Positions 1-64,000 of a stretch of 64,000 bases of DNA are shown here, piece after piece. This DNA is from an uncultured Treponema sp. (GTDB lineage Bacteria; Spirochaetota; Spirochaetia; Treponematales; Treponemataceae). Where the stretch lies: contig CAMVHR010000010.1 in assembly GCA_947167345.1 (NCBI GenBank), positions 1 to 64,000 on the forward strand. The letters run 5' to 3'. Every line of letters begins with the position of its first letter. Within the stretch, counting starts at the first letter, position 1. A model generated the notes under the pieces. That model saw only the letters and a list, made by a program, of their open reading frames with translations. It had not been told where the DNA came from and did no database searches. Both the position numbers and the translations under genes were made by a program.

Positions 1-1761
1 TTGCCATGAATCAAAGCCTTTGTCCTTGTCGTACTGACTTGTGAAAAGCTCTTTTGGAAACTGGGCTTTTTGTAAAAGCCAGTCTTTTTCGTTTGAATAA
101 AAATCTTGTTCACTGACTGTGTTTTGCTCGGTAAGGTAACTGTGGCAAAGTGAATAGCCTTTGAATGTTTTTTCTGCTGCAGTAAAGAAAATTCCATCTT
201 GAGCAGAAAGATTATACAGCCGAATAAAAAGTTCTGAAACATCTGTGTCTTGTGTAAAGCCTAGTTTTGCTCTTTTGTCGTCTCGCAAAAAAGAAAGCTG
301 TTTGTATAGGATTGAAAGTGATGCCTGACTTGAATCTATGATTGCCTGCACACTGAATGGAGCTGTTGCTGAAAGCCTGTATGGAAGAATCTGAACTCCT
401 GTGTTTGCATTTTGTGCCAAATACATTTTTTGAGAAAGACTGTTGGTAAAAAAGTGGAACGGTGAGTGTATCTTGCAGTCTGAAAATTCATTTTCCAAGT
501 CTATGAGTATGCCAAGTTCTGTAATGCATCGGCTTATTATGAGGTCGCTTTGCTGCGAGCAGAGGCTCATGTCAAAAAACTTTTCCCTGAAAGAAAAATA
601 TTCTTCCCTTATTTTTGAAAACGTTACGGAGTTTACAAAAGATTTAAGAGTTTTCTTTAGGCTTTCATAGTATGTGCTTAGAAGTTCTTCCTGTGGTTGC
701 GTGTTGAATGCCTGTTCCCAAACATCAATAGTTTTTCCGTTATATGTGTATGAACAAAGACAGTTGTTGTCCTGCCCGAATTTTATGAGACTTAAATTAA
801 GTTCTTCTTCTTTCCACGGAAGGTCTTTGTTTAACAAAAGTTTTTTTATGCTGTCAAAAGAAAAGTCTGTCTGCACGCATTGCTGGGCAAGAGAAAAGAA
901 ACTGCCTGCTCCAAAAGATGCTAGCGGCTGTCCGCTTTTTAGAACAAAAGGAATTTCGTATAAAGAAAGTTCCCTTTCTATGTATGGCGTGTAGGTCTGT
1001 ATGTCTGGAATGCTTAAAGCCATGCAGGACCAGCTGATGTTTTTTTCATCGTGCATTTTCCGCAGGTACTGTGCCACACTGCGGATTTCTGCACGTGAGT
1101 TTTTATAGAAGTTTACAGAAGGGTGCTCTTCTAAAGAATTTTCTATGCTGTTTGCAAGATGAATGAGCTGTATGTCTGGGCTTGATTCCAGTATTGGTTT
1201 GTATTCAAACCAGTCCATCAGAATTTCTGGGTAGAATATTATGTATGTGTTTCCGTTAGATTTAAATGGCGGCGTTTCCCATGCTGGGTCAAAGCAGTTG
1301 TGACTTTCAAGAAAATCTTTATAGCAGTTGTATATGTTAAGTAAATCTGTGTCTTCTTCATCTGGCGCAAGATTCTTTTCTTCAAAATGTTTTTTCCATT
1401 GAAACAAAGATGGAAGAAGTGAGGCTATGCTGTCTGTAAAACTTTCGGCTTCGTGTGCATATTTTTCTGGGATGATGGAATGCAGGATGGGGTTTTTAGA
1501 GTTTAGATTGATTAAGTGTGATGCAAAAATCTGCCTCATTGCAGAAGGTATGGACTGCTTTTCCTGCTGCTGGCTTCTTATTGAGGATCCTTTGAAATCG
1601 TCCCATGCAATAAAACGTTCCATTGCAACTGCTGATGTATCTGTTATTAATGTAGCCCTGTCTGCCCACATTTCTGCGGAAATCTGTGTTGGAAAAACGA
1701 AAATTACATTTTGATTTTTTATGTAGTTTTTTAATGCGTCTTCTATCTGTAAGTTTTTCAT
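1..1761 (-). CDS. AddB/RecB-like exonuclease-family protein (N-terminal part, runs off the window start)
   Basis: My translation of the minus strand from ATG at 1761 is open to position 1 (MKNLQIEDALKNYIKNQNVIFVFPTQISAEMWADRATLITDTSAVAMERFIAWDDFKGSS...AEIRSVAQYLRKMHDEKNISWSCMALSIPDIQTYTPYIERELSLYEIPFVLKSGQPLASFGAGSFFSLAQ). Resembles the inactivated-helicase part of AddB/RecB-like proteins. Missing from the ORF track because it is incomplete. Confidence 0.65.
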   Translation of the reverse strand, partial: MKNLQIEDALKNYIKNQNVIFVFPTQISAEMWADRATLITDTSAVAMERFIAWDDFKGSSIRSQQQEKQSIPSAMRQIFASHLINLNSKNPILHSIIPEKYAHEAESFTDSIASLLPSLFQWKKHFEEKNLAPDEEDTDLLNIYNCYKDFLESHNCFDPAWETPPFKSNGNTYIIFYPEILMDWFEYKPILESSPDIQLIHLANSIENSLEEHPSVNFYKNSRAEIRSVAQYLRKMHDEKNISWSCMALSIPDIQTYTPYIERELSLYEIPFVLKSGQPLASFGAGSFFSLAQQCVQTDFSFDSIKKLLLNKDLPWKEEELNLSLIKFGQDNNCLCSYTYNGKTIDVWEQAFNTQPQEELLSTYYESLKKTLKSFVNSVTFSKIREEYFSFREKFFDMSLCSQQSDLIISRCITELGILIDLENEFSDCKIHSPFHFFTNSLSQKMYLAQNANTGVQILPYRLSATAPFSVQAIIDSSQASLSILYKQLSFLRDDKRAKLGFTQDTDVSELFIRLYNLSAQDGIFFTAAEKTFKGYSLCHSYLTEQNTVSEQDFYSNEKDWLLQKAQFPKELFTSQYDKDKGFDSWQ

Positions 1762-1900
1762 GTTCAACTCTGTTTAATAGTACCAGTTCCAGACATATTC
1801 TTCAAGGCTGAAAAAATGGCTTTACTATATGTGATATTTGTTGACGACAAAGGAATTTTTGTATATATTCTACAGTCTTGACGGAATGATGGCAGAAGAA

Positions 1901-2771
1901 TTAATACATATCCTTCAGAGTGACCAGCGTATAGCCTCTGGTATTTTCAATGACATAATCTGTAAAGCCTGAAAGAGAAAACAACATGACTTCTAAATTT
2001 GAAGCGGAAAAATAATTAAGTTTTTCCTGAAAAATCTCAAGATCTTCTTTGCCGAAATTTTCTGATTTAAATTTACATTCGCCTGCCAGAACGTATTTTT
2101 TCCCATCTATTCCTAGCAAATCTATTTCAATAGACTTAATTTCTTTTCCAATTTTTACAGAGCTCTGGTATTCAATAATATCCGTCAAGAAACAGGGTAT
2201 CTTTTTAGTTCCTACATTATTCAGAATATAATCTTTTGCCATCTTTTCAAAAACGCTGCCCATAAATTGGTGCAGGTTGTGCTTTACTTTTTGCTCATAA
2301 TAGATTTTTCCTTTACCACTGTTTATAAGGCTTGCACCTGGAGCGACATAGCGAAAATAAAAATTAATCATGGAATCTGTAATTAGATAATACGGTTTGG
2401 GAATTTCACGACGTTCAACGACTTCTGCAGAAATAAGATTCTTAAATTACAAAAATAATCCTTTCTTTAACAGACTCTTCTGCCAGATAATCAAATATTG
2501 AATCGAATGAATCAAATTTCAATTTTCCACTGAGGTTTGGAGCAAGACTTTCAAGGACATCATTTCCCATTCTTAACAGAAGTTCGGATTCTGTCATTTC
2601 AGTGCTTACGAAAGAGACTGATTTACATTTATTAATTTCAATGAATTTATTTACAAGCGTTGTTTTTCCAACTCGCCTGCGGCCAAAAAGGACGGCCATA
2701 TTAAATCCTTTCTTATCATAAAGTTCCTGAAGTGCAGAGAGTTCCTCTTTTCTTCCTATGAATTTACTCAT
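1901..2771 (-). pseudogene. Decayed prokaryotic AAA ATPase (DUF234-type), internally deleted
   Basis: N-terminal piece 2442-2771 (MSKFIGRKEELSALQELYDKKGFNMAVLFGRRRVGKTTLVNKF, Walker A) stops right after the Walker B-like strand (ERIIFVI*). C-terminal piece (EVVERREIPKPYYLITDSMINFYFRYVAPG...) follows immediately. The intervening ATPase core is missing. Confidence 0.75.
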
Positions 2772-2806
2772 AACCGCGATCCTTTCTTTACAGCTGTGAT
2801 TTAATA

Positions 2807-2866
2807 TTACTGAAATGAATTCTACTAGAGTTAATTCTAGTAGAGTTCACTCTAGTAATGTTAAGT
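2807..2866. repeat. 15-bp-period tandem array upstream of the ATPase remnant
   Basis: TTACTGAAATGAATT (2807, degenerate) / CTACTAGAGTTAATT (2822) / CTAGTAGAGTTCACT (2837) / CTAGTAATGTTAAGT (2852). Also contains the inverted repeat CTACTAGA-gttaat-TCTAGTAG. Confidence 0.75.
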
Positions 2867-3048
2867 GAATGGAAATTATTTGTCAACAAGAAAAATCCTT
2901 ATTCAAACTTCGCATCCTAATATTGTCTGCAAATTTTTATAGGATTTATCAGAAGGTTTTCTTTGGTATAAATTTTCGCAAAATTAATGTGAAAATAGAA
3001 AATTCTTGTTGTGTTTTAGTAAAGCCTGAAAAACTGCTTTACTATTGC

Positions 3049-3452
3049 AAACGGTGCAGAAATAATAGGAAATGCTGATAATAATACGGTTTCAAGTCCA
3101 GAAATAGCAGCTGCTTTACCATTAGCCACTATGGAAAATGTACCAGAAGAAATAAGTTCTGCAATTACGGAGTCCATTACAGAACAAACTTCATCTCAGA
3201 ATCTGTATAAAGAAATACCTGCTAATTCAGCAACGGCATGGGGACTTTCTAAAAGACGAAGGATATGACAGCAATAAAGATGCATGTTATCCGAATGTCC
3301 GAAAATATGAAGCCCCTGATGTTGAGGGCGGAATTACTGGAATAAGGCTATGCCGTTCATTAAACAGAACTCCTAAAAAGAAAAGTTTGATTGAGAGCAT
3401 AACAGGCTTTTTTATAGGATTGTTCAAGTGATTGTTGATACTTGTATGATAT
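3049..3452 (+). pseudogene. Collapsed duplicate of the 6170-12188 cassette (Ser-rich protein fragment fused to FGE-protein 3' end)
   Basis: 3049-3251 is nearly identical to 6170-6372. 3247-3452 is nearly identical to 11983-12188. Junction shares TTCTA. Confidence 0.9.
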
Positions 3453-3505
3453 AAACAAAAAGTGTTGTCTCCTTCTTTCAGGAAATGCCTCTGTTTTATA
3501 GAAAA

Positions 3506-3934
3506 TTAAATACTATCATTAAACGGTGTCTCTTGATATTTTAATGTACCGTTTCGTTTCCTGAAAGCCTTTTCTGCCTTCTTAAATTGAGTTCCATGTA
3601 AATCTTTTTGGACTCTGGAAAGTGAAATTCTTCCATGGTAAGAATCTAAATTAGTACATTTGCAAAAGTAATCGAGAGAAGTTTCTAGCTGTCTACTTGC
3701 CCATTCCCTGTCTTTTCCTTTTAATTCAATAAGATATGCAGCATTTTCTTGTACAATAAGAGCATAATCGCATTTATTGCCATTTTTTATTAAAACACCA
3801 TCAACACGAAGTGCTAGAACTTTTTTTTCATTTTTATTTTCAGCATGATAAATGCTTTTACTTCTTGCATCTTTCAAGGATATGTTTTTTCGAGTGTCCT
3901 CAAACAGCTTTGCTTCATTTGGAAAATCATTCAT
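3506..3934 (-). CDS. Small PD-(D/E)XK nuclease-like partner of the upstream ATPase
   Basis: MNDFPNEAKLF...KCDYALIVQENAAYLIELKGKDREWASRQLETSL: D...ExK followed by QLxxSL. ATG at 3934 overlaps the ATPase stop by 8 nt. Confidence 0.6.
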   Translation of the reverse strand: MNDFPNEAKLFEDTRKNISLKDARSKSIYHAENKNEKKVLALRVDGVLIKNGNKCDYALIVQENAAYLIELKGKDREWASRQLETSLDYFCKCTNLDSYHGRISLSRVQKDLHGTQFKKAEKAFRKRNGTLKYQETPFNDSI

Positions 3935-5171
3935 GATCTGAAAACTCCAAATCTTCCAAACGGGAATACTCTTCATTTATTGTTTTAGAACAAGTATCTA
4001 TTTCAGCAGGATTTATCTGTTCAATTTCAGAATCTTTTATGTCATAAATGCTGCCTTCTTTTATGACATACGCAGAAACATCACAATAATCTATGTGATA
4101 CTTTTGTTGCTTTATCATCTCTGAGTGAAAACCTTGGCGTCTAAGGGTTCCTGCATAAATGCAGTTATTCAAAGTTTCCAATACATAAGGACTGTGTGTT
4201 GTAATGAGCAGTGAATTGTTTTTCCTCTTGTTTGCATGAATGACAAGGGAATCTACAAGCCATTTTTGAGATTCTGGAAACAGATTTTGCTCTGGTTCTT
4301 CTACAATATTTATAAGATATTCGTTTATGTATTTTGAATATGAATCTGAATAATCCAGAATATCATTATCTGTAAAATTTTTATTTACACCTGAAACAAA
4401 TAGCAGATTCAGATTTTTCACGACATTTTCATTCTTAATGCCAGATAATATTTCTGACTGTTCATCAGAACTTAAAGAACAGAGCTTTTTCAAAATTGAT
4501 TGTGCGACATCTTGTGAAAGATATTCAGTTACAAGCATGAGTGGAATCATGGACTGTAAGCCACTGGAAGCAAAAGCTACTGGTAGTGCGACATTTGAAT
4601 TTGGTTCAGATACAATAAGAGAGTCGGTAGGCTCATCATATTTTAAACTGTATTTTCCAAGTGGAACTATATCATTATTAGTAAAATACTCATTTTTAGA
4701 TTTTTTTATTTCCTGCTGCAACCATTTGATTGTCTGTGGTAGATTTTTTATTTTATCTGCACCTGCCAGGACTGAAATTACATTGCGTTCGGAAGCAATG
4801 TACATGATTTTTGGACGCTTGTAATTTGCTTTTTGCTGTAGCGTAATTGTAAAATGATTTTTTATATATGTAAAATTTACAAAATCTCCATAGTATGCAA
4901 GTTCTGAGTCTTGCGTAAAATAGGAAGCTGGAAGTTGCTGATTTTTGCATAGGTCTATAAAGTCTTTTTCTGAAAAATCATCTTTTCCATAATCGCCACG
5001 AAAAAGTGCTTTTTCAAGCCAAGAGAAAGATGAATATAATTTTGCAACAGTACTTTTTCCTGCTCCCTGTTCCCCAATGAAAACTGAAAACTTACAGATA
5101 TTCATAAAACCGTCATTGTCTGTGAAACCATTTTTTATTGGACCGAAATTTTTTATTTTCAAGGTAACCAT
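3927..5171 (-). CDS. AAA family ATPase, OLD-like/ABC-type
   Basis: MVTLKIKNFGPIKNGF...FIGEQGAGKST (Walker A), SSGLQSMIPL (signature), NIVEEPEQNLFP (Walker B), LLITTHSPYVLE (H-loop). ATG at 5171 preferred over the track start. Confidence 0.85.
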   Translation of the reverse strand: MVTLKIKNFGPIKNGFTDNDGFMNICKFSVFIGEQGAGKSTVAKLYSSFSWLEKALFRGDYGKDDFSEKDFIDLCKNQQLPASYFTQDSELAYYGDFVNFTYIKNHFTITLQQKANYKRPKIMYIASERNVISVLAGADKIKNLPQTIKWLQQEIKKSKNEYFTNNDIVPLGKYSLKYDEPTDSLIVSEPNSNVALPVAFASSGLQSMIPLMLVTEYLSQDVAQSILKKLCSLSSDEQSEILSGIKNENVVKNLNLLFVSGVNKNFTDNDILDYSDSYSKYINEYLINIVEEPEQNLFPESQKWLVDSLVIHANKRKNNSLLITTHSPYVLETLNNCIYAGTLRRQGFHSEMIKQQKYHIDYCDVSAYVIKEGSIYDIKDSEIEQINPAEIDTCSKTINEEYSRLEDLEFSDHE

Positions 5172-5312
5172 AACATTATTATACCAATTTAATGTAAAAA
5201 TAGAAGTATATTTTGTAGATTTCATAATGGAGCCTTGTCGTGAACCAAAACAGCTTTACAGTCTGTATTAACAGTGATAGTATAAAGACAGTTTTAATAC
5301 AGAGACAATAAA

Positions 5313-6932
5313 ATGAATGGAGATGAAAAAGTCTTAAAATTTGCAACAGAATTGACGGATGAACAGCTTTTTGCTGTAAATGGAGGAGGCTGGCGTTCTA
5401 GTAGCAGCTCCAGTTCATCAAGTAGCAGTTCTCGTTCTTCTGGTAGGAGTTCCAGCTATTCGAGCGGTTCGCACGGAGGCTCTGGAAGCAGCCGTTCGTC
5501 AGGAAGCAGCTCAAAATCTTCTGGTAGCAGCTCAAAATCAAGTGGAAGCTCAAAAAGTAGTGGTAGCAGCCTGGGAAGTAAAATCAGTAGTGCAGCATCA
5601 AGCATAGGAAGCAAGATTAGCAGTGCGGCATCGAGCGTAGCATCAAAAGTCAGCAGTGCTGTAAGCGGAAACAAACAGAATTCCAGCCAGCAGAAGTCTG
5701 GTGCCCAGAAAGCGGCAGCAGTGGCTAAAGGACATATAAATTCTAGTCCAGCAAGCGTTGTTGCCGGTACTGCGGGAACCGGTGCAAAGACATCAAAGCC
5801 GTCAGGAACGGCAGCAACTTCTACTACTGCTACACAAAAGCCTCAGGCAACAGCCAGTGCACCGCAAAATACAGTTACCGTGACAAGAACAACAAACAGT
5901 AGTGCTGATAATGCACCTACGGGAATGACGGGAAGTTCGTCAACTTACCTGTCAGGAAACTTTTCATCATGGAATAATACATCTTCTAGTACAAGTACAG
6001 GACAGAAGCCTAAAACTAATTCATGGAATAGTAGCAGTTCAAGTTCTTCCAGCAGCAGTTCGAATTATTCAAGTGGAGGAAGCAGTTACAGTAATAATAC
6101 GGATTATAGAGGTTATCCTCATACTACGCAGTATATTTCAGCTCCTCAGACAGAAGCCGTTTCTTCTGTAAACGGTGCAGAAATAGTAGGAAATGCTGAT
6201 AATAATACGGTTTCAAGTCCAGAAACAGCATCTGCTTTACCATTATCCACTATGGAAAATGTACCTGAAGAAATAAGTTCTGCAATTACGGAGTCCATTA
6301 CAGAACAAACTTCATCTCAGAATCTGTATAAAGAAATACCTGCTAATTCAGCAACGGCATGGGGACTTTCTACGGAACTTGCAGACAAAAAGAATATGCA
6401 AGAGTATGAAGGTACAGATGATGATGACAAAATGAATGGCGAGGGAAATAAATTCAGCAAAAAAGGCTGTAAGATGGCTTCTACGGCAAAAATGATAAGT
6501 GATGCATTAGGAATAGATGTAAGTCTTATTGATATAAATAGTTATGATTCAAATAATGATGGATGCATGTCCGAAGAGGAGATAGCTTCTGCATTTAGGT
6601 CTTACCTTTCAGCAAATGATTCTGATGCAGAGTTAAAAACCGACTATTGGAAAGATAAGCTTTCAAAAGAAAAGCTAAATGAAATAGTAGCAAAAGAAGA
6701 AGGTACTACGTATGTACTTGGACAAGCAAAAGATGTTTTTGGCGGTGATCATTGGGTTGTACTTACAGGCTACAGACTTAATGATAATGGACAGATACAG
6801 TTTAATTATTCTGGTTCTAGTGTAAATGATGCTAAGCAGCATAGAAATTATATTTTAGGTGAAGCTCTTAGTACACAAAGTGATACATATACTATAACTA
6901 AAATAGAAACATATACATTAGTAAAACATTGA
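5313..6932 (+). CDS. Double-glycine-leader, Ser-rich protein with EF-hand loop and C39-like papain-fold domain
   Basis: Leader MNGDEKVLKFATELTDEQLFAVNGG|GW; long Ser/Gly/Ala low-complexity stretch; EF-hand loop DSNNDGCMSEEE; C-terminal KKGCKMASTAKMISDALG ... GGDHWVVLTGY (Cys/His of C39-like peptidases). Confidence 0.7.
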   Translation: MNGDEKVLKFATELTDEQLFAVNGGGWRSSSSSSSSSSSSRSSGRSSSYSSGSHGGSGSSRSSGSSSKSSGSSSKSSGSSKSSGSSLGSKISSAASSIGSKISSAASSVASKVSSAVSGNKQNSSQQKSGAQKAAAVAKGHINSSPASVVAGTAGTGAKTSKPSGTAATSTTATQKPQATASAPQNTVTVTRTTNSSADNAPTGMTGSSSTYLSGNFSSWNNTSSSTSTGQKPKTNSWNSSSSSSSSSSSNYSSGGSSYSNNTDYRGYPHTTQYISAPQTEAVSSVNGAEIVGNADNNTVSSPETASALPLSTMENVPEEISSAITESITEQTSSQNLYKEIPANSATAWGLSTELADKKNMQEYEGTDDDDKMNGEGNKFSKKGCKMASTAKMISDALGIDVSLIDINSYDSNNDGCMSEEEIASAFRSYLSANDSDAELKTDYWKDKLSKEKLNEIVAKEEGTTYVLGQAKDVFGGDHWVVLTGYRLNDNGQIQFNYSGSSVNDAKQHRNYILGEALSTQSDTYTITKIETYTLVKH

Positions 6933-6946
6933 GTTTGGAGAAATAT

Positions 6947-8299
6947 ATGAAGAATCTTGTTTTAGAAAAATCATTATTAATATTATTATGTGTGAGTTTA
7001 TTCATTTCTTGTTCTAAAATTAAATCTGAGACTTTTACAGCTGAAGGTTCTGAAACAGTTACAGAAATGGCTTCTGTAGAAAATTCTGAAGATGGTTTTG
7101 AACAGCAAAATGAAAATTCAGAAAAAGAAGAAAGTTCAGAATTTGAGTCTGCCAGCCCAAGAATGATTCTTGTTGAAGGGGGAACATTTAAATTAGGAAC
7201 TGAAATAGAAGGTTTTCATGATGTTACAGTAAGTAGTTTTGAGATTGGAGAAACAGAGGTTACTATAGGACAGTATCAGTCTGTTACAGACGAAAAAGAA
7301 ATAGATGAAAGTTTGAGAAATTATCCTGTAACTGATGTAAACTGGTTTGAAGCTATCATATACTGCAATAAATTAAGCATGAAGTGCGGCTATGAACCTT
7401 GTTACAGCATAAATGGAGAAACAAATCCTTTTATGTGGAGTTCTGACATACCTTCTCTCACAGAAGATAAAGGTCAAGTAGGAGATATGACCGTATGGAA
7501 TACAGTGCAGTGTAATTTTAATGCAAATGGTTATAGGCTTCCGACACTTGCGGAATGGACATTTGCTGCTCAAGGCGGAAATGAAAGCAATCATACAAAA
7601 TACAGCGGAAGCAATATAATAAACGAAGTTGGTTGGACAGAAGAAAATTCAAAAGAAAGACATCAAGTTGCAACAAAAAAAGCAAATGAACTTGGCATTT
7701 ACGACATGAGTGGAAATGTCTGGGAATGGTGCTGGAATCGAATAAGTGCTTATGCGAGTGAACCTGAAATAAATCCTACAGGACCTAATGATGGAAATTA
7801 TTATAGAATGCGCTGTGGTGGAGGTTGGGGAACACCTGCATCATGCGGTGATATAACTAAGCATTCAAATGAAAGTCCTGATGTTCAGTCTCCATACATA
7901 GGGTTCCGTTTATGCCGTTCCATTGGGGATCGTACAGAAGTCCAAGCCGAAAAGTCTTCAGAAAATCCTTTCACTCATTGCTATTTTAACAGCGATAAAG
8001 ACCAGATTGTTCTAAGTAATGAAACCGGTAATTACAAACTTAGTGTCTGGCTGTACGGAACTCCAATTGAAGAAGGTGAATATCAAGTTTTCGGAAGCGA
8101 CAAGGAGACTCTGCTTGAAGGAGTTTTAGAGGAAGACAGTGACAGCAGGGACGTAAAGACAACGCTCTTTATCAGTTATTCGGAAGGTGTAATAAAAGTG
8201 TCTGGTTCTGCACAGCTGTATAAACCTCATAGTGCTACAAAGAGCGGTGAAATCTTAGATTTCAACTATGAAGGAAGCCTTGTAAAATTAATGGAATAA
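6947..8299 (+). CDS. FGE-sulfatase/SUMF1-fold lipoprotein
   Basis: Lipobox LCVSLFISC; MILVEGGTFKLG, YRLPTLAEWTFAAQGG, GNVWEWCWN, GFRLCRS motifs. Confidence 0.85.
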   Translation: MKNLVLEKSLLILLCVSLFISCSKIKSETFTAEGSETVTEMASVENSEDGFEQQNENSEKEESSEFESASPRMILVEGGTFKLGTEIEGFHDVTVSSFEIGETEVTIGQYQSVTDEKEIDESLRNYPVTDVNWFEAIIYCNKLSMKCGYEPCYSINGETNPFMWSSDIPSLTEDKGQVGDMTVWNTVQCNFNANGYRLPTLAEWTFAAQGGNESNHTKYSGSNIINEVGWTEENSKERHQVATKKANELGIYDMSGNVWEWCWNRISAYASEPEINPTGPNDGNYYRMRCGGGWGTPASCGDITKHSNESPDVQSPYIGFRLCRSIGDRTEVQAEKSSENPFTHCYFNSDKDQIVLSNETGNYKLSVWLYGTPIEEGEYQVFGSDKETLLEGVLEEDSDSRDVKTTLFISYSEGVIKVSGSAQLYKPHSATKSGEILDFNYEGSLVKLME

Positions 8300-8301
8300 A
8301 A

Positions 8302-9573
8302 TTGAAAAGATTTTACTATTTCTTAATTCCTATTGTCTTATGTGCGTGTTCAAAGAATTTTGTACAGCAGTCGTCTGCACAAGAAGAAACTTCATCTTTT
8401 CAGAAAACAGATATAGAAGTTCCTTTTTATCCTGCTGTTTTTGGAGGAGTTCAAAATCAGTCGGATGGAACTCAGTTATTACTTATTAGAGAATATGACA
8501 AGTCTGAACCTGAAGCCTGTAACACAGCTTATAAGTCTGTAATCATTCCCAAAAAGCCTTGTGAAGACCGATTTATTCCTGTCCAGATGCAAGATAGCAG
8601 TTTATGGACTTATGCGGATGTTTGTAAGAAAGGTTTACCTATTGTTCCTGCAGTTTTTGCGGAAGTAAGACCTTTCAAAGATGGGCTTGGTGCAGTTTGT
8701 CGTGATGGACTTTGGGGATTTATAGATGAGAATGGAAAGCTTGCTGTCAATTTTGACTATATCTCAGTTCAAGATTTTTACAACGGAATATGCATTGTTT
8801 CTTTTATGCAAGGTGAAAAGAAATGGTGGGGAGGTATAGACAGAAGTGGAAAGCTGCTTTTTTCTATTCCAGACAGAACATGGTCTACAGATGGTGTCTC
8901 TGATATTTACAATTTCTATGAGTATGATTATGCCAAAGGAAAGACAGATAATGGAGAATGTTTTATTTCTAGAAGTGGTGAAATTCTTTTAAATAATATA
9001 ACTTTGGGAGATATAGAATTCCTTACAATGAAAGATGACCGCTTTGATTTTGAATATGGAAATAAAACTTTATGTGTTCGAGGATTTTTTGATGATAAGC
9101 TTTACTTACAGACGAAAAGTGAGAGCCGTTCAACTCTTTACGGTGCATTTGACAGGTCTGGAAAATGGATTATAGAACCTGTTCATAAGAATTATTCAGA
9201 AGTCATAGGCATTATAAATAATTCTAAAATTGAAGGAATAAAGCCTTTTCTGAGCACCAGCGTACAAGACGAGGATACAAAGCTGTTTGGTCTAAAAGAC
9301 AGAAACGAAATGTGGCTGGTACAGCCCGAATATGCATTTATTCTGGCAGATAAAGACAATGGATATTTTATTTTGATGACAACGGATGAAAAGTTTGGAG
9401 TTGCTGATGCTTACGGAAGAATAACTGTAGTTCCGAATTATGAAGATATTGCATGCATACATACTAATCCTTTATATTTCTGTGCTTGCAGAAATGGAAA
9501 ATATGGAATTATAAATTTGTCAGGAAAAGAATTGTATTCATTTGAAAATGATGACATGATTTTTCTAGATTGA
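8302..9573 (+). CDS. WG-repeat lipoprotein
   Basis: TTG start; MKRFYYFLIPIVLCACSKN lipobox; repeats such as GLWGFIDENGKLAVNFDYISV and GKYGIINLSGKEL. Confidence 0.75.
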   Translation: MKRFYYFLIPIVLCACSKNFVQQSSAQEETSSFQKTDIEVPFYPAVFGGVQNQSDGTQLLLIREYDKSEPEACNTAYKSVIIPKKPCEDRFIPVQMQDSSLWTYADVCKKGLPIVPAVFAEVRPFKDGLGAVCRDGLWGFIDENGKLAVNFDYISVQDFYNGICIVSFMQGEKKWWGGIDRSGKLLFSIPDRTWSTDGVSDIYNFYEYDYAKGKTDNGECFISRSGEILLNNITLGDIEFLTMKDDRFDFEYGNKTLCVRGFFDDKLYLQTKSESRSTLYGAFDRSGKWIIEPVHKNYSEVIGIINNSKIEGIKPFLSTSVQDEDTKLFGLKDRNEMWLVQPEYAFILADKDNGYFILMTTDEKFGVADAYGRITVVPNYEDIACIHTNPLYFCACRNGKYGIINLSGKELYSFENDDMIFLD

Positions 9574-9592
9574 TATTGTAAAAAGATAAAAA

Positions 9593-10546
9593 ATGAAAAG
9601 ATATCTCTATTTCCTAATTCCAGTTGTCTTATGTGCTTGCTCAAAGAATTCTGTACGACAGTCTGTGCAGATAACAGAACTTACCGAACCAAATAATGCA
9701 TCTGTTAGTGTGCAAAACTCAGAAGCTGAGGATGAGGTAAAAACAGTACATGAAGAAAAACTGTCTCAAATAGACATAGTTTCGGAAGAAGAATATCTTG
9801 CTTTGTATGCTGATACGGATTGCAGTTTAACAAAGCCTAAAATGATATTTGTTGAAGGCAATGAACACCTAGACTTAAGCAGTTTTGAAATTGGAGAAAC
9901 AGAAGTTACAATTGAACAGTACTGCACTGTAATTGGAGAAACTGAATTTAATAAAGAATGGGGAAAACATCCAATAGCTGGCATAAACTGGTTTGAAGCA
10001 ATTATGTTTTGCAATAAATTAAGCATTATGAACGGATATGAACCATGCTACACTTTGAACGGAGAAAAAGACCCTTCTTTATGGAAAGGTGACCTGCCTT
10101 ATTATACAGAAGCAGATGGTCATGTTGGAGACATTAGCGAATGGAATCCTGTACGGTGTAATTTCAATGCCAACGGCTATAGGCTTCCTACAAAAAAAGA
10201 ATGGGCTTTTGCTGCACGTGGCGGAAATAAAAGCAATCATACACAATTTAGCGGAAGTGATGATATAGATGAAGTTGGTTGGACAGAAGAAAACTCTAAA
10301 GAAAGACAGCAAGTAGCAACAAAAAAGCCGAACGAGCTTTGCATATACGATATGAGTGGAAATGTTTGGGAATGGTGCTGGGATAAAATGCGTTCTGATC
10401 CTAATGATTTTCGCCGTATAGTAAAAGGTGGTGGCTGTGGCACGCCAGCTTCATACAGTGCTATTTCATATATATCAAGCGACGAACCTGATGTACAATC
10501 CTTGTATTACGGTTTCCGTTTATGCCGTTCTATTGGAGAACGATAA
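9593..10546 (+). CDS. FGE-sulfatase/SUMF1-fold lipoprotein, paralogue of 6947-8299
   Basis: MKRYLYFLIPVVLCACSKN lipobox; same FGE motifs (YRLPTKKEWAFAARGG, GNVWEWCWD, GFRLCRSIGER). Confidence 0.85.
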   Translation: MKRYLYFLIPVVLCACSKNSVRQSVQITELTEPNNASVSVQNSEAEDEVKTVHEEKLSQIDIVSEEEYLALYADTDCSLTKPKMIFVEGNEHLDLSSFEIGETEVTIEQYCTVIGETEFNKEWGKHPIAGINWFEAIMFCNKLSIMNGYEPCYTLNGEKDPSLWKGDLPYYTEADGHVGDISEWNPVRCNFNANGYRLPTKKEWAFAARGGNKSNHTQFSGSDDIDEVGWTEENSKERQQVATKKPNELCIYDMSGNVWEWCWDKMRSDPNDFRRIVKGGGCGTPASYSAISYISSDEPDVQSLYYGFRLCRSIGER

Positions 10547-10568
10547 AGAAATCTACTAAATAAGAATT

Positions 10569-12167
10569 ATGAGAGTTATGAAACGTAAAATATATCGCTT
10601 ATTACTATTATCGTTATTCTTTTCTACACTGCTCCATGCTGAAATGGTGCGTGTTGAAGGCGGAACATTCTACATGAAAGACTGGAGAAACCAGAAATAT
10701 CATAAAGTAACTGTGAGCAGCTTTGAAATCGATGCTGTTGAAACTGGCATGAGATACAACTGGTGGGAGTCTGTAGCTGAATGTAACCGTATGAGCCGTA
10801 GTTGCGGATATACACCATGCTACAGTCTGAATGGAGAAACCGATGAAAGAAAGTGGGGAAATCCTCCTGAAAGCTGTGAGTTTGACATCATGAAAGTCTG
10901 GTCTGAAATAGAATGTGACTTCAATGCCAATGGATACAGATTACCCACTTCTGCCGAATGGGAATGGGCTGCACAAGGCGGAATCAAGAGTAAAGGTTGT
11001 AAATACAGCGGAAGCAATAATCTGGATGAGGTCGGATGGTATGACGGTAATACACAAATTGATAGAAGATATTTTGATCGCGGTGGACCTGCACCTGATA
11101 TAAACGGAAATTACTGGCAGGAAAGCGCACAGAAAAAGCCTAATGAACTTGGTATTTATGATATGAGCGGTAATATGTGGGAATGGGTCTGGGACTGGTA
11201 CTGGCCGTACAGTGAACTTCCTCAGATAAATCCTACTGGCTACAGTGACAGTGAATGCAGTCTGAAGTGCAAGACTATACGAGGAGGGGGCTGGACTTCT
11301 CCATCACAAGACTGTGAAGTAACATCTTATGCTTGGGCAGAAACCATGACAGAGTCTACAGGGTATGTTGCTTTCAGAGTTTGCCGTTCCCTTACAAAAG
11401 ACCATTCAGATACGGTACTGCTTGAAGACAACGGCACAAACAGGCAGGCACTAAAGCCTGTCATGATATATGTTCCGTGTGCAAATGCACCTACATCGCT
11501 AAATATAGAGCCTTATGAGATTTCCGAGACGGAGCTTAGCCGAGAACTTTATGCACTCATTAGAGGAACGGAACTGTATCAGCCGGAAGGAAATCTGCCA
11601 GTGGAGGGTGTTTCTTGGTATGAGGCTGTTGAACTGTGCAACCTTCTGAGCTTTATGTACGGCTATACTCCATGCTACAGCCTTGGCGGTAAGACAAATC
11701 CTGATGAATGGAAAAATGATGACGGTCTTACATGGAAAAAGATTAAGTGCGACTTTACTGCTGACGGTTACAGGCTTCCGACTGAGATAGAGTGGAACTA
11801 TGCAGCCGAAAGTGGAAAGACTGGGAAAAGACTTATGTCAGAATGCTGGTATTCTGAAAACAGCGGAGGCAGATGCCATGCAGTACTTTCAAAAGCAATG
11901 AACTCTCTTGGAATATACAACATGCTGGGTAATGTGCAGGAATGGTGCTGGGAATCTGCTGCAAAGGATAATCCTGAAAAAGTTCTAAAAGGCGGAGGAT
12001 ATGACAGCAATAAAGATGCATGTTATCCGAATGTCCGAAAATATGAAGCACCTGATGTTGAGGGCGAAATTACTGGAATAAGGCTATGCCGTTCATTAAA
12101 CAGAATTCCTAAAAAGAAAAGTTTGATAGACAGCATAACAGGCTTTTTTATAGGATTGTTCAAGTGA
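10569..12167 (+). CDS. Tandem two-domain FGE-sulfatase-fold exported protein
   Basis: Signal peptide; two copies of the motif set (VEGGTF...GNMWEWVWD...FRVCRS and VEGVSWYEA...GNVQEWCWE...GIRLCRS). Confidence 0.85.
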   Translation: MRVMKRKIYRLLLLSLFFSTLLHAEMVRVEGGTFYMKDWRNQKYHKVTVSSFEIDAVETGMRYNWWESVAECNRMSRSCGYTPCYSLNGETDERKWGNPPESCEFDIMKVWSEIECDFNANGYRLPTSAEWEWAAQGGIKSKGCKYSGSNNLDEVGWYDGNTQIDRRYFDRGGPAPDINGNYWQESAQKKPNELGIYDMSGNMWEWVWDWYWPYSELPQINPTGYSDSECSLKCKTIRGGGWTSPSQDCEVTSYAWAETMTESTGYVAFRVCRSLTKDHSDTVLLEDNGTNRQALKPVMIYVPCANAPTSLNIEPYEISETELSRELYALIRGTELYQPEGNLPVEGVSWYEAVELCNLLSFMYGYTPCYSLGGKTNPDEWKNDDGLTWKKIKCDFTADGYRLPTEIEWNYAAESGKTGKRLMSECWYSENSGGRCHAVLSKAMNSLGIYNMLGNVQEWCWESAAKDNPEKVLKGGGYDSNKDACYPNVRKYEAPDVEGEITGIRLCRSLNRIPKKKSLIDSITGFFIGLFK

Positions 12168-12200
12168 TTGTTGATACTTGTATGATATGGGCTGTGGTCA

Positions 12201-12223
12201 AACCATCCGTTTGACGGGTGGTT
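12201..12223 (+). terminator. Hairpin, probable terminator or REP-like palindrome
   Basis: AACCATCCGT-ttg-ACGGGTGGTT (one G-T wobble), followed by T-rich sequence. Confidence 0.5.
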
Positions 12224-12234
12224 ATGATGTATTT

Positions 12235-12405
12235 TTATTTTTCTTCTTCCGTTACCGTTATTTTATTGTATGCCTGTTCCGCCATTTCAAGCTCCTTGGT
12301 CATGCCGTTACTCTCTTCAAATCGGGCAAGTTCCTCTGACCCGATACCTTCTGATATAAATTTGCACCAGAACACAGCCCTTTTCAAATCTTCGGGAACA
12401 CTCAT
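12235..12405 (-). pseudogene. Possible C-terminal remnant of an Rpn/PD-(D/E)XK nuclease-transposase family protein
   Basis: Minus-strand translation MSVPEDLKRAVFWCKFISEGIGSEELARFEESNGMTKELEMAEQAYNKITVTEEEK*; resembles the helical tail of Rpn-family proteins. Not in the ORF track (56 aa). Confidence 0.35.
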
Positions 12406-12472
12406 TATTGTAGACTGGGCGGTTTGATTAGTGTATACTGCCAGATGTATTAAAACGTAATGAGGTAAAAAA

Positions 12473-13429
12473 ATGAAGTTAAGTTTTAACGGAATTCCTT
12501 CTTTTCGTTCTTTGATATCATCTATGATGCCATCTCTGCTACTGTCACTTGTTGTTTCTGTGATAGTTACAGCTATTGTGGTTCATAATAGTTCTGGCAG
12601 AATAAGCCGGAACCGCTATTGGAAATTTCAAATCCTTATGTTTTTAGGATTTTGTCTTTATGGACCAGTTTTTTGGGTAGCATTTTTCATAACAGTTAGA
12701 TTCTTTTTTCACTCTATTTCTATAGCTTTAATTATGCTTCTGTTACTCTGCTATATAATTGGCTATATAATTTTTGTATATAAGTACATGCAGCTGCAGG
12801 TTCGTCGTTATCAGGATATGGGCTATTCTGGCTGGTATCTTATGTTGCAGTACATCCCATTACTGAATATTTATCTGATAATACTAAGGTTTATTAAGAA
12901 AAGAACTTCATTGATAAATGAGTTTGATGAATCAATTGATTATCTGCACATCTTAAAAAAGATGGGATTGTATCCAAAAATGACTTTTATCGTAATGGAA
13001 GGCGTGGATTTTTACATAAACAATGTAAAATTTGAATGTAGAAAAAATAATGGTCACACTCAGTATGAAGTTTCTGCAATAACCCTTGAAGATGATAAGA
13101 TGCTGAACGAGTATTGCAGGAAAAATTTGAAACAGACAGAAAATGCTTCTGGCTATATGAATAGCTATAAAATTTCTTTTCTTGACGAAGGAAACTTATT
13201 GGAAAAAATAAAAAAAGATTTAAATGCATTGATAATAAAAGAAGGATTTGTTTTAGGTAATGGAATGGAATTTATGATTCGTGATAATTACGGTCTGTAT
13301 GAAATTGTTTATGAAAACGCCTTTGCCGATAAAATCAAATCTTATTCTGAGGTTGAAACCTTGGGCGACTATTCCAGCCAGACGCTGAATAAAGATCAGC
13401 TGCGTAATCTGTTGCTGGAAGCTGTCTGA
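12473..13429 (+). CDS. DUF805-like membrane protein
   Basis: GRISRNRYWKFQ...VRRYQDMGYSGWYLMLQYIPLLNIYLI, with a C-terminal cytoplasmic extension. Confidence 0.65.
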   Translation: MKLSFNGIPSFRSLISSMMPSLLLSLVVSVIVTAIVVHNSSGRISRNRYWKFQILMFLGFCLYGPVFWVAFFITVRFFFHSISIALIMLLLLCYIIGYIIFVYKYMQLQVRRYQDMGYSGWYLMLQYIPLLNIYLIILRFIKKRTSLINEFDESIDYLHILKKMGLYPKMTFIVMEGVDFYINNVKFECRKNNGHTQYEVSAITLEDDKMLNEYCRKNLKQTENASGYMNSYKISFLDEGNLLEKIKKDLNALIIKEGFVLGNGMEFMIRDNYGLYEIVYENAFADKIKSYSEVETLGDYSSQTLNKDQLRNLLLEAV

Positions 13430-13465
13430 CATTTTTTTAGTGATAATATCAAGTTTTCAAAAAAA

Positions 13466-13506
13466 AGCCCTCGCAATGGCATAAACCGTTGCAGGAGCTT
13501 TTTGCA
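13466..13506. terminator. Rho-independent terminator between convergent genes
   Basis: aaaaaaGCCCTCGCAATGG-cataaa-CCGTTGCAGGAGCtttttgc. Confidence 0.6.
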
Positions 13507-13518
13507 TTAAGCTGAATA

Positions 13519-14841
13519 TTACAAAAAAAGAGCCATGTAAAACGGAATAAAAGTTACTCCATCTTCAACACTCAAATCCTTTGAATAAATGACATATTTT
13601 TCGCCTGTCTGCTGTGAATATTTTTGACAGAACAAATCAAGCGAGCGATGATTTTTATATGTCGAAGATTTTACTTCCACAGGAATAATTTTTTTGCCTT
13701 TTGAAAGCATAAAGTCAATTTCATGATGATTAAAATTATGAAAGTACAAATCGTAACCTTTGGAACGTAAAATTTGAGCAACAACATTTTCAAAAACCAT
13801 TCCAAGATTTAAACTGATTTTATCTACGATAAGCTGTCTGTAAATAGACTCTTCAATTGGCAGTTTTGAATTCATAAATATCTGTGTAATCAAAAGTCCT
13901 GTATCGCCCATAAAGATTTTCTGAGTCGAAATGTCTTTGTTGAGTGAAAAAGCAAAATTAGGATCACTACAGTTGTTTGCAATGTTTACAATCATGGAGT
14001 CTTTTATAGCTTCAAAAGAACTGTAATTGCGTGAAACTCGAGAATTCTTTCCAAGAGCAGTTGCCTTGAAAAGCCTTGAATGAGAAGAAAGCTCAGAAGG
14101 AAGGGCATCTAAAATGAGCGAAGTCGAAAGATTGTAACTCGAATCAAGTTTTTTTAAGTCATTATGATAAAGTAAAAGAATGTCACGTTTTATTTCATCA
14201 ACTCTGGAATAGTCGTTTGATTTTAAAAGTTCCTCTATTGCCTGTGGCATTCCTCCTACAGACATATACAAGCGGAAATCTTTTATGATTTTTCTATGAA
14301 CTGCATCTCCCAAAGGCTTTTTTGCAGTAAAATTTTCCCGAATCATTTCTATGGTAACTTCATCACCCATTGCCCATAAAAATTCTTCAAAATCCATTGG
14401 GAACATATCTATAGTTTTTTCTTCGCTTGGAAGAAGGATTTTTTCAACATTTTGCCTTAATGTTATCAGAGATCCTGTTTCCATATAATGAAATCGTCCA
14501 TCTGCGACAAGTTGCTTTATTGACTGACGGGCAACAGGAAATAACTGTACTTCATCAAAAATTATAAGGCTTTCATGCGGAATGAGTTTTTTGCCATAAA
14601 TTAGAGAAAGAGAACGAAAAAAAGAATCTAAATCAGTAATGTCGTCAAAAAGAGATTTAACTTTGTTCAAATCTGTCTGAAAGTTTATGAGAATATATGA
14701 TGAATATTGTTTTTTTGCAAATTCCTCTACAATTGTAGACTTTCCTATTCGCCTTGCTCCTTGAACAAGCAATGCACGGGAAGAAGCCCATTGTTCTTTC
14801 CAATCTAAAAAACGACTGTATATCTTTCTTTTAAACAGCAT
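13519..14841 (-). CDS. AAA ATPase with C-terminal DUF4143
   Basis: RALLVQGARRIGKSTIVEEFAKKQYSSYILINF (Walker A), SLIIFDEVQLFP (Walker B), C-terminal HHEIDFMLSKGKKIIPVEVKSS nuclease-like motif. Confidence 0.85.
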   Translation of the reverse strand: MLFKRKIYSRFLDWKEQWASSRALLVQGARRIGKSTIVEEFAKKQYSSYILINFQTDLNKVKSLFDDITDLDSFFRSLSLIYGKKLIPHESLIIFDEVQLFPVARQSIKQLVADGRFHYMETGSLITLRQNVEKILLPSEEKTIDMFPMDFEEFLWAMGDEVTIEMIRENFTAKKPLGDAVHRKIIKDFRLYMSVGGMPQAIEELLKSNDYSRVDEIKRDILLLYHNDLKKLDSSYNLSTSLILDALPSELSSHSRLFKATALGKNSRVSRNYSSFEAIKDSMIVNIANNCSDPNFAFSLNKDISTQKIFMGDTGLLITQIFMNSKLPIEESIYRQLIVDKISLNLGMVFENVVAQILRSKGYDLYFHNFNHHEIDFMLSKGKKIIPVEVKSSTYKNHRSLDLFCQKYSQQTGEKYVIYSKDLSVEDGVTFIPFYMALFL

Positions 14842-14850
14842 AATGAATTA

Positions 14851-14949
14851 TATGCACAAATATTAAGGTTTGTAAATTGTAATTTTGCACAAATAGTAAG
14901 GTTTTTAACTAGTGATTTTGCACAAATAGTAAGTTTTTTAAATTCCACT
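14851..14949. repeat. Three-copy tandem repeat, exact 33-bp period
   Basis: TATGCACAAATATTAAGGTTTGTAA (14851), TTTGCACAAATAGTAAGGTTTTTAA (14884), TTTGCACAAATAGTAAGTTTTTTAA (14917). Confidence 0.9.
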
Positions 14950-15011
14950 TTACATTTTTAAGATTGGATTTATAATTAATCTTGTAATCTTTTTTGATAA
15001 AGGAGTGAATA

Positions 15012-15395
15012 ATGAAGAAGATTTTCGCTTTGGCATTAGCTGCCTGTGTAGGCATTGCAGGAGCTTTTGCATTTGATGTCGGTTCTATCCGTGGTTCCTG
15101 GATAGATGAACGCTACGATGCTAAATGGACATTCAGTGCAAATCAGATTGATTTGTACATAGCAAGTACAGGTCAGCATGTATATACATTTACTGATGAT
15201 AATATTGAAAGCTTTAAAGTAAACATGCAGGCTACAGGAGCTTCTGTTTCTTTCAGATGTCCTGGCGCACGCCGTTACTACACCTTTACAAAGCCTGTAG
15301 AACTGACTGCTGATTTGGACGTAAATATTGATCCTGATTGGACAGACCTTGACTACAGAACTCGCTTTAAGTATGTAGAAGGTACAATGGAATAA
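15012..15395 (+). CDS. Small exported protein of unknown function
   Basis: RBS aaggag; signal peptide MKKIFALALAACVGIAGAFAFD; own terminator downstream. Confidence 0.7.
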   Translation: MKKIFALALAACVGIAGAFAFDVGSIRGSWIDERYDAKWTFSANQIDLYIASTGQHVYTFTDDNIESFKVNMQATGASVSFRCPGARRYYTFTKPVELTADLDVNIDPDWTDLDYRTRFKYVEGTME

Positions 15396-15410
15396 TTTTT
15401 AAGATACAAG

Positions 15411-15441
15411 GCACTGTGGTTCTTGCTACAGTGCTTTTTTT
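15411..15441 (+). terminator. Rho-independent terminator
   Basis: GCACTGTggttcttgctACAGTGC followed by TTTTTTT. Confidence 0.85.
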
Positions 15442-15460
15442 ATTATACCCTGTTAGTGAT

Positions 15461-16792
15461 ATGTATTCAAAAAATAATGTTGCCCCTCAGCCTCCTATGG
15501 GCTGGAATTCTTACGATTATTACAATACAACTGTAAATGAAAAGCAGGTTCGTGCCAATGCAGAATACATGGCACAGAATTTAAAAGAATATGGCTGGAA
15601 TTACATTGTCGTTGACATCCAGTGGTCAGACCCTGATGCCGGAAAACTGAATGCTGATAATGTACAGTACATTCCGTTCAGTCATTTTTGCATAGATGAA
15701 TATTCAAGGCAGATTCCTGCTCCAAATCGTTTTCCTTCAAGTAAAGACGGCAATGGGTTTGCGCCTATTGCAGACTATATTCACAGTCTGGGGCTTAAAT
15801 TCGGCATTCATATAATGAGGGGCATCCCGAGGATATGTGCCCATAATCACACAAAGATTTTTGGCACGGATGTAACTGCAGACCAGATAGCCAATCCTTT
15901 CAGCATAAGCCGCTGGAATGGTGACATGTATGGCGTTGACTATACAAAAAAAGGTGCTCAGGAATATTACGATAGTGTATTTGCACTTTATGCCCAGTGG
16001 GGTGTAGATTTTGTAAAAGTTGATGACATCTGCAATACAAACATGTATCCGTCTAATCCCTATTCTGCAGAAAAAGAAATTGAAATGATAGCGCGCGCCA
16101 TTGAAAGATGCGGTAGACAGATGGTTCTTAGCCTTAGCCCAGGACCTGCTGTTATTGAAAAGGCTTGGCACTTGGAAAAATATGCAAACATGTGGCGCAT
16201 TACTGATGATTTTTGGGATGACTGGACATTGCTCAAGGCTATGTTTGAACGCTGTGAGGTGTGGCAGAAGCATGTTGGTGGCGGAAACTGGCCTGACTGC
16301 GACATGCTCCCTTTAGGAAAGCTTGGTGAAGGCTGGGGCAAAGGCTCGTGGATGACTCGTTTTACTCCTGCAGAACAGCGTACAATGATGACTTTGTGGT
16401 GCATTTTCAGAAGTCCGTTAATGATTGGTACTGATTTGCCGCAACTGGATGAAAATACTAAAAAACTGCTTACGAATCGAGAGGTTCTTTGGGTGCAGCG
16501 TTTTGCGCGGGATGCATTTCAGGTGATGAGAAATGAAGATCAGTGCGTGTGGGCAAGTTACGGCGGAGGATGCCCGGCTTCTGGTATGCAGATATATGTT
16601 GCATTGTTTAATCTGTCTGATGAAGATTATGATGTAACTGTACGGCTGTCGGAAATTAAAGGAATTCAGGCTCAGAATACCTATCAGGTACGCAATCTGT
16701 GGGAAAAGTCTGACATGTTCCCTCTTGCAGGAGATAGTCTTTTGAGCATGAATATAGAAGCCCATGATTCTGTTTTGCTGAAATTTAGTTGA
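15461..16792 (+). CDS. Alpha-galactosidase, GH27 family
   Basis: NNVAPQPPMGWNSYDYY...YIVVDIQW...DFVKVDDIC. The track start at 15416 lies inside the terminator stem, so ATG 15461 is preferred. Confidence 0.85.
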   Translation: MYSKNNVAPQPPMGWNSYDYYNTTVNEKQVRANAEYMAQNLKEYGWNYIVVDIQWSDPDAGKLNADNVQYIPFSHFCIDEYSRQIPAPNRFPSSKDGNGFAPIADYIHSLGLKFGIHIMRGIPRICAHNHTKIFGTDVTADQIANPFSISRWNGDMYGVDYTKKGAQEYYDSVFALYAQWGVDFVKVDDICNTNMYPSNPYSAEKEIEMIARAIERCGRQMVLSLSPGPAVIEKAWHLEKYANMWRITDDFWDDWTLLKAMFERCEVWQKHVGGGNWPDCDMLPLGKLGEGWGKGSWMTRFTPAEQRTMMTLWCIFRSPLMIGTDLPQLDENTKKLLTNREVLWVQRFARDAFQVMRNEDQCVWASYGGGCPASGMQIYVALFNLSDEDYDVTVRLSEIKGIQAQNTYQVRNLWEKSDMFPLAGDSLLSMNIEAHDSVLLKFS

Positions 16793-16894
16793 GTTTTACT
16801 TAAGCTTGTTAAGTATACATGCACAGTTGCTATAATTTATTGAAACTGCTATACTGTCTCATTATTTTATCTGAATAAAAATTAGTATAAGAGG

Positions 16895-19390
16895 ATGTAT
16901 ATGATTACACTTAAATTTGGTGGAACAAGTATGGGTTCTGCCCGTCGCATTCTGAACAGCGTTGATATTATGATTGGTCGTGCATCTACAGACCGCATTT
17001 CAGTTGTCGTCAGCGCAGTGGCTGGAGTTTCAAACAAGCTGCAGGAAGCCATTGACGGGTGTGTTGCTGGCGGTTCTGCTGAAAATTATGTAACACAGAT
17101 TAAGAATATACATTCTGACATTTGTTCTGAAATAAAGGCATCTGTTGCTGAATTTGACAAAGAAAGTGTTGTTGCAAAAATAGACGGAATTTTAAAAGAG
17201 CTTGAAAAGCTGCTTTCTGGTCTTGTTTCCTTCGGAGAATGTCCTAAAAGCGTTCATTGCCGCATAATGGGAATGGGCGAACTGATGTGTGCTCCTATTG
17301 TAGAAGCTGTACTTTCTGCCAAAAAACAGAGTGTCCTTCTCCTTGATTCTCGTAAATTCATTTATACGACAGGTTCTCAGAAAGAAGGTGACCCTGATTA
17401 TTCTCGCTGTGCAGAAGCTTTTGCTCCGTACAGGGATGGAAATCAGGCACAGATTCTTTTGTTCCCAGGGTTTATTTGCTCTTGGATTGGTGGTACTGGT
17501 GCAAAACCGGTAATGGGCTTGCTCGGACGCAATGGTAGTGACTTTTCTGCTGCTGTAGTAGGTGCTTCCCTTGGTTCCAAAAAAGTAGAGTTTTGGACAG
17601 ATGTTGACGGAATCTATTCCGCAGACCCTCGCATTGTAAAAGATGCAGTTCTTGTTCAAGACATGAGCTATGAAGAAGCCATGGAACTTTCTTTCTTTGG
17701 AAGTAAAGTTCTGCATCCAAAAACACTTGCTCCTCTTGCTGCAAAAAATATTGAAGCCTGGAGCTTGAACAGTCACAATCCTTCTGCCAGAGGAACACGC
17801 ATTGGTAAAGGACCTTTTGAAAGCGAAAAGAAAGCTGGTCCTGTACGTGGCATAAGCTGTCTTAAAGACTGTGCAATGGTTTCTGTAAGCGGTTCTGGCA
17901 TGAAGGGACGCAAAGGCATGGCTACACGCATTTTTTCTGCTGTAAGTAATGCCGGCATTTCCATTCTGCTTATTACTCAGTCTTCTTCTGAATATACACT
18001 TTCATTCTGTGTACGCAAGGAATTTGCAAACCGAGTACAGGATGTTCTTAAAAATGAATTTGCTCTTGAAATTGCAGGCAAACTTGTAAATCAGATTGAT
18101 GTACGCCCTGATTGTGCCATTGTTTCAATTATTGGCGATGCCATGAAGGAAAAGCGTGGTGTTGCCGGTACGTTCTTTAATGCCATTGCCTCACGAGACA
18201 TTAACATTATGGCTATTGCACAGGGAGCTGGCGAGCGCTCAATTTCTGCTGTAATTAATGCTGCTGATGGTGATACTGCTGTACGCATTGTTCATAAATT
18301 CTTCTTTAATACAGTTCAGACAATTCAGGTTTATGCATTTGGTGCAGGAACTATTGGCGGAACTATGATTGACCAGATTTGTGAGCAGCAGAAATCTCTT
18401 CTTGCACAGGGAATTGATATCCGTGTAATGGCAATTGCAAACATTGATGGCATGATTTTCAATTCCCATGGAATTGACTTGAAAGACTGGCGTGAACAGG
18501 TTAAGAAATCAGGTGAAAAGACAGATCTTGACCGCATTCTTGATTTTGTCCGCGATACAAAGCCTCTTAATCCTATATTTGTTGACTGTACTGCAAGCTA
18601 CGATTTGCCAGAACGGTATATAGACATTCTTAAGGCAGGCATGAACATTGCAACTCCTAACAAGCGTGCAAACTCTATGAGCATGGATTTTTACCGCAAG
18701 TTGCGTGAGACTGCAAATGAAATGCATGTGCGTTTCCTTTATGAAACAAACGTTGGTGCAGGTCTTCCTATTATTGATACTCTTCAAAACTTGTTTAAGT
18801 CAGGAGACCGCCTTACAGCATTTAATGGAATTATGTCTGGTTCCCTCAGCTATATTTTTGGACGTCTTGATGAAGGAGCTAAGTTTAGTGAAGCTGTTCT
18901 TCAGGCAAAGGAACTTCGCTATACAGAGCCTGATCCTCGCGATGACCTTAAGGGAACAGACGTTGCTCGTAAGGCTTTGATTATTGCCCGTGAAGCTGGA
19001 ATGGATATAGAAATTGAAGACATTCAGATGAATTCTATCTTCCCAGAAGGATTCAGTCTTGAAGGTTCTACAGAAGAATTCCTTAAGAAACTGCCTGAAC
19101 TTGATGATTATTTTGATAAGAAAATGGCAGCTCTTAAAAAAGAGAATAAAGTACTCCGCATGGGAGCAAGCATCAAAGATGGAAAAGTCAGCGTAGGTAT
19201 GCTTGAAGTAGGACCTGAGGATCCTTTGTACGGTGTACGCGGTGGAGAAAATGCCTTTGTATTTACAACAGCACGTTACACACCAATTCCTTTGACTGTT
19301 CGCGGTTATGGTGCTGGTGCTGGTGTTACTGCTGCTGGTGTATTCGGCGACATTCTGCGCACTGTAAGCTGGAATATGTCCAGTTTCTAA
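16895..19390 (+). CDS. thrA: Bifunctional aspartokinase / homoserine dehydrogenase
   Basis: ITLKFGGTSMGSARRI, NGSDFSAAVVGASLG, two ACT-like segments, HSD part VYAFGAGTIGG...GIMSGSLSYIF. Confidence 0.95.
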   Translation: MYMITLKFGGTSMGSARRILNSVDIMIGRASTDRISVVVSAVAGVSNKLQEAIDGCVAGGSAENYVTQIKNIHSDICSEIKASVAEFDKESVVAKIDGILKELEKLLSGLVSFGECPKSVHCRIMGMGELMCAPIVEAVLSAKKQSVLLLDSRKFIYTTGSQKEGDPDYSRCAEAFAPYRDGNQAQILLFPGFICSWIGGTGAKPVMGLLGRNGSDFSAAVVGASLGSKKVEFWTDVDGIYSADPRIVKDAVLVQDMSYEEAMELSFFGSKVLHPKTLAPLAAKNIEAWSLNSHNPSARGTRIGKGPFESEKKAGPVRGISCLKDCAMVSVSGSGMKGRKGMATRIFSAVSNAGISILLITQSSSEYTLSFCVRKEFANRVQDVLKNEFALEIAGKLVNQIDVRPDCAIVSIIGDAMKEKRGVAGTFFNAIASRDINIMAIAQGAGERSISAVINAADGDTAVRIVHKFFFNTVQTIQVYAFGAGTIGGTMIDQICEQQKSLLAQGIDIRVMAIANIDGMIFNSHGIDLKDWREQVKKSGEKTDLDRILDFVRDTKPLNPIFVDCTASYDLPERYIDILKAGMNIATPNKRANSMSMDFYRKLRETANEMHVRFLYETNVGAGLPIIDTLQNLFKSGDRLTAFNGIMSGSLSYIFGRLDEGAKFSEAVLQAKELRYTEPDPRDDLKGTDVARKALIIAREAGMDIEIEDIQMNSIFPEGFSLEGSTEEFLKKLPELDDYFDKKMAALKKENKVLRMGASIKDGKVSVGMLEVGPEDPLYGVRGGENAFVFTTARYTPIPLTVRGYGAGAGVTAAGVFGDILRTVSWNMSSF

Positions 19391-19406
19391 AATAGGAAGG
19401 TTCTAA

Positions 19407-21329
19407 TTGGTTGTAGTTCTTAAGAAAGATATTTCTGAAAATCAGAAGAATGGCATACGCGACTTTCTTGTTCAGAAAAATTTTAAAGTGAACGAGATTG
19501 TCGGTGAAGAAGATACTGTTATTGCCGCTGTCGGCAGGCATTCTGTTGACAAGGTCGAGGTAGAAGCTCTTCCTGGTGTTTATGCCGTAATTCCTATCAG
19601 TAAACCGTATAAGCTTGCAAGCCGTGAGTTTAAAAGAGAAGATACTGTTGTAGAAGTGCCTAACAGACGTGGACAGAAAATCCGCATAGGGGGAAACAGG
19701 GTTGTTGCAATTGCTGGTCCCCGTGCTGTAGAAAGCCGTGAGCAGATTATGGAAACTGCTGCGGCTGTTGCTGCAAGCGGTGCTGTCATGCTTAGAGGCG
19801 GTGCTTACGAGCCTAATTCTTCTCCTTATAAATTTCAGGGGCTTGGCGAGCAGGCTTTGAAATATCTAAAAGAAGCTGGTGACAAGTATGGTCTTCCGAT
19901 TGTAACGGAAATTCTTTCTCCTGAACTTATTCCTGTAATGCAGGATTATGTTGATGTGTACCAGATTGGTGCACGCAACATGCAGGATTTTAATCTGCTT
20001 AAAAAAGTTGGTGCTACAGGAAAGCCTGTTATTTTGCGCCGAAGCCATTCTGCAACTCTTGAAGAATTGCTTATGTCGGCAGAATATCTGCTTTCATCTG
20101 GTACTGATAATGTTATTCTTTGTGAACGTGGAATAAGGACTTTTGAGCCTTCTACGCGTAATACCTTAGATTTGTCGGCTGTGCCGATGCTTAGGGCTCT
20201 TACACATCTTCCGATTATTGTAGACCCAAGTCATTCTCTTTCTGTTCGTGACAGCGTAAGTTCCATGGGACTTGCGGCAATTGCATCTGGTGCAGACGGA
20301 TTGATGCTTGAAGTACACAGCCATCCTGAAAAGGCTTTGGTTGATGGTGCTTCTTCAATGATGCCTGCTCAGTTTGATAAGATGATGCATGATATAGAAG
20401 CTCTTGCTCCTGTAATGGGCAAAGCCGTTGCTCATATCCGCGAGGAAAAACGCGAGAAGGTTGTTTGTGCTTATAGTGGAAAGCGCGGTGCGTATGCAGA
20501 GCAGGCTATAAGCAGATATTTTGATGCTGCCGATGTTGAAGCAGTTGCTGTTGATTCTTTTAGCGAAATTTTCCAGAGTGTTACGGACTGCAAGGTTGAC
20601 TACGGTATGGTTCCTATTGAAAACAGTCTTGCAGGTTCTGTGTACCAGAACTATGACAATTTCAGCCGCTTTGAGGATGTTACCATTGTTGGTGCTGTTA
20701 CCTTGAATATCCGGCATTCGCTTCTTGGTGTAAAGGGTGCAACTCTAGATGATGTAAAGACTGTATATTCACATCCTCAGGGATTCGGTCAGTGTAAGAA
20801 ATTCTTAGATAAATACAAAGAATGGGCTCAGATTGATTCTGTTTCTACGGCAACGGCTGCCGAAGCTGTAAGTAAAGCCGGTGACAAGTCTAACGCTGCC
20901 ATTGCTAGTACTGTAAATGCTTCTTTGTATAATCTTGATATTCTTGCAGAAGACATTGAAAATGACCCAAGCAACTTTACTCGCTTTGTTGTAATTCAGT
21001 CTACGGCAATTGCAGGCACAAAATCAAAAGAACTTAACATTAAGCCTAATATGGCAAGCTTTATCATTAAGACAAAGAATGAACCTGGTGCTTTGTATAG
21101 AACGCTTGGTGTGTTTGAAAATTATAAGATAAATCTTACACGTCTTGAATCAAGACCTCTGGAAGGTCAGCCGTGGAACTACTGGTTCTATGCGGATGCA
21201 GAACTTTCTGGAATTCCTTGTGCGGGGCATGATGATATTATTGAGTATGTTCATAAAGTGACCGATGAGTTGAAGGATAATACCGAAGATGTACGTCTTT
21301 TGGGCATTTATCATGAAGACCGTCATTAA
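19407..21329 (+). CDS. Fusion of type I-beta DAHP synthase domain and prephenate dehydratase with ACT domain
   Basis: TTG start; DAHPS motifs LRGGAYEPNSSPYKFQGLG, QIGARNMQ, ILCERGIRTFE, VDPSHS; PDT motifs AYSGKRGAYAEQA, VPIENSLAGSV, SHPQGFGQC; ACT NEPGALYRTLG. Confidence 0.9.
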   Translation: MVVVLKKDISENQKNGIRDFLVQKNFKVNEIVGEEDTVIAAVGRHSVDKVEVEALPGVYAVIPISKPYKLASREFKREDTVVEVPNRRGQKIRIGGNRVVAIAGPRAVESREQIMETAAAVAASGAVMLRGGAYEPNSSPYKFQGLGEQALKYLKEAGDKYGLPIVTEILSPELIPVMQDYVDVYQIGARNMQDFNLLKKVGATGKPVILRRSHSATLEELLMSAEYLLSSGTDNVILCERGIRTFEPSTRNTLDLSAVPMLRALTHLPIIVDPSHSLSVRDSVSSMGLAAIASGADGLMLEVHSHPEKALVDGASSMMPAQFDKMMHDIEALAPVMGKAVAHIREEKREKVVCAYSGKRGAYAEQAISRYFDAADVEAVAVDSFSEIFQSVTDCKVDYGMVPIENSLAGSVYQNYDNFSRFEDVTIVGAVTLNIRHSLLGVKGATLDDVKTVYSHPQGFGQCKKFLDKYKEWAQIDSVSTATAAEAVSKAGDKSNAAIASTVNASLYNLDILAEDIENDPSNFTRFVVIQSTAIAGTKSKELNIKPNMASFIIKTKNEPGALYRTLGVFENYKINLTRLESRPLEGQPWNYWFYADAELSGIPCAGHDDIIEYVHKVTDELKDNTEDVRLLGIYHEDRH

Positions 21330-21349
21330 TTAAGGGAGGAAACGAATTT

Positions 21350-21844
21350 ATGGAAGAAAAGTATGTTTTGTCTGTTCTTGTAGAAAACCATGCAGGTGTA
21401 TTGAGCCGTGTTTCAGGACTTTTTAGCCGCCGCGGATACAATATTGACTCTCTTACTGTATGTGAGACAGCAGATCCAGAACGCTCAAGAATGACAATTG
21501 TTGTTCGTGGTGATGAATATATCCTTGAGCAGATTGAAAAGCAGCTTTCTAAGCTGGTAGAAGTAATTTCTATTGAGCATTGCAATCCGTCAACTACAAC
21601 TCAGCGTGAAATGGCCTTGATAAAGGTAAAAGCAGACGGTCCTAACCGTGCTGTCATTATTGAAACTTGTAATATATTCAGGGCACACATTGTTGATGTT
21701 GCGGAGGAATCCCTTATTGTTGAAGCTACAGGTAGCGAAGATAAAATCTCTTCCCTCATCCGCCTGCTTGAACCTTATGGCATCATGGAATTGTTGAAAT
21801 CAGGTTTGACAGCAATGGATCGTGGCTCAAAGATAATGAAATAG
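21350..21844 (+). CDS. ilvN: Acetolactate synthase small (regulatory) subunit
   Basis: YVLSVLVENHAGVLSRVSGLFSRRGYNIDSLTV; RBS gggaggaaac. Confidence 0.93.
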   Translation: MEEKYVLSVLVENHAGVLSRVSGLFSRRGYNIDSLTVCETADPERSRMTIVVRGDEYILEQIEKQLSKLVEVISIEHCNPSTTTQREMALIKVKADGPNRAVIIETCNIFRAHIVDVAEESLIVEATGSEDKISSLIRLLEPYGIMELLKSGLTAMDRGSKIMK

Positions 21845-21849
21845 CCTTT

Positions 21850-22266
21850 TTAAACTTTGACCCATTTGTCATCAAAAATCTGCCAGCTGTTACATTCTAG
21901 AACTGCACGTGCTTTTCTGAATACACGCAGCTGCAAAGGAAAAGCGTCTGAATTAATTTCAGGCGCTTTTTTTATTGGCTGTTTACTGGTAGCAAAAACT
22001 ATTTGCAGATTGTCATGCGAGCCGTCTGCATATTTTAGTACGAAAGGAAAATACAGCTGGCAATCTTCAAGTTTTGGTGCAAGAATGCTACAGCTTTCAA
22101 GTTTTTTATTTACTATATTTTCAGGTTCAGGTGTAAAAGCAAAAAGAGGGTATTGTGGAAAAAGAAATTCCAAAGGAGTTTTTTTTCTGTTATAGGTGAA
22201 AATGATATTCTTCTGCATCTGTGAAAGCTTTAGAAGTATGTCTTTATGCGGTATATATGCAGTCAT
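21850..22266 (-). CDS. Hypothetical protein
   Basis: ORF MTAYIPHKDILLKLSQMQ...WQIFDDKWVKV; the upstream ATG at 22320 would overlap the divergent gene. Confidence 0.5.
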   Translation of the reverse strand: MTAYIPHKDILLKLSQMQKNIIFTYNRKKTPLEFLFPQYPLFAFTPEPENIVNKKLESCSILAPKLEDCQLYFPFVLKYADGSHDNLQIVFATSKQPIKKAPEINSDAFPLQLRVFRKARAVLECNSWQIFDDKWVKV

Positions 22267-22311
22267 TTTATTAGTGTAGAATAAATCAAAAAAAAAGTGT
22301 AGTATGCCTGT

Positions 22312-24081
22312 ATGACTCATAAATTGGTTAAGGCTTCTTTTCTTACTTTTTTACTTGCAGCGACAGGTATTATCATATATGTAACATTTGCTAGAATGTC
22401 AGTTTCTGGTACTGTACTTGGAATGAACGGAGAGAGTTTCATTGCATTAAATTCTCAGGCCGCAAAAGCTCGTGTCACGAGTCCATATAAAAATTCTTCA
22501 CTGTATTATCAGTTTACGAATAATCAGCGTACTCATTTAATGAACAGAATTCAGAAAAATAGTGGAGCTGCCGTTCAGGCAACTTTTAAAATACTTGGCA
22601 AGCATGAAAATTTAAAAAATGAAAAGCCCTTTGAGTTTGGTTTTCTGTATGATACTGATGGCAAGCTTTCAGTGGGAAATAATATCGTAAAAGGCGATTT
22701 TGCCCAGCTGGTTCATCGTGGAAAAGATGCCGTTTCTGTTTCAATTTGTATTTGCGATGCAAATAATGTTCCTTCAGGCTTTTTTGTACACGGGACACTT
22801 CCGTATGAACTTGCAGAAATACGTATTGTTGACATGAAAATAGGATGGGACAGAAGTTCTTCAATTGAATTATATGCGTTCGGCGTTAATGGTGGCGATA
22901 TATCTAATGTTTCTGCTAAAAAATTTGATACTGCTGAAGGAGCTGTTCTCTTTCCTTCTGATAAGAATTTTCCTATGCCAAAAGTAATTGTCAAGCTAAA
23001 ACCTGCAAAGACAATAGGGACTCTTAACAATCAGGAAACTCTTACCATTTATTACGGAAAAGAAAAATTTTCTGTCAGACGCTCATATTCACAGAATTCA
23101 TTTACACTGCAGCTTGCAGGATTAAAATCCGACTACGATATGCTTGAATTTGCAGAACCGGCAGAAATTATTTCGGTAATGCTTTCAGGTAATGAAAAAA
23201 AACTGAATGCAGATAACAAAGGAAGAGTATATTATCCTTTAGTTACAGACTTGGGATTAATTGTCAAATGGCCACAACAGAAATGGCGTACTCAAGATTA
23301 TGAATTATTTGAATGGGAAGAAATTCCTAATGTGCTGTTCTTTGATTTTGCAGATTATGAAGTACAGAATGATTTTCTTACCCGTCTTGCCTATTTTGTT
23401 GAAAAAGCCGGATATCGTGGAACTCTTGTTAGCGACGATTTTATTGCCACGCATCACGGATATAATGCGCATGATTATAAGGCTAAGGATTTAGCAGAGT
23501 TTTTTACTACGGCATCTTTACAGGACTTTCAGCTAAAACCGCGTGAGCTGCTGCTCAGGGACATACTTGTAAAAAACAATGTTATTATAGAAGAAAAAGA
23601 TGGTGCTTACTCCGAAGGTAAGGGGGCTGTAATTTCTATTTCGCGTCAGTCACCTGAAAACTTACGCTGGCAGTTTCTGGCACATGAGAGCTGGCATGGA
23701 ATTTTCTTTACTAATGAATCTTTTCGCCATAAAGTTTCTCTGATTTACAATGCCTTTGATGATACGAGTCTTGAATTCATTAAGACTTTTTGGGAAACAC
23801 AGAATGGACTCAATTATGATCGAAATGATGATTATTTGATGCGCAATGAATTTATGGCATATATAATGCAACAAAGGTTTTCGGCTATTGGAGATTATTT
23901 TGTCTCCCTTGCGAAACGCAACTCTGTCAATCAGTTTGAACCTGAGCTTGCTGCCTATATTAGGGACACTCAGGCCTCTGAATTTGTTGCAGCAGGCAAA
24001 GAACTTAATGACTATGCCTTTAATAACTTCGGCTTCGCAGCCGGCCGTGTGCATTTAATCTCTCGTTCATATCGAGATTAA
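22312..24081 (+). CDS. Membrane-anchored putative zinc metallopeptidase (HExxH)
   Basis: N-terminal TM; FLAHESWHGIFF (HESWH) and downstream NEFMAYIMQQR glutamate candidate. Confidence 0.6.
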   Translation: MTHKLVKASFLTFLLAATGIIIYVTFARMSVSGTVLGMNGESFIALNSQAAKARVTSPYKNSSLYYQFTNNQRTHLMNRIQKNSGAAVQATFKILGKHENLKNEKPFEFGFLYDTDGKLSVGNNIVKGDFAQLVHRGKDAVSVSICICDANNVPSGFFVHGTLPYELAEIRIVDMKIGWDRSSSIELYAFGVNGGDISNVSAKKFDTAEGAVLFPSDKNFPMPKVIVKLKPAKTIGTLNNQETLTIYYGKEKFSVRRSYSQNSFTLQLAGLKSDYDMLEFAEPAEIISVMLSGNEKKLNADNKGRVYYPLVTDLGLIVKWPQQKWRTQDYELFEWEEIPNVLFFDFADYEVQNDFLTRLAYFVEKAGYRGTLVSDDFIATHHGYNAHDYKAKDLAEFFTTASLQDFQLKPRELLLRDILVKNNVIIEEKDGAYSEGKGAVISISRQSPENLRWQFLAHESWHGIFFTNESFRHKVSLIYNAFDDTSLEFIKTFWETQNGLNYDRNDDYLMRNEFMAYIMQQRFSAIGDYFVSLAKRNSVNQFEPELAAYIRDTQASEFVAAGKELNDYAFNNFGFAAGRVHLISRSYRD

Positions 24082-24628
24082 AAACCTTTTCTGCTCCAAC
24101 TGTGGTTGGCGGTCCGTGTCCCGGCATGATGACAGTTTCATCTGTCTGTGAAAAGATTTTTTCCTTTATTTTACTGACGAGCATTCTTTTTGAGTATTTA
24201 CTTGATGTTTCTCCGATAATGCCCGATGTAATCGCATCTCCTGTAAAGAGAACGTTTCCTATTTTGAAGACAAGGCTGTCTGCTGTGTGACCGGGAACTG
24301 CCATGTACTCGACTTTAAGCCCTGCCGGCATTATTATTCCGTCACCTTTCAGAACACAGGCGTTTGAAGAGCACAATCCGTAGTCTGCTGCATATATTAT
24401 TGGAGAATAAATCTTATTGAGCGTGCTAAGCCCCTTTACATGACTTGTGTGGTTGTGTGTTATAAGGACTGCTGTAAGATTGTAACCGCCTTCTTCTATC
24501 TGCTTTATCATTTGTGTTGTAATTTTTGCAGGATCAATCAGAAGTGCTTCCTTTACATTAGGATCATCATTCACAATAAGATAGCTGTTTGTAAATTCTT
24601 CTATAGTAAGATGGAAGTAGATTTTCAT
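24020..24628 (-). CDS. MBL-fold metallo-hydrolase
   Basis: LITHNHTSHVKG, VPGHTADSLVF, LFTGDAITSG, MPGHGPPTT. Confidence 0.88.
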   Translation of the reverse strand: MKIYFHLTIEEFTNSYLIVNDDPNVKEALLIDPAKITTQMIKQIEEGGYNLTAVLITHNHTSHVKGLSTLNKIYSPIIYAADYGLCSSNACVLKGDGIIMPAGLKVEYMAVPGHTADSLVFKIGNVLFTGDAITSGIIGETSSKYSKRMLVSKIKEKIFSQTDETVIMPGHGPPTTVGAEKVFNLDMNERLNAHGRLRSRSY

Positions 24629-25308
24629 AATTCGTTCTGCTCCTCATCATCGTAGGCAAACTGTTCCTGAAAGTCTCCCATAAGGCCCCCTTTTGTACGG
24701 TCAACAAGAGCTTCTTTTGTGTTTGACATTTTAAATGACATGCCGTCTCGGCTGGATTCATAAAATACAGTCTTTTTAAGATTGCAGTTTTTCATAGAGG
24801 CATTCATAAGAATTGATTTGATAAAACGAGTGTTATACAGGTCACTGTCGTCAAAACTGCACTGGTAAGCCATGATGCCGTTAAAATTATTGTGAATCAA
24901 GTCACTGCCTGTAAAGATTACATGTCCGAATCTGCATCCTGCATACGAAGAAAACTGTATGTTGCTGTTGTTAAAGTAACAGTCTGTAAATGTAGAAAAA
25001 TCATGTATGCACATTCTGATGACTACATTTTCTGCATGAATGTTAGAAAACAGGGAATTCTGAAAATTGCATCCAATGAATTTTTTGCCAGAAATGTCAA
25101 TTCCGTCTATAATGGATCCCTGCATATTCAATCCAATTATCTTGTCATGTGTCCTAACAAATTCTATTGTCTGCTGTTTTATTCCTGCCTGATCGGGATG
25201 ATGTTCCAGACAATAACCTGGACCTTCTGCAATATTGCCGTTTTCATCAAATTTTGAGACAGCCATTTTTTTGCATCCGGGATGCTGACAGGGATTGAAT
25301 AAGTACAT
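24625..25308 (-). CDS. Pentapeptide-repeat protein with N-terminal Cys/His cluster
   Basis: CQHPGCKK...CLEHH, then FIGCNFQNSLFSN..., FTGSDLIHNNFNG, FDDSDLYNTRF. Confidence 0.8.
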   Translation of the reverse strand: MYLFNPCQHPGCKKMAVSKFDENGNIAEGPGYCLEHHPDQAGIKQQTIEFVRTHDKIIGLNMQGSIIDGIDISGKKFIGCNFQNSLFSNIHAENVVIRMCIHDFSTFTDCYFNNSNIQFSSYAGCRFGHVIFTGSDLIHNNFNGIMAYQCSFDDSDLYNTRFIKSILMNASMKNCNLKKTVFYESSRDGMSFKMSNTKEALVDRTKGGLMGDFQEQFAYDDEEQNEL

Positions 25309-25325
25309 ATAGATACTTTACGCTA

Positions 25326-25622
25326 TTGAAAACATTTAGTCAAATGGCTAGAATATTTTTCATGTGTTGGAAGTGTGGTTCTGATATAACTTTGACTTCG
25401 CCCATATATAGGGAGTCTGAATGTCCTGTCTGTCATGCGGATTTACATTCGTGCAGAAACTGTTCCTTTTATTCTCCGGGAAGTCATTATGATTGCCATG
25501 AGACTATTGAGGAGCTTGTAAAAGATAAGGAGCGCTCAAATTTTTGTGACAGTTTTAAGGTCAAGACTCATTTTTCACCAAAGACTTTACCAAAAAATCT
25601 TGATGCGTTGTTTAATATATGA
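25326..25622 (+). CDS. Zinc-ribbon protein of unknown function
   Basis: CWKCGSD...CPVCHADLHSCRNCSFYSPGSHYDC; translationally coupled to murI. Confidence 0.65.
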   Translation: MKTFSQMARIFFMCWKCGSDITLTSPIYRESECPVCHADLHSCRNCSFYSPGSHYDCHETIEELVKDKERSNFCDSFKVKTHFSPKTLPKNLDALFNI

Positions 25623-26443
25623 AAAATTCTATTGATTTCGCTTTTTTGGACAGCGGAACGGGCGGCATTCCTTATATGAAGGAATTAAAAGGAAAGCTTC
25701 CATCCGTCCGCTGTGTATATTTGGGAGATACGGCTCATTTTCCCTATGGTCAGAAATCTGCCGCAGAAGTAACTGAATGTGCTGCTTCTTCGATTCGAAA
25801 AATCATAACCTTATGGAATCCTCGTGTGCTGATTATTGCCTGCAATACAATCAGTGTTACAGCTTTGGATGATTTACGCTCTATTTTTCCTGAACTGCCC
25901 ATTGTGGGCACAGTGCCTGCAATCCGCCTTGCTGCGCGTAAATCAAAAAACAGAAAGATTGGCCTCCTTGCCACTAATGCCACGGTAAGGCATCCTTACT
26001 GTGAAAGGCTTGTAAAAGATTATGCTTCTGACTGCCAGGTATTTAACAGAGGGGATCCTGATTTGATTTCATTTATTGAACATTCCCTTTTTACTGCTTC
26101 AAAAGAAGATCGGCTGGCTGCCGTACAGCCTTCTGTCGATTATTTTCTGTCAAATGGATGCGATACAATCATTTTGGGATGCACTCATTTTACTCACATG
26201 GCAAAAGACATTGCCGAAGTTGCAGGAAACAGCGTTATGATTGTGGACAGCAGGGAAGGAGTTGCAAATCAGGCAATAAAGATACAGAATCAGGAATCTT
26301 CTTTGGAACATGAAACAAAACTTCCTCTCTTTTTGCCTCCAGATAAAAGCTTTTTTGTTACAGAATGCCGTTCTTCTGCTGATGAAAAGGAATATGCCTC
26401 GTTGTGCAGGGCTTTTGACATTCCTTGGGGTGGAAAAATATAA
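25619..26443 (+). CDS. murI: Glutamate racemase
   Basis: FLDSGTGGIPYM, YLGDTAHFPYG, ACNTIS, LGCTHFTHM. Confidence 0.93.
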   Translation: MKNSIDFAFLDSGTGGIPYMKELKGKLPSVRCVYLGDTAHFPYGQKSAAEVTECAASSIRKIITLWNPRVLIIACNTISVTALDDLRSIFPELPIVGTVPAIRLAARKSKNRKIGLLATNATVRHPYCERLVKDYASDCQVFNRGDPDLISFIEHSLFTASKEDRLAAVQPSVDYFLSNGCDTIILGCTHFTHMAKDIAEVAGNSVMIVDSREGVANQAIKIQNQESSLEHETKLPLFLPPDKSFFVTECRSSADEKEYASLCRAFDIPWGGKI

Positions 26444-26449
26444 AAAAAA

Positions 26450-26471
26450 CATCCCGATGAAAATCGGGATG
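26450..26471 (-). terminator. Rho-independent terminator
   Basis: CATCCCGAT-gaaa-ATCGGGATG, T8 on the minus strand; serves rpsU. Confidence 0.88.
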
Positions 26472-26495
26472 CAACAAGATTAATAATCTCTAGAA

Positions 26496-26702
26496 TTAGT
26501 AATCCTTTTTCTCAGGTTTGCGCTTTTTGTTCAAAAGCTTGCGCTCCAAAGTTGTTTTCTTCTGGTGAAGAGTTGTAGAAGGCTTTACAAAGTACTCACG
26601 CTTTTTGAATTCGCGAACAATACCTTCTTTTTCAACCATACGCTTAAAACGTTTGATTGCTCTTTCAAGGTTCTCAGAATCGTCTACAACGATTGTTGCC
26701 AT
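26496..26702 (-). CDS. rpsU: 30S ribosomal protein S21
   Basis: [42 protein letters not shown]; start at 26702 rather than the track start. Confidence 0.93.
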
Positions 26703-26817
26703 TATTAATTCACCATCCTTTGCTTCGGAGATGCCGAAACATGCGATAATTTTACTTGAAAAATACAAGTAAATTCAAGGGCTTTTTATGCAAATTCATT
26801 AAATTCATAAAGAATTT

Positions 26818-28626
26818 TTATGCAAGCTCCTTTTCGAGCTGGTCAACTAGAGTTTTGAATGTATTCAGTGCCGACAAAACAGGTTCTGTCTGTTCCATGT
26901 CTACTCCTGCAACTTTAAGGCTTTCTATAGGATAGCGTGAACCGCCGCTTTTCAGGAATGTAAAGTAGTCGTTCAGCTCCTGTTTGCCGCCAGTTGTTAC
27001 ACGCTTTGCAAGTGCAAGTGAAGCGGAAATTCCTGTCGCATACTTGTACACATAGAAAGCATTGTAAAAATGAGGAATGCGTAAGCCTTCAAGGTCACTG
27101 GTCTTTTCAAAATGCATTTCGCTTCCAAAGTATTGTTCCAGCAGCTTCCTGTAAATTTCACGCAGGCTGTCTGTCGTTAACGGTATTCCCTTTTCTGCAT
27201 TTTCATGAGCAATAAGCTCAAATTCTGCAAACATGGTCTGGCGGTGCAGGGTGGCAAGAATGTCTGATGCCCTCATTGAAAGCAGGTATGTCGTAAGGGC
27301 TTTGTCTCCCTTTTCCTTTGCATTTTTGAGCATATATTCAAAAACAAGCTCTTCATTGAATGTAGATGCAACTTCTGCCTCAAAGATTGTGTATTCATAG
27401 CTCATGTACGGGTTGTTTCGGACGCTGTACCAGGAATGCATTGAATGTCCTCCTTCATGAGCCATTGTGTATACATCGCGGATGGAATCATCCTTGTAGT
27501 TAAGCAGAATATATGGATAGCCTTTGTATGCACCGGAAGAAAATGCACCTGAATGCTTGCCTTTGTTTTCATAGCGGTCTGCCCATCCGTTTAAAAGACC
27601 GTTGCATAATGTGTCAGTGTATTCTGTTCCAAGGACTGCAAGGGCATTTCTTATTATCTCAACGGATTCTTCATAAGTTGTGTGGGTTTTTACTGATTTT
27701 ACAAGCGGTACATATACATCATAATGCCGCAGTTCTTCTACGCCCAGAACCTTTTTGCGCAGTGCATAGAATCTGTGCAGGGGTTCAAGGTTTTCATGTA
27801 CTGTATTGACAAGGTTCCGGTATACGCTTGCAGGAACTTTGTCGCCGTAAAGAGCTGCTTCAAGTGACGATTTATAGCCTCTTGCCCGTGAAGTGAAAAT
27901 GTCATTTGCCACAGAACCTGCATACAGGGATGCAAGTGTGTTTGCATGTGCATCAAAAGTATTGTAAAATTTTTCGTAAGCTTCTTTGCGGACTTTTCTG
28001 TCCGGGTTTTCCATGAATGTTGACCATGTGCTGTGTGTAAGGGGCAAGTCTTTGCCGTCTACGGTTACGGTTCCGAAATTCAAGTCTACATCTGACAGGA
28101 GCGAAAATGTGTTGCTTGCAGTCTGCCCTGATTCCGACTGAAGCGCAAGAATGCGCTCTTCTTTTTCGGAAAGGGTGTAAGGCTTTCTGTGCAGAATTTT
28201 CTTTATGTAAATGCGATAATCATCAAACTCTTTTGATTCAATCCATGAATTTATTTTTTCATCTGGAATTGAAAGCAATTCTGGCATGTAAAAACTAATC
28301 TGTGCTGTAGTTTGCGTGTATGCCATCATTGCTCTGTTTACTTTGTCCTGGGAAGTGCTGTCACTCTGATCTGCCTCATGCATAAGGTTTGCATAGTGAA
28401 AGACATTTTCCATGGTGCGGCTCAAAGCTTCGTCTGCCTTTAGTACTGCAAGAAGATTCTGTGCGCTTTCCGAAAGCTTGCCTTTAAGTTCACATAATGC
28501 ATTTGTTAGCTCTGGCAGTTTTTTTAAGTCTGCTTCCCATTCTTCATCTGATTTATAAATTAATGAAAGATCCCATTTGTCTTTTGCAGGGACGTCTTTG
28601 CGTAACGGTATGTTTTCTTTACTCAT
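26818..28626 (-). CDS. pepF: Oligoendopeptidase F (M3 family)
   Basis: MAHEGGHSMHSW zinc motif; full-length M3B-like sequence. Confidence 0.92.
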   Translation of the reverse strand: MSKENIPLRKDVPAKDKWDLSLIYKSDEEWEADLKKLPELTNALCELKGKLSESAQNLLAVLKADEALSRTMENVFHYANLMHEADQSDSTSQDKVNRAMMAYTQTTAQISFYMPELLSIPDEKINSWIESKEFDDYRIYIKKILHRKPYTLSEKEERILALQSESGQTASNTFSLLSDVDLNFGTVTVDGKDLPLTHSTWSTFMENPDRKVRKEAYEKFYNTFDAHANTLASLYAGSVANDIFTSRARGYKSSLEAALYGDKVPASVYRNLVNTVHENLEPLHRFYALRKKVLGVEELRHYDVYVPLVKSVKTHTTYEESVEIIRNALAVLGTEYTDTLCNGLLNGWADRYENKGKHSGAFSSGAYKGYPYILLNYKDDSIRDVYTMAHEGGHSMHSWYSVRNNPYMSYEYTIFEAEVASTFNEELVFEYMLKNAKEKGDKALTTYLLSMRASDILATLHRQTMFAEFELIAHENAEKGIPLTTDSLREIYRKLLEQYFGSEMHFEKTSDLEGLRIPHFYNAFYVYKYATGISASLALAKRVTTGGKQELNDYFTFLKSGGSRYPIESLKVAGVDMEQTEPVLSALNTFKTLVDQLEKELA

Positions 28627-28727
28627 GCAGTTAGTTTATCACAACAATAATTTTATTACAATTGCAGTGCTACCATAGAAAAAAACTGCCGAACATTAGA
28701 TATAGAAAAGAAGTTTTGGGAGATAAT

Positions 28728-30455
28728 ATGGATTTCGTAAAAAAATCACTTGTTTTAATAGGAACTCCGGTTGCCGTACTTTTCATTATTACGACTGTTC
28801 TTGTAACCTCTGTTGTTGGAGGAACTTCTAAAAATCAGACTTCTGAGTTCATGAAGGCTCATGCACAGAAATGTGTCTTGGAGCTGGAGAATGTTCTGCA
28901 GGCTCCGATGATGATGACTGAAGCCATCGCATGGGTTTTTAAAGACGGATATTATAGACGCTATTCTGATACGAATGAAATATTTGTAAATATGTCAGAG
29001 GCTTATCCCCGTTTTTCGGGTTTTTACGGATGCCGTACTGATAAGACAATGTACAAGACCGACAGGCTTATTATCCCGGAAGACTTTGATCCTACAAGCC
29101 GCGGATGGTATAAGGGTGCTGTAGAAAAGAAAGGAGAAATGTTTTTTTCAGATGTTTACGTAGATGCCTCTACACATGATCTTGTTGTAACCTTTTCTCA
29201 GGCTGTATATAAAAAGAACAAGCTTGAAGGTGTTGTTGCTTTTGATTTTCCTTTGACGGATATCCTTCAGCTGCTAGGTAATGTCAAAACTTCTGAAACA
29301 GATCAGTCATTCATCCTTTCTCCTGACGGCAATTTTTTTATGCACGACTCCTTTTCTCCTGACGAAAACATTTTGACTGTATCAAACGGTGCCTATAAAG
29401 AAATCGGAACCAAGCTGCTTGAAAATCATGGAGACTTTGTATATGGCAGAATTGACGGCAAAGATTATGTGTTCATTTCGTCCAAAATGCCTGTTACGGG
29501 CTGGATTTATGTTCTTGGCAAGGAACTGAATGAGGTGAACCGCTATCAGAAAATGTTGTATGCTATTCTTGTCAGTTGCTTTCTGACACTTTTTATATTT
29601 ATCATGGTAATTACTGCCATTATAATTAAAAAAATGCGTATTAAGGCGGAGAAGGCTAGTTCTGCACTTGTTGAGGAAACTCAGAGCCTTTCTGTAGCAG
29701 CAAAAGAAAATGCCGCAACAAGTCAGGATCAGAGTGCGGCTGTAAAAGAAATTGTTGCCACTATGGAAGACAACAATGCACTGTCTGAAAACATTGCCAT
29801 AAAGATAAAAGACGTATCGAAGGTTGCAGGAAAGACCTCTGATGACGTAAGTGAAGGCGTTCAGTATCTTGAAATTAATGTTCAGCAGCTTCATGATATT
29901 GCCGAGGCCAATCAGAACACTATTGACGGCATAAAGAATCTTAGTGAAAAGATTGATAACATTTGGGACATCGTTACGCTCATAACTTCTGTTGCAGATC
30001 AGGCAAAAATCATTGCATTCAATGCAGAGCTTGAAGCAAGCAGTGCAGGTGAAGCAGGAAAGAACTTCCATATAGTCGCAACGGAAATACGTCGTCTGGC
30101 TGATGGAATTATTGATGGCACTAAAGAAATTAAGGACAAGATAAACGAAATCCTTCAGTCATCTGACAGCCTGATTCTGGCAAGTGAAAACGGAACTGAA
30201 AAGATTAACAAGGGCTGTGAAAATGCAAAGAGTCTTGAAGAACGTTTTGCAAGCATCAAGAATGCTTCTGAAATAACAGCTGGCAGTGCAGGGGACATAA
30301 CTACAATAATCCAGCAGCAGGCTATGGCAAGTGAACAGATTCTTATTACCCTAAAACAGATTGCGGCAGGAGTTGAAAATTTTACGACTGCCACGGAGAA
30401 TATCTCAAAAGCTTCCGAAAACCTTAAAACTATATCTGATAATTTAAATGGCTGA
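28728..30455 (+). CDS. Methyl-accepting chemotaxis protein with Cache-type sensor
   Basis: TM1, dCache-like FDPTSRGWYKGAVEKKGEMFFSDVY, TM2, signalling tip SVADQAKIIAFNAELEASSAGEAGKNFHIVATEIRRLAD. Confidence 0.9.
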   Translation: MDFVKKSLVLIGTPVAVLFIITTVLVTSVVGGTSKNQTSEFMKAHAQKCVLELENVLQAPMMMTEAIAWVFKDGYYRRYSDTNEIFVNMSEAYPRFSGFYGCRTDKTMYKTDRLIIPEDFDPTSRGWYKGAVEKKGEMFFSDVYVDASTHDLVVTFSQAVYKKNKLEGVVAFDFPLTDILQLLGNVKTSETDQSFILSPDGNFFMHDSFSPDENILTVSNGAYKEIGTKLLENHGDFVYGRIDGKDYVFISSKMPVTGWIYVLGKELNEVNRYQKMLYAILVSCFLTLFIFIMVITAIIIKKMRIKAEKASSALVEETQSLSVAAKENAATSQDQSAAVKEIVATMEDNNALSENIAIKIKDVSKVAGKTSDDVSEGVQYLEINVQQLHDIAEANQNTIDGIKNLSEKIDNIWDIVTLITSVADQAKIIAFNAELEASSAGEAGKNFHIVATEIRRLADGIIDGTKEIKDKINEILQSSDSLILASENGTEKINKGCENAKSLEERFASIKNASEITAGSAGDITTIIQQQAMASEQILITLKQIAAGVENFTTATENISKASENLKTISDNLNG

Positions 30456-30466
30456 GAGATTGTTTT

Positions 30467-31138
30467 GTGAAATTTAGGAAATGTATTCTAATCACTCTGT
30501 TGATTTTGTTTTTTGTGGTCGGTTTGTTTTGTACAGGCATTAACATTTACATGGTTTTGTATGCAAAGCCTTATGTATATGCAGATGTAAACTCTGTGCC
30601 CGAAAGATATGCTGTAATTCTGCCGGGTGCTAAAGTTTACAGTAATACAGTTTCGCATGTCGTGAGGGATAGAATAGAAGGTTCTTTGCTGTGTATTGAT
30701 GCCGGCAAGGCAAAAAGAATTCTTGTGTCAGGAGACCATGGCAGAAAAGATTACGATGAAGTCAATCAGATACGCCTGTACATGCAGAATGTCTATGGAA
30801 CGGATGGCAGTTTGATTTTTATGGATCATGCAGGCTTTTCTACTTATGAGACTATGTACCGTGCTCGCGATGTTTTTTGCGTAAAAGATGCCGTCATCGT
30901 TACGCAAAAGTTTCATGTATACCGTTCTGTGTATATTGCACGCAAGCTGGGAATTGATGCCGTTGCTCTTGAAGCTCCGGAAATGGTATCGTATGCAAAA
31001 AGATTACATCGGGTATGGGAATTCAGGGAATTCCTTGCAAGAATAAAAGCTTTTTTTTCCGTTGCATTCAATGTAAAGCCTACATATCTTGGAAATCAGA
31101 TACCTATTACAGGAGATTCTTCAAAAAGCTGGGATTAA
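30467..31138 (+). CDS. SanA/YdcF-like DUF218 protein
   Basis: GTG start; AVILPGAKVYSNTVSHVVRDRIEG, ILVSGDHGRKDYDEV, FSTYETMYRARDVF. Confidence 0.85.
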   Translation: MKFRKCILITLLILFFVVGLFCTGINIYMVLYAKPYVYADVNSVPERYAVILPGAKVYSNTVSHVVRDRIEGSLLCIDAGKAKRILVSGDHGRKDYDEVNQIRLYMQNVYGTDGSLIFMDHAGFSTYETMYRARDVFCVKDAVIVTQKFHVYRSVYIARKLGIDAVALEAPEMVSYAKRLHRVWEFREFLARIKAFFSVAFNVKPTYLGNQIPITGDSSKSWD

Positions 31139-31231
31139 GATTGTTTTATTTTAAATGCTGTGCTAAGATGAAATTATCACTGGATATTTGAGACTTCGTT
31201 TTGTTTTTTTTAGAATAATAAGGAGGAGCTT

Positions 31232-32137
31232 ATGTTCAATAAAATCTTTTTTTCTTCTTTAATTCTTGTTGCTGTGCTTTTTATTGGTTGTGCTGGTGGT
31301 GTTGCAGATTCGTCTGATTCTGATTCTTCTGCAGAAAATCTTTCTATTTCAATTCATTCAAACACTTCTGGACGCTCTTTAGACATTACGTACGCAGAAC
31401 CTAATGTCTCGTATGGAAGGGCAGCGATTGGCACTTCAAATATGTATGAAGTTTCTGTTGTAATTGACGGTGTTGGCGGATATACAAAGACTAAGTCTGT
31501 CTTAGTTCCTAATGGAACTAACAAGGCTACTGTATCGTTTGATGACATTCCGATTGGTGAGGCTACAGCCACTGCCACTGTCTTGAACCGCTATCATAAA
31601 AAATGGACAGGCTCCAAAACTGTAACCATTACACCTGAGGAAAATCTCTTTAAGATTCAGCTGAGTAATGTTGGATACGATATTTCTGATATGGCAACAG
31701 GTGACCTTGTGCTTTCAACAGGCGGATATATAAAGCGCTCTGACTATAATGATAGCATTGATTCTTCTGCAGGATCTGTGTATGCGGCTCTAAAAATAGG
31801 CTCTGCCCTTTATGCGATAAAACAGGGATATAATCAGTATTCTTCTACAAATTATTCTGTCTGTGAAACATCTGCGGCAGGCATAACGCCGATAAGCTGG
31901 GCAAGTGAAAATTTCCGTATGCCGACTAAAGATGAGTTGCAGCAAATTTATGATCAGCGTAATTCATGGATGGGAATATATTCCTCTTCTGGAGCCGCTT
32001 TTGCACTTACAACGACATTTTCGTACTGGAGTTCTACTATGGACGGTGCCATGCATTGGATTCTTGAGTGGTCATCAGGAACTTGGACAAATACAGATGC
32101 CTCTGCGGGTGATGAATATATTTGCAGGTTGAATTAA
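31232..32137 (+). CDS. Lipoprotein with C-terminal DUF1566-like domain
   Basis: Lipobox VLFIGCAGG; FRMPTKDELQQIYDQRNSW...SYWSSTMDG. Confidence 0.65.
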   Translation: MFNKIFFSSLILVAVLFIGCAGGVADSSDSDSSAENLSISIHSNTSGRSLDITYAEPNVSYGRAAIGTSNMYEVSVVIDGVGGYTKTKSVLVPNGTNKATVSFDDIPIGEATATATVLNRYHKKWTGSKTVTITPEENLFKIQLSNVGYDISDMATGDLVLSTGGYIKRSDYNDSIDSSAGSVYAALKIGSALYAIKQGYNQYSSTNYSVCETSAAGITPISWASENFRMPTKDELQQIYDQRNSWMGIYSSSGAAFALTTTFSYWSSTMDGAMHWILEWSSGTWTNTDASAGDEYICRLN

Positions 32138-32232
32138 TGTTTTATTGACCATGACGGCAAACTGTGGAATAATGCAATAACAACTTTGAACAAAGTTTCT
32201 AGAAAAAATATGTTAAAACGGAGTTTTCACAC

Positions 32233-32472
32233 ATGGTAGCATTGATTATTGGTATTCTTCTCATGGCATTCTGTGCCTTTGCATGCATTCCGTCCGGTCT
32301 TGCATGGGGGGCTTATGTTGTTGATTTTTTAAAAGGCTGTGTTCCTGTACTGTCTGCATTTGTAGGTCTCATTGCTGTGTTCATTGGCTTTGCAGACATA
32401 AAGGACAAGAACGAGGCAAAAAAAGAAGAGCTTGCTGCACGTAAGGCAGAAGAAGCCTCTCCTGAAAAATGA
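32233..32472 (+). CDS. Small membrane protein of unknown function
   Basis: Two predicted TM helices and a charged C-terminus (DKNEAKKEELAARKAEEASPEK). Confidence 0.55.
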   Translation: MVALIIGILLMAFCAFACIPSGLAWGAYVVDFLKGCVPVLSAFVGLIAVFIGFADIKDKNEAKKEELAARKAEEASPEK

Positions 32473-32475
32473 CAC

Positions 32476-32505
32476 TTGACTAAGTTTTTTTAATAATGTT
32501 ATAAT
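32476..32505 (+). promoter_or_regulatory. Sigma-70 type promoter for rplM-rpsI
   Basis: TTGACT-18 bp-TATAAT. Confidence 0.7.
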
Positions 32506-32550
32506 ACTTTACCCCGTATATATTGCAGACGACTGCTCATTGTTTGCAAG

Positions 32551-32580
32551 CATTCAGGATTCGATGCAAAATCCAGAATG
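32551..32580 (+). promoter_or_regulatory. Candidate ribosomal-protein leader hairpin
   Basis: CATTCAGGATT-cgatgcaa-AATCCAGAATG between the promoter and the rplM start. Confidence 0.5.
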
Positions 32581-32609
32581 TAATGTTTTTATAGAAAGGT
32601 ATATATACA

Positions 32610-33038
32610 ATGAAGACGATTTTTGCTAAACCAAATGACGTTAAGCACGACTGGTACATCATCGATGCTTCAGGACAGACACTTGGTCGTGTCGCACAGA
32701 AAGCCGCTAGTGTACTTCGCGGAAAGAACAAGCCTACTTATACTCCTAATGCTGAGTGCGGTGACTATGTTGTAATTATCAATGCTGAAAAGATCCAGGT
32801 TACAGGAAACAAGGCTGATGATATGAAGTATCGTCACTATACTGGATATGTACACGGTCTTCGCGAATATTCATTCAACGAACTTCTTGCAAAGCATCCT
32901 ACAGATCCTCTTAGAAGAACAATTGAAGGCATGCTTCCACATAACCGCCTTGGTCGCAAGATTAGCGGTAACTTGAAGATTTATGCTGGCAGTGAGCATC
33001 CTCATGCAGCACAGAATCCAAAACCTCTTGAAGTATAA
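32610..33038 (+). CDS. rplM: 50S ribosomal protein L13
   Basis: WYIIDASGQTLGRVAQKAASVLRGKNKPTYTPN; GMLPHNRLGR. Confidence 0.96.
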   Translation: MKTIFAKPNDVKHDWYIIDASGQTLGRVAQKAASVLRGKNKPTYTPNAECGDYVVIINAEKIQVTGNKADDMKYRHYTGYVHGLREYSFNELLAKHPTDPLRRTIEGMLPHNRLGRKISGNLKIYAGSEHPHAAQNPKPLEV

Positions 33039-33055
33039 GGTAAAAGGAGTTTATT

Positions 33056-33448
33056 GTGGTTAGAAACATTGCAATTGGTACAGGTAGAAGAAAGACAGCA
33101 ACTGCTCGCGTATTCTTGCGTGAAGGTTCTGGAAAGATTGTTGTTAACGGAAAGGATGTAAAAGACTATTTCTGCACTCCTTCTCAGGTAAATCTTGTAA
33201 ATCAGCCTTTGCTGGTTACTTCAAACGGTAATAAGTTTGATATTCTTATCAACGTATGTGGTGGCGGTCTTAACGGACAGGCTGCAGCTTGTCTTCACGG
33301 AATTTCACGTGCTTTGACACAGGTAGATCCAAACTGCCACACAGCTTTGAAGGCAAACGGTTATCTTACACGTGATTCACGTATGGTTGAGCGTAAGAAG
33401 TACGGTCAGCGTGGTGCACGTAGAAGATTCCAGTTCAGCAAGCGTTAA
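33056..33448 (+). CDS. rpsI: 30S ribosomal protein S9
   Basis: IGTGRRKTATARVFLREGSGKIVVNG; terminal YGQRGARRRFQFSKR. Confidence 0.96.
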   Translation: MVRNIAIGTGRRKTATARVFLREGSGKIVVNGKDVKDYFCTPSQVNLVNQPLLVTSNGNKFDILINVCGGGLNGQAAACLHGISRALTQVDPNCHTALKANGYLTRDSRMVERKKYGQRGARRRFQFSKR

Positions 33449-33464
33449 TCTTTTTACCCTGAAG

Positions 33465-34073
33465 ATGATCATTCAGGAATTAAAGCAGACTTTGTCTGGG
33501 GTGTACGAGATTACACCGGAGGCAGGGTCTGCCTTTTTTTTGCGTACTACATATTTGACTTTTGTACCGGAAGAGCGACTTTGCATTCATGAAACTTTTA
33601 CTGATGAAGAAACTGCCGATATTTTAAATGCAGCCCTCATTTACAGTACAGAAGTTGCAGCCATGTCATATTTGTCACGTGCTGAGCAATGCCGCTATTC
33701 ATTGACTTCAAAACTTTTAAAAAAAGGTCTGCAGAAAAATGCCATAGAACCTGCACTTGATTATTTGGAAAGTGTTCATTATCTCGATGATAACCGCTTT
33801 GCAGGGGCATGGCTGAGGAATAGGGCAATAGATCATGTCGAAGGCCGTCTTAGGCTTAGTGCAGAACTTGCCGGCCGAGGCATTGACAGGCTGATTGCCA
33901 GAAAAGCTTTGGATGAGTTTTTTTCTACTCATGATGAGCATGAATTGTGTCGTATTGCATTGAATAAGTGCATTAGGCAAAAAAAATCAGAGGATAAGAT
34001 ATACGCATCTTTGCAGCGTAGCGGATTTTCAATAAAAGAAATAAGGTCTGTATTGAATGAACAGAAACAGTAA
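33465..34073 (+). CDS. recX: Regulatory protein RecX
   Basis: AMSYLSRAEQCRYSLTSKLLKKG, YLDDNRFAGAWLRNRA; ATG 33465 preferred, as the track start lies inside rpsI. Confidence 0.8.
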   Translation: MIIQELKQTLSGVYEITPEAGSAFFLRTTYLTFVPEERLCIHETFTDEETADILNAALIYSTEVAAMSYLSRAEQCRYSLTSKLLKKGLQKNAIEPALDYLESVHYLDDNRFAGAWLRNRAIDHVEGRLRLSAELAGRGIDRLIARKALDEFFSTHDEHELCRIALNKCIRQKKSEDKIYASLQRSGFSIKEIRSVLNEQKQ

Positions 34074-34668
34074 TTCAAAAAAGCCGATAGTTTACTCAGC
34101 CATGGAGGTTGCCAGATTTTGCGGAGTTGTAAATCAGACGGCTATTAACTGGATAAAGAGTAAGTATATAAAAGCGTTTCAGACACCTGGAGGTCAGTAT
34201 AGGGTTTATCCCGAAGACCTTGTTGCTTTTATGAAAAAAAAGAATATCAATGTGCCTGAAGAACTTTTGCTGGCATGTCATAAATCCGAAGGCAAGCATA
34301 CACTTCTTCTTGTTGACGATGACAGAATCTGGAATGATGTGATGGCAAAATATCTGACTTTAAAACTGGAAGATACAGCTATAATTCAAGCTTTTGATGG
34401 TTTTGAAGCTGGAGCTCTTATGGTTGAGCGGCATCCAGATGTTGTTGTACTTGACTTGGATTTACCTGGTATTGACGGCATCCGCATTTGCAAGACGATT
34501 CGCGAAGAAAATTCTTTTGGCAAGCCAGCCATTGTTGTTACAACAGCACTGGAAGATGAAGGGCTTGAACAGGAATGCCTTGAACTTGGCGTGTCTAAAT
34601 TCCTTAAAAAACCCGTTAATCTTCCAATGCTTGCAGAAAATCTTATAGCCCTGAATTCAAACAATTAG
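34057..34668 (+). CDS. Response regulator with N-terminal excisionase/MerR-type HTH
   Basis: YSAMEVARFCGVVNQTAINWIKSKYIKAFQTPGGQYRVYPEDL then TLLLVDDDRIWNDV...VVVLDLDLPGIDG...KFLKKPVN. Confidence 0.85.
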   Translation: MNRNSNSKKPIVYSAMEVARFCGVVNQTAINWIKSKYIKAFQTPGGQYRVYPEDLVAFMKKKNINVPEELLLACHKSEGKHTLLLVDDDRIWNDVMAKYLTLKLEDTAIIQAFDGFEAGALMVERHPDVVVLDLDLPGIDGIRICKTIREENSFGKPAIVVTTALEDEGLEQECLELGVSKFLKKPVNLPMLAENLIALNSNN

Positions 34669-35693
34669 TTATAAAAACTTCCTTCGTAAAGATATGCAGG
34701 ATACTTTACGTCAGATGAAATTACTTTTTCAATTGCATCCGGCAACTGTGACTTTGCATGAAGTTTTGACATGCCCATGAACAGATGATACAGTGAATCA
34801 TCCTTTTTATATTCATAGTCCTTTATTTCGTAGTTTTCATTTTCAAATTCATTACGCTTCATTGCTTCTACTATTTCTTCCCAACTGCCAATGCCGTCAA
34901 TAAGCTTGTTTGCAAGAGCCTGCTTTGCCGTATAAAGCCGCCCGTCAGACAGTTCTATAGTTCTGTTTTTAGAAAGTCCCCTTGCATCTGCAACAATGTC
35001 AGTAAACTGGTCATAACATTCATCTGCAATTGACTGCATTATTGCACGCTGCTCATCTGTTACAGGTTCATTGTAGTTGCCCATGTTCTTGTTGCGTCCT
35101 GAATGTATTGTTTCAGATTTTATTCCATACTTTGCCATAAGTCCTGTAAGGTCTGTAAATTGTCCGCATAAAACGCCGATGCATCCGCAAAGAGTGTTTC
35201 TGTTTGCCATAACGTAGTCTGCTGCACAGGACATGTAATAGCCACCGCTTGCAGCCATTCCTGCAAAATAGGCATATACAGGCTTTGTCTTTTTGTAATC
35301 CAAAAGCTCAAGATATACTTCATCTGTTTCGTATACGCTGCCACCAGGAGAGTTTATGAAAAGAATGATGCCTTTGTTCTTGTCATCAGCTTTCAAATCT
35401 TTTATTGTCGAAAGCAACCATTTCTGGTCGTAAGTGTTGCCAGCTTCTGTTATTACACCTGTAATGAATATTTTTGCAATGTAGTTCTGAGTACTTTTTT
35501 GTGTCTTTGTTTTACTTGCTTTATTAAAAACAGATGCCGGATTTTTTGTTATTGATGTTGTTTCACCGTCTGTTGTAATGCTTATGTCAATGTTCGAGCC
35601 AGTTTTTTTTCTTTCAAAGACAAAACTTGCTACTGCCAGTATTGCAATAATTACAAAAACTATGATTCCTGTGCGCTGTTTTGAATTTTTCAT
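34665..35693 (-). CDS. sppA: Signal peptide peptidase SppA (S49)
   Basis: FINSPGGSVYETDEVYLEL, YFAGMAASGGYYMSCAADYVMANRNTLCGCIGV. Confidence 0.88.
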   Translation of the reverse strand: MKNSKQRTGIIVFVIIAILAVASFVFERKKTGSNIDISITTDGETTSITKNPASVFNKASKTKTQKSTQNYIAKIFITGVITEAGNTYDQKWLLSTIKDLKADDKNKGIILFINSPGGSVYETDEVYLELLDYKKTKPVYAYFAGMAASGGYYMSCAADYVMANRNTLCGCIGVLCGQFTDLTGLMAKYGIKSETIHSGRNKNMGNYNEPVTDEQRAIMQSIADECYDQFTDIVADARGLSKNRTIELSDGRLYTAKQALANKLIDGIGSWEEIVEAMKRNEFENENYEIKDYEYKKDDSLYHLFMGMSKLHAKSQLPDAIEKVISSDVKYPAYLYEGSFYN

Positions 35694-35714
35694 ATAAATA
35701 ACCTTCTTTTATGC

Positions 35715-36458
35715 CTATAAATTTTCTTTGTTTTCAGAATTATCTTGTATTGCAGTCTGTACAGGTTCTGCATCTTCTGCATTTGAAGTATCCCAGTTGT
35801 ACTGTGAACCTGTAGTTGTGCCAGAAGATTCTGATGGAGTATTTTGTGTTGTTTTAAAATCTTCTGCTGTTACAATGCCGTTGTCCAATGCCTGCTGCTT
35901 TATGCTGTGATATGCATTGATTTCTGCCATGTTCATGTATGGTATGAGCCACAGTAGCAGGATGCCAAATGTAAAGCCTGAAAGAATCAGCCATCCAATA
36001 AAACTCAATGCCATTATGAACAAATCCATCTTGTGACCCTGTGTTATTTTCTTGCTCAAATTCATTGCAGTGCGTACATCCATATCTGGAGACTCCGCAA
36101 TGATAAAGAACATCTGGGAATAGGCCAAGCTCTTTACGATTCCCGGAATCAAAAACAGACATGACCAAAGTGTTGTCCACAGAATGAACCACAGTGTGCC
36201 TAAAATACCGTTCAGCCAGAAAGAAAATCCCTGAATGAATTTTGAAAGCGGCTGCTTTTCCTTGGTATGCGAAAGCGTAATGTATAAGTAGACATTTGCC
36301 ATGCAGAGCACTGAGAGAGCACAGAATGCAACGAGTGGAACTGTTGCACTTAGTGCAGAACTAATGGCAAGTGTTATTATTGTTGCAAGAATAGGTGTGC
36401 CCCATCTGCCTGCAAGCTGTTTTTTTGCAATGTTTTTGTATGCAGCTCTGTTAAACAT
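35715..36458 (-). CDS. DUF975-like membrane protein
   Basis: Multi-TM; LIPGIVKSLAYSQMFFIIAESPDMDVRTAMNLSKKITQGHKMDLF. Confidence 0.75.
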   Translation of the reverse strand: MFNRAAYKNIAKKQLAGRWGTPILATIITLAISSALSATVPLVAFCALSVLCMANVYLYITLSHTKEKQPLSKFIQGFSFWLNGILGTLWFILWTTLWSCLFLIPGIVKSLAYSQMFFIIAESPDMDVRTAMNLSKKITQGHKMDLFIMALSFIGWLILSGFTFGILLLWLIPYMNMAEINAYHSIKQQALDNGIVTAEDFKTTQNTPSESSGTTTGSQYNWDTSNAEDAEPVQTAIQDNSENKENL

Positions 36459-36462
36459 AAAC

Positions 36463-37059
36463 TTATAACTCCTTCAGCATTTCGCTGTAATAACGTTTTT
36501 CTATTTTGCTTTTTGGAATGCCAGTCATTTCCAAAAGTTCTTCCAGCTTTTTTTGAATTTTGCTGACAGATACTTCATCATTATAAGGTGAAAGGATTTC
36601 TATTTCAAGAAAGTTACCGAGTGGTGGAACAGCACACAGCTCAAAGGTCGCAATAAGCCTCTCTGGAACAAGTTCTTTAGCAGGGATGATGAGTTCCCAT
36701 GACATTACGTCCTTGTGTTTTTTTAGCTGTATGGAATACCCTGTGTCTGTAAGAAATGCCTTTATTACGTCTGGTGATGACACTGAACATTCCTTTTCAT
36801 CGTTTACTTCTACAGCCGTTCCATCTGCATCAGTACGGATTTCCTTTCTCTTATATGTGACAAGAAAGGTTTCGCCTGGCAAGCACCCACTTTCGTCACA
36901 AGTTTCTTTACGAATCCTTATTTTATGAGTGTCTGTTGATGATTTTCCGTAATACTCATCATCACGCAAAACTCTGCCTGTGTAAGCAGCCTTTGCATTC
37001 AGTACTTCTATAAGGGCAGCCCTGTCATCTACATGAGCCTTTAATTCAATTTCCATCAT
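36463..37059 (-). CDS. CYTH-domain protein (class IV adenylate cyclase-like)
   Basis: MEIELKAHVDD, HKIRIRKET, FLVTYKRKEI, LGNFLEIEIL. Confidence 0.8.
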   Translation of the reverse strand: MMEIELKAHVDDRAALIEVLNAKAAYTGRVLRDDEYYGKSSTDTHKIRIRKETCDESGCLPGETFLVTYKRKEIRTDADGTAVEVNDEKECSVSSPDVIKAFLTDTGYSIQLKKHKDVMSWELIIPAKELVPERLIATFELCAVPPLGNFLEIEILSPYNDEVSVSKIQKKLEELLEMTGIPKSKIEKRYYSEMLKEL

Positions 37060-37071
37060 GTAAATTTAACC

Positions 37072-39519
37072 TTAAAGCCTTTGTACAGCTTCTTTCTTGT
37101 ATGGGTTTGAATCCGTCACCCCACCTATTACAGCAATGACATCGTTTGTGTCTTTAAGCATTTCTGTAGGAATAACGTTTCCTTCAATCTTCTTGCCGTT
37201 TACGGTAATCGAGTGAATGCCCCTGCATTTATGCTCAGGATTTTGTATCTTGATGTTAAGAATCTTGCCTCTGAAACGCCTTTGTACTGTAAAGCCATCC
37301 CAGCTGTCAGGAATGCACGGATCTATCATCATTCCTTCATACTGCGGGCGGATGCCAAGAATATATTGCGTAAGGCTGTAGTATGACCAGGTTGCCGCAC
37401 CCGAAAGCCATGATACCCTTGTGTTGCCGGCTCTTGGACTGAATATTGAATATGTTGTCTGTCCCTGTACATAAGGCTCGCTCTGCCTGATTTCTGCCTT
37501 GTCATTGTAGGCCGCAGGAAGTGCAGCCTTGCAGTATTCATAAGCCCTGTTACCATTGCCCATAAGACATTCTGCAATTATGCCCCAGCCTTGTGTGTGG
37601 TTGAATATGCCCGCGTTTTCCTTGATTCCAGGATTGAACACAACAGCACGCATTACGTCTACGCTTGTCTTTTCAAACGGAGGCATGCAGAGCATGAGAC
37701 CATAAGGTGTTGCAAGCTTTTCTTTTACGGTCTGCATGCATTTTTGTGCCTGTTCTGGTGTTGCAGCCTGTGACAGAACCGACCATACCTGTGTGTTAAA
37801 GTATACCTGACCTTCTTCGTAAGTCTTTGTTCCGTATACAGTTCCGTCTTCTCCTATAGCCCAAATCCACCAGTTGCCGTCCCAGCATTTTTTCTGTATG
37901 GCTTTATCCAATGAGTCGCGGATGCCCAAAGCCCATTCTTTTTCACTGGATTTGCCAAGTCTTTCTGAAATGTCTGCATAGGTAGTAAGTCCCAGCCTTA
38001 ACTGAAAAGCAACAAAGAGACTTTCACCATGATAGCCCAGTTTTAGACAGTCGTTCCAGTCTGCAAGCAGTCCGCATGGAAGGTCATTCTTTCCCATGTG
38101 GTTAAGGTTAAAGAGCAGAGCCTGTTTTAAATGCCCGTATACAGTGGCTTCACCCTTGTCTGCATAAGGAACAACCTTGTTGTACAGTTCAAATTTTCCA
38201 CTTTCGGCAATATACGCTGGTACGGCATTAAAGAACCACAAGCAGTCGTCAGAACGGTATTCTTCTTCTTTCGGGGCTTTTTCGTGCCCTGCATTGTGAT
38301 CTGTGCGAATTACAGGAATTGCACCACCGTTTGATACTTGTCCAGAAAGCATTCTTATCATGCGTCCTTCTGCTTCTTCTGGAATTGCGGCTGATATTCC
38401 AAGAATGTCCTGTACGGAATCCCGGAATCCCAGACCGTCTCGCTCTCCGTTATAGACGAGAGACGCTGCCCGGCTCCATGCGAATGTGATTATGCAGTTG
38501 TAAAGTCCCCACATGTTTATTGTGTGGTTTATGTCTGCATCAGGTGTGTTTACAATAAAGCTGTCAAGTTTTGAATGCCAGCTCTTCTTAAGTTTTAAAA
38601 GTTCTTCATCTGCTTTTGCAATGCTTCCGAATTCAGATATTGCCTTTTTTCCGTAAGTTTGTGCGCTGCCAATGCCCAGCATTATCATTATTTCTTTTGA
38701 TTCTCCGGGATTAAGCGTTATGTCTGCCTGCAAGGTTCCGCAGCCTGAATCTCCATAAGCATTTGAATTTGTACATTTTCCTTCAATTACGACCTTAGGC
38801 TCTTTATAGCTTCCGTATGTTCCAATAAAAGATGTCCTGTCAGTATCATAACCTGTTGTATCTGCTCCAATAAGAGTCATCCATTCGTTCATAGGAACGT
38901 CACCGCCCACCTGAACTTTTTGGTCTGGATTCTGCTTAAGAAAGTTGTCGTGAATTGATATGCCTAAGATGTTATCCTTAAATTCACCTTTCGTGATGAA
39001 AAGTGAATACTGAAGGTTTACTTGATCCTGTTCCGTTGACCACTGGTTTGAAAACTCACAATAGCTGAATGTGCGCAGCTTGCGTACACGGTCTGTTGTA
39101 TTTGTCAACTTAAGGCGCCAGTATTCGAATGTCTGGCCGAGAGGAACATAATATGTCGTCTCTGATGTAATGCCTGAATAAGATGACGTAATTTTTGTGT
39201 ATGCAGTACCGTGGCGGCACTCGCTTTTGTACTGGTCAAGTTTTTTTCCTACAGGCTGCCATGATGCAGACCAATAGTCATTTGTTTCTTCATCCCTAAT
39301 GTAAAAATAGCGTCCGGGCTGATCCATGGGAACTGCATTAAAACGAAGCCGCATAAAGCGTCCGCGAGCTCCAGACTTATAAAAGCCGTAACCTCCGGCA
39401 TTGTTGCTTATTACAGCTCCGTATTCCGTAGAGCCAAGGTAATTGCTCCACGACTGTGGAGTATCAGGGCGTGTAATTACATATTCTTTATTTTCATCAT
39501 CAAAAAAGCCGTAGTTCAT
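37072..39519 (-). CDS. GH94 cellobiose/cellodextrin phosphorylase
   Basis: YGFFDDENKEYVITRPDTPQSWSNYLGSTEYGAVISNNAGGYGF; GLGFRDSVQDIL; GLLADWNDCLKLGYHGES. Confidence 0.92.
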   Translation of the reverse strand: MNYGFFDDENKEYVITRPDTPQSWSNYLGSTEYGAVISNNAGGYGFYKSGARGRFMRLRFNAVPMDQPGRYFYIRDEETNDYWSASWQPVGKKLDQYKSECRHGTAYTKITSSYSGITSETTYYVPLGQTFEYWRLKLTNTTDRVRKLRTFSYCEFSNQWSTEQDQVNLQYSLFITKGEFKDNILGISIHDNFLKQNPDQKVQVGGDVPMNEWMTLIGADTTGYDTDRTSFIGTYGSYKEPKVVIEGKCTNSNAYGDSGCGTLQADITLNPGESKEIMIMLGIGSAQTYGKKAISEFGSIAKADEELLKLKKSWHSKLDSFIVNTPDADINHTINMWGLYNCIITFAWSRAASLVYNGERDGLGFRDSVQDILGISAAIPEEAEGRMIRMLSGQVSNGGAIPVIRTDHNAGHEKAPKEEEYRSDDCLWFFNAVPAYIAESGKFELYNKVVPYADKGEATVYGHLKQALLFNLNHMGKNDLPCGLLADWNDCLKLGYHGESLFVAFQLRLGLTTYADISERLGKSSEKEWALGIRDSLDKAIQKKCWDGNWWIWAIGEDGTVYGTKTYEEGQVYFNTQVWSVLSQAATPEQAQKCMQTVKEKLATPYGLMLCMPPFEKTSVDVMRAVVFNPGIKENAGIFNHTQGWGIIAECLMGNGNRAYEYCKAALPAAYNDKAEIRQSEPYVQGQTTYSIFSPRAGNTRVSWLSGAATWSYYSLTQYILGIRPQYEGMMIDPCIPDSWDGFTVQRRFRGKILNIKIQNPEHKCRGIHSITVNGKKIEGNVIPTEMLKDTNDVIAVIGGVTDSNPYKKEAVQRL

Positions 39520-39632
39520 TTTAATCCTCTTAATAAATAAAGAATAGTTTATAATGCTTTCTTTGTCTACAATGGGTACAAAGTAACATTTTCTTCATTA
39601 AAGTTGTTGTTATGTGTATGAATATGATTTCT

Positions 39633-39962
39633 ATGGCAAAAAAAGCATGCATTCTATTTGTTTGCTGCCTTTTGCTTGCAGGATGCAAAAGCGCAGCAAA
39701 ATCTGAACAGCCTGTTGCAGAACATTCCATGAGGACTGTAATTGTATCTTTGGAACACGAAATGTCTGATGCCGAAGTTGAAAGCCTTGCCGCTGATTAC
39801 GGGCTGAATGTTTTATATAATTACAGCTCGCTTAATATGTGCGCCCTTGCTTCTCCGAAGGATCTGTCGGAGAAGCAGCTTATAGAGCTTATGGACAGAC
39901 TTACCGTCGACAGCCGTGTACTGAGCGTAGATCGAGACTATATCATGCACGCTGACCAATAA
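39633..39962 (+). CDS. Small lipoprotein resembling a stand-alone inhibitor I9 propeptide
   Basis: Lipobox CLLLAGCKS; MRTVIVSLEHEMSDAEVESLAADYGLNVLYNYSSLNMCALASPKDLSEKQLIELMDRLTVDSRVLSVDRDYIMHAD. Confidence 0.6.
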   Translation: MAKKACILFVCCLLLAGCKSAAKSEQPVAEHSMRTVIVSLEHEMSDAEVESLAADYGLNVLYNYSSLNMCALASPKDLSEKQLIELMDRLTVDSRVLSVDRDYIMHADQ

Positions 39963-40701
39963 AATAAGTAGTCATCTTTCCTTTTCCCTTTACTTCTACT
40001 TCAACACTGTCACCGTATGAGAAAGTATTTTTTGTCTGCGCATAGGTTGCTTCGCTTACATGAATCTTCATAGGCATTCCGGTACTTTCCATGCGGCTTG
40101 CTACGTTTACTGTATCGCCCCAAATGTCGTAGATGAATTTTGACTTGCCGATTACACCAGCCACAAGGTCTCCGCTATTTATGCCTATGCGAATTTGAAT
40201 GTTTGATTCCCATGTTTTGTTAAACTCTTCTACATCCTCAATAAGTCCCTGTGCAAAACGAAGCATTTTTTCTACGCTTCTTTCAGAGTTTTCTTCGCTC
40301 AGACCTGTTGCTGCCATATATGCATCGCCTATCGTCTTGATTTTTTCGATGCCTTCGATTTTTGCCCTTTCATCGAATTTCGATACAAGTCCGTTCAGCA
40401 TGGTAACTACATTTTCAGCTGTCATTGTACCACTCATTTTTGTAAAGCCTACTATGTCAGTAAAAAGCACTGTAGCATTATGATATTTTTTTGCTATAGT
40501 ACGATCAGGATGTTCCGTAAGTTCTGCCGCGACTTCTTTTGGCAGTATGTTCAAAAGAAGACTTTCGGCCTTTTCATTTGCGACTTTCAGTTCCTTGGTT
40601 CTGTCTTCTACCTTCTTCTCAAGCACAATCATGATTGATGTAATGGTCATGCCGGGAAGTCCGTCTGATGTGTCCCAGTTTTTCTGTACAAAATCGTCCA
40701 T
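39943..40701 (-). CDS. Class III adenylate/guanylate cyclase, apparently N-terminally rearranged
   Basis: ATVLFTDIVGFTKMSGTM, IGDAYMAATGL, GINSGDLVAGVIGKSKFIYDIWGDTVNVASRMES. Confidence 0.88.
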   Translation of the reverse strand: MDDFVQKNWDTSDGLPGMTITSIMIVLEKKVEDRTKELKVANEKAESLLLNILPKEVAAELTEHPDRTIAKKYHNATVLFTDIVGFTKMSGTMTAENVVTMLNGLVSKFDERAKIEGIEKIKTIGDAYMAATGLSEENSERSVEKMLRFAQGLIEDVEEFNKTWESNIQIRIGINSGDLVAGVIGKSKFIYDIWGDTVNVASRMESTGMPMKIHVSEATYAQTKNTFSYGDSVEVEVKGKGKMTTYFIGQRA

Positions 40702-40773
40702 AAATATGGGATATTTTTTAATTTTTGCATATTTATAGAAAATATATTGCTACTGGTTAATAAAAATGCAATA

Positions 40774-42051
40774 ATGGAAAACATGAATACTTTTCCATTA
40801 ACACACGAGCAGCTTTTGGAGCTTGTAAAGAAATATCCTACTCCGTTCTACCTTTATGACGAGCAGGGAATAAGAGACAACATGCATTATTTTAAAAATG
40901 CATTCAGTATTTTTCCTGAGTTCAGGGAATATTTTGCTGTAAAGGCACTGCCAAATCCTTATATCCTGAAAATCCTTAAAAGCGAGGGTGTAGGTGGTGA
41001 CTGTTCCAGCTTGCCGGAGCTTATCCTGTGCGATAAGGCTGGCATTTCTGGCAAGGGAGTAATGTTTACCAGTAACGAAACACCTGCCGAAGAATATGTT
41101 TATGCGTATGAACATGGTGACATAATAAACCTTGATGACATTACACATATAGAATTCCTTAAAAATGCCCTTGGAGGAAAACTTCCAGATACCATTTGCT
41201 TCCGCTATAATCCAGGCCCTTTGAAGGAAGGCGGAAATGCCATTATCGGAAAGCCTGAAGAAGCTAAATACGGACTTACACACGAACAGATGATTGAAGC
41301 TTATAAAATCTGCAAGGCTGAGGGGGTAAAGCATTTTGGCTTGCATACTATGGTTGCAAGCAACGAGTTGAATCCTGACTTTTTTGTAGATACAGCTCAT
41401 CTTGTGTTTGACCTTGTTCTTGAAATTCAGAAAAAAGTTGGTGTAAACATTGAGTTCGTAGACTTGGGCGGAGGTGTAGGAATTCCTTATAAGCCTGGAC
41501 AGAAAAAAGTAGACCTTGAATATGTAGCACGTGAAATCCGCAAACTGTACGACAGCATGATTGTTCCAGCAGGTCTTGATCCTCTTGCAATCTGCTTTGA
41601 GTGTGGTCGTCCTATTACAGGACCTTACGGATGGCTTGTTACAAAGGCTATTCACAAAAAGCACATCTACCGCGAGTACATAGGATGTGACGCAAGTATG
41701 GCAGATTTGATGCGTCCAGGCATGTACGGGGCATATCATGAAGTTACGGTAAGCGGCAAGGAGAATGCACCTAAAAACTGCGTGTATGACGTTGTAGGAA
41801 GTTTGTGCGAAAACTGCGACAAGTTTGCCGTACAAAGAGAGCTACCGGAAATCGACATTGGTGACTTGCTCATAATACATGATGCGGGAGCTCACGGTCG
41901 TTCCATGGGATTCAACTATAACGGCAAGCTTCGTGCAGGAGAGCTTTTAAAACGCTGTGACGGCAGCATCGTTCAGATCCGCCGCCGCGAGACAATAGAA
42001 GACTATTTTGCTACTCTGGACTTTACAGCCCTCACTGACGGTTCATGGTAA
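40774..42051 (+). CDS. lysA: Diaminopimelate decarboxylase
   Basis: TPFYLYDEQGIRDNM, YFAVKALPNPYIL, VDLGGGVGIPY, FECGRPITGPYGW, CENCDKF. Confidence 0.85.
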   Translation: MENMNTFPLTHEQLLELVKKYPTPFYLYDEQGIRDNMHYFKNAFSIFPEFREYFAVKALPNPYILKILKSEGVGGDCSSLPELILCDKAGISGKGVMFTSNETPAEEYVYAYEHGDIINLDDITHIEFLKNALGGKLPDTICFRYNPGPLKEGGNAIIGKPEEAKYGLTHEQMIEAYKICKAEGVKHFGLHTMVASNELNPDFFVDTAHLVFDLVLEIQKKVGVNIEFVDLGGGVGIPYKPGQKKVDLEYVAREIRKLYDSMIVPAGLDPLAICFECGRPITGPYGWLVTKAIHKKHIYREYIGCDASMADLMRPGMYGAYHEVTVSGKENAPKNCVYDVVGSLCENCDKFAVQRELPEIDIGDLLIIHDAGAHGRSMGFNYNGKLRAGELLKRCDGSIVQIRRRETIEDYFATLDFTALTDGSW

Positions 42052-43717
42052 GCTGACCGGCGATGGAGAAACATCTGTCGCCGATTTTTTCTATCTGGCG
42101 GACTAAGTCCATGTACAGAAGTTCCGCCTTTACGTTTGCACCGTCTTCAAGCCTGTTTCTTGCAACTTTCTTAAGGGCTTTTCGTTCTGCATCAATAGAA
42201 TCTTCCAGTTCCTTTGCAAATTCCATCTGAAGTTCTGTAAGATTCTTGTCTATGTTCTTGTAAACAAACTGCAAAAGCTGCCTTACAAGCTCCAGATAAG
42301 GGAGCAGTCTGTTAAAATCCTCCTGAGGATAAACATACTGCTTTTCATTCATTCTCTTGATATATACGCCGATGCTCAGACAGTCGTCCGAAAGGCTTTC
42401 TAGCTCGCTTGTAATCTGGATGAGCATGTTTATCGTGTCGTTCTGGCGGTTGTCAACATCGAGTTGCTCGCACTTGATAAGATAATTTACCAGCTGCTCA
42501 TGCATCTGATCCATAAAGTTTTCTTCATTTACAAGATTGCCGTAATGGTCTGCAATGAATCTTCCTGAACGGTCTGTAAAGCCATACTGCAGGCGGTCGA
42601 ACATCTGTACTCCTATGTCGGCCATATGGCTTACTTCGTTTTGAGCAGTAATGATGTATGTCATTGGAGAATTACGCATTGGCGATTCTGGAAATTCCAG
42701 CTTGTATTCGTCAGAAAGCTTTGAAGGATCGTCCTTTACGAGTTTTAGCATGAGTGATGCAATTTGTTTTGTCCATGGAAGGAAAAGAAGGTTTCCGATG
42801 ACTTTGAGCAATGTGTGCAGCATTGCAATGTGAATGACTATGTTGCTTTGTACAGTTCCAGGAACAATGAAATCTACCAAAGTTGTGAAAGGCTTTAACA
42901 GCATGAGGGCAAGCAGGGCATTAAAACAGTTGAACAGAACGTGTACGAGCGAAGCCCTCTTTGCATTCGCATTTGCACCGAATGAAGCCATGATTGAATC
43001 TATTGTTGAGCCAATATTGCTTCCTATTACGATTGCTGCCGACAGCATCCAGATGAACTGTCCGTTTTCGCCTGTCGTAACGTTGTAAGCCATAGTAATT
43101 ACGATAGCAGTCATTGCAGAAGATGAATGCATGAGTGCCGTAAGGATAATGCCGATTACAAATCCTACCGGTATGCTCATGAATCCGATGTTCTGGATAG
43201 CCGGCATCATTTTTTCTATGTACGGGTTGCTGGAAAGGGCTGCTGAAAGCCATCCAAGGGCAATGAACAAAAGCCCAAAGCCCATGATTGCCTGTCCAAA
43301 GCCTTCCTTGTGCCATTTTTTTATTGTTGTAAGCAGATAGCCCACTCCAAAAATAGGGATGGCGAACACTTCCATCTTAAAGTTAAATCCGAATACTGCG
43401 ACAATCCATGCAGTTATTGTTGTTCCTATGTTCGCTCCAAAAATGACAGGAATTGACTGTTCTAGTGTTATCAATCCAGCATTGACGAATGTTATTACCA
43501 TGACGGTTGTTGCACCAGATGACTGGATAATCATTGTCAAAAGACAACCTGTAATAAGTGCCGTAAAGCGATTTCCTGTCATAAAGTGGAGAGCAGCCTT
43601 AAGCTTTTCTCCTGCCGATTTTTGAATGCCGTCGCTCATCAGCTTCATGCCGTAAAGAAGAAAGCACAGGCTTCCGGCAATATTTAGGATTGTTGCTATA
43701 ATGGAAGTAACGCTCAT
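42032..43717 (-). CDS. Na/Pi-cotransporter family protein with PhoU-like C-terminus
   Basis: LLYGMKLMSDGIQKSAGEKLK, IQSSGATTVMVITFVNAG, MHSSSAMTAIV. Confidence 0.9.
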   Translation of the reverse strand: MSVTSIIATILNIAGSLCFLLYGMKLMSDGIQKSAGEKLKAALHFMTGNRFTALITGCLLTMIIQSSGATTVMVITFVNAGLITLEQSIPVIFGANIGTTITAWIVAVFGFNFKMEVFAIPIFGVGYLLTTIKKWHKEGFGQAIMGFGLLFIALGWLSAALSSNPYIEKMMPAIQNIGFMSIPVGFVIGIILTALMHSSSAMTAIVITMAYNVTTGENGQFIWMLSAAIVIGSNIGSTIDSIMASFGANANAKRASLVHVLFNCFNALLALMLLKPFTTLVDFIVPGTVQSNIVIHIAMLHTLLKVIGNLLFLPWTKQIASLMLKLVKDDPSKLSDEYKLEFPESPMRNSPMTYIITAQNEVSHMADIGVQMFDRLQYGFTDRSGRFIADHYGNLVNEENFMDQMHEQLVNYLIKCEQLDVDNRQNDTINMLIQITSELESLSDDCLSIGVYIKRMNEKQYVYPQEDFNRLLPYLELVRQLLQFVYKNIDKNLTELQMEFAKELEDSIDAERKALKKVARNRLEDGANVKAELLYMDLVRQIEKIGDRCFSIAGQLTMNRQ

Positions 43718-43786
43718 AATGCCCCTAGTATAGAGTAAATGGGTATAAATTGTAAGTGGAAAGGCATAAAAAAGTTTTGTAAATGC

Positions 43787-45229
43787 CTAGTTTTTCCAGA
43801 ATGACGGAAAGAACATTATTATCATTGTGTAAATTTCCAGTCGTCCTGTCAGCATGACAAAACTGTACCACCATTTTATGGCATCAGGCAGCCAGCCATA
43901 ATTGCATGATGGTCCAAGCTTGTTGAATGCAGGACCATAATTACCAACCATGCTGGCAGAAGCCGTAAATGACGTGAATATGTCTATGCCTGCCAGTGCC
44001 GTTATGAATGTAGAAATCAGTACCAGTGCCATGTATGCAAACAGAAACGCCGTAACGTTGAAAACTACATCCTTGCGGCCTGCCCTGCGGTTCAATCTTA
44101 TGGAAAAAATTCCGTGCGGATGCAACATCCTTTTTACTTCGTTTAAAAGCTGTTTTGCTACAATGGTAATTCGTATGACTTTAATTCCTCCAGATGTAGA
44201 GCCAGAAGAACCTCCTATGAAAAACAGCATGAAGATGAGTACCTGGCTTGCAGGATGCCACAGAGTATAGTCTGTTGTTGCAAAGCCTGTCGTTGTTATG
44301 AGTGACAGCACTTGGAACGCAGAATAGCGCAGAGAACGCATGACGGAACCATAGCTTGAAAGCTCAATGAACGTTATTGCAATCACTATTGCAATGATAA
44401 GTGAGATGTAGACTTTTAGCTCAGAATCTTTTTTTATGTCGTTTATTTTGCCTGTAAAAAGATAATAATACAACGAAAAGTTTACTCCGGCACAGAACAT
44501 AAAGAATGTAAGAATCCAGTCTATTGCCGCACTGTCAAATCCTGCAATGCTTGCATTTTTTGTAGAGAAACCTCCAGTTCCGAGTGTAGCAAACGCATGG
44601 CTTAAAGCATCAATAAAATCCATGCCTGCAATCTTAAGGAGCAAAGTTTCTGCAACTGTAAGACTAAAATATAAAATCCAAAGAATTTTTGCCGTGTTTG
44701 TGATTTTTGGCGTAAGCTTGCCTTTTTCGGGACCTGTTGTTTCTGCCTTTATAAGCTGAAAACCCCCTACACCCATGATCGGAAGCAGTGCCACAGTAAG
44801 GGCTACAATACCCATGCCTCCAAGCCAGTGAGTTTCGCACCGCCACAGGTTTATGCTTCGTGGTAGTGTTTCTATGTCGCTTAAGATTGTTGCCCCTGTG
44901 GTAGAAAAGCCGCTAGTGCTTTCAAAGACAGCATCTGCAAGATGCGGAATTGCACCACTTGCATAAAGAGGAATTGCACTGAAAAGACTTGCCGATATCC
45001 ATGCAAGGGCAACTACAATGAATGAACTGCGGCTGTTGAGCCGTATCTTCTTTTTTCTTCCTGCAAGAATGAATGTTGCTGCAAGAACAATGCTTGCAGC
45101 CATAGGAATGAGGAACGAAGGCAATACATGATATTCCCTGCATGCAAGGGCTGTAAGGACTGGAACAATGAATGTACAGCCGACAATTCCGTTTATGGCA
45201 AAAACAATACGTATAACTGTAAAAAACAT
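43787..45229 (-). CDS. trkH: Potassium uptake protein TrkH/KtrB family
   Basis: FESTSGFSTTGATI, WLGGMGIV, ALSHAFATLGTGGFSTKN, FIGGSSGSTSGGIKV; ATG 45229 avoids overlap with trkA. Confidence 0.9.
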   Translation of the reverse strand: MFFTVIRIVFAINGIVGCTFIVPVLTALACREYHVLPSFLIPMAASIVLAATFILAGRKKKIRLNSRSSFIVVALAWISASLFSAIPLYASGAIPHLADAVFESTSGFSTTGATILSDIETLPRSINLWRCETHWLGGMGIVALTVALLPIMGVGGFQLIKAETTGPEKGKLTPKITNTAKILWILYFSLTVAETLLLKIAGMDFIDALSHAFATLGTGGFSTKNASIAGFDSAAIDWILTFFMFCAGVNFSLYYYLFTGKINDIKKDSELKVYISLIIAIVIAITFIELSSYGSVMRSLRYSAFQVLSLITTTGFATTDYTLWHPASQVLIFMLFFIGGSSGSTSGGIKVIRITIVAKQLLNEVKRMLHPHGIFSIRLNRRAGRKDVVFNVTAFLFAYMALVLISTFITALAGIDIFTSFTASASMVGNYGPAFNKLGPSCNYGWLPDAIKWWYSFVMLTGRLEIYTMIIMFFPSFWKN

Positions 45230-45239
45230 TATGTCAACC

Positions 45240-46676
45240 TCAAACAGCACCACTGAATTTTTCAAGAATCTTTTTATCACCAGCCTTTTCTATAAGGACA
45301 AGGTGATCTTTTGCCGCAAGAACCGTATTTCCTCCAGGCAGCTCGTAATCCATCTGTCCGTGCTTTCGTACAAGAAGCATTAGGTATTCTCCAGGACTTG
45401 CAATGTCTTTAAGAGCCTTGCCGTTGAATTTGCTTGATTCCTGAAGGTCACATTCTACAATTTCAAAAGAACCGTCCGATACTGTATGAATGCCCTTTAC
45501 ATTCTTGCCCTTTAGGTGGCTCATTATGCTGTCTACGATTGTGTCTCGTAAAGGTATAGGCACTTCTACACCAAGCTTTCTTGCAATGTCTGCAAAAGCA
45601 GAGTGCGCAACCAAAGATATTGTTTTCTGCACACCGATAGATTCCATGTAGGCAGAAATGACCATGTTCATTTCATGATTATGGGTTGCACAAATTACAA
45701 GGTCTGATTTGTCAAGACCTTCTTCCTGAATAAGGCCCTCATCCGTAATGTCACCGCAGAGGACTTTTGCAGAAGGAAACTTTTCACTGGCTTCCTTGCA
45801 TAAATCTTTGTCGCTGTCTACAATGACAAAGTTCTGTGCAATCTTTTTTGATGATGGAGCAAACAGTTTTTTTAAGAACGAAGTGTTGCGCTTTTCCAGA
45901 ATGTGATCTGCGACAATGGAGCCTATTCTTCCTGCCCCTACAAGTGTTATGTTTCTAAGTGCGTCAATTTTTGCACCGCTCAGTTTGAGCATTTCTTCAA
46001 TATTGTTTTTTTGTGTCAGAATGCCGATTCTGTCGCCTGCGTGAAGGATTGTGTCGCCACTCGGCAAGGAAGAACCTTCTTCCGTTTCTACGAATACGAC
46101 AATGAACTTGCTTTGTGTCAGTGTACGCAAGTTTTTGAGCGGACATCCGTCCAACTGACTTTTTTCTTCAACTTGCAGAGCCAGAAGCTCATGGTTTTCA
46201 CCAAAAGTAAAGACATCGCTTACAGCACCGTGTTCTACCGCACTGACTATAGCCTTTGCGGCTTCTACGTCAGGGTGAATCATGTAGTCAATGCCGTAAA
46301 GAGGTCGTTTTTTTCCACTGAAAGACTCGGCATGATTTTTAGCAACCCTGCTTGTATTTGTGTAATATGCGTAATTGCGTACTCGTGCTATTTTAAGGAG
46401 TGAAGGGTATACGGAATCAACCAAAGAACATGTAATCATGTTGATTTCATCATTTTCCGTGAGCGTAACAAGAGCGTCTGCCTTTGCGATTCCTGCTTCT
46501 TCAAGAGTTTCAAGATTATTGCCGTCGGCATGAATGACGTTACAGTCAAGCCTGTTGCTTGCATGTTGCACAGTATCTGCATCGTTGTCAATAAGGACAA
46601 CGTTGTTTTTTTCGTTTATAAGTCTTTTTGCCAGCTGGATTCCAGTGAATCCGGCACCGATGATAACAATGTTCAT
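45240..46676 (-). CDS. trkA: Trk potassium transporter NAD-binding subunit
   Basis: MNIVIIGAGFTGIQLAKRL...VLIDNDADTV; second RCK LVGAGRIGSIVADHI. Confidence 0.92.
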   Translation of the reverse strand: MNIVIIGAGFTGIQLAKRLINEKNNVVLIDNDADTVQHASNRLDCNVIHADGNNLETLEEAGIAKADALVTLTENDEINMITCSLVDSVYPSLLKIARVRNYAYYTNTSRVAKNHAESFSGKKRPLYGIDYMIHPDVEAAKAIVSAVEHGAVSDVFTFGENHELLALQVEEKSQLDGCPLKNLRTLTQSKFIVVFVETEEGSSLPSGDTILHAGDRIGILTQKNNIEEMLKLSGAKIDALRNITLVGAGRIGSIVADHILEKRNTSFLKKLFAPSSKKIAQNFVIVDSDKDLCKEASEKFPSAKVLCGDITDEGLIQEEGLDKSDLVICATHNHEMNMVISAYMESIGVQKTISLVAHSAFADIARKLGVEVPIPLRDTIVDSIMSHLKGKNVKGIHTVSDGSFEIVECDLQESSKFNGKALKDIASPGEYLMLLVRKHGQMDYELPGGNTVLAAKDHLVLIEKAGDKKILEKFSGAV

Positions 46677-46718
46677 GCTATTGATTATAGCATGAACATT
46701 TAGGTTTTTGTATAGATG

Positions 46719-47027
46719 CTAGCCAATAAAAAGTTCAAGAATGAACACTACTGCACAGCATACGCATGCTACAGGAAGCAGTCCTGCTCCCATAAAAGAT
46801 ATTATGATTCCTATGACGAGTGCCGCAATGCCGGCAATGGGCGATGACGTTGCCTGAACTATGGCAGGAAAAGTCATTACTGCAAGCGTAACATACGGTA
46901 CATAATATAGAAAAGATTTGACGAAAACATTTTCTATAGGCTTTCTTATGAGGGTTAGTGGCAGAATTCTTATAAGGTATGATACTGCCGCGGCAACAAG
47001 GATGTATATGTATGCGTTTCCAGACAT
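46719..47027 (-). CDS. azlD: Branched-chain amino acid exporter small subunit AzlD
   Basis: AAAVSYLIRILPLTLI...SFLYYVPYVTLAVMTFPAI; overlaps azlC. Confidence 0.85.
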   Translation of the reverse strand: MSGNAYIYILVAAAVSYLIRILPLTLIRKPIENVFVKSFLYYVPYVTLAVMTFPAIVQATSSPIAGIAALVIGIIISFMGAGLLPVACVCCAVVFILELFIG

Positions 47028-47734
47028 CAGTTCTTTTTCCTTTCTATTGGAGATATGGCTGCGGCAGCTGCCGAGATTAACACTGTAAGTATTATTGTGC
47101 GTGTTCCTGCAGAAAGGCTTTTTATGACCGGTGCTATAGAAGTTGCAAAGCTTAATGCAAAACTTATTGCAACGCAGACGGCTATGGTTTTGTTCCTTTT
47201 CGCCGGAGGAATTATGATTGCAATGAACATGCCGTACAGGGCAACACTAAGGGCACTCACTATGCGTGCAGGAAGATATGTTCCTGCAAGTATGCCTAGT
47301 GAAGTTGCTATAGACCAGAGGGGGACTGCAACAGCTATTGCACCGTAATTATAAAACGGCTCTACATTGCCTTTGCGTGCAATTGAAATGCCGAAAATTT
47401 CATCCGTAATGCCGTATCCTACAAGAAGCCTGTGTAAAAGCCCTGTGTTTTGCGAGAATCTCTGGCTGAGGGCAAAACTCATAAGAAAGTAGCGTGCGTT
47501 TACAATGAGTATTGCCAGTGCTACTTCCAGATATGTAACCTTGTCCTGAATTGCAGAAAAGAGAGCGTATTCACCTGCAGACGCTACGTTTAAAAAACTT
47601 GCCCAAAAGCCCTGCATTGCAGTGAGTCCGACTTTTTTTGCAAAGATTCCAAGAGAAAAGGCTACTGCAAAGTATCCGAGTCCGATCGGAATGCCGTCAA
47701 CCAAGCCGTCACGAAAATTTTTTGCCTTGTACAT
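47027..47734 (-). CDS. azlC: Branched-chain amino acid exporter AzlC
   Basis: DGIPIGLGYFAVAFSLGIFAKKVGLT; NARYFLMSFALSQRF; GYGITDEIFGIS. Confidence 0.88.
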   Translation of the reverse strand: MYKAKNFRDGLVDGIPIGLGYFAVAFSLGIFAKKVGLTAMQGFWASFLNVASAGEYALFSAIQDKVTYLEVALAILIVNARYFLMSFALSQRFSQNTGLLHRLLVGYGITDEIFGISIARKGNVEPFYNYGAIAVAVPLWSIATSLGILAGTYLPARIVSALSVALYGMFIAIIIPPAKRNKTIAVCVAISFALSFATSIAPVIKSLSAGTRTIILTVLISAAAAAISPIERKKN

Positions 47735-47966
47735 TATAGTAATTCCAGATGTGTAATTATAATGATTTGCAAATAAAAAACAACAGGCAGTATTCTTGAC
47801 TTTCTAGCGGTAATTTTGTACTCTATTTTCATTCGGTCTTGGTGCACCTGTGTTTGCGGGGCTTTTAAGGCTTAATAGCGTCATTCATGGCGTTTTCCTT
47901 TCTCTTTACATGATGCACATCTTTGTGCTGTTGGTAGAAATTTATTTAAATCCGTAAAATATCATA

Positions 47967-48500
47967 ATGTACCGCAATTTTGACATTACATTTTTATCAT
48001 CTCTCAACGATACTCTTTCTGAAAATCCGACCGCCACACAGCGGGAAATTGCTGCACGGCAGGGAATTTCGCTTGGCATGACTAATGCCTGGCTTGGAAA
48101 ACTTGCGGATAAAGGTTGGGTGCTTATGCACAGAATAAACCGCAAGACTGTGCGGTATGCCCTTACTCCAGAAGGAATGCATCAGATTGCTCTGAATACT
48201 GCAAATTACATGCGTAAAACCTTTTCTTTGATGAAGGAGTATGGTTCTATTATAGAAAAAAATGTTTGCATTTTAAAAGATAACGGATATACGAAGATTG
48301 TTCTTTCAGGAAACAGTAATATTGATTTTCTGTTGGAATATTCCTGCCAGAAAAGTGACATGCAGTTTGAAAAAAACTCTTTGCACAATGCAGATATAGG
48401 AATGGACGACAATTCAAAGGTGTTTTTTCTTGCAGGCGAAGATGTTCAGAATTCAGAAATGACATCTGTATTTGATTTTATGGGAAATAAAGAAAAATAA
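47967..48500 (+). CDS. Winged-helix (MarR-like) regulator at the head of the polysaccharide locus
   Basis: NPTATQREIAARQGISLGMTNAWLGKLADKGWVLMHRINRKTVRYALTPEGM. Confidence 0.75.
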   Translation: MYRNFDITFLSSLNDTLSENPTATQREIAARQGISLGMTNAWLGKLADKGWVLMHRINRKTVRYALTPEGMHQIALNTANYMRKTFSLMKEYGSIIEKNVCILKDNGYTKIVLSGNSNIDFLLEYSCQKSDMQFEKNSLHNADIGMDDNSKVFFLAGEDVQNSEMTSVFDFMGNKEK

Positions 48501-48521
48501 TGGAGTATTGATAAAATAACT

Positions 48522-49361
48522 ATGGAACAATGGACAAAAGTTATTTCTGCAAAGCATAATCTTTTGAATTTACATCTTAAAGATGTATGGAAATATCGTT
48601 ATCTCATAAAAATGTTTATAAAAAGGGATTTTATTGTTGCTTATAAGCAGACTATACTTGGACCGTTATGGTATCTAGTTCAGCCTATTATTTCTTCTAT
48701 AATGTACACATTTGTATTTGGCAGGCTTGCAAATATTGGTACAGACGGCATCCCCTTCCTGCTTTTTTATTATGCAGGTACAATGCTTTGGACCTATTTT
48801 ACATCATGTCTTTTGCAATCTTCAGCGGTTTTTACATTGAACCAAAATATATTCAGCAAGGTTTATTTTCCTCGCCTAACTGTACCTATAAGCATGACTG
48901 TCGGACAGATTATTAGATTAGGCATACAGTTTGCACTCCTTATGGTGTTTTATGCCTATTACATGATACGCGGTTGTTCTGTGCGTCCTTCTGTATTTGC
49001 ACTTTTATTTCCGTTTATAGTAATGTGGATTGGTGCTTTAGGAACAGGTCTTGGACTTATTATTTCCTCATTAACAACAAAGTATCGTGATTTAAATGTG
49101 CTTTTAAACTTTGGCGTGCAGCTTGCAATGTATGCAACTCCTGTTGTGTACCCATTGAGCGAAGCTCCAGAACGTTTTAGATGGGTGTTTACAGTAAACC
49201 CTATGAGTGCACCAATAGAACTTTTCCGTGTTATTTTTTACGGTTCTGGCTTTTTACCACCTGAAATGATAGCGATAAGCCTTTGTACTACTGCTGCAAT
49301 CTTGTTTTTAGGGCTTATTCTTTTTACACGCAACGAACGTACTTTTGTTGACGTAATTTAA
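48522..49361 (+). CDS. ABC-2 type polysaccharide export permease (Wzm-like)
   Basis: RYLIKMFIKRDFIVAYKQTILGPLWYLVQPIISSIMYTFVFGRLANIGTDGIPFLLFYYAGTMLW. Confidence 0.9.
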   Translation: MEQWTKVISAKHNLLNLHLKDVWKYRYLIKMFIKRDFIVAYKQTILGPLWYLVQPIISSIMYTFVFGRLANIGTDGIPFLLFYYAGTMLWTYFTSCLLQSSAVFTLNQNIFSKVYFPRLTVPISMTVGQIIRLGIQFALLMVFYAYYMIRGCSVRPSVFALLFPFIVMWIGALGTGLGLIISSLTTKYRDLNVLLNFGVQLAMYATPVVYPLSEAPERFRWVFTVNPMSAPIELFRVIFYGSGFLPPEMIAISLCTTAAILFLGLILFTRNERTFVDVI

Positions 49362-49372
49362 TTTGTTATGGT

Positions 49373-49408
49373 GAGCATGGATAATTCTTTGTAGAATTCT
49401 CCATGCTC
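49373..49408 (+). terminator. Long hairpin, probable terminator
   Basis: GAGCATGGA-t-AATTCT-ttgt-AGAATT-c-TCCATGCTC just after the permease gene. Confidence 0.6.
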
Positions 49409-49428
49409 TAATTTATATCTTATAGAAT

Positions 49429-50148
49429 TCAGTCTTGCAGTACCTTAATTGGTGTGCTGAAAGTAGATTCTTCAAGGCTGTCCTTGCGGGGACTTGTTAC
49501 AATTTTTATTTTGTAAATGCCTGATTCAAGGTTTTTAGGAATGAATACTTCCGTAATGGAACATCCTATGCTGTTATAGCGAGTGGCTCGGGTTTCATTG
49601 CCTTCTTGGTCTATAAAAAATATACCTTGTTTTTCTTCTGCTGCATCAAAGTTTAAGTGTTTGCCTTTAATGCGTAAGACATCATGGCTTACAAAGTCTA
49701 ATTCTGTCTTTTCAGCTCCCTGATTGCTTATGCTTAATAGTTCTGTAATTTTAGGAAGAATTGACCAGCCTATTCCTGCAATGCGGTAGGCTGTGGAGTT
49801 TTCCATTTCTTTTGCAGCTTCTTCCTTAAAGGTGCAGACAGTCTCAAAACGATGGTCGCCAGTTCCTGGTGTAAAACCTTCGTTTAATTTGCTTGTAGTT
49901 CCATTTGCTTTCAGATGAATGAATGCGAACGGAAGTTCTACGTTGTATCCTAGTTTTACGAAATGTTTTACACGGTCATTTAGAACGGAAAGTACAGCCC
50001 TTGCATCTGCTTCGGTGATTGTTGAGTTGTAGCCGATGATTTCCTGAATCAGCTGTTCGTAACTCAGCTCCTGATCAATGACACTTCTAAAACAGTAGTC
50101 CTTTTTGCGTGTTGAAAGTTGATTTTTATAAGCAGTAATTGCTATCAT
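49429..50148 (-). CDS. HU-like DNA-binding domain protein with DUF4469/Ig-like C-terminus
   Basis: IGYNSTITEADARAVLSVLNDRVKHFVKLGYNVELPFAFIHLKANG; C-terminal VLRIKGKHLNF...FIPKNLESGIYKIKIVT. Confidence 0.75.
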   Translation of the reverse strand: MIAITAYKNQLSTRKKDYCFRSVIDQELSYEQLIQEIIGYNSTITEADARAVLSVLNDRVKHFVKLGYNVELPFAFIHLKANGTTSKLNEGFTPGTGDHRFETVCTFKEEAAKEMENSTAYRIAGIGWSILPKITELLSISNQGAEKTELDFVSHDVLRIKGKHLNFDAAEEKQGIFFIDQEGNETRATRYNSIGCSITEVFIPKNLESGIYKIKIVTSPRKDSLEESTFSTPIKVLQD

Positions 50149-50341
50149 ATTTATTTCTCCTATAATTGTTGTTTATGACGGAATGATGGAGCCGTCGCAC
50201 CCTTGAAGATTGGCCAATCTTTTATTGTTGTTTTGTTGAACATAAATATACAGCAAACAATGGGTATGAATTTGTAGTTTAAACTTGATTTTTAAAGAAT
50301 TTTTCATTGTTTTTTTGATAATAAATCTGAGTTTTCATGGC

Positions 50342-50413
50342 CACTGGTCATAATGATTGTGGCCAGTGGCCGTAATGATTATGAGCACTGGCCGTAATCA
50401 TTACGGCCAGTGG
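50342..50413. repeat. 22-bp-period tandem array with embedded perfect palindrome
   Basis: CACTGGTCATAATGATTGTGGC / CAGTGGCCGTAATGATTATGAG / CACTGGCCGTAATCATTACGGC / CAGTGG at 50342, 50364, 50386, 50408. CACTGGCCGTAAT-c-ATTACGGCCAGTG is a 13-bp perfect inverted repeat. Confidence 0.92.
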
Positions 50414-50483
50414 AGAAAATTGTATGGTCAAATACGCTAAAATTCTTAAACAGAAATAGATTTTATATATTAGGGGTTAATTA

Positions 50484-51824
50484 ATGAACATTTCAATTAT
50501 AGGTACAGGATATGTAGGCCTTGTGTCTGGCACATGTTTTTCTGAAATGGGAAACCATGTCTGGTGTATTGATATCGATCAGAAAAAGATTGATAACCTT
50601 AAAAATGGAAAGATTCCGATTTATGAGCCGGGCCTTGAAGAAATGGTTTTGCGTAACCACAAAGATGGCCGCTTAGACTTTACGACTGACTATGCGGAAG
50701 CAATTCCTTCTTCTGATATCTGCTTTATTGCTGTAGGCACCCCACCGGGAGAAGACGGCTCTGCTGACACCCGTTATGTCTTAGCCGCTGCAGAAAGCAT
50801 TGCCAAGCACATGTGCGGCTACACTATCGTTGTAGATAAATCAACGGTGCCGGTTGGCACTTCAGAAAAGGTTCGCGCTGCCATTCAGAAGGTGCTGGAT
50901 AGCCGTACTGACAGCCAGGGGCTGGAATTTGATGTTGTTTCTAACCCAGAGTTCTTAAAGGAAGGCGTGGCTGTAAATGACTTTATGAGGCCTGACCGTG
51001 TCGTTATCGGCTGTGACAACGCCCGCTCAGAAGCTATTATGAAGCAGCTTTATGAACAGTTTACATTGAATGAGCATCCTATTATCTGCACCGACATTAA
51101 GTCTGCTGAAATTACCAAATACGCTGCAAATGCTATGCTTGCCACCCGTATCAGCTTTATGAATGAAATTGCAAGGCTCTGCGACAAGGTTGGCGGTGAT
51201 GTTCGTGCCGTAAGACAAGGCATAGGAACGGATTCCAGAATCGGCATGAGCTTTTTGCATGCTTCATGCGGTTACGGCGGTTCCTGCTTTCCTAAGGATG
51301 TTAAGGAGCTGGTTTCTGTGGGAAAAAGAAACGGCATCCAGATGCGCATTGCTACAGCGGTAGAAGACGTTAATAACGACCAGAAGTATGTTATTCCAAA
51401 CCGCATCGTAGAAAAATATGGTGAAGACCTTAAGGGTAAGACTTTTGCCCTTTGGGGACTTGCCTTTAAGCCTGAGACTGACGACATGCGTGAAGCTCCT
51501 GCAATCACTGTTGTAACCGAGCTTACAAAACGGGGAGCTAAGATTAAGGCTTATGACCCCCAGGCTTATGAAATGGCCAAGCACTACCTGGCAGATATCC
51601 CATCCGATGCTATCAGCTATGAGCCTGATATGTGGTCTGCTCTTAACGGCGCTGACGCCCTTATTCTGGTTACCGAATGGAAGCAGTTCCGCTCACCTGA
51701 TTTTAGTAAGGTAAAGGCTTTACTTAAAGCGCCTGTTATTTATGATGGAAGAAACCAGTACGATCCAAAAGCCATGAAAAGAGAAGGCATTGAACTTCAC
51801 TGTATTGGCCGCGGTTTAGTCTAA
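50484..51824 (+). CDS. ugd: UDP-glucose 6-dehydrogenase
   Basis: MNISIIGTGYVGLVSGTCFSEMGN; VGTPPGEDGSAD; GYGGSCFPKDVKEL. Confidence 0.95.
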   Translation: MNISIIGTGYVGLVSGTCFSEMGNHVWCIDIDQKKIDNLKNGKIPIYEPGLEEMVLRNHKDGRLDFTTDYAEAIPSSDICFIAVGTPPGEDGSADTRYVLAAAESIAKHMCGYTIVVDKSTVPVGTSEKVRAAIQKVLDSRTDSQGLEFDVVSNPEFLKEGVAVNDFMRPDRVVIGCDNARSEAIMKQLYEQFTLNEHPIICTDIKSAEITKYAANAMLATRISFMNEIARLCDKVGGDVRAVRQGIGTDSRIGMSFLHASCGYGGSCFPKDVKELVSVGKRNGIQMRIATAVEDVNNDQKYVIPNRIVEKYGEDLKGKTFALWGLAFKPETDDMREAPAITVVTELTKRGAKIKAYDPQAYEMAKHYLADIPSDAISYEPDMWSALNGADALILVTEWKQFRSPDFSKVKALLKAPVIYDGRNQYDPKAMKREGIELHCIGRGLV

Positions 51825-51838
51825 TAAGGTAAAAGAAG

Positions 51839-52777
51839 ATGAATAAGAAGACTGTTTTAGTTACCGGTGGTGCAGGCTTTGTCGGTTCCCATCTGTGCCG
51901 TGCCTTGCTTAAAAGAGGAAACCATGTTATCTGCATGGATAACTTTTTTACCGGCAGAATGCAGAATATAGAGGAGTTAAAGTCAAATCCGGACTTTGAC
52001 CTCATGATTCATGACGTAACCCTTCCGTACAGTTTTTACGTTGATGAGATTTTTAACCTGGCCTGTCCGGCCTCTCCGCCATTTTATCAGCGTGACCCTA
52101 TTGCAACATACAAAACCAGCATCTTTGGTGCATTGAATGCACTGGAACTGGCTGACAAATGGAATGCAAAGGTATTCCAGGCAAGTACTAGCGAAGTATA
52201 TGGTGACGCTATTGTGCATCCCCAGCCAGAGACTTATTGGGGTAATGTAAATCCGCATGGAATAAGAAGCTGCTATGATGAGGGAAAGCGTGGGGCGGAG
52301 ACTTTGTTCTTTGACTACCACAGACAGCACGGAACAAGGATTAAGATTGTCCGCATTTTTAACACTTATGGTCCTGCCATGAACCCGGAAGACGGAAGGG
52401 TAGTGTCTAACTTTATAATGCAGGCCCTGCGCGGTGAAGATATCACCATCTACGGTGACGGAAAGCAGACCAGAAGTTTTCAGTATGTGGACGACCTGAT
52501 CCGGGGCTTTTTGTGCCTGATGGACAGCGACGATGACATTACCGGCCCTGTCAATATGGGTAACCCGGGAGAGTTTACTATGCTTGAGTTTGCAGAAAAG
52601 GTCTTGCAGCAGACGGGCAGTAAGTCTAAGCTTGTTTATAAACCCCTCCCTGGAGACGATCCAAAGCAGAGAAAACCTGATATAAGTCTTGCAGGCAATC
52701 TTTTTGGATGGAAGCCGGAGATTCCTTTAGACGAAGGCTTAAAGAGAACGATTGAGTATTTTAAGGGGACACTGTAA
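51839..52777 (+). CDS. UDP-glucuronate decarboxylase (UDP-xylose synthase)
   Basis: [64 protein letters not shown]. Confidence 0.9.
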
Positions 52778-52789
52778 AAAGTAAAGTTT

Positions 52790-53728
52790 ATGAAAAAGAT
52801 ATCTACCATAGTTCCTGTTTATAATGAAGAAAAAAATGTTCTTTTAATGCACCAAGCTTTAAAAGACGTTGCATCAAAGCTTCCCCAATATGACTGGGAG
52901 TTTATTTATATTAATGACGGCAGCGTGGATTCTTCCTGGGCTAACTTACAAAAAATCGCTGATGATGATAAGCGGGTAGTGGCCCTGGACTTTAGCAGGA
53001 ACTTTGGTAAAGAAATAGCATTAACAGCAGGGGTGCAGAACTGCACAGGAGACGCTGCAATCTTTTTGGATTCAGACCTGCAGCACCCGCCGGCCCTTAT
53101 ACCAGACTTTGTTAAAAAGTGGGAAGAAGGGGCAGAGGTTGTAGCAAGTATCCGAAAGTCAACTGAAAAAAAATCCTTTATAAAAAATGCAGGCTCTCAT
53201 TTGTTTTATGCCATGATAAAAAAAATGGGTGGTATGCGGATTACTGAGAATGCAACTGACTTTAAACTTATAGATAAAAAAGTAATAAATGAGCTTTGTA
53301 AATTTACAGAGCACAAACGTTTATTCCGTGGACTTATTGAATGGATGGGCTTTAAGACTGAATATATTGAGTTTGTGGCTCCTGAAAGAATAAACGGGGT
53401 GGCAAGCTATTCTTTTAGGAAGCTTCTGTCGCTTGCCATTAACAGTGTTTCTAGTTTTTCTTTGTATCCTTTAAAGCTTTTTGCTTATTTTGGTGTTCTT
53501 TTGACTATGGGCTCTTTCTTGCTTTTGCTCTTTATGCTATTTCAGCGTTATTTTGGAGATGCTGGAATGTTTAGTTCTATAAGCTATGTTATTGTGTCTA
53601 ATACTCTTGTTTTAGGCATTATGCTTATGAGTCAGGGCTTTTTGGCCTTGTATGTTGGGCAGATACACAATGAAGTGCTTAACAGGCCTTTGTATGTGGT
53701 TAGAGAACGAATTGGTGAAAAAAAATAA
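52790..53728 (+). CDS. GT2 glycosyltransferase, polyprenyl-phosphate sugar transferase type
   Basis: STIVPVYNEEKNV; FIYINDGSVDSSW; DSDLQHPP; two C-terminal TM helices. Confidence 0.9.
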   Translation: MKKISTIVPVYNEEKNVLLMHQALKDVASKLPQYDWEFIYINDGSVDSSWANLQKIADDDKRVVALDFSRNFGKEIALTAGVQNCTGDAAIFLDSDLQHPPALIPDFVKKWEEGAEVVASIRKSTEKKSFIKNAGSHLFYAMIKKMGGMRITENATDFKLIDKKVINELCKFTEHKRLFRGLIEWMGFKTEYIEFVAPERINGVASYSFRKLLSLAINSVSSFSLYPLKLFAYFGVLLTMGSFLLLLFMLFQRYFGDAGMFSSISYVIVSNTLVLGIMLMSQGFLALYVGQIHNEVLNRPLYVVRERIGEKK

Positions 53729-53729
53729 A

Positions 53730-54845
53730 ATGTTAGTAGAATCATTATATATAGAAAATTTTGGGCCTCTAAAAAAAATAAAACTTGAAAATATAACACC
53801 ACTTACGGTTTTTGTAGGAGAGTCTGGAAGTGGAAAAAGTACTATAATGAAAGTTTTGGTACTGTTCAGATATTTATATAAAAAAGTAGTAATACGATCT
53901 TATTTAAGAAATTCTGGAATCTCTAAATCTCATTTTAGAATTCAGTTTAATTATTTTATAAAAAATAATGGTTTTGAAGGTTATATTTCTGATCAGACTT
54001 CAATTATATACAAACGTGGAAGATATTCCATCGAATATAAAAACGGGAAATTAAAACTTAATATTACAGTCTCAAATGAAGATTTATCTTTAGATAAAAT
54101 GAGTTTTATTTCTGATAAGCGAAATATTATTCCAGATATTTTAGAAAAAACTGTTTCAGTATCAGATAAGGATATGTATTTAAATGAGACTTGGCATGAT
54201 TTTCAAGATGCTACTTTGAATTTTACTTCAATGGAAATTCCTTACTTGGGAGTAGTTTTAAATAAAAAGAAGACCCAGAATGGAGTAAAATTTGTTGTAA
54301 AAAATAATAATCTTAGAGCTGAAAGTTATGAAATTGCATTTACGGATTCCTCATCAGGTACACAGAATGTTGCACCGCTTGTTAGTATTTTAGATTATTT
54401 TACGAATCATTATGATTTAATTGCTTCATTTAATAGGGCTATATTAGCTAATCTTTCTGATTCAGATATGTTAAGTAAATTCCGTCCAGAACTTGATATT
54501 GGAAAGATAAAATATAAAAATCTTTATTTTCATATAGAAGAACCAGAATTAAGTTTGTATCCATCTACACAAACAGAATTAATGTCTCAAATTGTGCAGC
54601 TATGTTTTGAAAATAACAATAAAACATTTAATACATATTGTATGATGACAACTCATAGCCCTTATGTTGTAAATTATTTAAATCTGCTTATTAAGCAGAA
54701 AAGGTTGAAATTTGATGATTTATCTGTTTATGAAGTTTTGGCAGGAAATTTAAAATCTCTTAAAAATGAAAAACTTAAAGTAATAGATACAACATTACTA
54801 TCTGAACCAATCTCTAGAATCTATGAAGAATATAACAGAGTTTAA
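53730..54845 (+). CDS. AAA family ATPase, OLD-like/ABC-type
   Basis: MLVESLYIENFGPLKKIKLENITPLTVFVGESGSGKST; SSGTQNVAPLVSIL; FHIEEPELSLYP; MMTTHSPYVVNYL. ATG 53730 follows the GT stop by 1 nt. Confidence 0.88.
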   Translation: MLVESLYIENFGPLKKIKLENITPLTVFVGESGSGKSTIMKVLVLFRYLYKKVVIRSYLRNSGISKSHFRIQFNYFIKNNGFEGYISDQTSIIYKRGRYSIEYKNGKLKLNITVSNEDLSLDKMSFISDKRNIIPDILEKTVSVSDKDMYLNETWHDFQDATLNFTSMEIPYLGVVLNKKKTQNGVKFVVKNNNLRAESYEIAFTDSSSGTQNVAPLVSILDYFTNHYDLIASFNRAILANLSDSDMLSKFRPELDIGKIKYKNLYFHIEEPELSLYPSTQTELMSQIVQLCFENNNKTFNTYCMMTTHSPYVVNYLNLLIKQKRLKFDDLSVYEVLAGNLKSLKNEKLKVIDTTLLSEPISRIYEEYNRV

Positions 54846-54847
54846 AA

Positions 54848-55483
54848 ATGTCTTTAGAAGCATTATTAGTAACAGACTTAGTTAAATATTTTGATTCTCA
54901 GAATTATAAAAGTTTTAAAGGAATAAAAGCTCCGACTGAATATACAAACAAAAAAGCATTTGGTTTAATGGATAAAGAAGACCCATTTATTGTAGAGGAA
55001 GCAAATGGCAGTGTAACGTATAAAAACGATTTGCAGAAAAATATTTGTATAACTAATTATGAAGAGTTTATTAATTCCTTGCCTAAGAGTTTACAAATTG
55101 GTAAAAAACGATGCGATTTCCTTGTATACCAAGATGATAACAATTCTTTTTTTATTCTAAATGAATTGTCACAGAGCAGAAATATAGATGCAAAAGAGTC
55201 TGATGCATTATATCAATTACAAAATACATTAGAAAATTTATGTAGTGTTGATACAATAAAAAGTATAATTAATTCATGTAGACAGCGGTTATGTGTTTTT
55301 TCAAATAAAGTAAAACCTGTAGAGGCCCCGCTTGGAATGACAGCAGGTTTTAATATGACGTATTCCACAGTAATGCTTGATGCTATAACTTTTGAATTTG
55401 ATGGTATTAATATTCATGGCTTTGAATATTATCGTGCAAACTGTATTGACATTGGCGAATCGATTAAATTAAAGAATTGCTAA
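54848..55483 (+). CDS. Nuclease-like partner of the ATPase (degenerate PD-(D/E)XK-like)
   Basis: KKRCDFLVYQDDNNSFFILNELSQSRN...ALYQLQNTLENLC; 2 nt downstream of the ATPase stop. Confidence 0.5.
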   Translation: MSLEALLVTDLVKYFDSQNYKSFKGIKAPTEYTNKKAFGLMDKEDPFIVEEANGSVTYKNDLQKNICITNYEEFINSLPKSLQIGKKRCDFLVYQDDNNSFFILNELSQSRNIDAKESDALYQLQNTLENLCSVDTIKSIINSCRQRLCVFSNKVKPVEAPLGMTAGFNMTYSTVMLDAITFEFDGINIHGFEYYRANCIDIGESIKLKNC

Positions 55484-55499
55484 AAGAATTTGTTTTACT

Positions 55500-56507
55500 A
55501 TGCAAAAAGTATCTGTAATTATTCCCATATACAACGCTAGGGAATATCAACTAAAAAGAAGTATAAACTCTGTTTTAAATCAAAGCTTCAAAGATATTGA
55601 GTTGCTTCTTATAAATGACAAAAGTAGCTTGTCTGAAACTTTGTCTTTTTTAGAAAAGGTCGGGTCTTTAGATGAACGCATCAAGCTTTATAACAACGAA
55701 ATAAACATGGGAATCTCACGTTCCAGAAATAAAGGTATTGAATTAGCTAGTGGACACTACCTTTGTTTTCTAGACCAGGATGATTATTACCGCTCTAATT
55801 ATATAGAAAAACTAGTAGCCGCTCTTGAAAGGGAAGATGCAGAACTAGCAATGTGCGGTTTTGATTCAATAGATGATAAGGAAAAGCTTATTAATACTTA
55901 TCCCAGCATGAGTGTAGATTCTTTGTGGCACCCCTGGTCCAGCTGCACCATCTGGAACAAGCTATATAAAAGACAGTTTTTATTAGATAATAATATAAAA
56001 TTTCCTGAAGGCTGCATGTCAGAAGACGTTATCTTTAACATGCAGTGCAACATGGAAGCAAAAGCCATGGCTATTTTGACAGATCGATTATATGTAAATG
56101 TGCAGGAAAAAACGTCTACTTCAAGATCGAAAAACTTTAAAGCCCTGAGATTGGAGCAAATGCCCCTTTTACAGCTTAGAGAAATTGTGGCTAAATACAG
56201 TCCTTGTAATAAATATCTGCATGCTTATGTCTGCAATGAGGTTGCTGTTCTTACCACTGTTTTAAGTCTTGGAAATAAGACTAAAGATCTTAAAGAAGTT
56301 ATTCAATATCTTGGAAATACGGTAAGGACAGCCTGCAAAGGGAACAGCCTGAAAAATATTATTGAATATAATAATTATTATAATGACAGGCTGCTAATGA
56401 AAATATTAAATATCTGTGTACATATTTCCTATAAGATGCATATTGAAAAGCCTGTCTTTATTATTGTGCATTGGCTTGGAAAAGTTATGTACGGACACGT
56501 TTCGTGA
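55500..56507 (+). CDS. GT2 family glycosyltransferase
   Basis: VSVIIPIYNAREYQLKRSINSVLNQSFKDIELLLINDKSS; FLDQDDYY. Confidence 0.92.
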   Translation: MQKVSVIIPIYNAREYQLKRSINSVLNQSFKDIELLLINDKSSLSETLSFLEKVGSLDERIKLYNNEINMGISRSRNKGIELASGHYLCFLDQDDYYRSNYIEKLVAALEREDAELAMCGFDSIDDKEKLINTYPSMSVDSLWHPWSSCTIWNKLYKRQFLLDNNIKFPEGCMSEDVIFNMQCNMEAKAMAILTDRLYVNVQEKTSTSRSKNFKALRLEQMPLLQLREIVAKYSPCNKYLHAYVCNEVAVLTTVLSLGNKTKDLKEVIQYLGNTVRTACKGNSLKNIIEYNNYYNDRLLMKILNICVHISYKMHIEKPVFIIVHWLGKVMYGHVS

Positions 56508-56516
56508 GTTAAAAAT

Positions 56517-57725
56517 ATGAATGATAAATCTATTTTGTGGATATCTGCTGCAGTTCCTTATGACAAGGTGCCCCATGCAGGCGGAAAAATACATAATTAT
56601 TACATAAAGTTCTTAAAAGCTCATTCAGACTGCAAGCTAAAGCTTTTGTCATTTTATTGGGCAAAAGAAAAAGAAAAAATAGATTTGGATTCTTATGGCA
56701 TTGACTATGACCTTATAGAAAGAAAGATATGGCACCTACCGGATTTACTGATTAATGCAGAAAGTATATTAAATCCCTGGAACCGCTATGCAGGCATAAA
56801 TCAGAACTATATTGTCATGCAGCTTAGAAAAAAGCTTTCTGAATATAAAAAGCAGAATACTTATCCTGATATTGTTTTGCTGCAATGGACAGAAATGGTT
56901 GTCCTTATCGATGTTGTAAAACAGTATTTCCCAAATGCCAAATATATTGCAATTGAAGAAGAAGTTAAATTCCTTGGGTATGAGAGGAAGGCAAATGATT
57001 CCAAAGGACTTTTAAGAAGTCTTTTTAACCAGGTTCGATATAATAAACTTAAGGCAATTGAACTTAAAGCCTGTGCTACATGCGATAGGGTTATTTTGAA
57101 TAATCCAAAAGATAAAGATCTTCTTTTGCGCTGTGGTTTAAATGAAAATATATTAATGGAATGGCAGCCTTATTTTGATTCTTTTATAGATAATCCTTAC
57201 CTAGGCCATAAAAAATACATCATTTTTTATGGCGCTATGGGAAGACATGAAAATGAAGAAGCTGCCCTCTGGCTTATTCATAAGGTTCTCCCTCTTATAA
57301 AGGACCCTGAATGTGAGATTCTTATTATCGGCTCTTCGCCAACGGCTGAACTCAAGACAGAGGAAAGCAGACGGGTACATATATTGGGCTTTGTTGATGA
57401 TATAGGCTCCTATTTTAAAGAGGGATTATGTTTTGCGGCTCCCCTTCATAAAGGTGCTGGCATTAAGATAAAGATTTTGGAGTCTATGTCTTCTGGTATT
57501 CCGGTTCTTACAACAGATATTGGTATAGAAGGAATACCTGCTGAAAATGGAAAAGAGTATTTTCATTGCGATAGTGCTCAGGAATATGCAACAGTTATAG
57601 ACAAGCTCGTAACTGATGAAGAACTAAGAAAGTCAATTTCGGTTAACGCAAAAAGATTTATAAGAGACCGCTTTGATTTACAAAAAAGTGGAGAGCGTTT
57701 TTTGGAGACTTTGCATAATATATAA
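56517..57725 (+). CDS. GT4-type glycosyltransferase
   Basis: YIIFYGAMGRHENEEAALWLI; GAGIKIKILESMSSGIPVLTTDIGIEGI. Confidence 0.88.
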   Translation: MNDKSILWISAAVPYDKVPHAGGKIHNYYIKFLKAHSDCKLKLLSFYWAKEKEKIDLDSYGIDYDLIERKIWHLPDLLINAESILNPWNRYAGINQNYIVMQLRKKLSEYKKQNTYPDIVLLQWTEMVVLIDVVKQYFPNAKYIAIEEEVKFLGYERKANDSKGLLRSLFNQVRYNKLKAIELKACATCDRVILNNPKDKDLLLRCGLNENILMEWQPYFDSFIDNPYLGHKKYIIFYGAMGRHENEEAALWLIHKVLPLIKDPECEILIIGSSPTAELKTEESRRVHILGFVDDIGSYFKEGLCFAAPLHKGAGIKIKILESMSSGIPVLTTDIGIEGIPAENGKEYFHCDSAQEYATVIDKLVTDEELRKSISVNAKRFIRDRFDLQKSGERFLETLHNI

Positions 57726-57886
57726 TTTGTATCTGTGGGAATAAAATGGATGAAATGTTAAAAGCTAATAAAAAAATATCTTTATCAAGATAATATGTAT
57801 TGATTTCACTGGTGACTTTTTGGTAATTACATAATAAGGCGAGTATTAGTATTTACTAAAAGAGAAAAAGGTAGATTGAAAAGAAA

Positions 57887-58429
57887 ATGTTTAGATTCCT
57901 TGTCCAAGTATATGGCGACCTTAGATGGTTATGGCTTAACGGTATTGTAAATAAAATTCCCTTTTGGCCTATTAGATGGCTTTTTTATGCAATTTGCGGA
58001 TTAAAAATGGGAAAGTATTGTAGAATAGGTTTAAGAACCACTATTGTGTATCCAAAAGGTATAACACTAGGAAAAGGGGTAATCATTAACGAAGATTGCT
58101 ATATTGATGGAAGAGGGGGGCTAACCATAGGAGATTCAACTTCAATTTCTATATATACTAAGATAATTACTGCCAGCCACAGTAAATCTTCAGGAACTTT
58201 TGCATACCATTCCAATAAGACTGAGATTGGAGCAAATGTGTGGATTGGAACAGCTGCAATCATACTTGATAATTCAATTATTGAAGATGAATGTGTAATC
58301 AGCGCGGGGTCTGTATTTAAAGGAAAAGCAGAAAAAGGAATGATTTATCAGGGAAATCCTGCTGTAATTTGTGGAGAAAGAAAATTGCAGAAAAAATATG
58401 AATTAAAAAGAAATAGTTTTATTGTTTGA
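57887..58429 (+). CDS. Left-handed beta-helix acyltransferase
   Basis: Hexapeptide repeats: GKGVIINEDCYIDGRGGLTIGDSTSIS...IGANVWIGTAAIILDNSIIEDECVISAGSVFKG. Confidence 0.88.
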   Translation: MFRFLVQVYGDLRWLWLNGIVNKIPFWPIRWLFYAICGLKMGKYCRIGLRTTIVYPKGITLGKGVIINEDCYIDGRGGLTIGDSTSISIYTKIITASHSKSSGTFAYHSNKTEIGANVWIGTAAIILDNSIIEDECVISAGSVFKGKAEKGMIYQGNPAVICGERKLQKKYELKRNSFIV

Positions 58430-58470
58430 TTCTTTGTAAAAGAAATTTTTAAATGTTATATGGGGTAGTT

Positions 58471-59352
58471 ATGAAAATAAAAAATATAGTTAGATTTTTT
58501 AGGAATGAGTTTATCAAGAAAAAAGCATATTATGAAATAACTAGTAAGAATTTTAGAAAAACTCATCCTGAGTTCACAAAAGAAATTGAGTTCATAAAAA
58601 AAAGAAAAAAACTTGAACTTTTTCCCTATAGTTTCATAAACAAATATGGTAAAGATAATTATCCAATGTACAAAGAAGATGGTTCCGAGATTCCTTATTT
58701 TATATATAAAGGGAAAAAATTATTTTTTTCTGATGAAAATATAGGGGTTGATTCTGATTTTGTAAAATGGAAGTACTCATGTTTAATGAGTGAACAAGAT
58801 GATGAAAGTCCTCATAAGTATTTTACAAATAATTTTTATGTTGAAAAGAATGACTTATTTATAGATGTTGGTTGTGCAGAGGGAAAAGAAGCGTTAGAGA
58901 TTTTAGATGATGCTTCAAAAGTATATTTATTTGAGTGTGATACAAATTGGAATGAGTCCTTGAAAAGAACCTTTGATGCCGACATAAAATCAGGCAAAGT
59001 TATAATTATAAACAAATATGTATCAGATTCAGAAAAAGATGGCTGTGTAAAACTAGATGATGTTGTTGAATCTGATAAAAATTTATTTATAAAAATGGAT
59101 GTTGAAGGGGCTGAATACGAAGTTATAAAGAGCGCAGAAAAATTAATCAAAAATGCGAAATCTGTAAAATTGGTTGCAACTTGTTATCACAATAAAGATG
59201 ATGCCGATAAAATTGTGGGTCTTCTTGAAGAAATGGGATTTACATGGGAATTTTCTGATGGGTATATGCTGTATTTTTATGGAGATACATCAAATTTTAT
59301 ATATCCGTATTTCCGACATGGGGTTATAAGAGCCCAGAAAAGTATACAATAA
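58471..59352 (+). CDS. FkbM-type methyltransferase
   Basis: DLFIDVGCAEGKEALEILDDASKVYLFECDTNW; FIKMDVEGAEYEVIKSAEKLI. Confidence 0.8.
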   Translation: MKIKNIVRFFRNEFIKKKAYYEITSKNFRKTHPEFTKEIEFIKKRKKLELFPYSFINKYGKDNYPMYKEDGSEIPYFIYKGKKLFFSDENIGVDSDFVKWKYSCLMSEQDDESPHKYFTNNFYVEKNDLFIDVGCAEGKEALEILDDASKVYLFECDTNWNESLKRTFDADIKSGKVIIINKYVSDSEKDGCVKLDDVVESDKNLFIKMDVEGAEYEVIKSAEKLIKNAKSVKLVATCYHNKDDADKIVGLLEEMGFTWEFSDGYMLYFYGDTSNFIYPYFRHGVIRAQKSIQ

Positions 59353-59980
59353 ATGAATTATTATAATAAAATAAAACTTTTTATGAAATTGCCCTTTGAT
59401 AATAAAATAATATCACTTCTACAATTTCTATATCCAATTTGTTATAAAAGAAAATTCGGAAAAATTGGCAGGGGATCATATATAAAAAGACCATTAAGTA
59501 TTATTAATCCAAAAAAAAATATTTATAGGAAAAAATGTATTTATTGGTAATGCTGTAAGAATTGACTGTTTGGAAAAATGGAATGATAAAGATTATTCCC
59601 CTATCTTAACTATTGGCGATAATGTTTCTATAGGGCAAAATTGTACATTATCATGTGCTGATAATGTAACAATCGGTAATGATGTTGTTATATCATTTGG
59701 TTGCTTAATTACTGACAATGAGCATTCAGATTTACCTGTAAATACGCATTTGTTTAGTAAAGAGATTGAAGTTTTACCAACAAAAATTGGTAATTTTACA
59801 TATGTGGGTTGTTATTCAATAATCTTAAAAGGTGTAAAAATAGGTATAAACTGTATTATTGGTGCGAATTCATTAGTAAAAACGGATGTTCCAGATTTTA
59901 CAATGGTTGCAGGAATACCTGCCAAAGTTATAAAAAAATATAATAAAAAGCTAAATATTTGGGAAAGAGTTAATAAATAA
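59353..59980 (+). pseudogene. Left-handed beta-helix acyltransferase, frameshifted at an A9 tract
   Basis: ORF 59353-59550 and ORF 59570-59980 are halves of one protein. Removing one A from 59511-59519 gives ...INPKKIFIGKNVFIGNAVRIDCLEKWNDKDYSPILTIGDNVSIGQNC. Confidence 0.85.
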
Positions 59981-59981
59981 A

Positions 59982-60971
59982 ATGAAAATCTTATTTTTTA
60001 ATCATATTATAAATGAGTATGAATGTACTCTTTTATTACATGGGTTATATCAGCTAGAAAATATTGAAATTTTTTTATTTAATGATATACCTTGGTTATT
60101 TACAGGAGAAAAAATCGATATTAAATCCTTATATGGAAAAGGATTTAATTTAGTAAATTTAATATCTTCAGAAAAAAAACAAATTCATACACAGGAACAA
60201 ATCATTAAAAATCTTGAAGAGCATTGGTATGACTTAATAATTTATGGATGTGCTTATGAGGAAACTCCTTTCTTAGAAAATGTTATTAAATCTTATTCCA
60301 AAAATGAAATATTTTTTATTGATGGAGCTGACGAGGATTTTGGATTTAAAAAAAATTATACAACTTTTCATGGGTTATTAAAATGTATGATCCCTTTTTG
60401 GTATATTCCATTAAAAATGAAGAAGAGGGCGCTTTACCTTTCGAAACTTGGTTTATATTTTAAGAGAGAAATTTCAAATCATTATTCAAAAAAATTTATT
60501 CCTATTTCATTCGCATATCCTGAACAACTATTTATAAAGAATTTAGATTTTATTAAAAAAAAGATATTAATGGCTGATTTAATTCCAGGGAAAAAAGAAA
60601 CCTATATATATAATGATTCCGAAGAATATAATAAAAGTTATCAGTCTGCAATGTTCGGAACAACATTTAAGAAAGCTGGATGGGATTGCTATAGACACTA
60701 TGAAATCCTTGCTAATGGGTGCATCCCTTATTTTCCAGATATTGAAAAATGTCCTGATAATACAATGTTTTTATTTCCTAAAAAGATATTAACAATAACA
60801 AATAATTTGTATATAAGATGGGAGAAAAGCTCTTTTAATCATAAGGATGAGAAAATATATAAATTTTATCAAAAATTATTGTTTAATTATGCAAAGGAAA
60901 ATCTTACAACAAAAAAGCTTGCTGAATATGTTTTATCATTTTTTTATAAAAATAGAACAACTAAATATTGA
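59982..60971 (+). CDS. Putative glycosyltransferase (exostosin-like C-terminus)
   Basis: GTTFKKAGWDCYRHYEILANGCIPYFPDIEKCPDNTM. Confidence 0.55.
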   Translation: MKILFFNHIINEYECTLLLHGLYQLENIEIFLFNDIPWLFTGEKIDIKSLYGKGFNLVNLISSEKKQIHTQEQIIKNLEEHWYDLIIYGCAYEETPFLENVIKSYSKNEIFFIDGADEDFGFKKNYTTFHGLLKCMIPFWYIPLKMKKRALYLSKLGLYFKREISNHYSKKFIPISFAYPEQLFIKNLDFIKKKILMADLIPGKKETYIYNDSEEYNKSYQSAMFGTTFKKAGWDCYRHYEILANGCIPYFPDIEKCPDNTMFLFPKKILTITNNLYIRWEKSSFNHKDEKIYKFYQKLLFNYAKENLTTKKLAEYVLSFFYKNRTTKY

Positions 60972-60994
60972 GATAAAGGTTCTGTAAGAAAATT

Positions 60995-61969
60995 ATGAAT
61001 AAAGTTACAAAAATAGTATATATAATTGTATTAAACTATAAAGACAAAAAAGATACATTAAATAGTGTTGTATCAATGCTCAAGAATTTAAAATATCCTA
61101 ACTACAAGATTGTAATGGTAGATAATAATTCACAGGATGGCTCTTATGAATTATTTGAAAGTGAAGCTGAAAAACTATCTAAGCAGTATGGTAAAGAAAT
61201 AAAAGCAATTGGTAATAATACTAATTTTGGTTATGCCCACGGAAATAATATTGGTATAAAATATGCTCTGAAAAGCGGCGCAGATTACATTTGTTTAATG
61301 AATCCAGATGTAACCGTAACGGAAGATTTTCTTAGTGTTTTAATAAATCAGATGGAAAAAGACTCTTCTATCGGGATTATTGGACCTGCAGAGGCATGTG
61401 GTGCAAATGGTGAAATTTGCGAACAATGCGGGGCAAATATAGGAAAAATTACTGGAACAACAAAACTGCTAAATTCAGGAAAAACTTTTTCCCAAATCAA
61501 TAATAAAATATATGACTGCGACTATGTTTGTGGAGCATGTTTAATTACTAAGAAAGAAGTATTAGAAAAGGTTGGTTTATTGCCTGAGAATTACTTTTTG
61601 TATTTTGAGGAAACCGAATGGTGTCGAAAAATTCGAAAAGCCGGATATCGATGTGTTGCATGTGCACATACCAAGATTTTGCATAAGGGCTCTGCAACAG
61701 TAAATAAAGAAGCGGAAGAAAGATCAGAAAAAGAAAAGAATAAAGGACTCAATTTTCGTGATTATTATATGTATAGAAATCGGGTAGTGTATCAAAAACG
61801 CAATACTCACTGGTTTTGTTTTGTACCTTTCCTGGTTTATTATTTTGCGGAAATTTTATATTGCGCATTTAAGAAAAAATGCTCCTGGAATATGTTTTTA
61901 GCTTATTTAGATGGAATAAGTGGTAAAGATCGTTTTAATTGTATAATAAAAGAGAACTATGAAAAATAA
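60995..61969 (+). CDS. GT2 family glycosyltransferase
   Basis: IIVLNYKDKKDTLNSVVSML; MVDNNSQDGSYELF; NTNFGYAHGNNIGIKYAL; YFLYFEETEWCRKIRKAGY. Confidence 0.92.
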   Translation: MNKVTKIVYIIVLNYKDKKDTLNSVVSMLKNLKYPNYKIVMVDNNSQDGSYELFESEAEKLSKQYGKEIKAIGNNTNFGYAHGNNIGIKYALKSGADYICLMNPDVTVTEDFLSVLINQMEKDSSIGIIGPAEACGANGEICEQCGANIGKITGTTKLLNSGKTFSQINNKIYDCDYVCGACLITKKEVLEKVGLLPENYFLYFEETEWCRKIRKAGYRCVACAHTKILHKGSATVNKEAEERSEKEKNKGLNFRDYYMYRNRVVYQKRNTHWFCFVPFLVYYFAEILYCAFKKKCSWNMFLAYLDGISGKDRFNCIIKENYEK

Positions 61970-63041
61970 TAAAATCAGCAAGTTAAATCATATATTAAAT
62001 TTACTTTTTCTCGTTCTTAAAGCACATGGTTGTAAAAAAGACTCACAGGATACTATTGTTATTGAAGCAGTTGTTCAAAGCGGAATGGCAATGCTTTTAT
62101 ATGTCCTAAAAGATCATTTCAAGCATTTTGTGATTGTTGGACATCCTTCAACTCTCATTTATTGTCAGAAAGTGTTCGGGAAAAGCTATGGGAGAAAAGT
62201 AGCATATCTTGGTAAGATAAATCATGCATCTTATAAAAAAGCTGCCATCATATCTGATTCTAAAGACAAGAACTGCGATTTGTATACAGATTTTGATTAT
62301 TATAACACTGAAAAAAGAGAGTATATTCAGAAATCTGGCAAGGGCATTATAATTCCATATTATAGGTCACCAGCTCGGCATTATGCGGTTTACAAAGAAG
62401 GAACTAAAGATTTTGTGCCTGTTTCTGCTAGAATCTTTTTTGCAGGCGCTCTTCCAAGTCATGGATACCCTTTATTAAAGTCTGTCTTTCCAGAACTGAT
62501 GAACAGAACTCAGGTTGTAGATGCATTATATGATGTAGCTGAAAAGCATTCTGAAGAAAATAATGGCAAAAGAGAGGTTTATATTGCGGTAAAAGACACA
62601 AGGCGTGGCGTTCAGACATACCCCATAGATTTTGCTGATTTTGAAAGACAGCTTGCTGTCTGCGATTTTTTCATTGCCCCGCCAGGTAACGGAATGCCTC
62701 ATTGTCATAATATTATGGAAGCTTTAAAAGCCGGCTGTGTACCAATAACGAACTATGCAGGGTGGTTTTATCCTCCGTTAGAGGTTGGAAAGAACTGTTT
62801 TGTGTTTAATGATGAAACGTCCTTGAAAAAATGCATTGAAAAAGCACTTTCGTTTAGTGAAGAAGAAATTAGGAATCTAAAAGAGAATGCCAGAAATTAT
62901 TATGAAAAGTATTGTTCAGCAGAAAGCGTATATGAAAATCTTAGAGCGTTTTTGGGTAAACGGTCACAAGCAATGTTTTTAGTAAACGATGAAGGAAATT
63001 CAATACGGTTACATAAAGAAAATAGTCCTTACCGAATATAA
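61959..63041 (+). CDS. Putative glycosyltransferase
   Basis: CDFFIAPPGNGMPHCHNIMEALKAGCVPITNYAGWFYPPLEVGKNCFVFNDETSLKKCIEKAL; overlaps the upstream GT2 by 11 nt. Confidence 0.6.
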   Translation: MKNNKISKLNHILNLLFLVLKAHGCKKDSQDTIVIEAVVQSGMAMLLYVLKDHFKHFVIVGHPSTLIYCQKVFGKSYGRKVAYLGKINHASYKKAAIISDSKDKNCDLYTDFDYYNTEKREYIQKSGKGIIIPYYRSPARHYAVYKEGTKDFVPVSARIFFAGALPSHGYPLLKSVFPELMNRTQVVDALYDVAEKHSEENNGKREVYIAVKDTRRGVQTYPIDFADFERQLAVCDFFIAPPGNGMPHCHNIMEALKAGCVPITNYAGWFYPPLEVGKNCFVFNDETSLKKCIEKALSFSEEEIRNLKENARNYYEKYCSAESVYENLRAFLGKRSQAMFLVNDEGNSIRLHKENSPYRI

Positions 63042-63165
63042 AAATGGGTGATAATAAAAACAAACCTAAATGATATTCATTTTTAAAAATATGACTGTAA
63101 ATTAAATGTGATAAAAATTTATTGATAAAATTACAGAAAACTTTATATTTATTTATGGGAAAGCA

Positions 63166-64000
63166 ATGAATAAAATTTTAACAACTGATTTGGATAAGAG
63201 TTATGATGATATTACATTTGTAACTATGTGTTTTAATATAAGGAATAGCAAAGAAGGACATGTTAATCTTAATAAAAATGGTAACGATAGACATATAAAA
63301 AGAGAATACATTGATTTTTATGTTAAAAATTTAGAAAAACTTTGCGCAAAATTCAAGGATGTGGTTATATATTGCGATAAGGAATGTGCTGATAATCTCA
63401 ATGCACCTAATGCAAAATTGGTTGTAATGAAACTTGCTGAACTTCCTTTATATCAAAAACTTTCTGAATTAAAGAATTTATTCCAAAATATGGGACAGAC
63501 AATTCATCAACGTCGTAATATGATGTTTCACCTAAAGGGAAGCGAGCTTGTTTATCAGAATAGGGCCTTGTATGCTTCAATAGTTTTAAGTAAAGTGCAC
63601 ATTTTAACACTTGCATCAAAAAACAAGGACGTACGTAGTAAATATTTATGTTGGTTAGATGCTGGTTTGCTTGGTCACCAAGCACGTTTGTTTGACGAAT
63701 GGGATGGTAAAATTACAAAATATCCACATAATGGAAAAATTAAAGTAATTTGTTCCAGAAATAATGATATTAAAAGTACTATTTATGACATTAGACATAC
63801 CAAACTGAGAGATTCTGTTTTTTGTAGAAGGCCATTGAGTTTTTCATATAGGACCTTTATGTCGCTATTAGGTCGTGAAATATGTAATGTAAATCAAATG
63901 TCTGCAGCGGTTTTATTCATAGAGAAAAAATTACAGGGTAGTCTAGAGAGTCTTTATAATGAGTATCTAAAACGTATTATGAATGAAAAACTTATTTGCT
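63166..64000 (+). CDS. Putative HtrL/YibB-like glycosyltransferase (partial, runs off the window end)
   Basis: My translation from ATG 63166 is open to 64000: MNKILTTDLDKSYDDITFVTMCFNIRNSKEGHV...REYIDFYVKNLEKLCAKFKDVVIYCDKE...YLCWLDAGLLGH. Missing from the ORF track. Confidence 0.6.
   Translation, partial: MNKILTTDLDKSYDDITFVTMCFNIRNSKEGHVNLNKNGNDRHIKREYIDFYVKNLEKLCAKFKDVVIYCDKECADNLNAPNAKLVVMKLAELPLYQKLSELKNLFQNMGQTIHQRRNMMFHLKGSELVYQNRALYASIVLSKVHILTLASKNKDVRSKYLCWLDAGLLGHQARLFDEWDGKITKYPHNGKIKVICSRNNDIKSTIYDIRHTKLRDSVFCRRPLSFSYRTFMSLLGREICNVNQMSAAVLFIEKKLQGSLESLYNEYLKRIMNEKLIC

Follow-up and report, generated by a model that had tools for sequence, protein, structure and literature searches.

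What is an ABC-type ATPase doing beside a small, overlapping, nuclease-like protein at positions 3506-5171 of the window (the whole stretch of 64,000 nucleotides of Treponema DNA analysed here)? An earlier note, made from the letters alone, had taken the two for an OLD-like or ABC-type ATPase coupled to a small PD-(D/E)XK-like nuclease, matching no system that it could name. We propose, with a probability of roughly 0.6, that the two genes form an anti-phage defence module (PDC-M29, short-nuclease variant) working like Septu, in which an ATP-gated PD-(D/E)XK nuclease would replace the HNH nuclease. The features of the pair are as follows.

3927..5171, minus strand: ATPase of the ABC/PtuA type, 414 aa (PDC-M29A; ORF, PADLOC, Pfam, AF2, Foldseek)
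5049..5075, minus strand: Walker A GEQGAGKST, residues 33-41 (G33, G38, K39 and S40 in 42/42, A4 alignment)
4551..4568, minus strand: ABC signature-like SSGLQS, residues 202-207 (S203, G204 and S207 in 42/42)
4281..4313, minus strand: Walker B, INIVEEPEQNL region, residues 287-297 (E291, E292, E294 and N296 in 42/42)
4185..4202, minus strand: H-loop TTHSPY, residues 324-329 (T325, H326 and S327 in 42/42)
3930..4181, minus strand: ATPase tail, residues 331-414, co-inherited with the nuclease; proposed docking element (distance correlations, mosaic relatives, trees)
3927..3934, minus strand: stop/start overlap of 8 nt, ATGAATGA (from the sequence; genes overlap in 68 of the 76 relatives with a partner)
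3506..3934, minus strand: partner, PD-(D/E)XK-like nuclease, 142 aa (short-type PDC-M29B; PADLOC, AF2, Foldseek)
3689..3802, minus strand: nuclease core D45, C55-D56, E70-L-K72, Q82 (conservation; strand-strand-helix order in the model)

The ATPase begins at the ATG at 5171 (MVTLKIKNFGPI...), in agreement with the N-terminus of its family, and stops at 3927, with an alternative longer in-frame start at 5225; the partner runs from the ATG at 3934 to a stop at 3506, with an alternative longer in-frame start at 3976. Given the 3934 start, the 8-nt overlap reported earlier is correct, and translational coupling through it is expected. The partner motif quoted in the earlier note, CDYALIVQENAAYLIELKGKD...RQLETSLDYFC, is present letter for letter. 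The pair looks intact, both reading frames being full length with all conserved catalytic residues there. In the host genome (3.2 Mb, 129 contigs) the partner has one match only at E<=0.001.

The larger protein possesses the Walker A, signature, Walker B and H-loop motifs of an ABC-type ATPase, with the key residues invariant in 42 sequences. It matches PADLOC PDC-M29A with an E-value of 5.7e-92 and 307 bits over residues 19-405 of the longer ORF, and Pfam AAA_15 at 2.9e-15. In Foldseek the AF2 model (pLDDT 91.2) has PtuA of Septu and retrons as its nearest folds (PtuA at 2e-8), followed by Rad50 and SMC, the whole-chain TM-scores to PtuA being low, about 0.4. Its sequence profile extends to PtuA of retron Ec78, and the NCBIfam PtuA model scores 29 bits, the family cut-off being 500. 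Family searches detected no Toprim family on the 414-aa protein, whose terminal helix in the model lies ~85 residues past the H-loop. Because this leaves no room for a Toprim domain before the C-terminus, the description "OLD-like" holds only for the ATPase head.

The partner family shows the motif of the PD-(D/E)XK superfamily, an acidic residue followed by ExK and a Q in the next helix: in 69 aligned partners D45 is conserved in 69, C55 in 68, D/E56 in 69, E70 in 68, K72 in 68 and Q82 in 65. The D...ExK core and QL-helix picked out from the letters are thus far beyond chance, since the core is nearly invariant in these proteins and 76 of the 80 related loci have a partner directly behind the ATPase. 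The AF2 model of the partner (pLDDT 90.3, pTM 0.87) has the expected strand-strand-helix order around D...ExK...Q; its best plausible Foldseek match is N.BspD6I (probability 0.92, E 0.06, rmsd 3.8-3.9 A over 91-93 columns), and the matches that superpose well (rmsd <6 A) are mainly PD-(D/E)XK nucleases, including N.BspD6I, Hef, Card1 and NucS. As no Foldseek structure matched at E<0.001 and ribosomal proteins, spurious at an rmsd of about 12 A, take several of the top ranks, the fold assignment rests on the motif together with moderate structural similarity. Ten of the 69 partners match PADLOC Cas4_II and others match PDDEXK_9, HSDR_N or NERD, all weak family matches. The window partner matched no family in Pfam and NCBIfam and no HNH family, its profile found no PDB sequence, and a Foldseek comparison with viral structures gave nothing convincing. 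Motif conservation, the model and the moderate Foldseek similarity nevertheless support the earlier reading of an ATPase with a small PD-(D/E)XK-like nuclease.

The pair is not unknown, because PADLOC catalogues it as PDC-M29; this rules out the reading as an undescribed system. The partner matches PDC-M29B weakly (E=1.6e-7, 29.6 bits), a match that is bridged by its homologues, 68 of 69 of which match the same model, the best at 7e-82. Judged from PADLOC E-values, bit scores and gene adjacency, the window pair belongs to candidate PDC-M29 as a short-nuclease variant, catalogued computationally with a function that is only proposed. PMC12988326 describes the PDCs as unvalidated candidates that originate in a preprint by Payne et al. 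2024 on "guilt-by-embedding" (bioRxiv 10.1101/2024.01.29.577857). Our literature search found no paper that treats PDC-M29 by name or tests any member experimentally.

The nearest working analogue is Septu, though with a nuclease of another fold. Septu defence requires both the ATPase and the nuclease motifs, and infection is abortive (PMC13096335); by this analogy, gating of the nuclease is the most likely role of the ATPase. We propose that the ABC/SMC-head-like ATPase, probably dimeric or larger, would bind and gate the small nuclease, which would dock on its last ~84 residues. As the trigger, phage infection would alter the nucleotide state of the ATPase or provide a nucleic-acid ligand; the nuclease would then be set free, or brought into position, for cutting nucleic acid, and phage replication would be blocked, possibly at the expense of the cell. 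Both DNA and RNA are considered as the target because PtuAB systems have been reported to cut either (PMC11555353). An effector that cuts RNA, such as host tRNA, and arrests translation is conceivable but rather unlikely: a PtuA-like ATPase is common to retron-Eco7 and one E. coli Septu, both of which cleave tRNA-Tyr (PMC11555353, PMC13096335), and Card1 is among the structural matches of the partner, whereas the closest of its PD-(D/E)XK matches, N.BspD6I, Hef and NucS, are DNA enzymes and another Septu is reported to cut nicked DNA (PMC11555353).

The distribution of the pair bears on the proposed defence role. A scan of GTDB genomes returned at least 472 relatives; the 80 loci retained belong to Bacteroidota, Spirochaetota, Cyanobacteriota, Pseudomonadota and a few further groups. 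The nearest named relatives among the matches listed are Treponema assemblies from rumen and gut samples. The two genes are kept as neighbours elsewhere, with the partner directly after the ATPase in the 76 loci and mostly overlapping it by 4 or 10 nt where the genes overlap. Of the other four loci, one lies close to a contig edge (L018) and three lack a partner (L055, L064 and L091); in L055 the ATPase is followed by AbiEi- and AbiEii-looking genes (named by eye). Just 6 of 60 relatives' genomes carry the ATPase, which is therefore an accessory gene, and in one relative genome (G030) it is broken. The neighbourhoods are rich in known defence genes: many of the 124 proteins flanking 29 loci match PADLOC at E<=1e-15, among them type I and II R-M, DpdF, MADS, BREX helicase, PsyrT, SoFic, ThsB, PDC-S01 and PDC-S34, against 0 of 43 other window proteins, a control drawn from one stretch of one genome and a comparison that includes generic PADLOC models such as those for helicases and Fic. 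A Persicobacter plasmid carries the pair between GmrSD/DUF262-like and type III Mod-like genes, and on an IMG/VR phage contig (L098:3950-5690) a full M29-like pair with a short-type partner lies between portal-like and terminase-like genes (all named by eye). A scan of viral contigs with a broad ATPase alignment found relatives, and in two of these a partner-like gene is present; three other scans of viral contigs came up empty. A promoter scan gave no excess over shuffled sequences. On Treponema contig JAFSTK010000094.1 two different M29 pairs, one short-type and one long-type (L015 and L023), lie ~12 kb apart.

The pair could instead be a toxin-antitoxin or addiction module whose ATPase restrains a constitutively toxic nuclease, with no specific anti-phage trigger; this would account for a small nuclease gene overlapping that of a larger partner, for the patchy distribution and for the plasmid copy. 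It is improbable, however, in view of the defence-gene neighbours, the few genomes in which ATPases persist with no partner, and the retron-Eco7 PtuAB proteins, which are toxic only when both are made (PMC11555353).

The surroundings of the pair in the window appear rearranged. The neighbouring "dead ATPase" of the earlier note is real, being a PDC-S27/ATPase_2-DUF234 remnant at 1901-2771 with its middle missing (Pfam, PADLOC). The stretch 3039-3452 is left over from the duplication of a 6-12 kb cassette, with 3039-3251 matching 6160-6372 (96%) and 3247-3452 matching 11983-12188 (97%), about 5.6 kb having been lost between them. Within 5313-12167, possibly a secreted-peptide locus, a Ser-rich protein whose leader (LTDEQLFAVNGGG) is of the double-glycine type is followed by several formylglycine-generating-enzyme-like lipoproteins. 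An intact AAA_14-DUF4143 protein at 13519-14841 matches PADLOC PDC-S01 (5.9e-100), an unvalidated defence candidate. Decay or inactivation of the window copy would fit with the collapsed duplicate and the PDC-S27 remnant that it adjoins, and with the broken ATPase of G030, but is quite improbable for a pair whose ORFs are both full length and keep every conserved catalytic residue. Least probable is that the pair forms a nuclease complex for housekeeping or for recombination and repair, like Rad50/SbcC or RecF. The similarity of the ATPase head to Rad50 and SMC and a suspected AddB-like ORF nearby (1-1773, running off the left end of the window) might speak for it, but against it stand the lack of the ATPase in most relatives, the plasmid and phage-contig copies and the defence-rich neighbourhoods.

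The proposed Septu-like defence module appears to be built from exchangeable parts. In two independent Bacteroidales assemblies (L027 and L031) the ATPase bodies are close to those of L057, L072, L077 and L092 (57-60% for the ATPase as a whole), and from about residue 331 the match switches to L036 (about 70%); their nucleases are 62-68% identical to that of L036 and have almost no alignment score against those of the body relatives. When distances are compared across 74 loci, the partner tracks the tail (r=0.77) more closely than the body (r=0.58), the partial correlations being 0.66 for the tail given the body and 0.25 for the body given the tail; none of 1000 permutations reached 0.66, a test that leaves shared ancestry in, so that the trees weigh more than the correlations. 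Nine short-type members form one clade in the partner tree (100/100) and in the tail tree (100/99, with a long-branch warning), whereas on the tree of ATPase bodies the short type needs 6 changes, at least 4 of which are forced by well-supported branches. In each of the nine short cases the tail motif corresponds to the partner type; a locus flagged by script in this comparison (L021) belongs to the long type, its start being misplaced. Copy 1 of the window carries the short cassette, which PADLOC covers poorly. We conclude from these alignments and trees that the nuclease and the last ~84 residues of the ATPase pass as one cassette from ATPase body to ATPase body, which is new here. Since the tail is inherited with the nuclease while the remaining ATPase is exchanged, we infer that it is a nuclease-docking element.

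Microcystis phage Mic1 (MN013189.1; L095:5001-6239) carries a lone PDC-M29A-type ATPase that shares 93% identity with the copy of a Microcystis host. The 92.6 kb phage genome yielded no nuclease partner, and among highly conserved positions the phage protein has one difference from the host copy, P11S, at an invariant site. It may act as a decoy or dominant-negative protein, a possible counter-defence. More broadly, and with the odds leaning slightly against us, PDC-M29 may be a modular defence chassis, in which an ATPase body, the likely sensor and motor, recombines with a cassette of tail and nuclease that supplies the effector and its dock, with breakpoints around Walker B to the H-loop, at least two effector types, and phages such as Mic1 carrying a lone ATPase as a decoy.

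By its wording "copy 1" the earlier note had implied a second copy in the window, and a further pair does lie near the other end:

53652..54845, plus strand: copy 2 ATPase, a distant PDC-M29A-like relative (PDC-M29A at 5.1e-38)
54848..55483, plus strand: copy 2 partner, 211 aa, CD...NELS, with S replacing the lysine of ExK and no PDC-M29B match

This pair is real but very divergent, the ATPase being 24% and the partner 18% identical to those of copy 1. We rejected it as a second copy of the same system because its partner has neither a PDC-M29B match nor the ExK lysine. Among the 99 genomes searched (its own and relatives), only its own has such a partner, and the pair lies within an apparent cell-surface polysaccharide gene cluster.

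A widespread, catalogued defence candidate thereby gains a testable architecture, with a probable dock at residues ~331-414, candidate catalytic residues and effectors of two types that can replace each other; the orphan phage ATPase in turn suggests a counter-defence hypothesis. Among known systems, OLD, Gabija (GajA) and PARIS (AriA) have the broad ABC ATPase head in common with the window pair, which differs in having no fused Toprim, no UvrD-like GajB and no Toprim AriB; membership of OLD and Gabija was rejected on the missing C-terminal Toprim, and that of Gabija also on the neighbour, a 142-aa nuclease-like protein and not the GajB UvrD-like helicase. The ptuXYZ locus (PMC11980606), also a proposed defence locus, likewise joins a PtuA-like ATPase to a different nuclease, but has three genes, with a PIN'-YoeB effector and a DUF262 gene. 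Septu (PtuA plus PtuB) and the retron I-A effectors share the PtuA-like ATPase, with no Toprim, and the small adjacent nuclease; membership of Septu was rejected because the window partner is PD-(D/E)XK-like (D..ExK..Q core) and PtuB is HNH, and the pair would thus give the HNH-based Septu systems a PD-(D/E)XK counterpart. Closest is PDC-M29 itself, whose M29A and M29B models match the window ATPase and its adjacent partner, the latter a divergent, N-terminally shorter protein with a tail/nuclease cassette of a type unlike that of most members.

Follow-up and report, generated by a model that had tools for sequence, protein, structure and literature searches.

The DNA analysed here, referred to below as the window, is a stretch of 64,000 nucleotides from an uncultured Treponema sp., in which two genes of a putative two-component module lie on the plus strand between two GT2 genes: an ABC/OLD-type ATPase of 371 aa (53730..54845, stop codon 54843-54845) and a partner of 211 aa (54848..55483), a PD-(D/E)xK-like protein, predicted to be a nuclease, whose catalytic lysine has apparently moved from the ExK motif to the following helix. 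This pair is called copy 2; copy 1 is found on the minus strand, and is composed of an ATPase (3927..5225) of the PDC-M29A subfamily (PDC-M29A match 5.7e-92) and a partner (3506..3934) the start of which overlaps the end of the ATPase gene, and which carries the canonical ExK motif (E70-L71-K72) and matches PDC-M29B at 1.6e-7. Two other features of the window may be mentioned: two short minus-strand ORFs at 1901-2771 resemble pieces of one interrupted ATPase, possibly a pseudogene (P-loop start at 2771, C-terminal part at 1901-2371), and a plus-strand gene adjoining copy 1 (5313-6932) encodes a Ser-rich protein with a double-glycine-type leader at its start (ELTDEQLFAVNGG).

The copy 2 ATPase frame is open from 53652, and the ATG at 53730 is the start that agrees with the N-terminus of the family; it follows the stop codon (53726-53728) of the upstream GT2 gene (52790..53728, plus strand) after 1 nt. 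Two nucleotides separate the ATPase stop from the partner start, and 16 nt separate the end of the partner from the ATG at 55500 of the downstream GT2 gene (55500..56507, plus strand). According to Pfam, the genes 5' of the module encode a UDP-glucose dehydrogenase (UGD), a UDP-sugar epimerase/decarboxylase-type protein (UXS) and the GT2, which together form a UGD-UXS-GT2 block common to several other Treponema, while on the 3' side the GT2 is the first gene of a strain-variable part and is accompanied by a GT4, a hexapeptide transferase and an FkbM methyltransferase. The coordinates, frames, spacings and motifs quoted in a preliminary description of this DNA were all recovered as given, and its placing of one member of the pair of modules within a glycan operon holds as well. 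Promoter-like sites (23 observed versus 24.9 in shuffled sequences) and terminator-like sites (4 versus 4.7) do not exceed the shuffled level at the copy 2 locus, so that no visible element isolates the pair, and its co-transcription with the glycan operon is plausible.

The ATPase and its place among known and candidate two-gene defence systems

The copy 2 ATPase displays a Walker A motif (G30-T38), a signature-like SSGxQ motif (208-212), the EE of Walker B (270-271) and an H-loop, TTHSPY (307-312); across 81 ATPase relatives the Walker A Lys, SSGxQ, the Walker B EE and the THSPY of the H-loop are 94-100% conserved. In Pfam the protein matches AAA_15 (6.3e-17), and in PADLOC its best match is PDC-M29A (2.6e-38), followed by AriA (2.2e-20); two orthologues match PDC-M29A at 2.9e-43 and 1.3e-43. 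Related loci (designated below by L and a number) were found with the ATPase profile; a search with the partner alone returned none, and PF13175, applied to the whole genus, lacked the specificity to be of use. The adjacent two-gene layout, with the ATPase first, is present in 74 loci with gaps of -113 to +34 nt (median 0.5 nt); recurrence of the pair in over 70 loci at such tight spacing rules out a chance pair of ORFs. Partners are exchanged between ATPases, as illustrated by L078/L019 (ATPase 58%, partner 92%).

Homology of the copy 1 and copy 2 partners, claimed in the preliminary description, was borne out by the profile comparison which that description had itself proposed as a test: hhalign gives a probability of 95.6% (E 1.3e-8) and, in a second alignment, of 94.4% (E 8.4e-8), to be compared with at most 1.1% in 32 comparisons with 16 unrelated profiles and at most 0.1% with 8 column-shuffled profiles. 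The two diverged copies thus belong to one family, as had been suggested, but not as copies made in this genome; the ATPase tree separates the two types by long branches (100% SH-aLRT), and on this phylogeny copies 1 and 2 appear as two old subfamilies rather than products of a local duplication, most likely acquired separately. Among 200 Treponema genomes, only that of the window has both types. Neighbouring modules are observed in other arrangements too: in a rumen Bacteroidales locus (L286, 8895-15442) a copy-1-type and a copy-2-type module lie about 3 kb apart, followed by genes for a nucleotide-sugar dehydrogenase, RmlA and two FdtA-like proteins, and a Treponema locus (L126, G041:C44, 343-15390) contains three copy-1-type modules within 15 kb, two of which are sister sequences.

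PDC-M29, composed of M29A and M29B, is reportedly a PADLOC candidate system proposed by Payne et al. on the basis of guilt-by-embedding. PDC systems are largely candidates without validation (PMC12988326); the copy 2 ATPase matches this one by a wide margin, and the two-gene layout is the same. The same general plan, as far as architecture can be compared from the published description, characterizes WonAB, an operon of an ABC-ATPase and a small PD-(D/E)xK nuclease in the WASA-1 prophage of Vibrio cholerae, which aborts phage infection and halts translation, depends, as mutants in the ATPase and in the nuclease lysine demonstrated, on intact ATPase motifs and on that lysine (K71 of WonB, which is essential) as well as on the presence of the two genes together, and is regarded by its authors as part of a wider uncharacterised family (PMC12137116). 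WonAB differs from copy 2 in being located in a prophage instead of a glycan operon, and in having K71 at the ExK position, where the copy 2 partner has Ser108 and the copy 1 partner has Lys (K72). PD-T4-4, a two-gene anti-phage system made of a PF13175 ATPase and a PD-(D/E)XK domain protein (PMC10952713), resembles the pair in that the copy 2 ATPase matches PD-T4-4_A (2.2e-10) and one partner relative matches PD-T4-4_B (1.9e-4); the ATPase match is, however, far weaker than that to M29A, and the PD-T4-4 ATPase model is larger. PARIS, in which an ATPase ring sequesters the nuclease until a phage trigger frees it (PMC11455837), shares a similar AAA_15 ATPase (AriA) and the logic of a sensor coupled to a nuclease, but AriB is a Toprim nuclease and not a PD-(D/E)xK protein; in Pfam and PADLOC the copy 2 partner matched neither Toprim nor AriB, and likewise neither HNH nor PtuB, the partner type of Septu.

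The pair is quite probably a two-gene module of anti-phage type, of the PDC-M29 kind and similar to WonAB in general plan, a function which we infer. A rather improbable account is that it constitutes a toxin-antitoxin or addiction pair stabilising variable glycan clusters after transfer, any effect on phages being secondary. Its small size and tight spacing, the nuclease-like partner, the sporadic spread, the residence in often-exchanged loci and the observation that the WonAB ATPase affects the level of its nuclease (PMC12137116) would all fit such a role; nevertheless, the complete and conserved ATPase machinery exceeds what an antitoxin usually needs, the nearest known relatives are defence systems, and the exchange of partners between ATPases is better suited to effector diversification.

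Distribution and embedding in surface-glycan loci

Modules of the copy 2 type are rare in the genus (3/200 Treponema genomes, compared with 26/200 for the copy 1 type), and their relatives outside Treponema are mostly found in Bacteroidota. All three Treponema copy 2 modules reside inside surface-glycan clusters, each of a different kind; besides that of the window, L009 has its module in a NeuB/NeuC/NeuA-type nonulosonate cluster and L010 in a GT2/sulfotransferase cluster. Of the Treponema loci with the copy 1 type, 4 of 23 have glycan surroundings; in one of these (L135) the module lies between NeuC and NeuB. The same scoring applied to loci of HsdR (type I restriction) and to random stretches yielded 0/20 in each case. 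In one-sided Fisher tests, which treat loci as independent and rest on small numbers, the comparison with HsdR gives p=0.0006 for copy 2 (3/3), p=0.004 when the window is left out (2/2) and p=0.07 for copy 1 alone (4/23), while both types together, minus the window's copy 2, give p=0.002 (6/25 versus 0/40). Outside Treponema the scoring identified glycan loci in only 2 of 78 cases, a lower bound given that the glycan-gene profiles were seeded from Treponema and are insensitive in Bacteroidota, where they missed most of the annotated glycosyltransferases of L262; one of the two, L045/L286, is by eye a nucleotide-sugar locus (RmlA, FdtA-like genes). No glycosyltransferase Pfam occurs in the 25 commonest families of 131 immediate neighbours, meaning that none matched more than two. 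In L262 (NZ_OY725969.1, 4139-5702), a record labelled as a Bacteroides finegoldii plasmid, a copy-1-type pair is flanked by glycosyltransferase genes on one side and by an O-antigen ligase gene on the other. Glycan embedding is recurrent, above the two controls that were run, but such loci may simply attract accessory genes of many kinds.

Immediate neighbours outside Treponema are mostly not defence genes; those of defence type next to copy 2 relatives comprise HsdR (L037), type III Res (L039), a type IIG enzyme (L043) and PifA (L049), and L037 and L039 belong to the same supported clade as L009. Matches to mad3 and mad8 in Flavobacterium, which seemed to indicate a link with MADS, were traced to an adjoining 943-aa UvrA-like gene and discarded; in three Flavobacterium genomes (L083, L086, L091) the module lies directly 3' of a uvrA-like gene. 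ATPases of the copy 1 type are present in phage and plasmid records, and the copy 2 ATPase has no match in such records at 1e-20. Microcystis phage Mic1 (L261, 2001-3239) encodes an ATPase related to that of copy 1, with no partner annotated after it and a DNA adenine methylase as the next gene, on the other strand.

Relatives of the upstream GT2 (E<=1e-60) occur in 24 other Treponema genomes, and in the 11 loci inspected other genes, and no module, are found at this position; the module thus lies where a shared block gives way to a strain-variable part. For the downstream GT2, relatives at E<=1e-30 are limited to 2 other Treponema genomes. The GC content of the module is 27%, compared with 45% for the UGD-UXS genes, but much of the distal glycan cluster is equally low, so that composition alone is no proof of transfer. 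The preliminary description had left a choice between coupling to glycan expression and recent insertion. Insertion is supported indirectly, by the 11 upstream-GT2 loci lacking the module; as to coupling, the embedding is indeed recurrent, but a glycan-specific function is unlikely, considering that the sugar types differ and that relatives outside Treponema are mostly located elsewhere, some of them beside restriction systems.

Very little probability can accordingly be given to the idea that the pair is there to work for the glycan locus, regulating capsule or O-antigen synthesis, for instance, or acting as an assembly factor in it. It would account for the three-out-of-three residence in Treponema glycan clusters, for the 1- and 16-nt spacing and common direction with the GT2 genes, and for the further embedded cases L286 and L262. 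It is difficult to reconcile, on the other hand, with host clusters that make different sugars, with relatives of the same architecture that are mostly elsewhere, including L037 and L039 with their restriction neighbours, with a nuclease-like partner, and with the absence of the module from the sampled upstream-GT2 loci; moreover, neither protein of the pair has a glycan-enzyme domain, and most relatives lie outside glycan loci. Rather than a glycan enzyme, a mobile defence module that has lodged in glycan loci time and again is the likeliest identity of the pair.

The partner protein and the position of its proposed catalytic lysine

The copy 2 partner gave no match to any Pfam, NCBIfam or PDC-M29B model, and a direct sequence search of the PDB returned chance matches only. 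In its family PDC-M29B is matched by 20 of 66 members (best 3.4e-10), HSDR_N_2 by 7 of 66 and SduA_C (Shedu) by one; among the Treponema partners those of the window and L009 have no PDC-M29B match, and that of the sister L010 matches at 7.7e-5. UvrD-like matches of the partner search (L007, L008) proved to be chance matches. In a Bacteroidia contig (L021, 9773-13819) a 206-aa partner and a following 485-aa gene occur twice in tandem.

AlphaFold2 models of the two partners have high pLDDT values (90.4 for copy 2, 91.2 for copy 1). Foldseek found no match at E<=0.001 for either model; weaker matches of the copy 1 model include Nt.BspD6I (prob 0.96), the repair endonuclease 2vld, Mus81, Card1, EcoO109I and Hef, but ribosomal proteins appear among them as well, and the rmsd is high. 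Assignment of the fold consequently relies on the motif, the order of elements, the homology with copy 1 and the weak family matches. In the copy 2 model, D90 immediately precedes strand 91-95, E106 forms part of strand 101-108, and helix 113-132 contains both K116, at its start, and Q123; the order of elements in the model is that expected of a PD-(D/E)xK core (strand-strand-helix with D, E and K), and the protein is best read as a predicted PD-(D/E)xK nuclease.

The putative catalytic residues, all on the plus strand, are well conserved. D90, the motif II Asp (RCD; 55115..55117), is invariant in 74 of 74 partners; in motif III, E106-L107-S108 (55163..55171), position 106 is E in 72/74 and D in 2/74; Q123, the motif IV Gln (55214..55216), is present in 73/74 and shares its helix with K116 (55193..55195), the proposed relocated lysine. 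The preliminary description had noted Ser at the lysine position of ExK, and this holds (Ser108); the lysine, however, is not simply lost, but appears to have moved to K116. Indeed, position 108 across the 74 relatives is K in 25, S in 24, T in 23, C in 1 and R in 1, and 48 of the 49 partners that lack the ExK Lys have K116, as does none of the 25 in which the ExK Lys is present, so that in 73/74 partners Lys is at 108 or 116, never at both; the exception, L085, has Arg at both. Alignment at position 116 is firm, being anchored by A120 and Q123, both conserved and only a few residues further on. In the copy 1 partner, E70, K72 and Q82 are invariant in 22 relatives.

When columns 108 and 116 are excluded from the partner tree, it implies a minimum of 6 switches of the lysine state, 3 of which supported branches make unavoidable. 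The ATPase tree implies 8 switches, and all 6 of its 6 independent pairs have opposite states; L060 and L066 (ATPase 90%, partner 78%) differ in lysine state although their ATPases are closely similar. In DUF506, DUF790 and DUF1626, the last of which has Thr at the motif III position, the lysine is known to have migrated out of motif III into the helix of motif IV. Like these families and the YhgA-like proteins, the present partners have the motif III Lys replaced and carry a basic residue in that helix (PMC1913061). They differ in that both lysine states coexist and switch repeatedly within one defence-type partner family. With respect to PDC-M29, the differences of the window's partner are its length (211 aa versus about 164 aa), its escaping detection by M29B, and Ser in ExK with Lys at 116.

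The simplest reading is that the copy 2 partner is a working nuclease, as predicted, with a relocated lysine. That it is instead a degenerate and catalytically dead family member, as the Ser in ExK and the lack of a matching family model might suggest, is hardly credible, considering its intact reading frame, the retention of D90, E106, K116, Q123, F168 and F192, the mutually exclusive occurrence of K116 and the ExK Lys, and the lysine migration documented in other PD-(D/E)xK families (PMC1913061).

Possible mode of action and significance

By analogy with WonAB and PARIS, a dimer (or a ring) of the ATPase would hold the nuclease inactive or unassembled and would sense a phage-made signal; the nuclease would then be freed to cleave nucleic acid (rRNA or tRNA may be the target of WonAB), and growth would be stopped before phage release. 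The module would have reached its present site by horizontal transfer, the variable portion of surface-glycan loci presumably being a recurrent site of lodging for such modules, and a locus that sets the phage docking site may thus also carry an internal defence. A stronger version, which is conceivable but unlikely, is that the glycan locus and the co-transcribed, co-transferred pair form one immunity unit, in which the glycan sets the receptor and the pair catches those phages that recognise the glycan; this would make such loci a preferred home of M29-type modules in Treponema and Bacteroidales.

The analysis delineates a divergent lineage within a family of candidate defence systems, a lineage whose partner is missed by the standard PADLOC model in this genome, and proposes for it a testable nuclease active site that includes a repeatedly switching position of the catalytic lysine. 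M29-type modules recur in surface-glycan loci; if this embedding means co-expression and co-transfer, variation of the phage receptor would be genetically linked to intracellular defence, and such a linkage would bear on how capsule exchange alters phage susceptibility.
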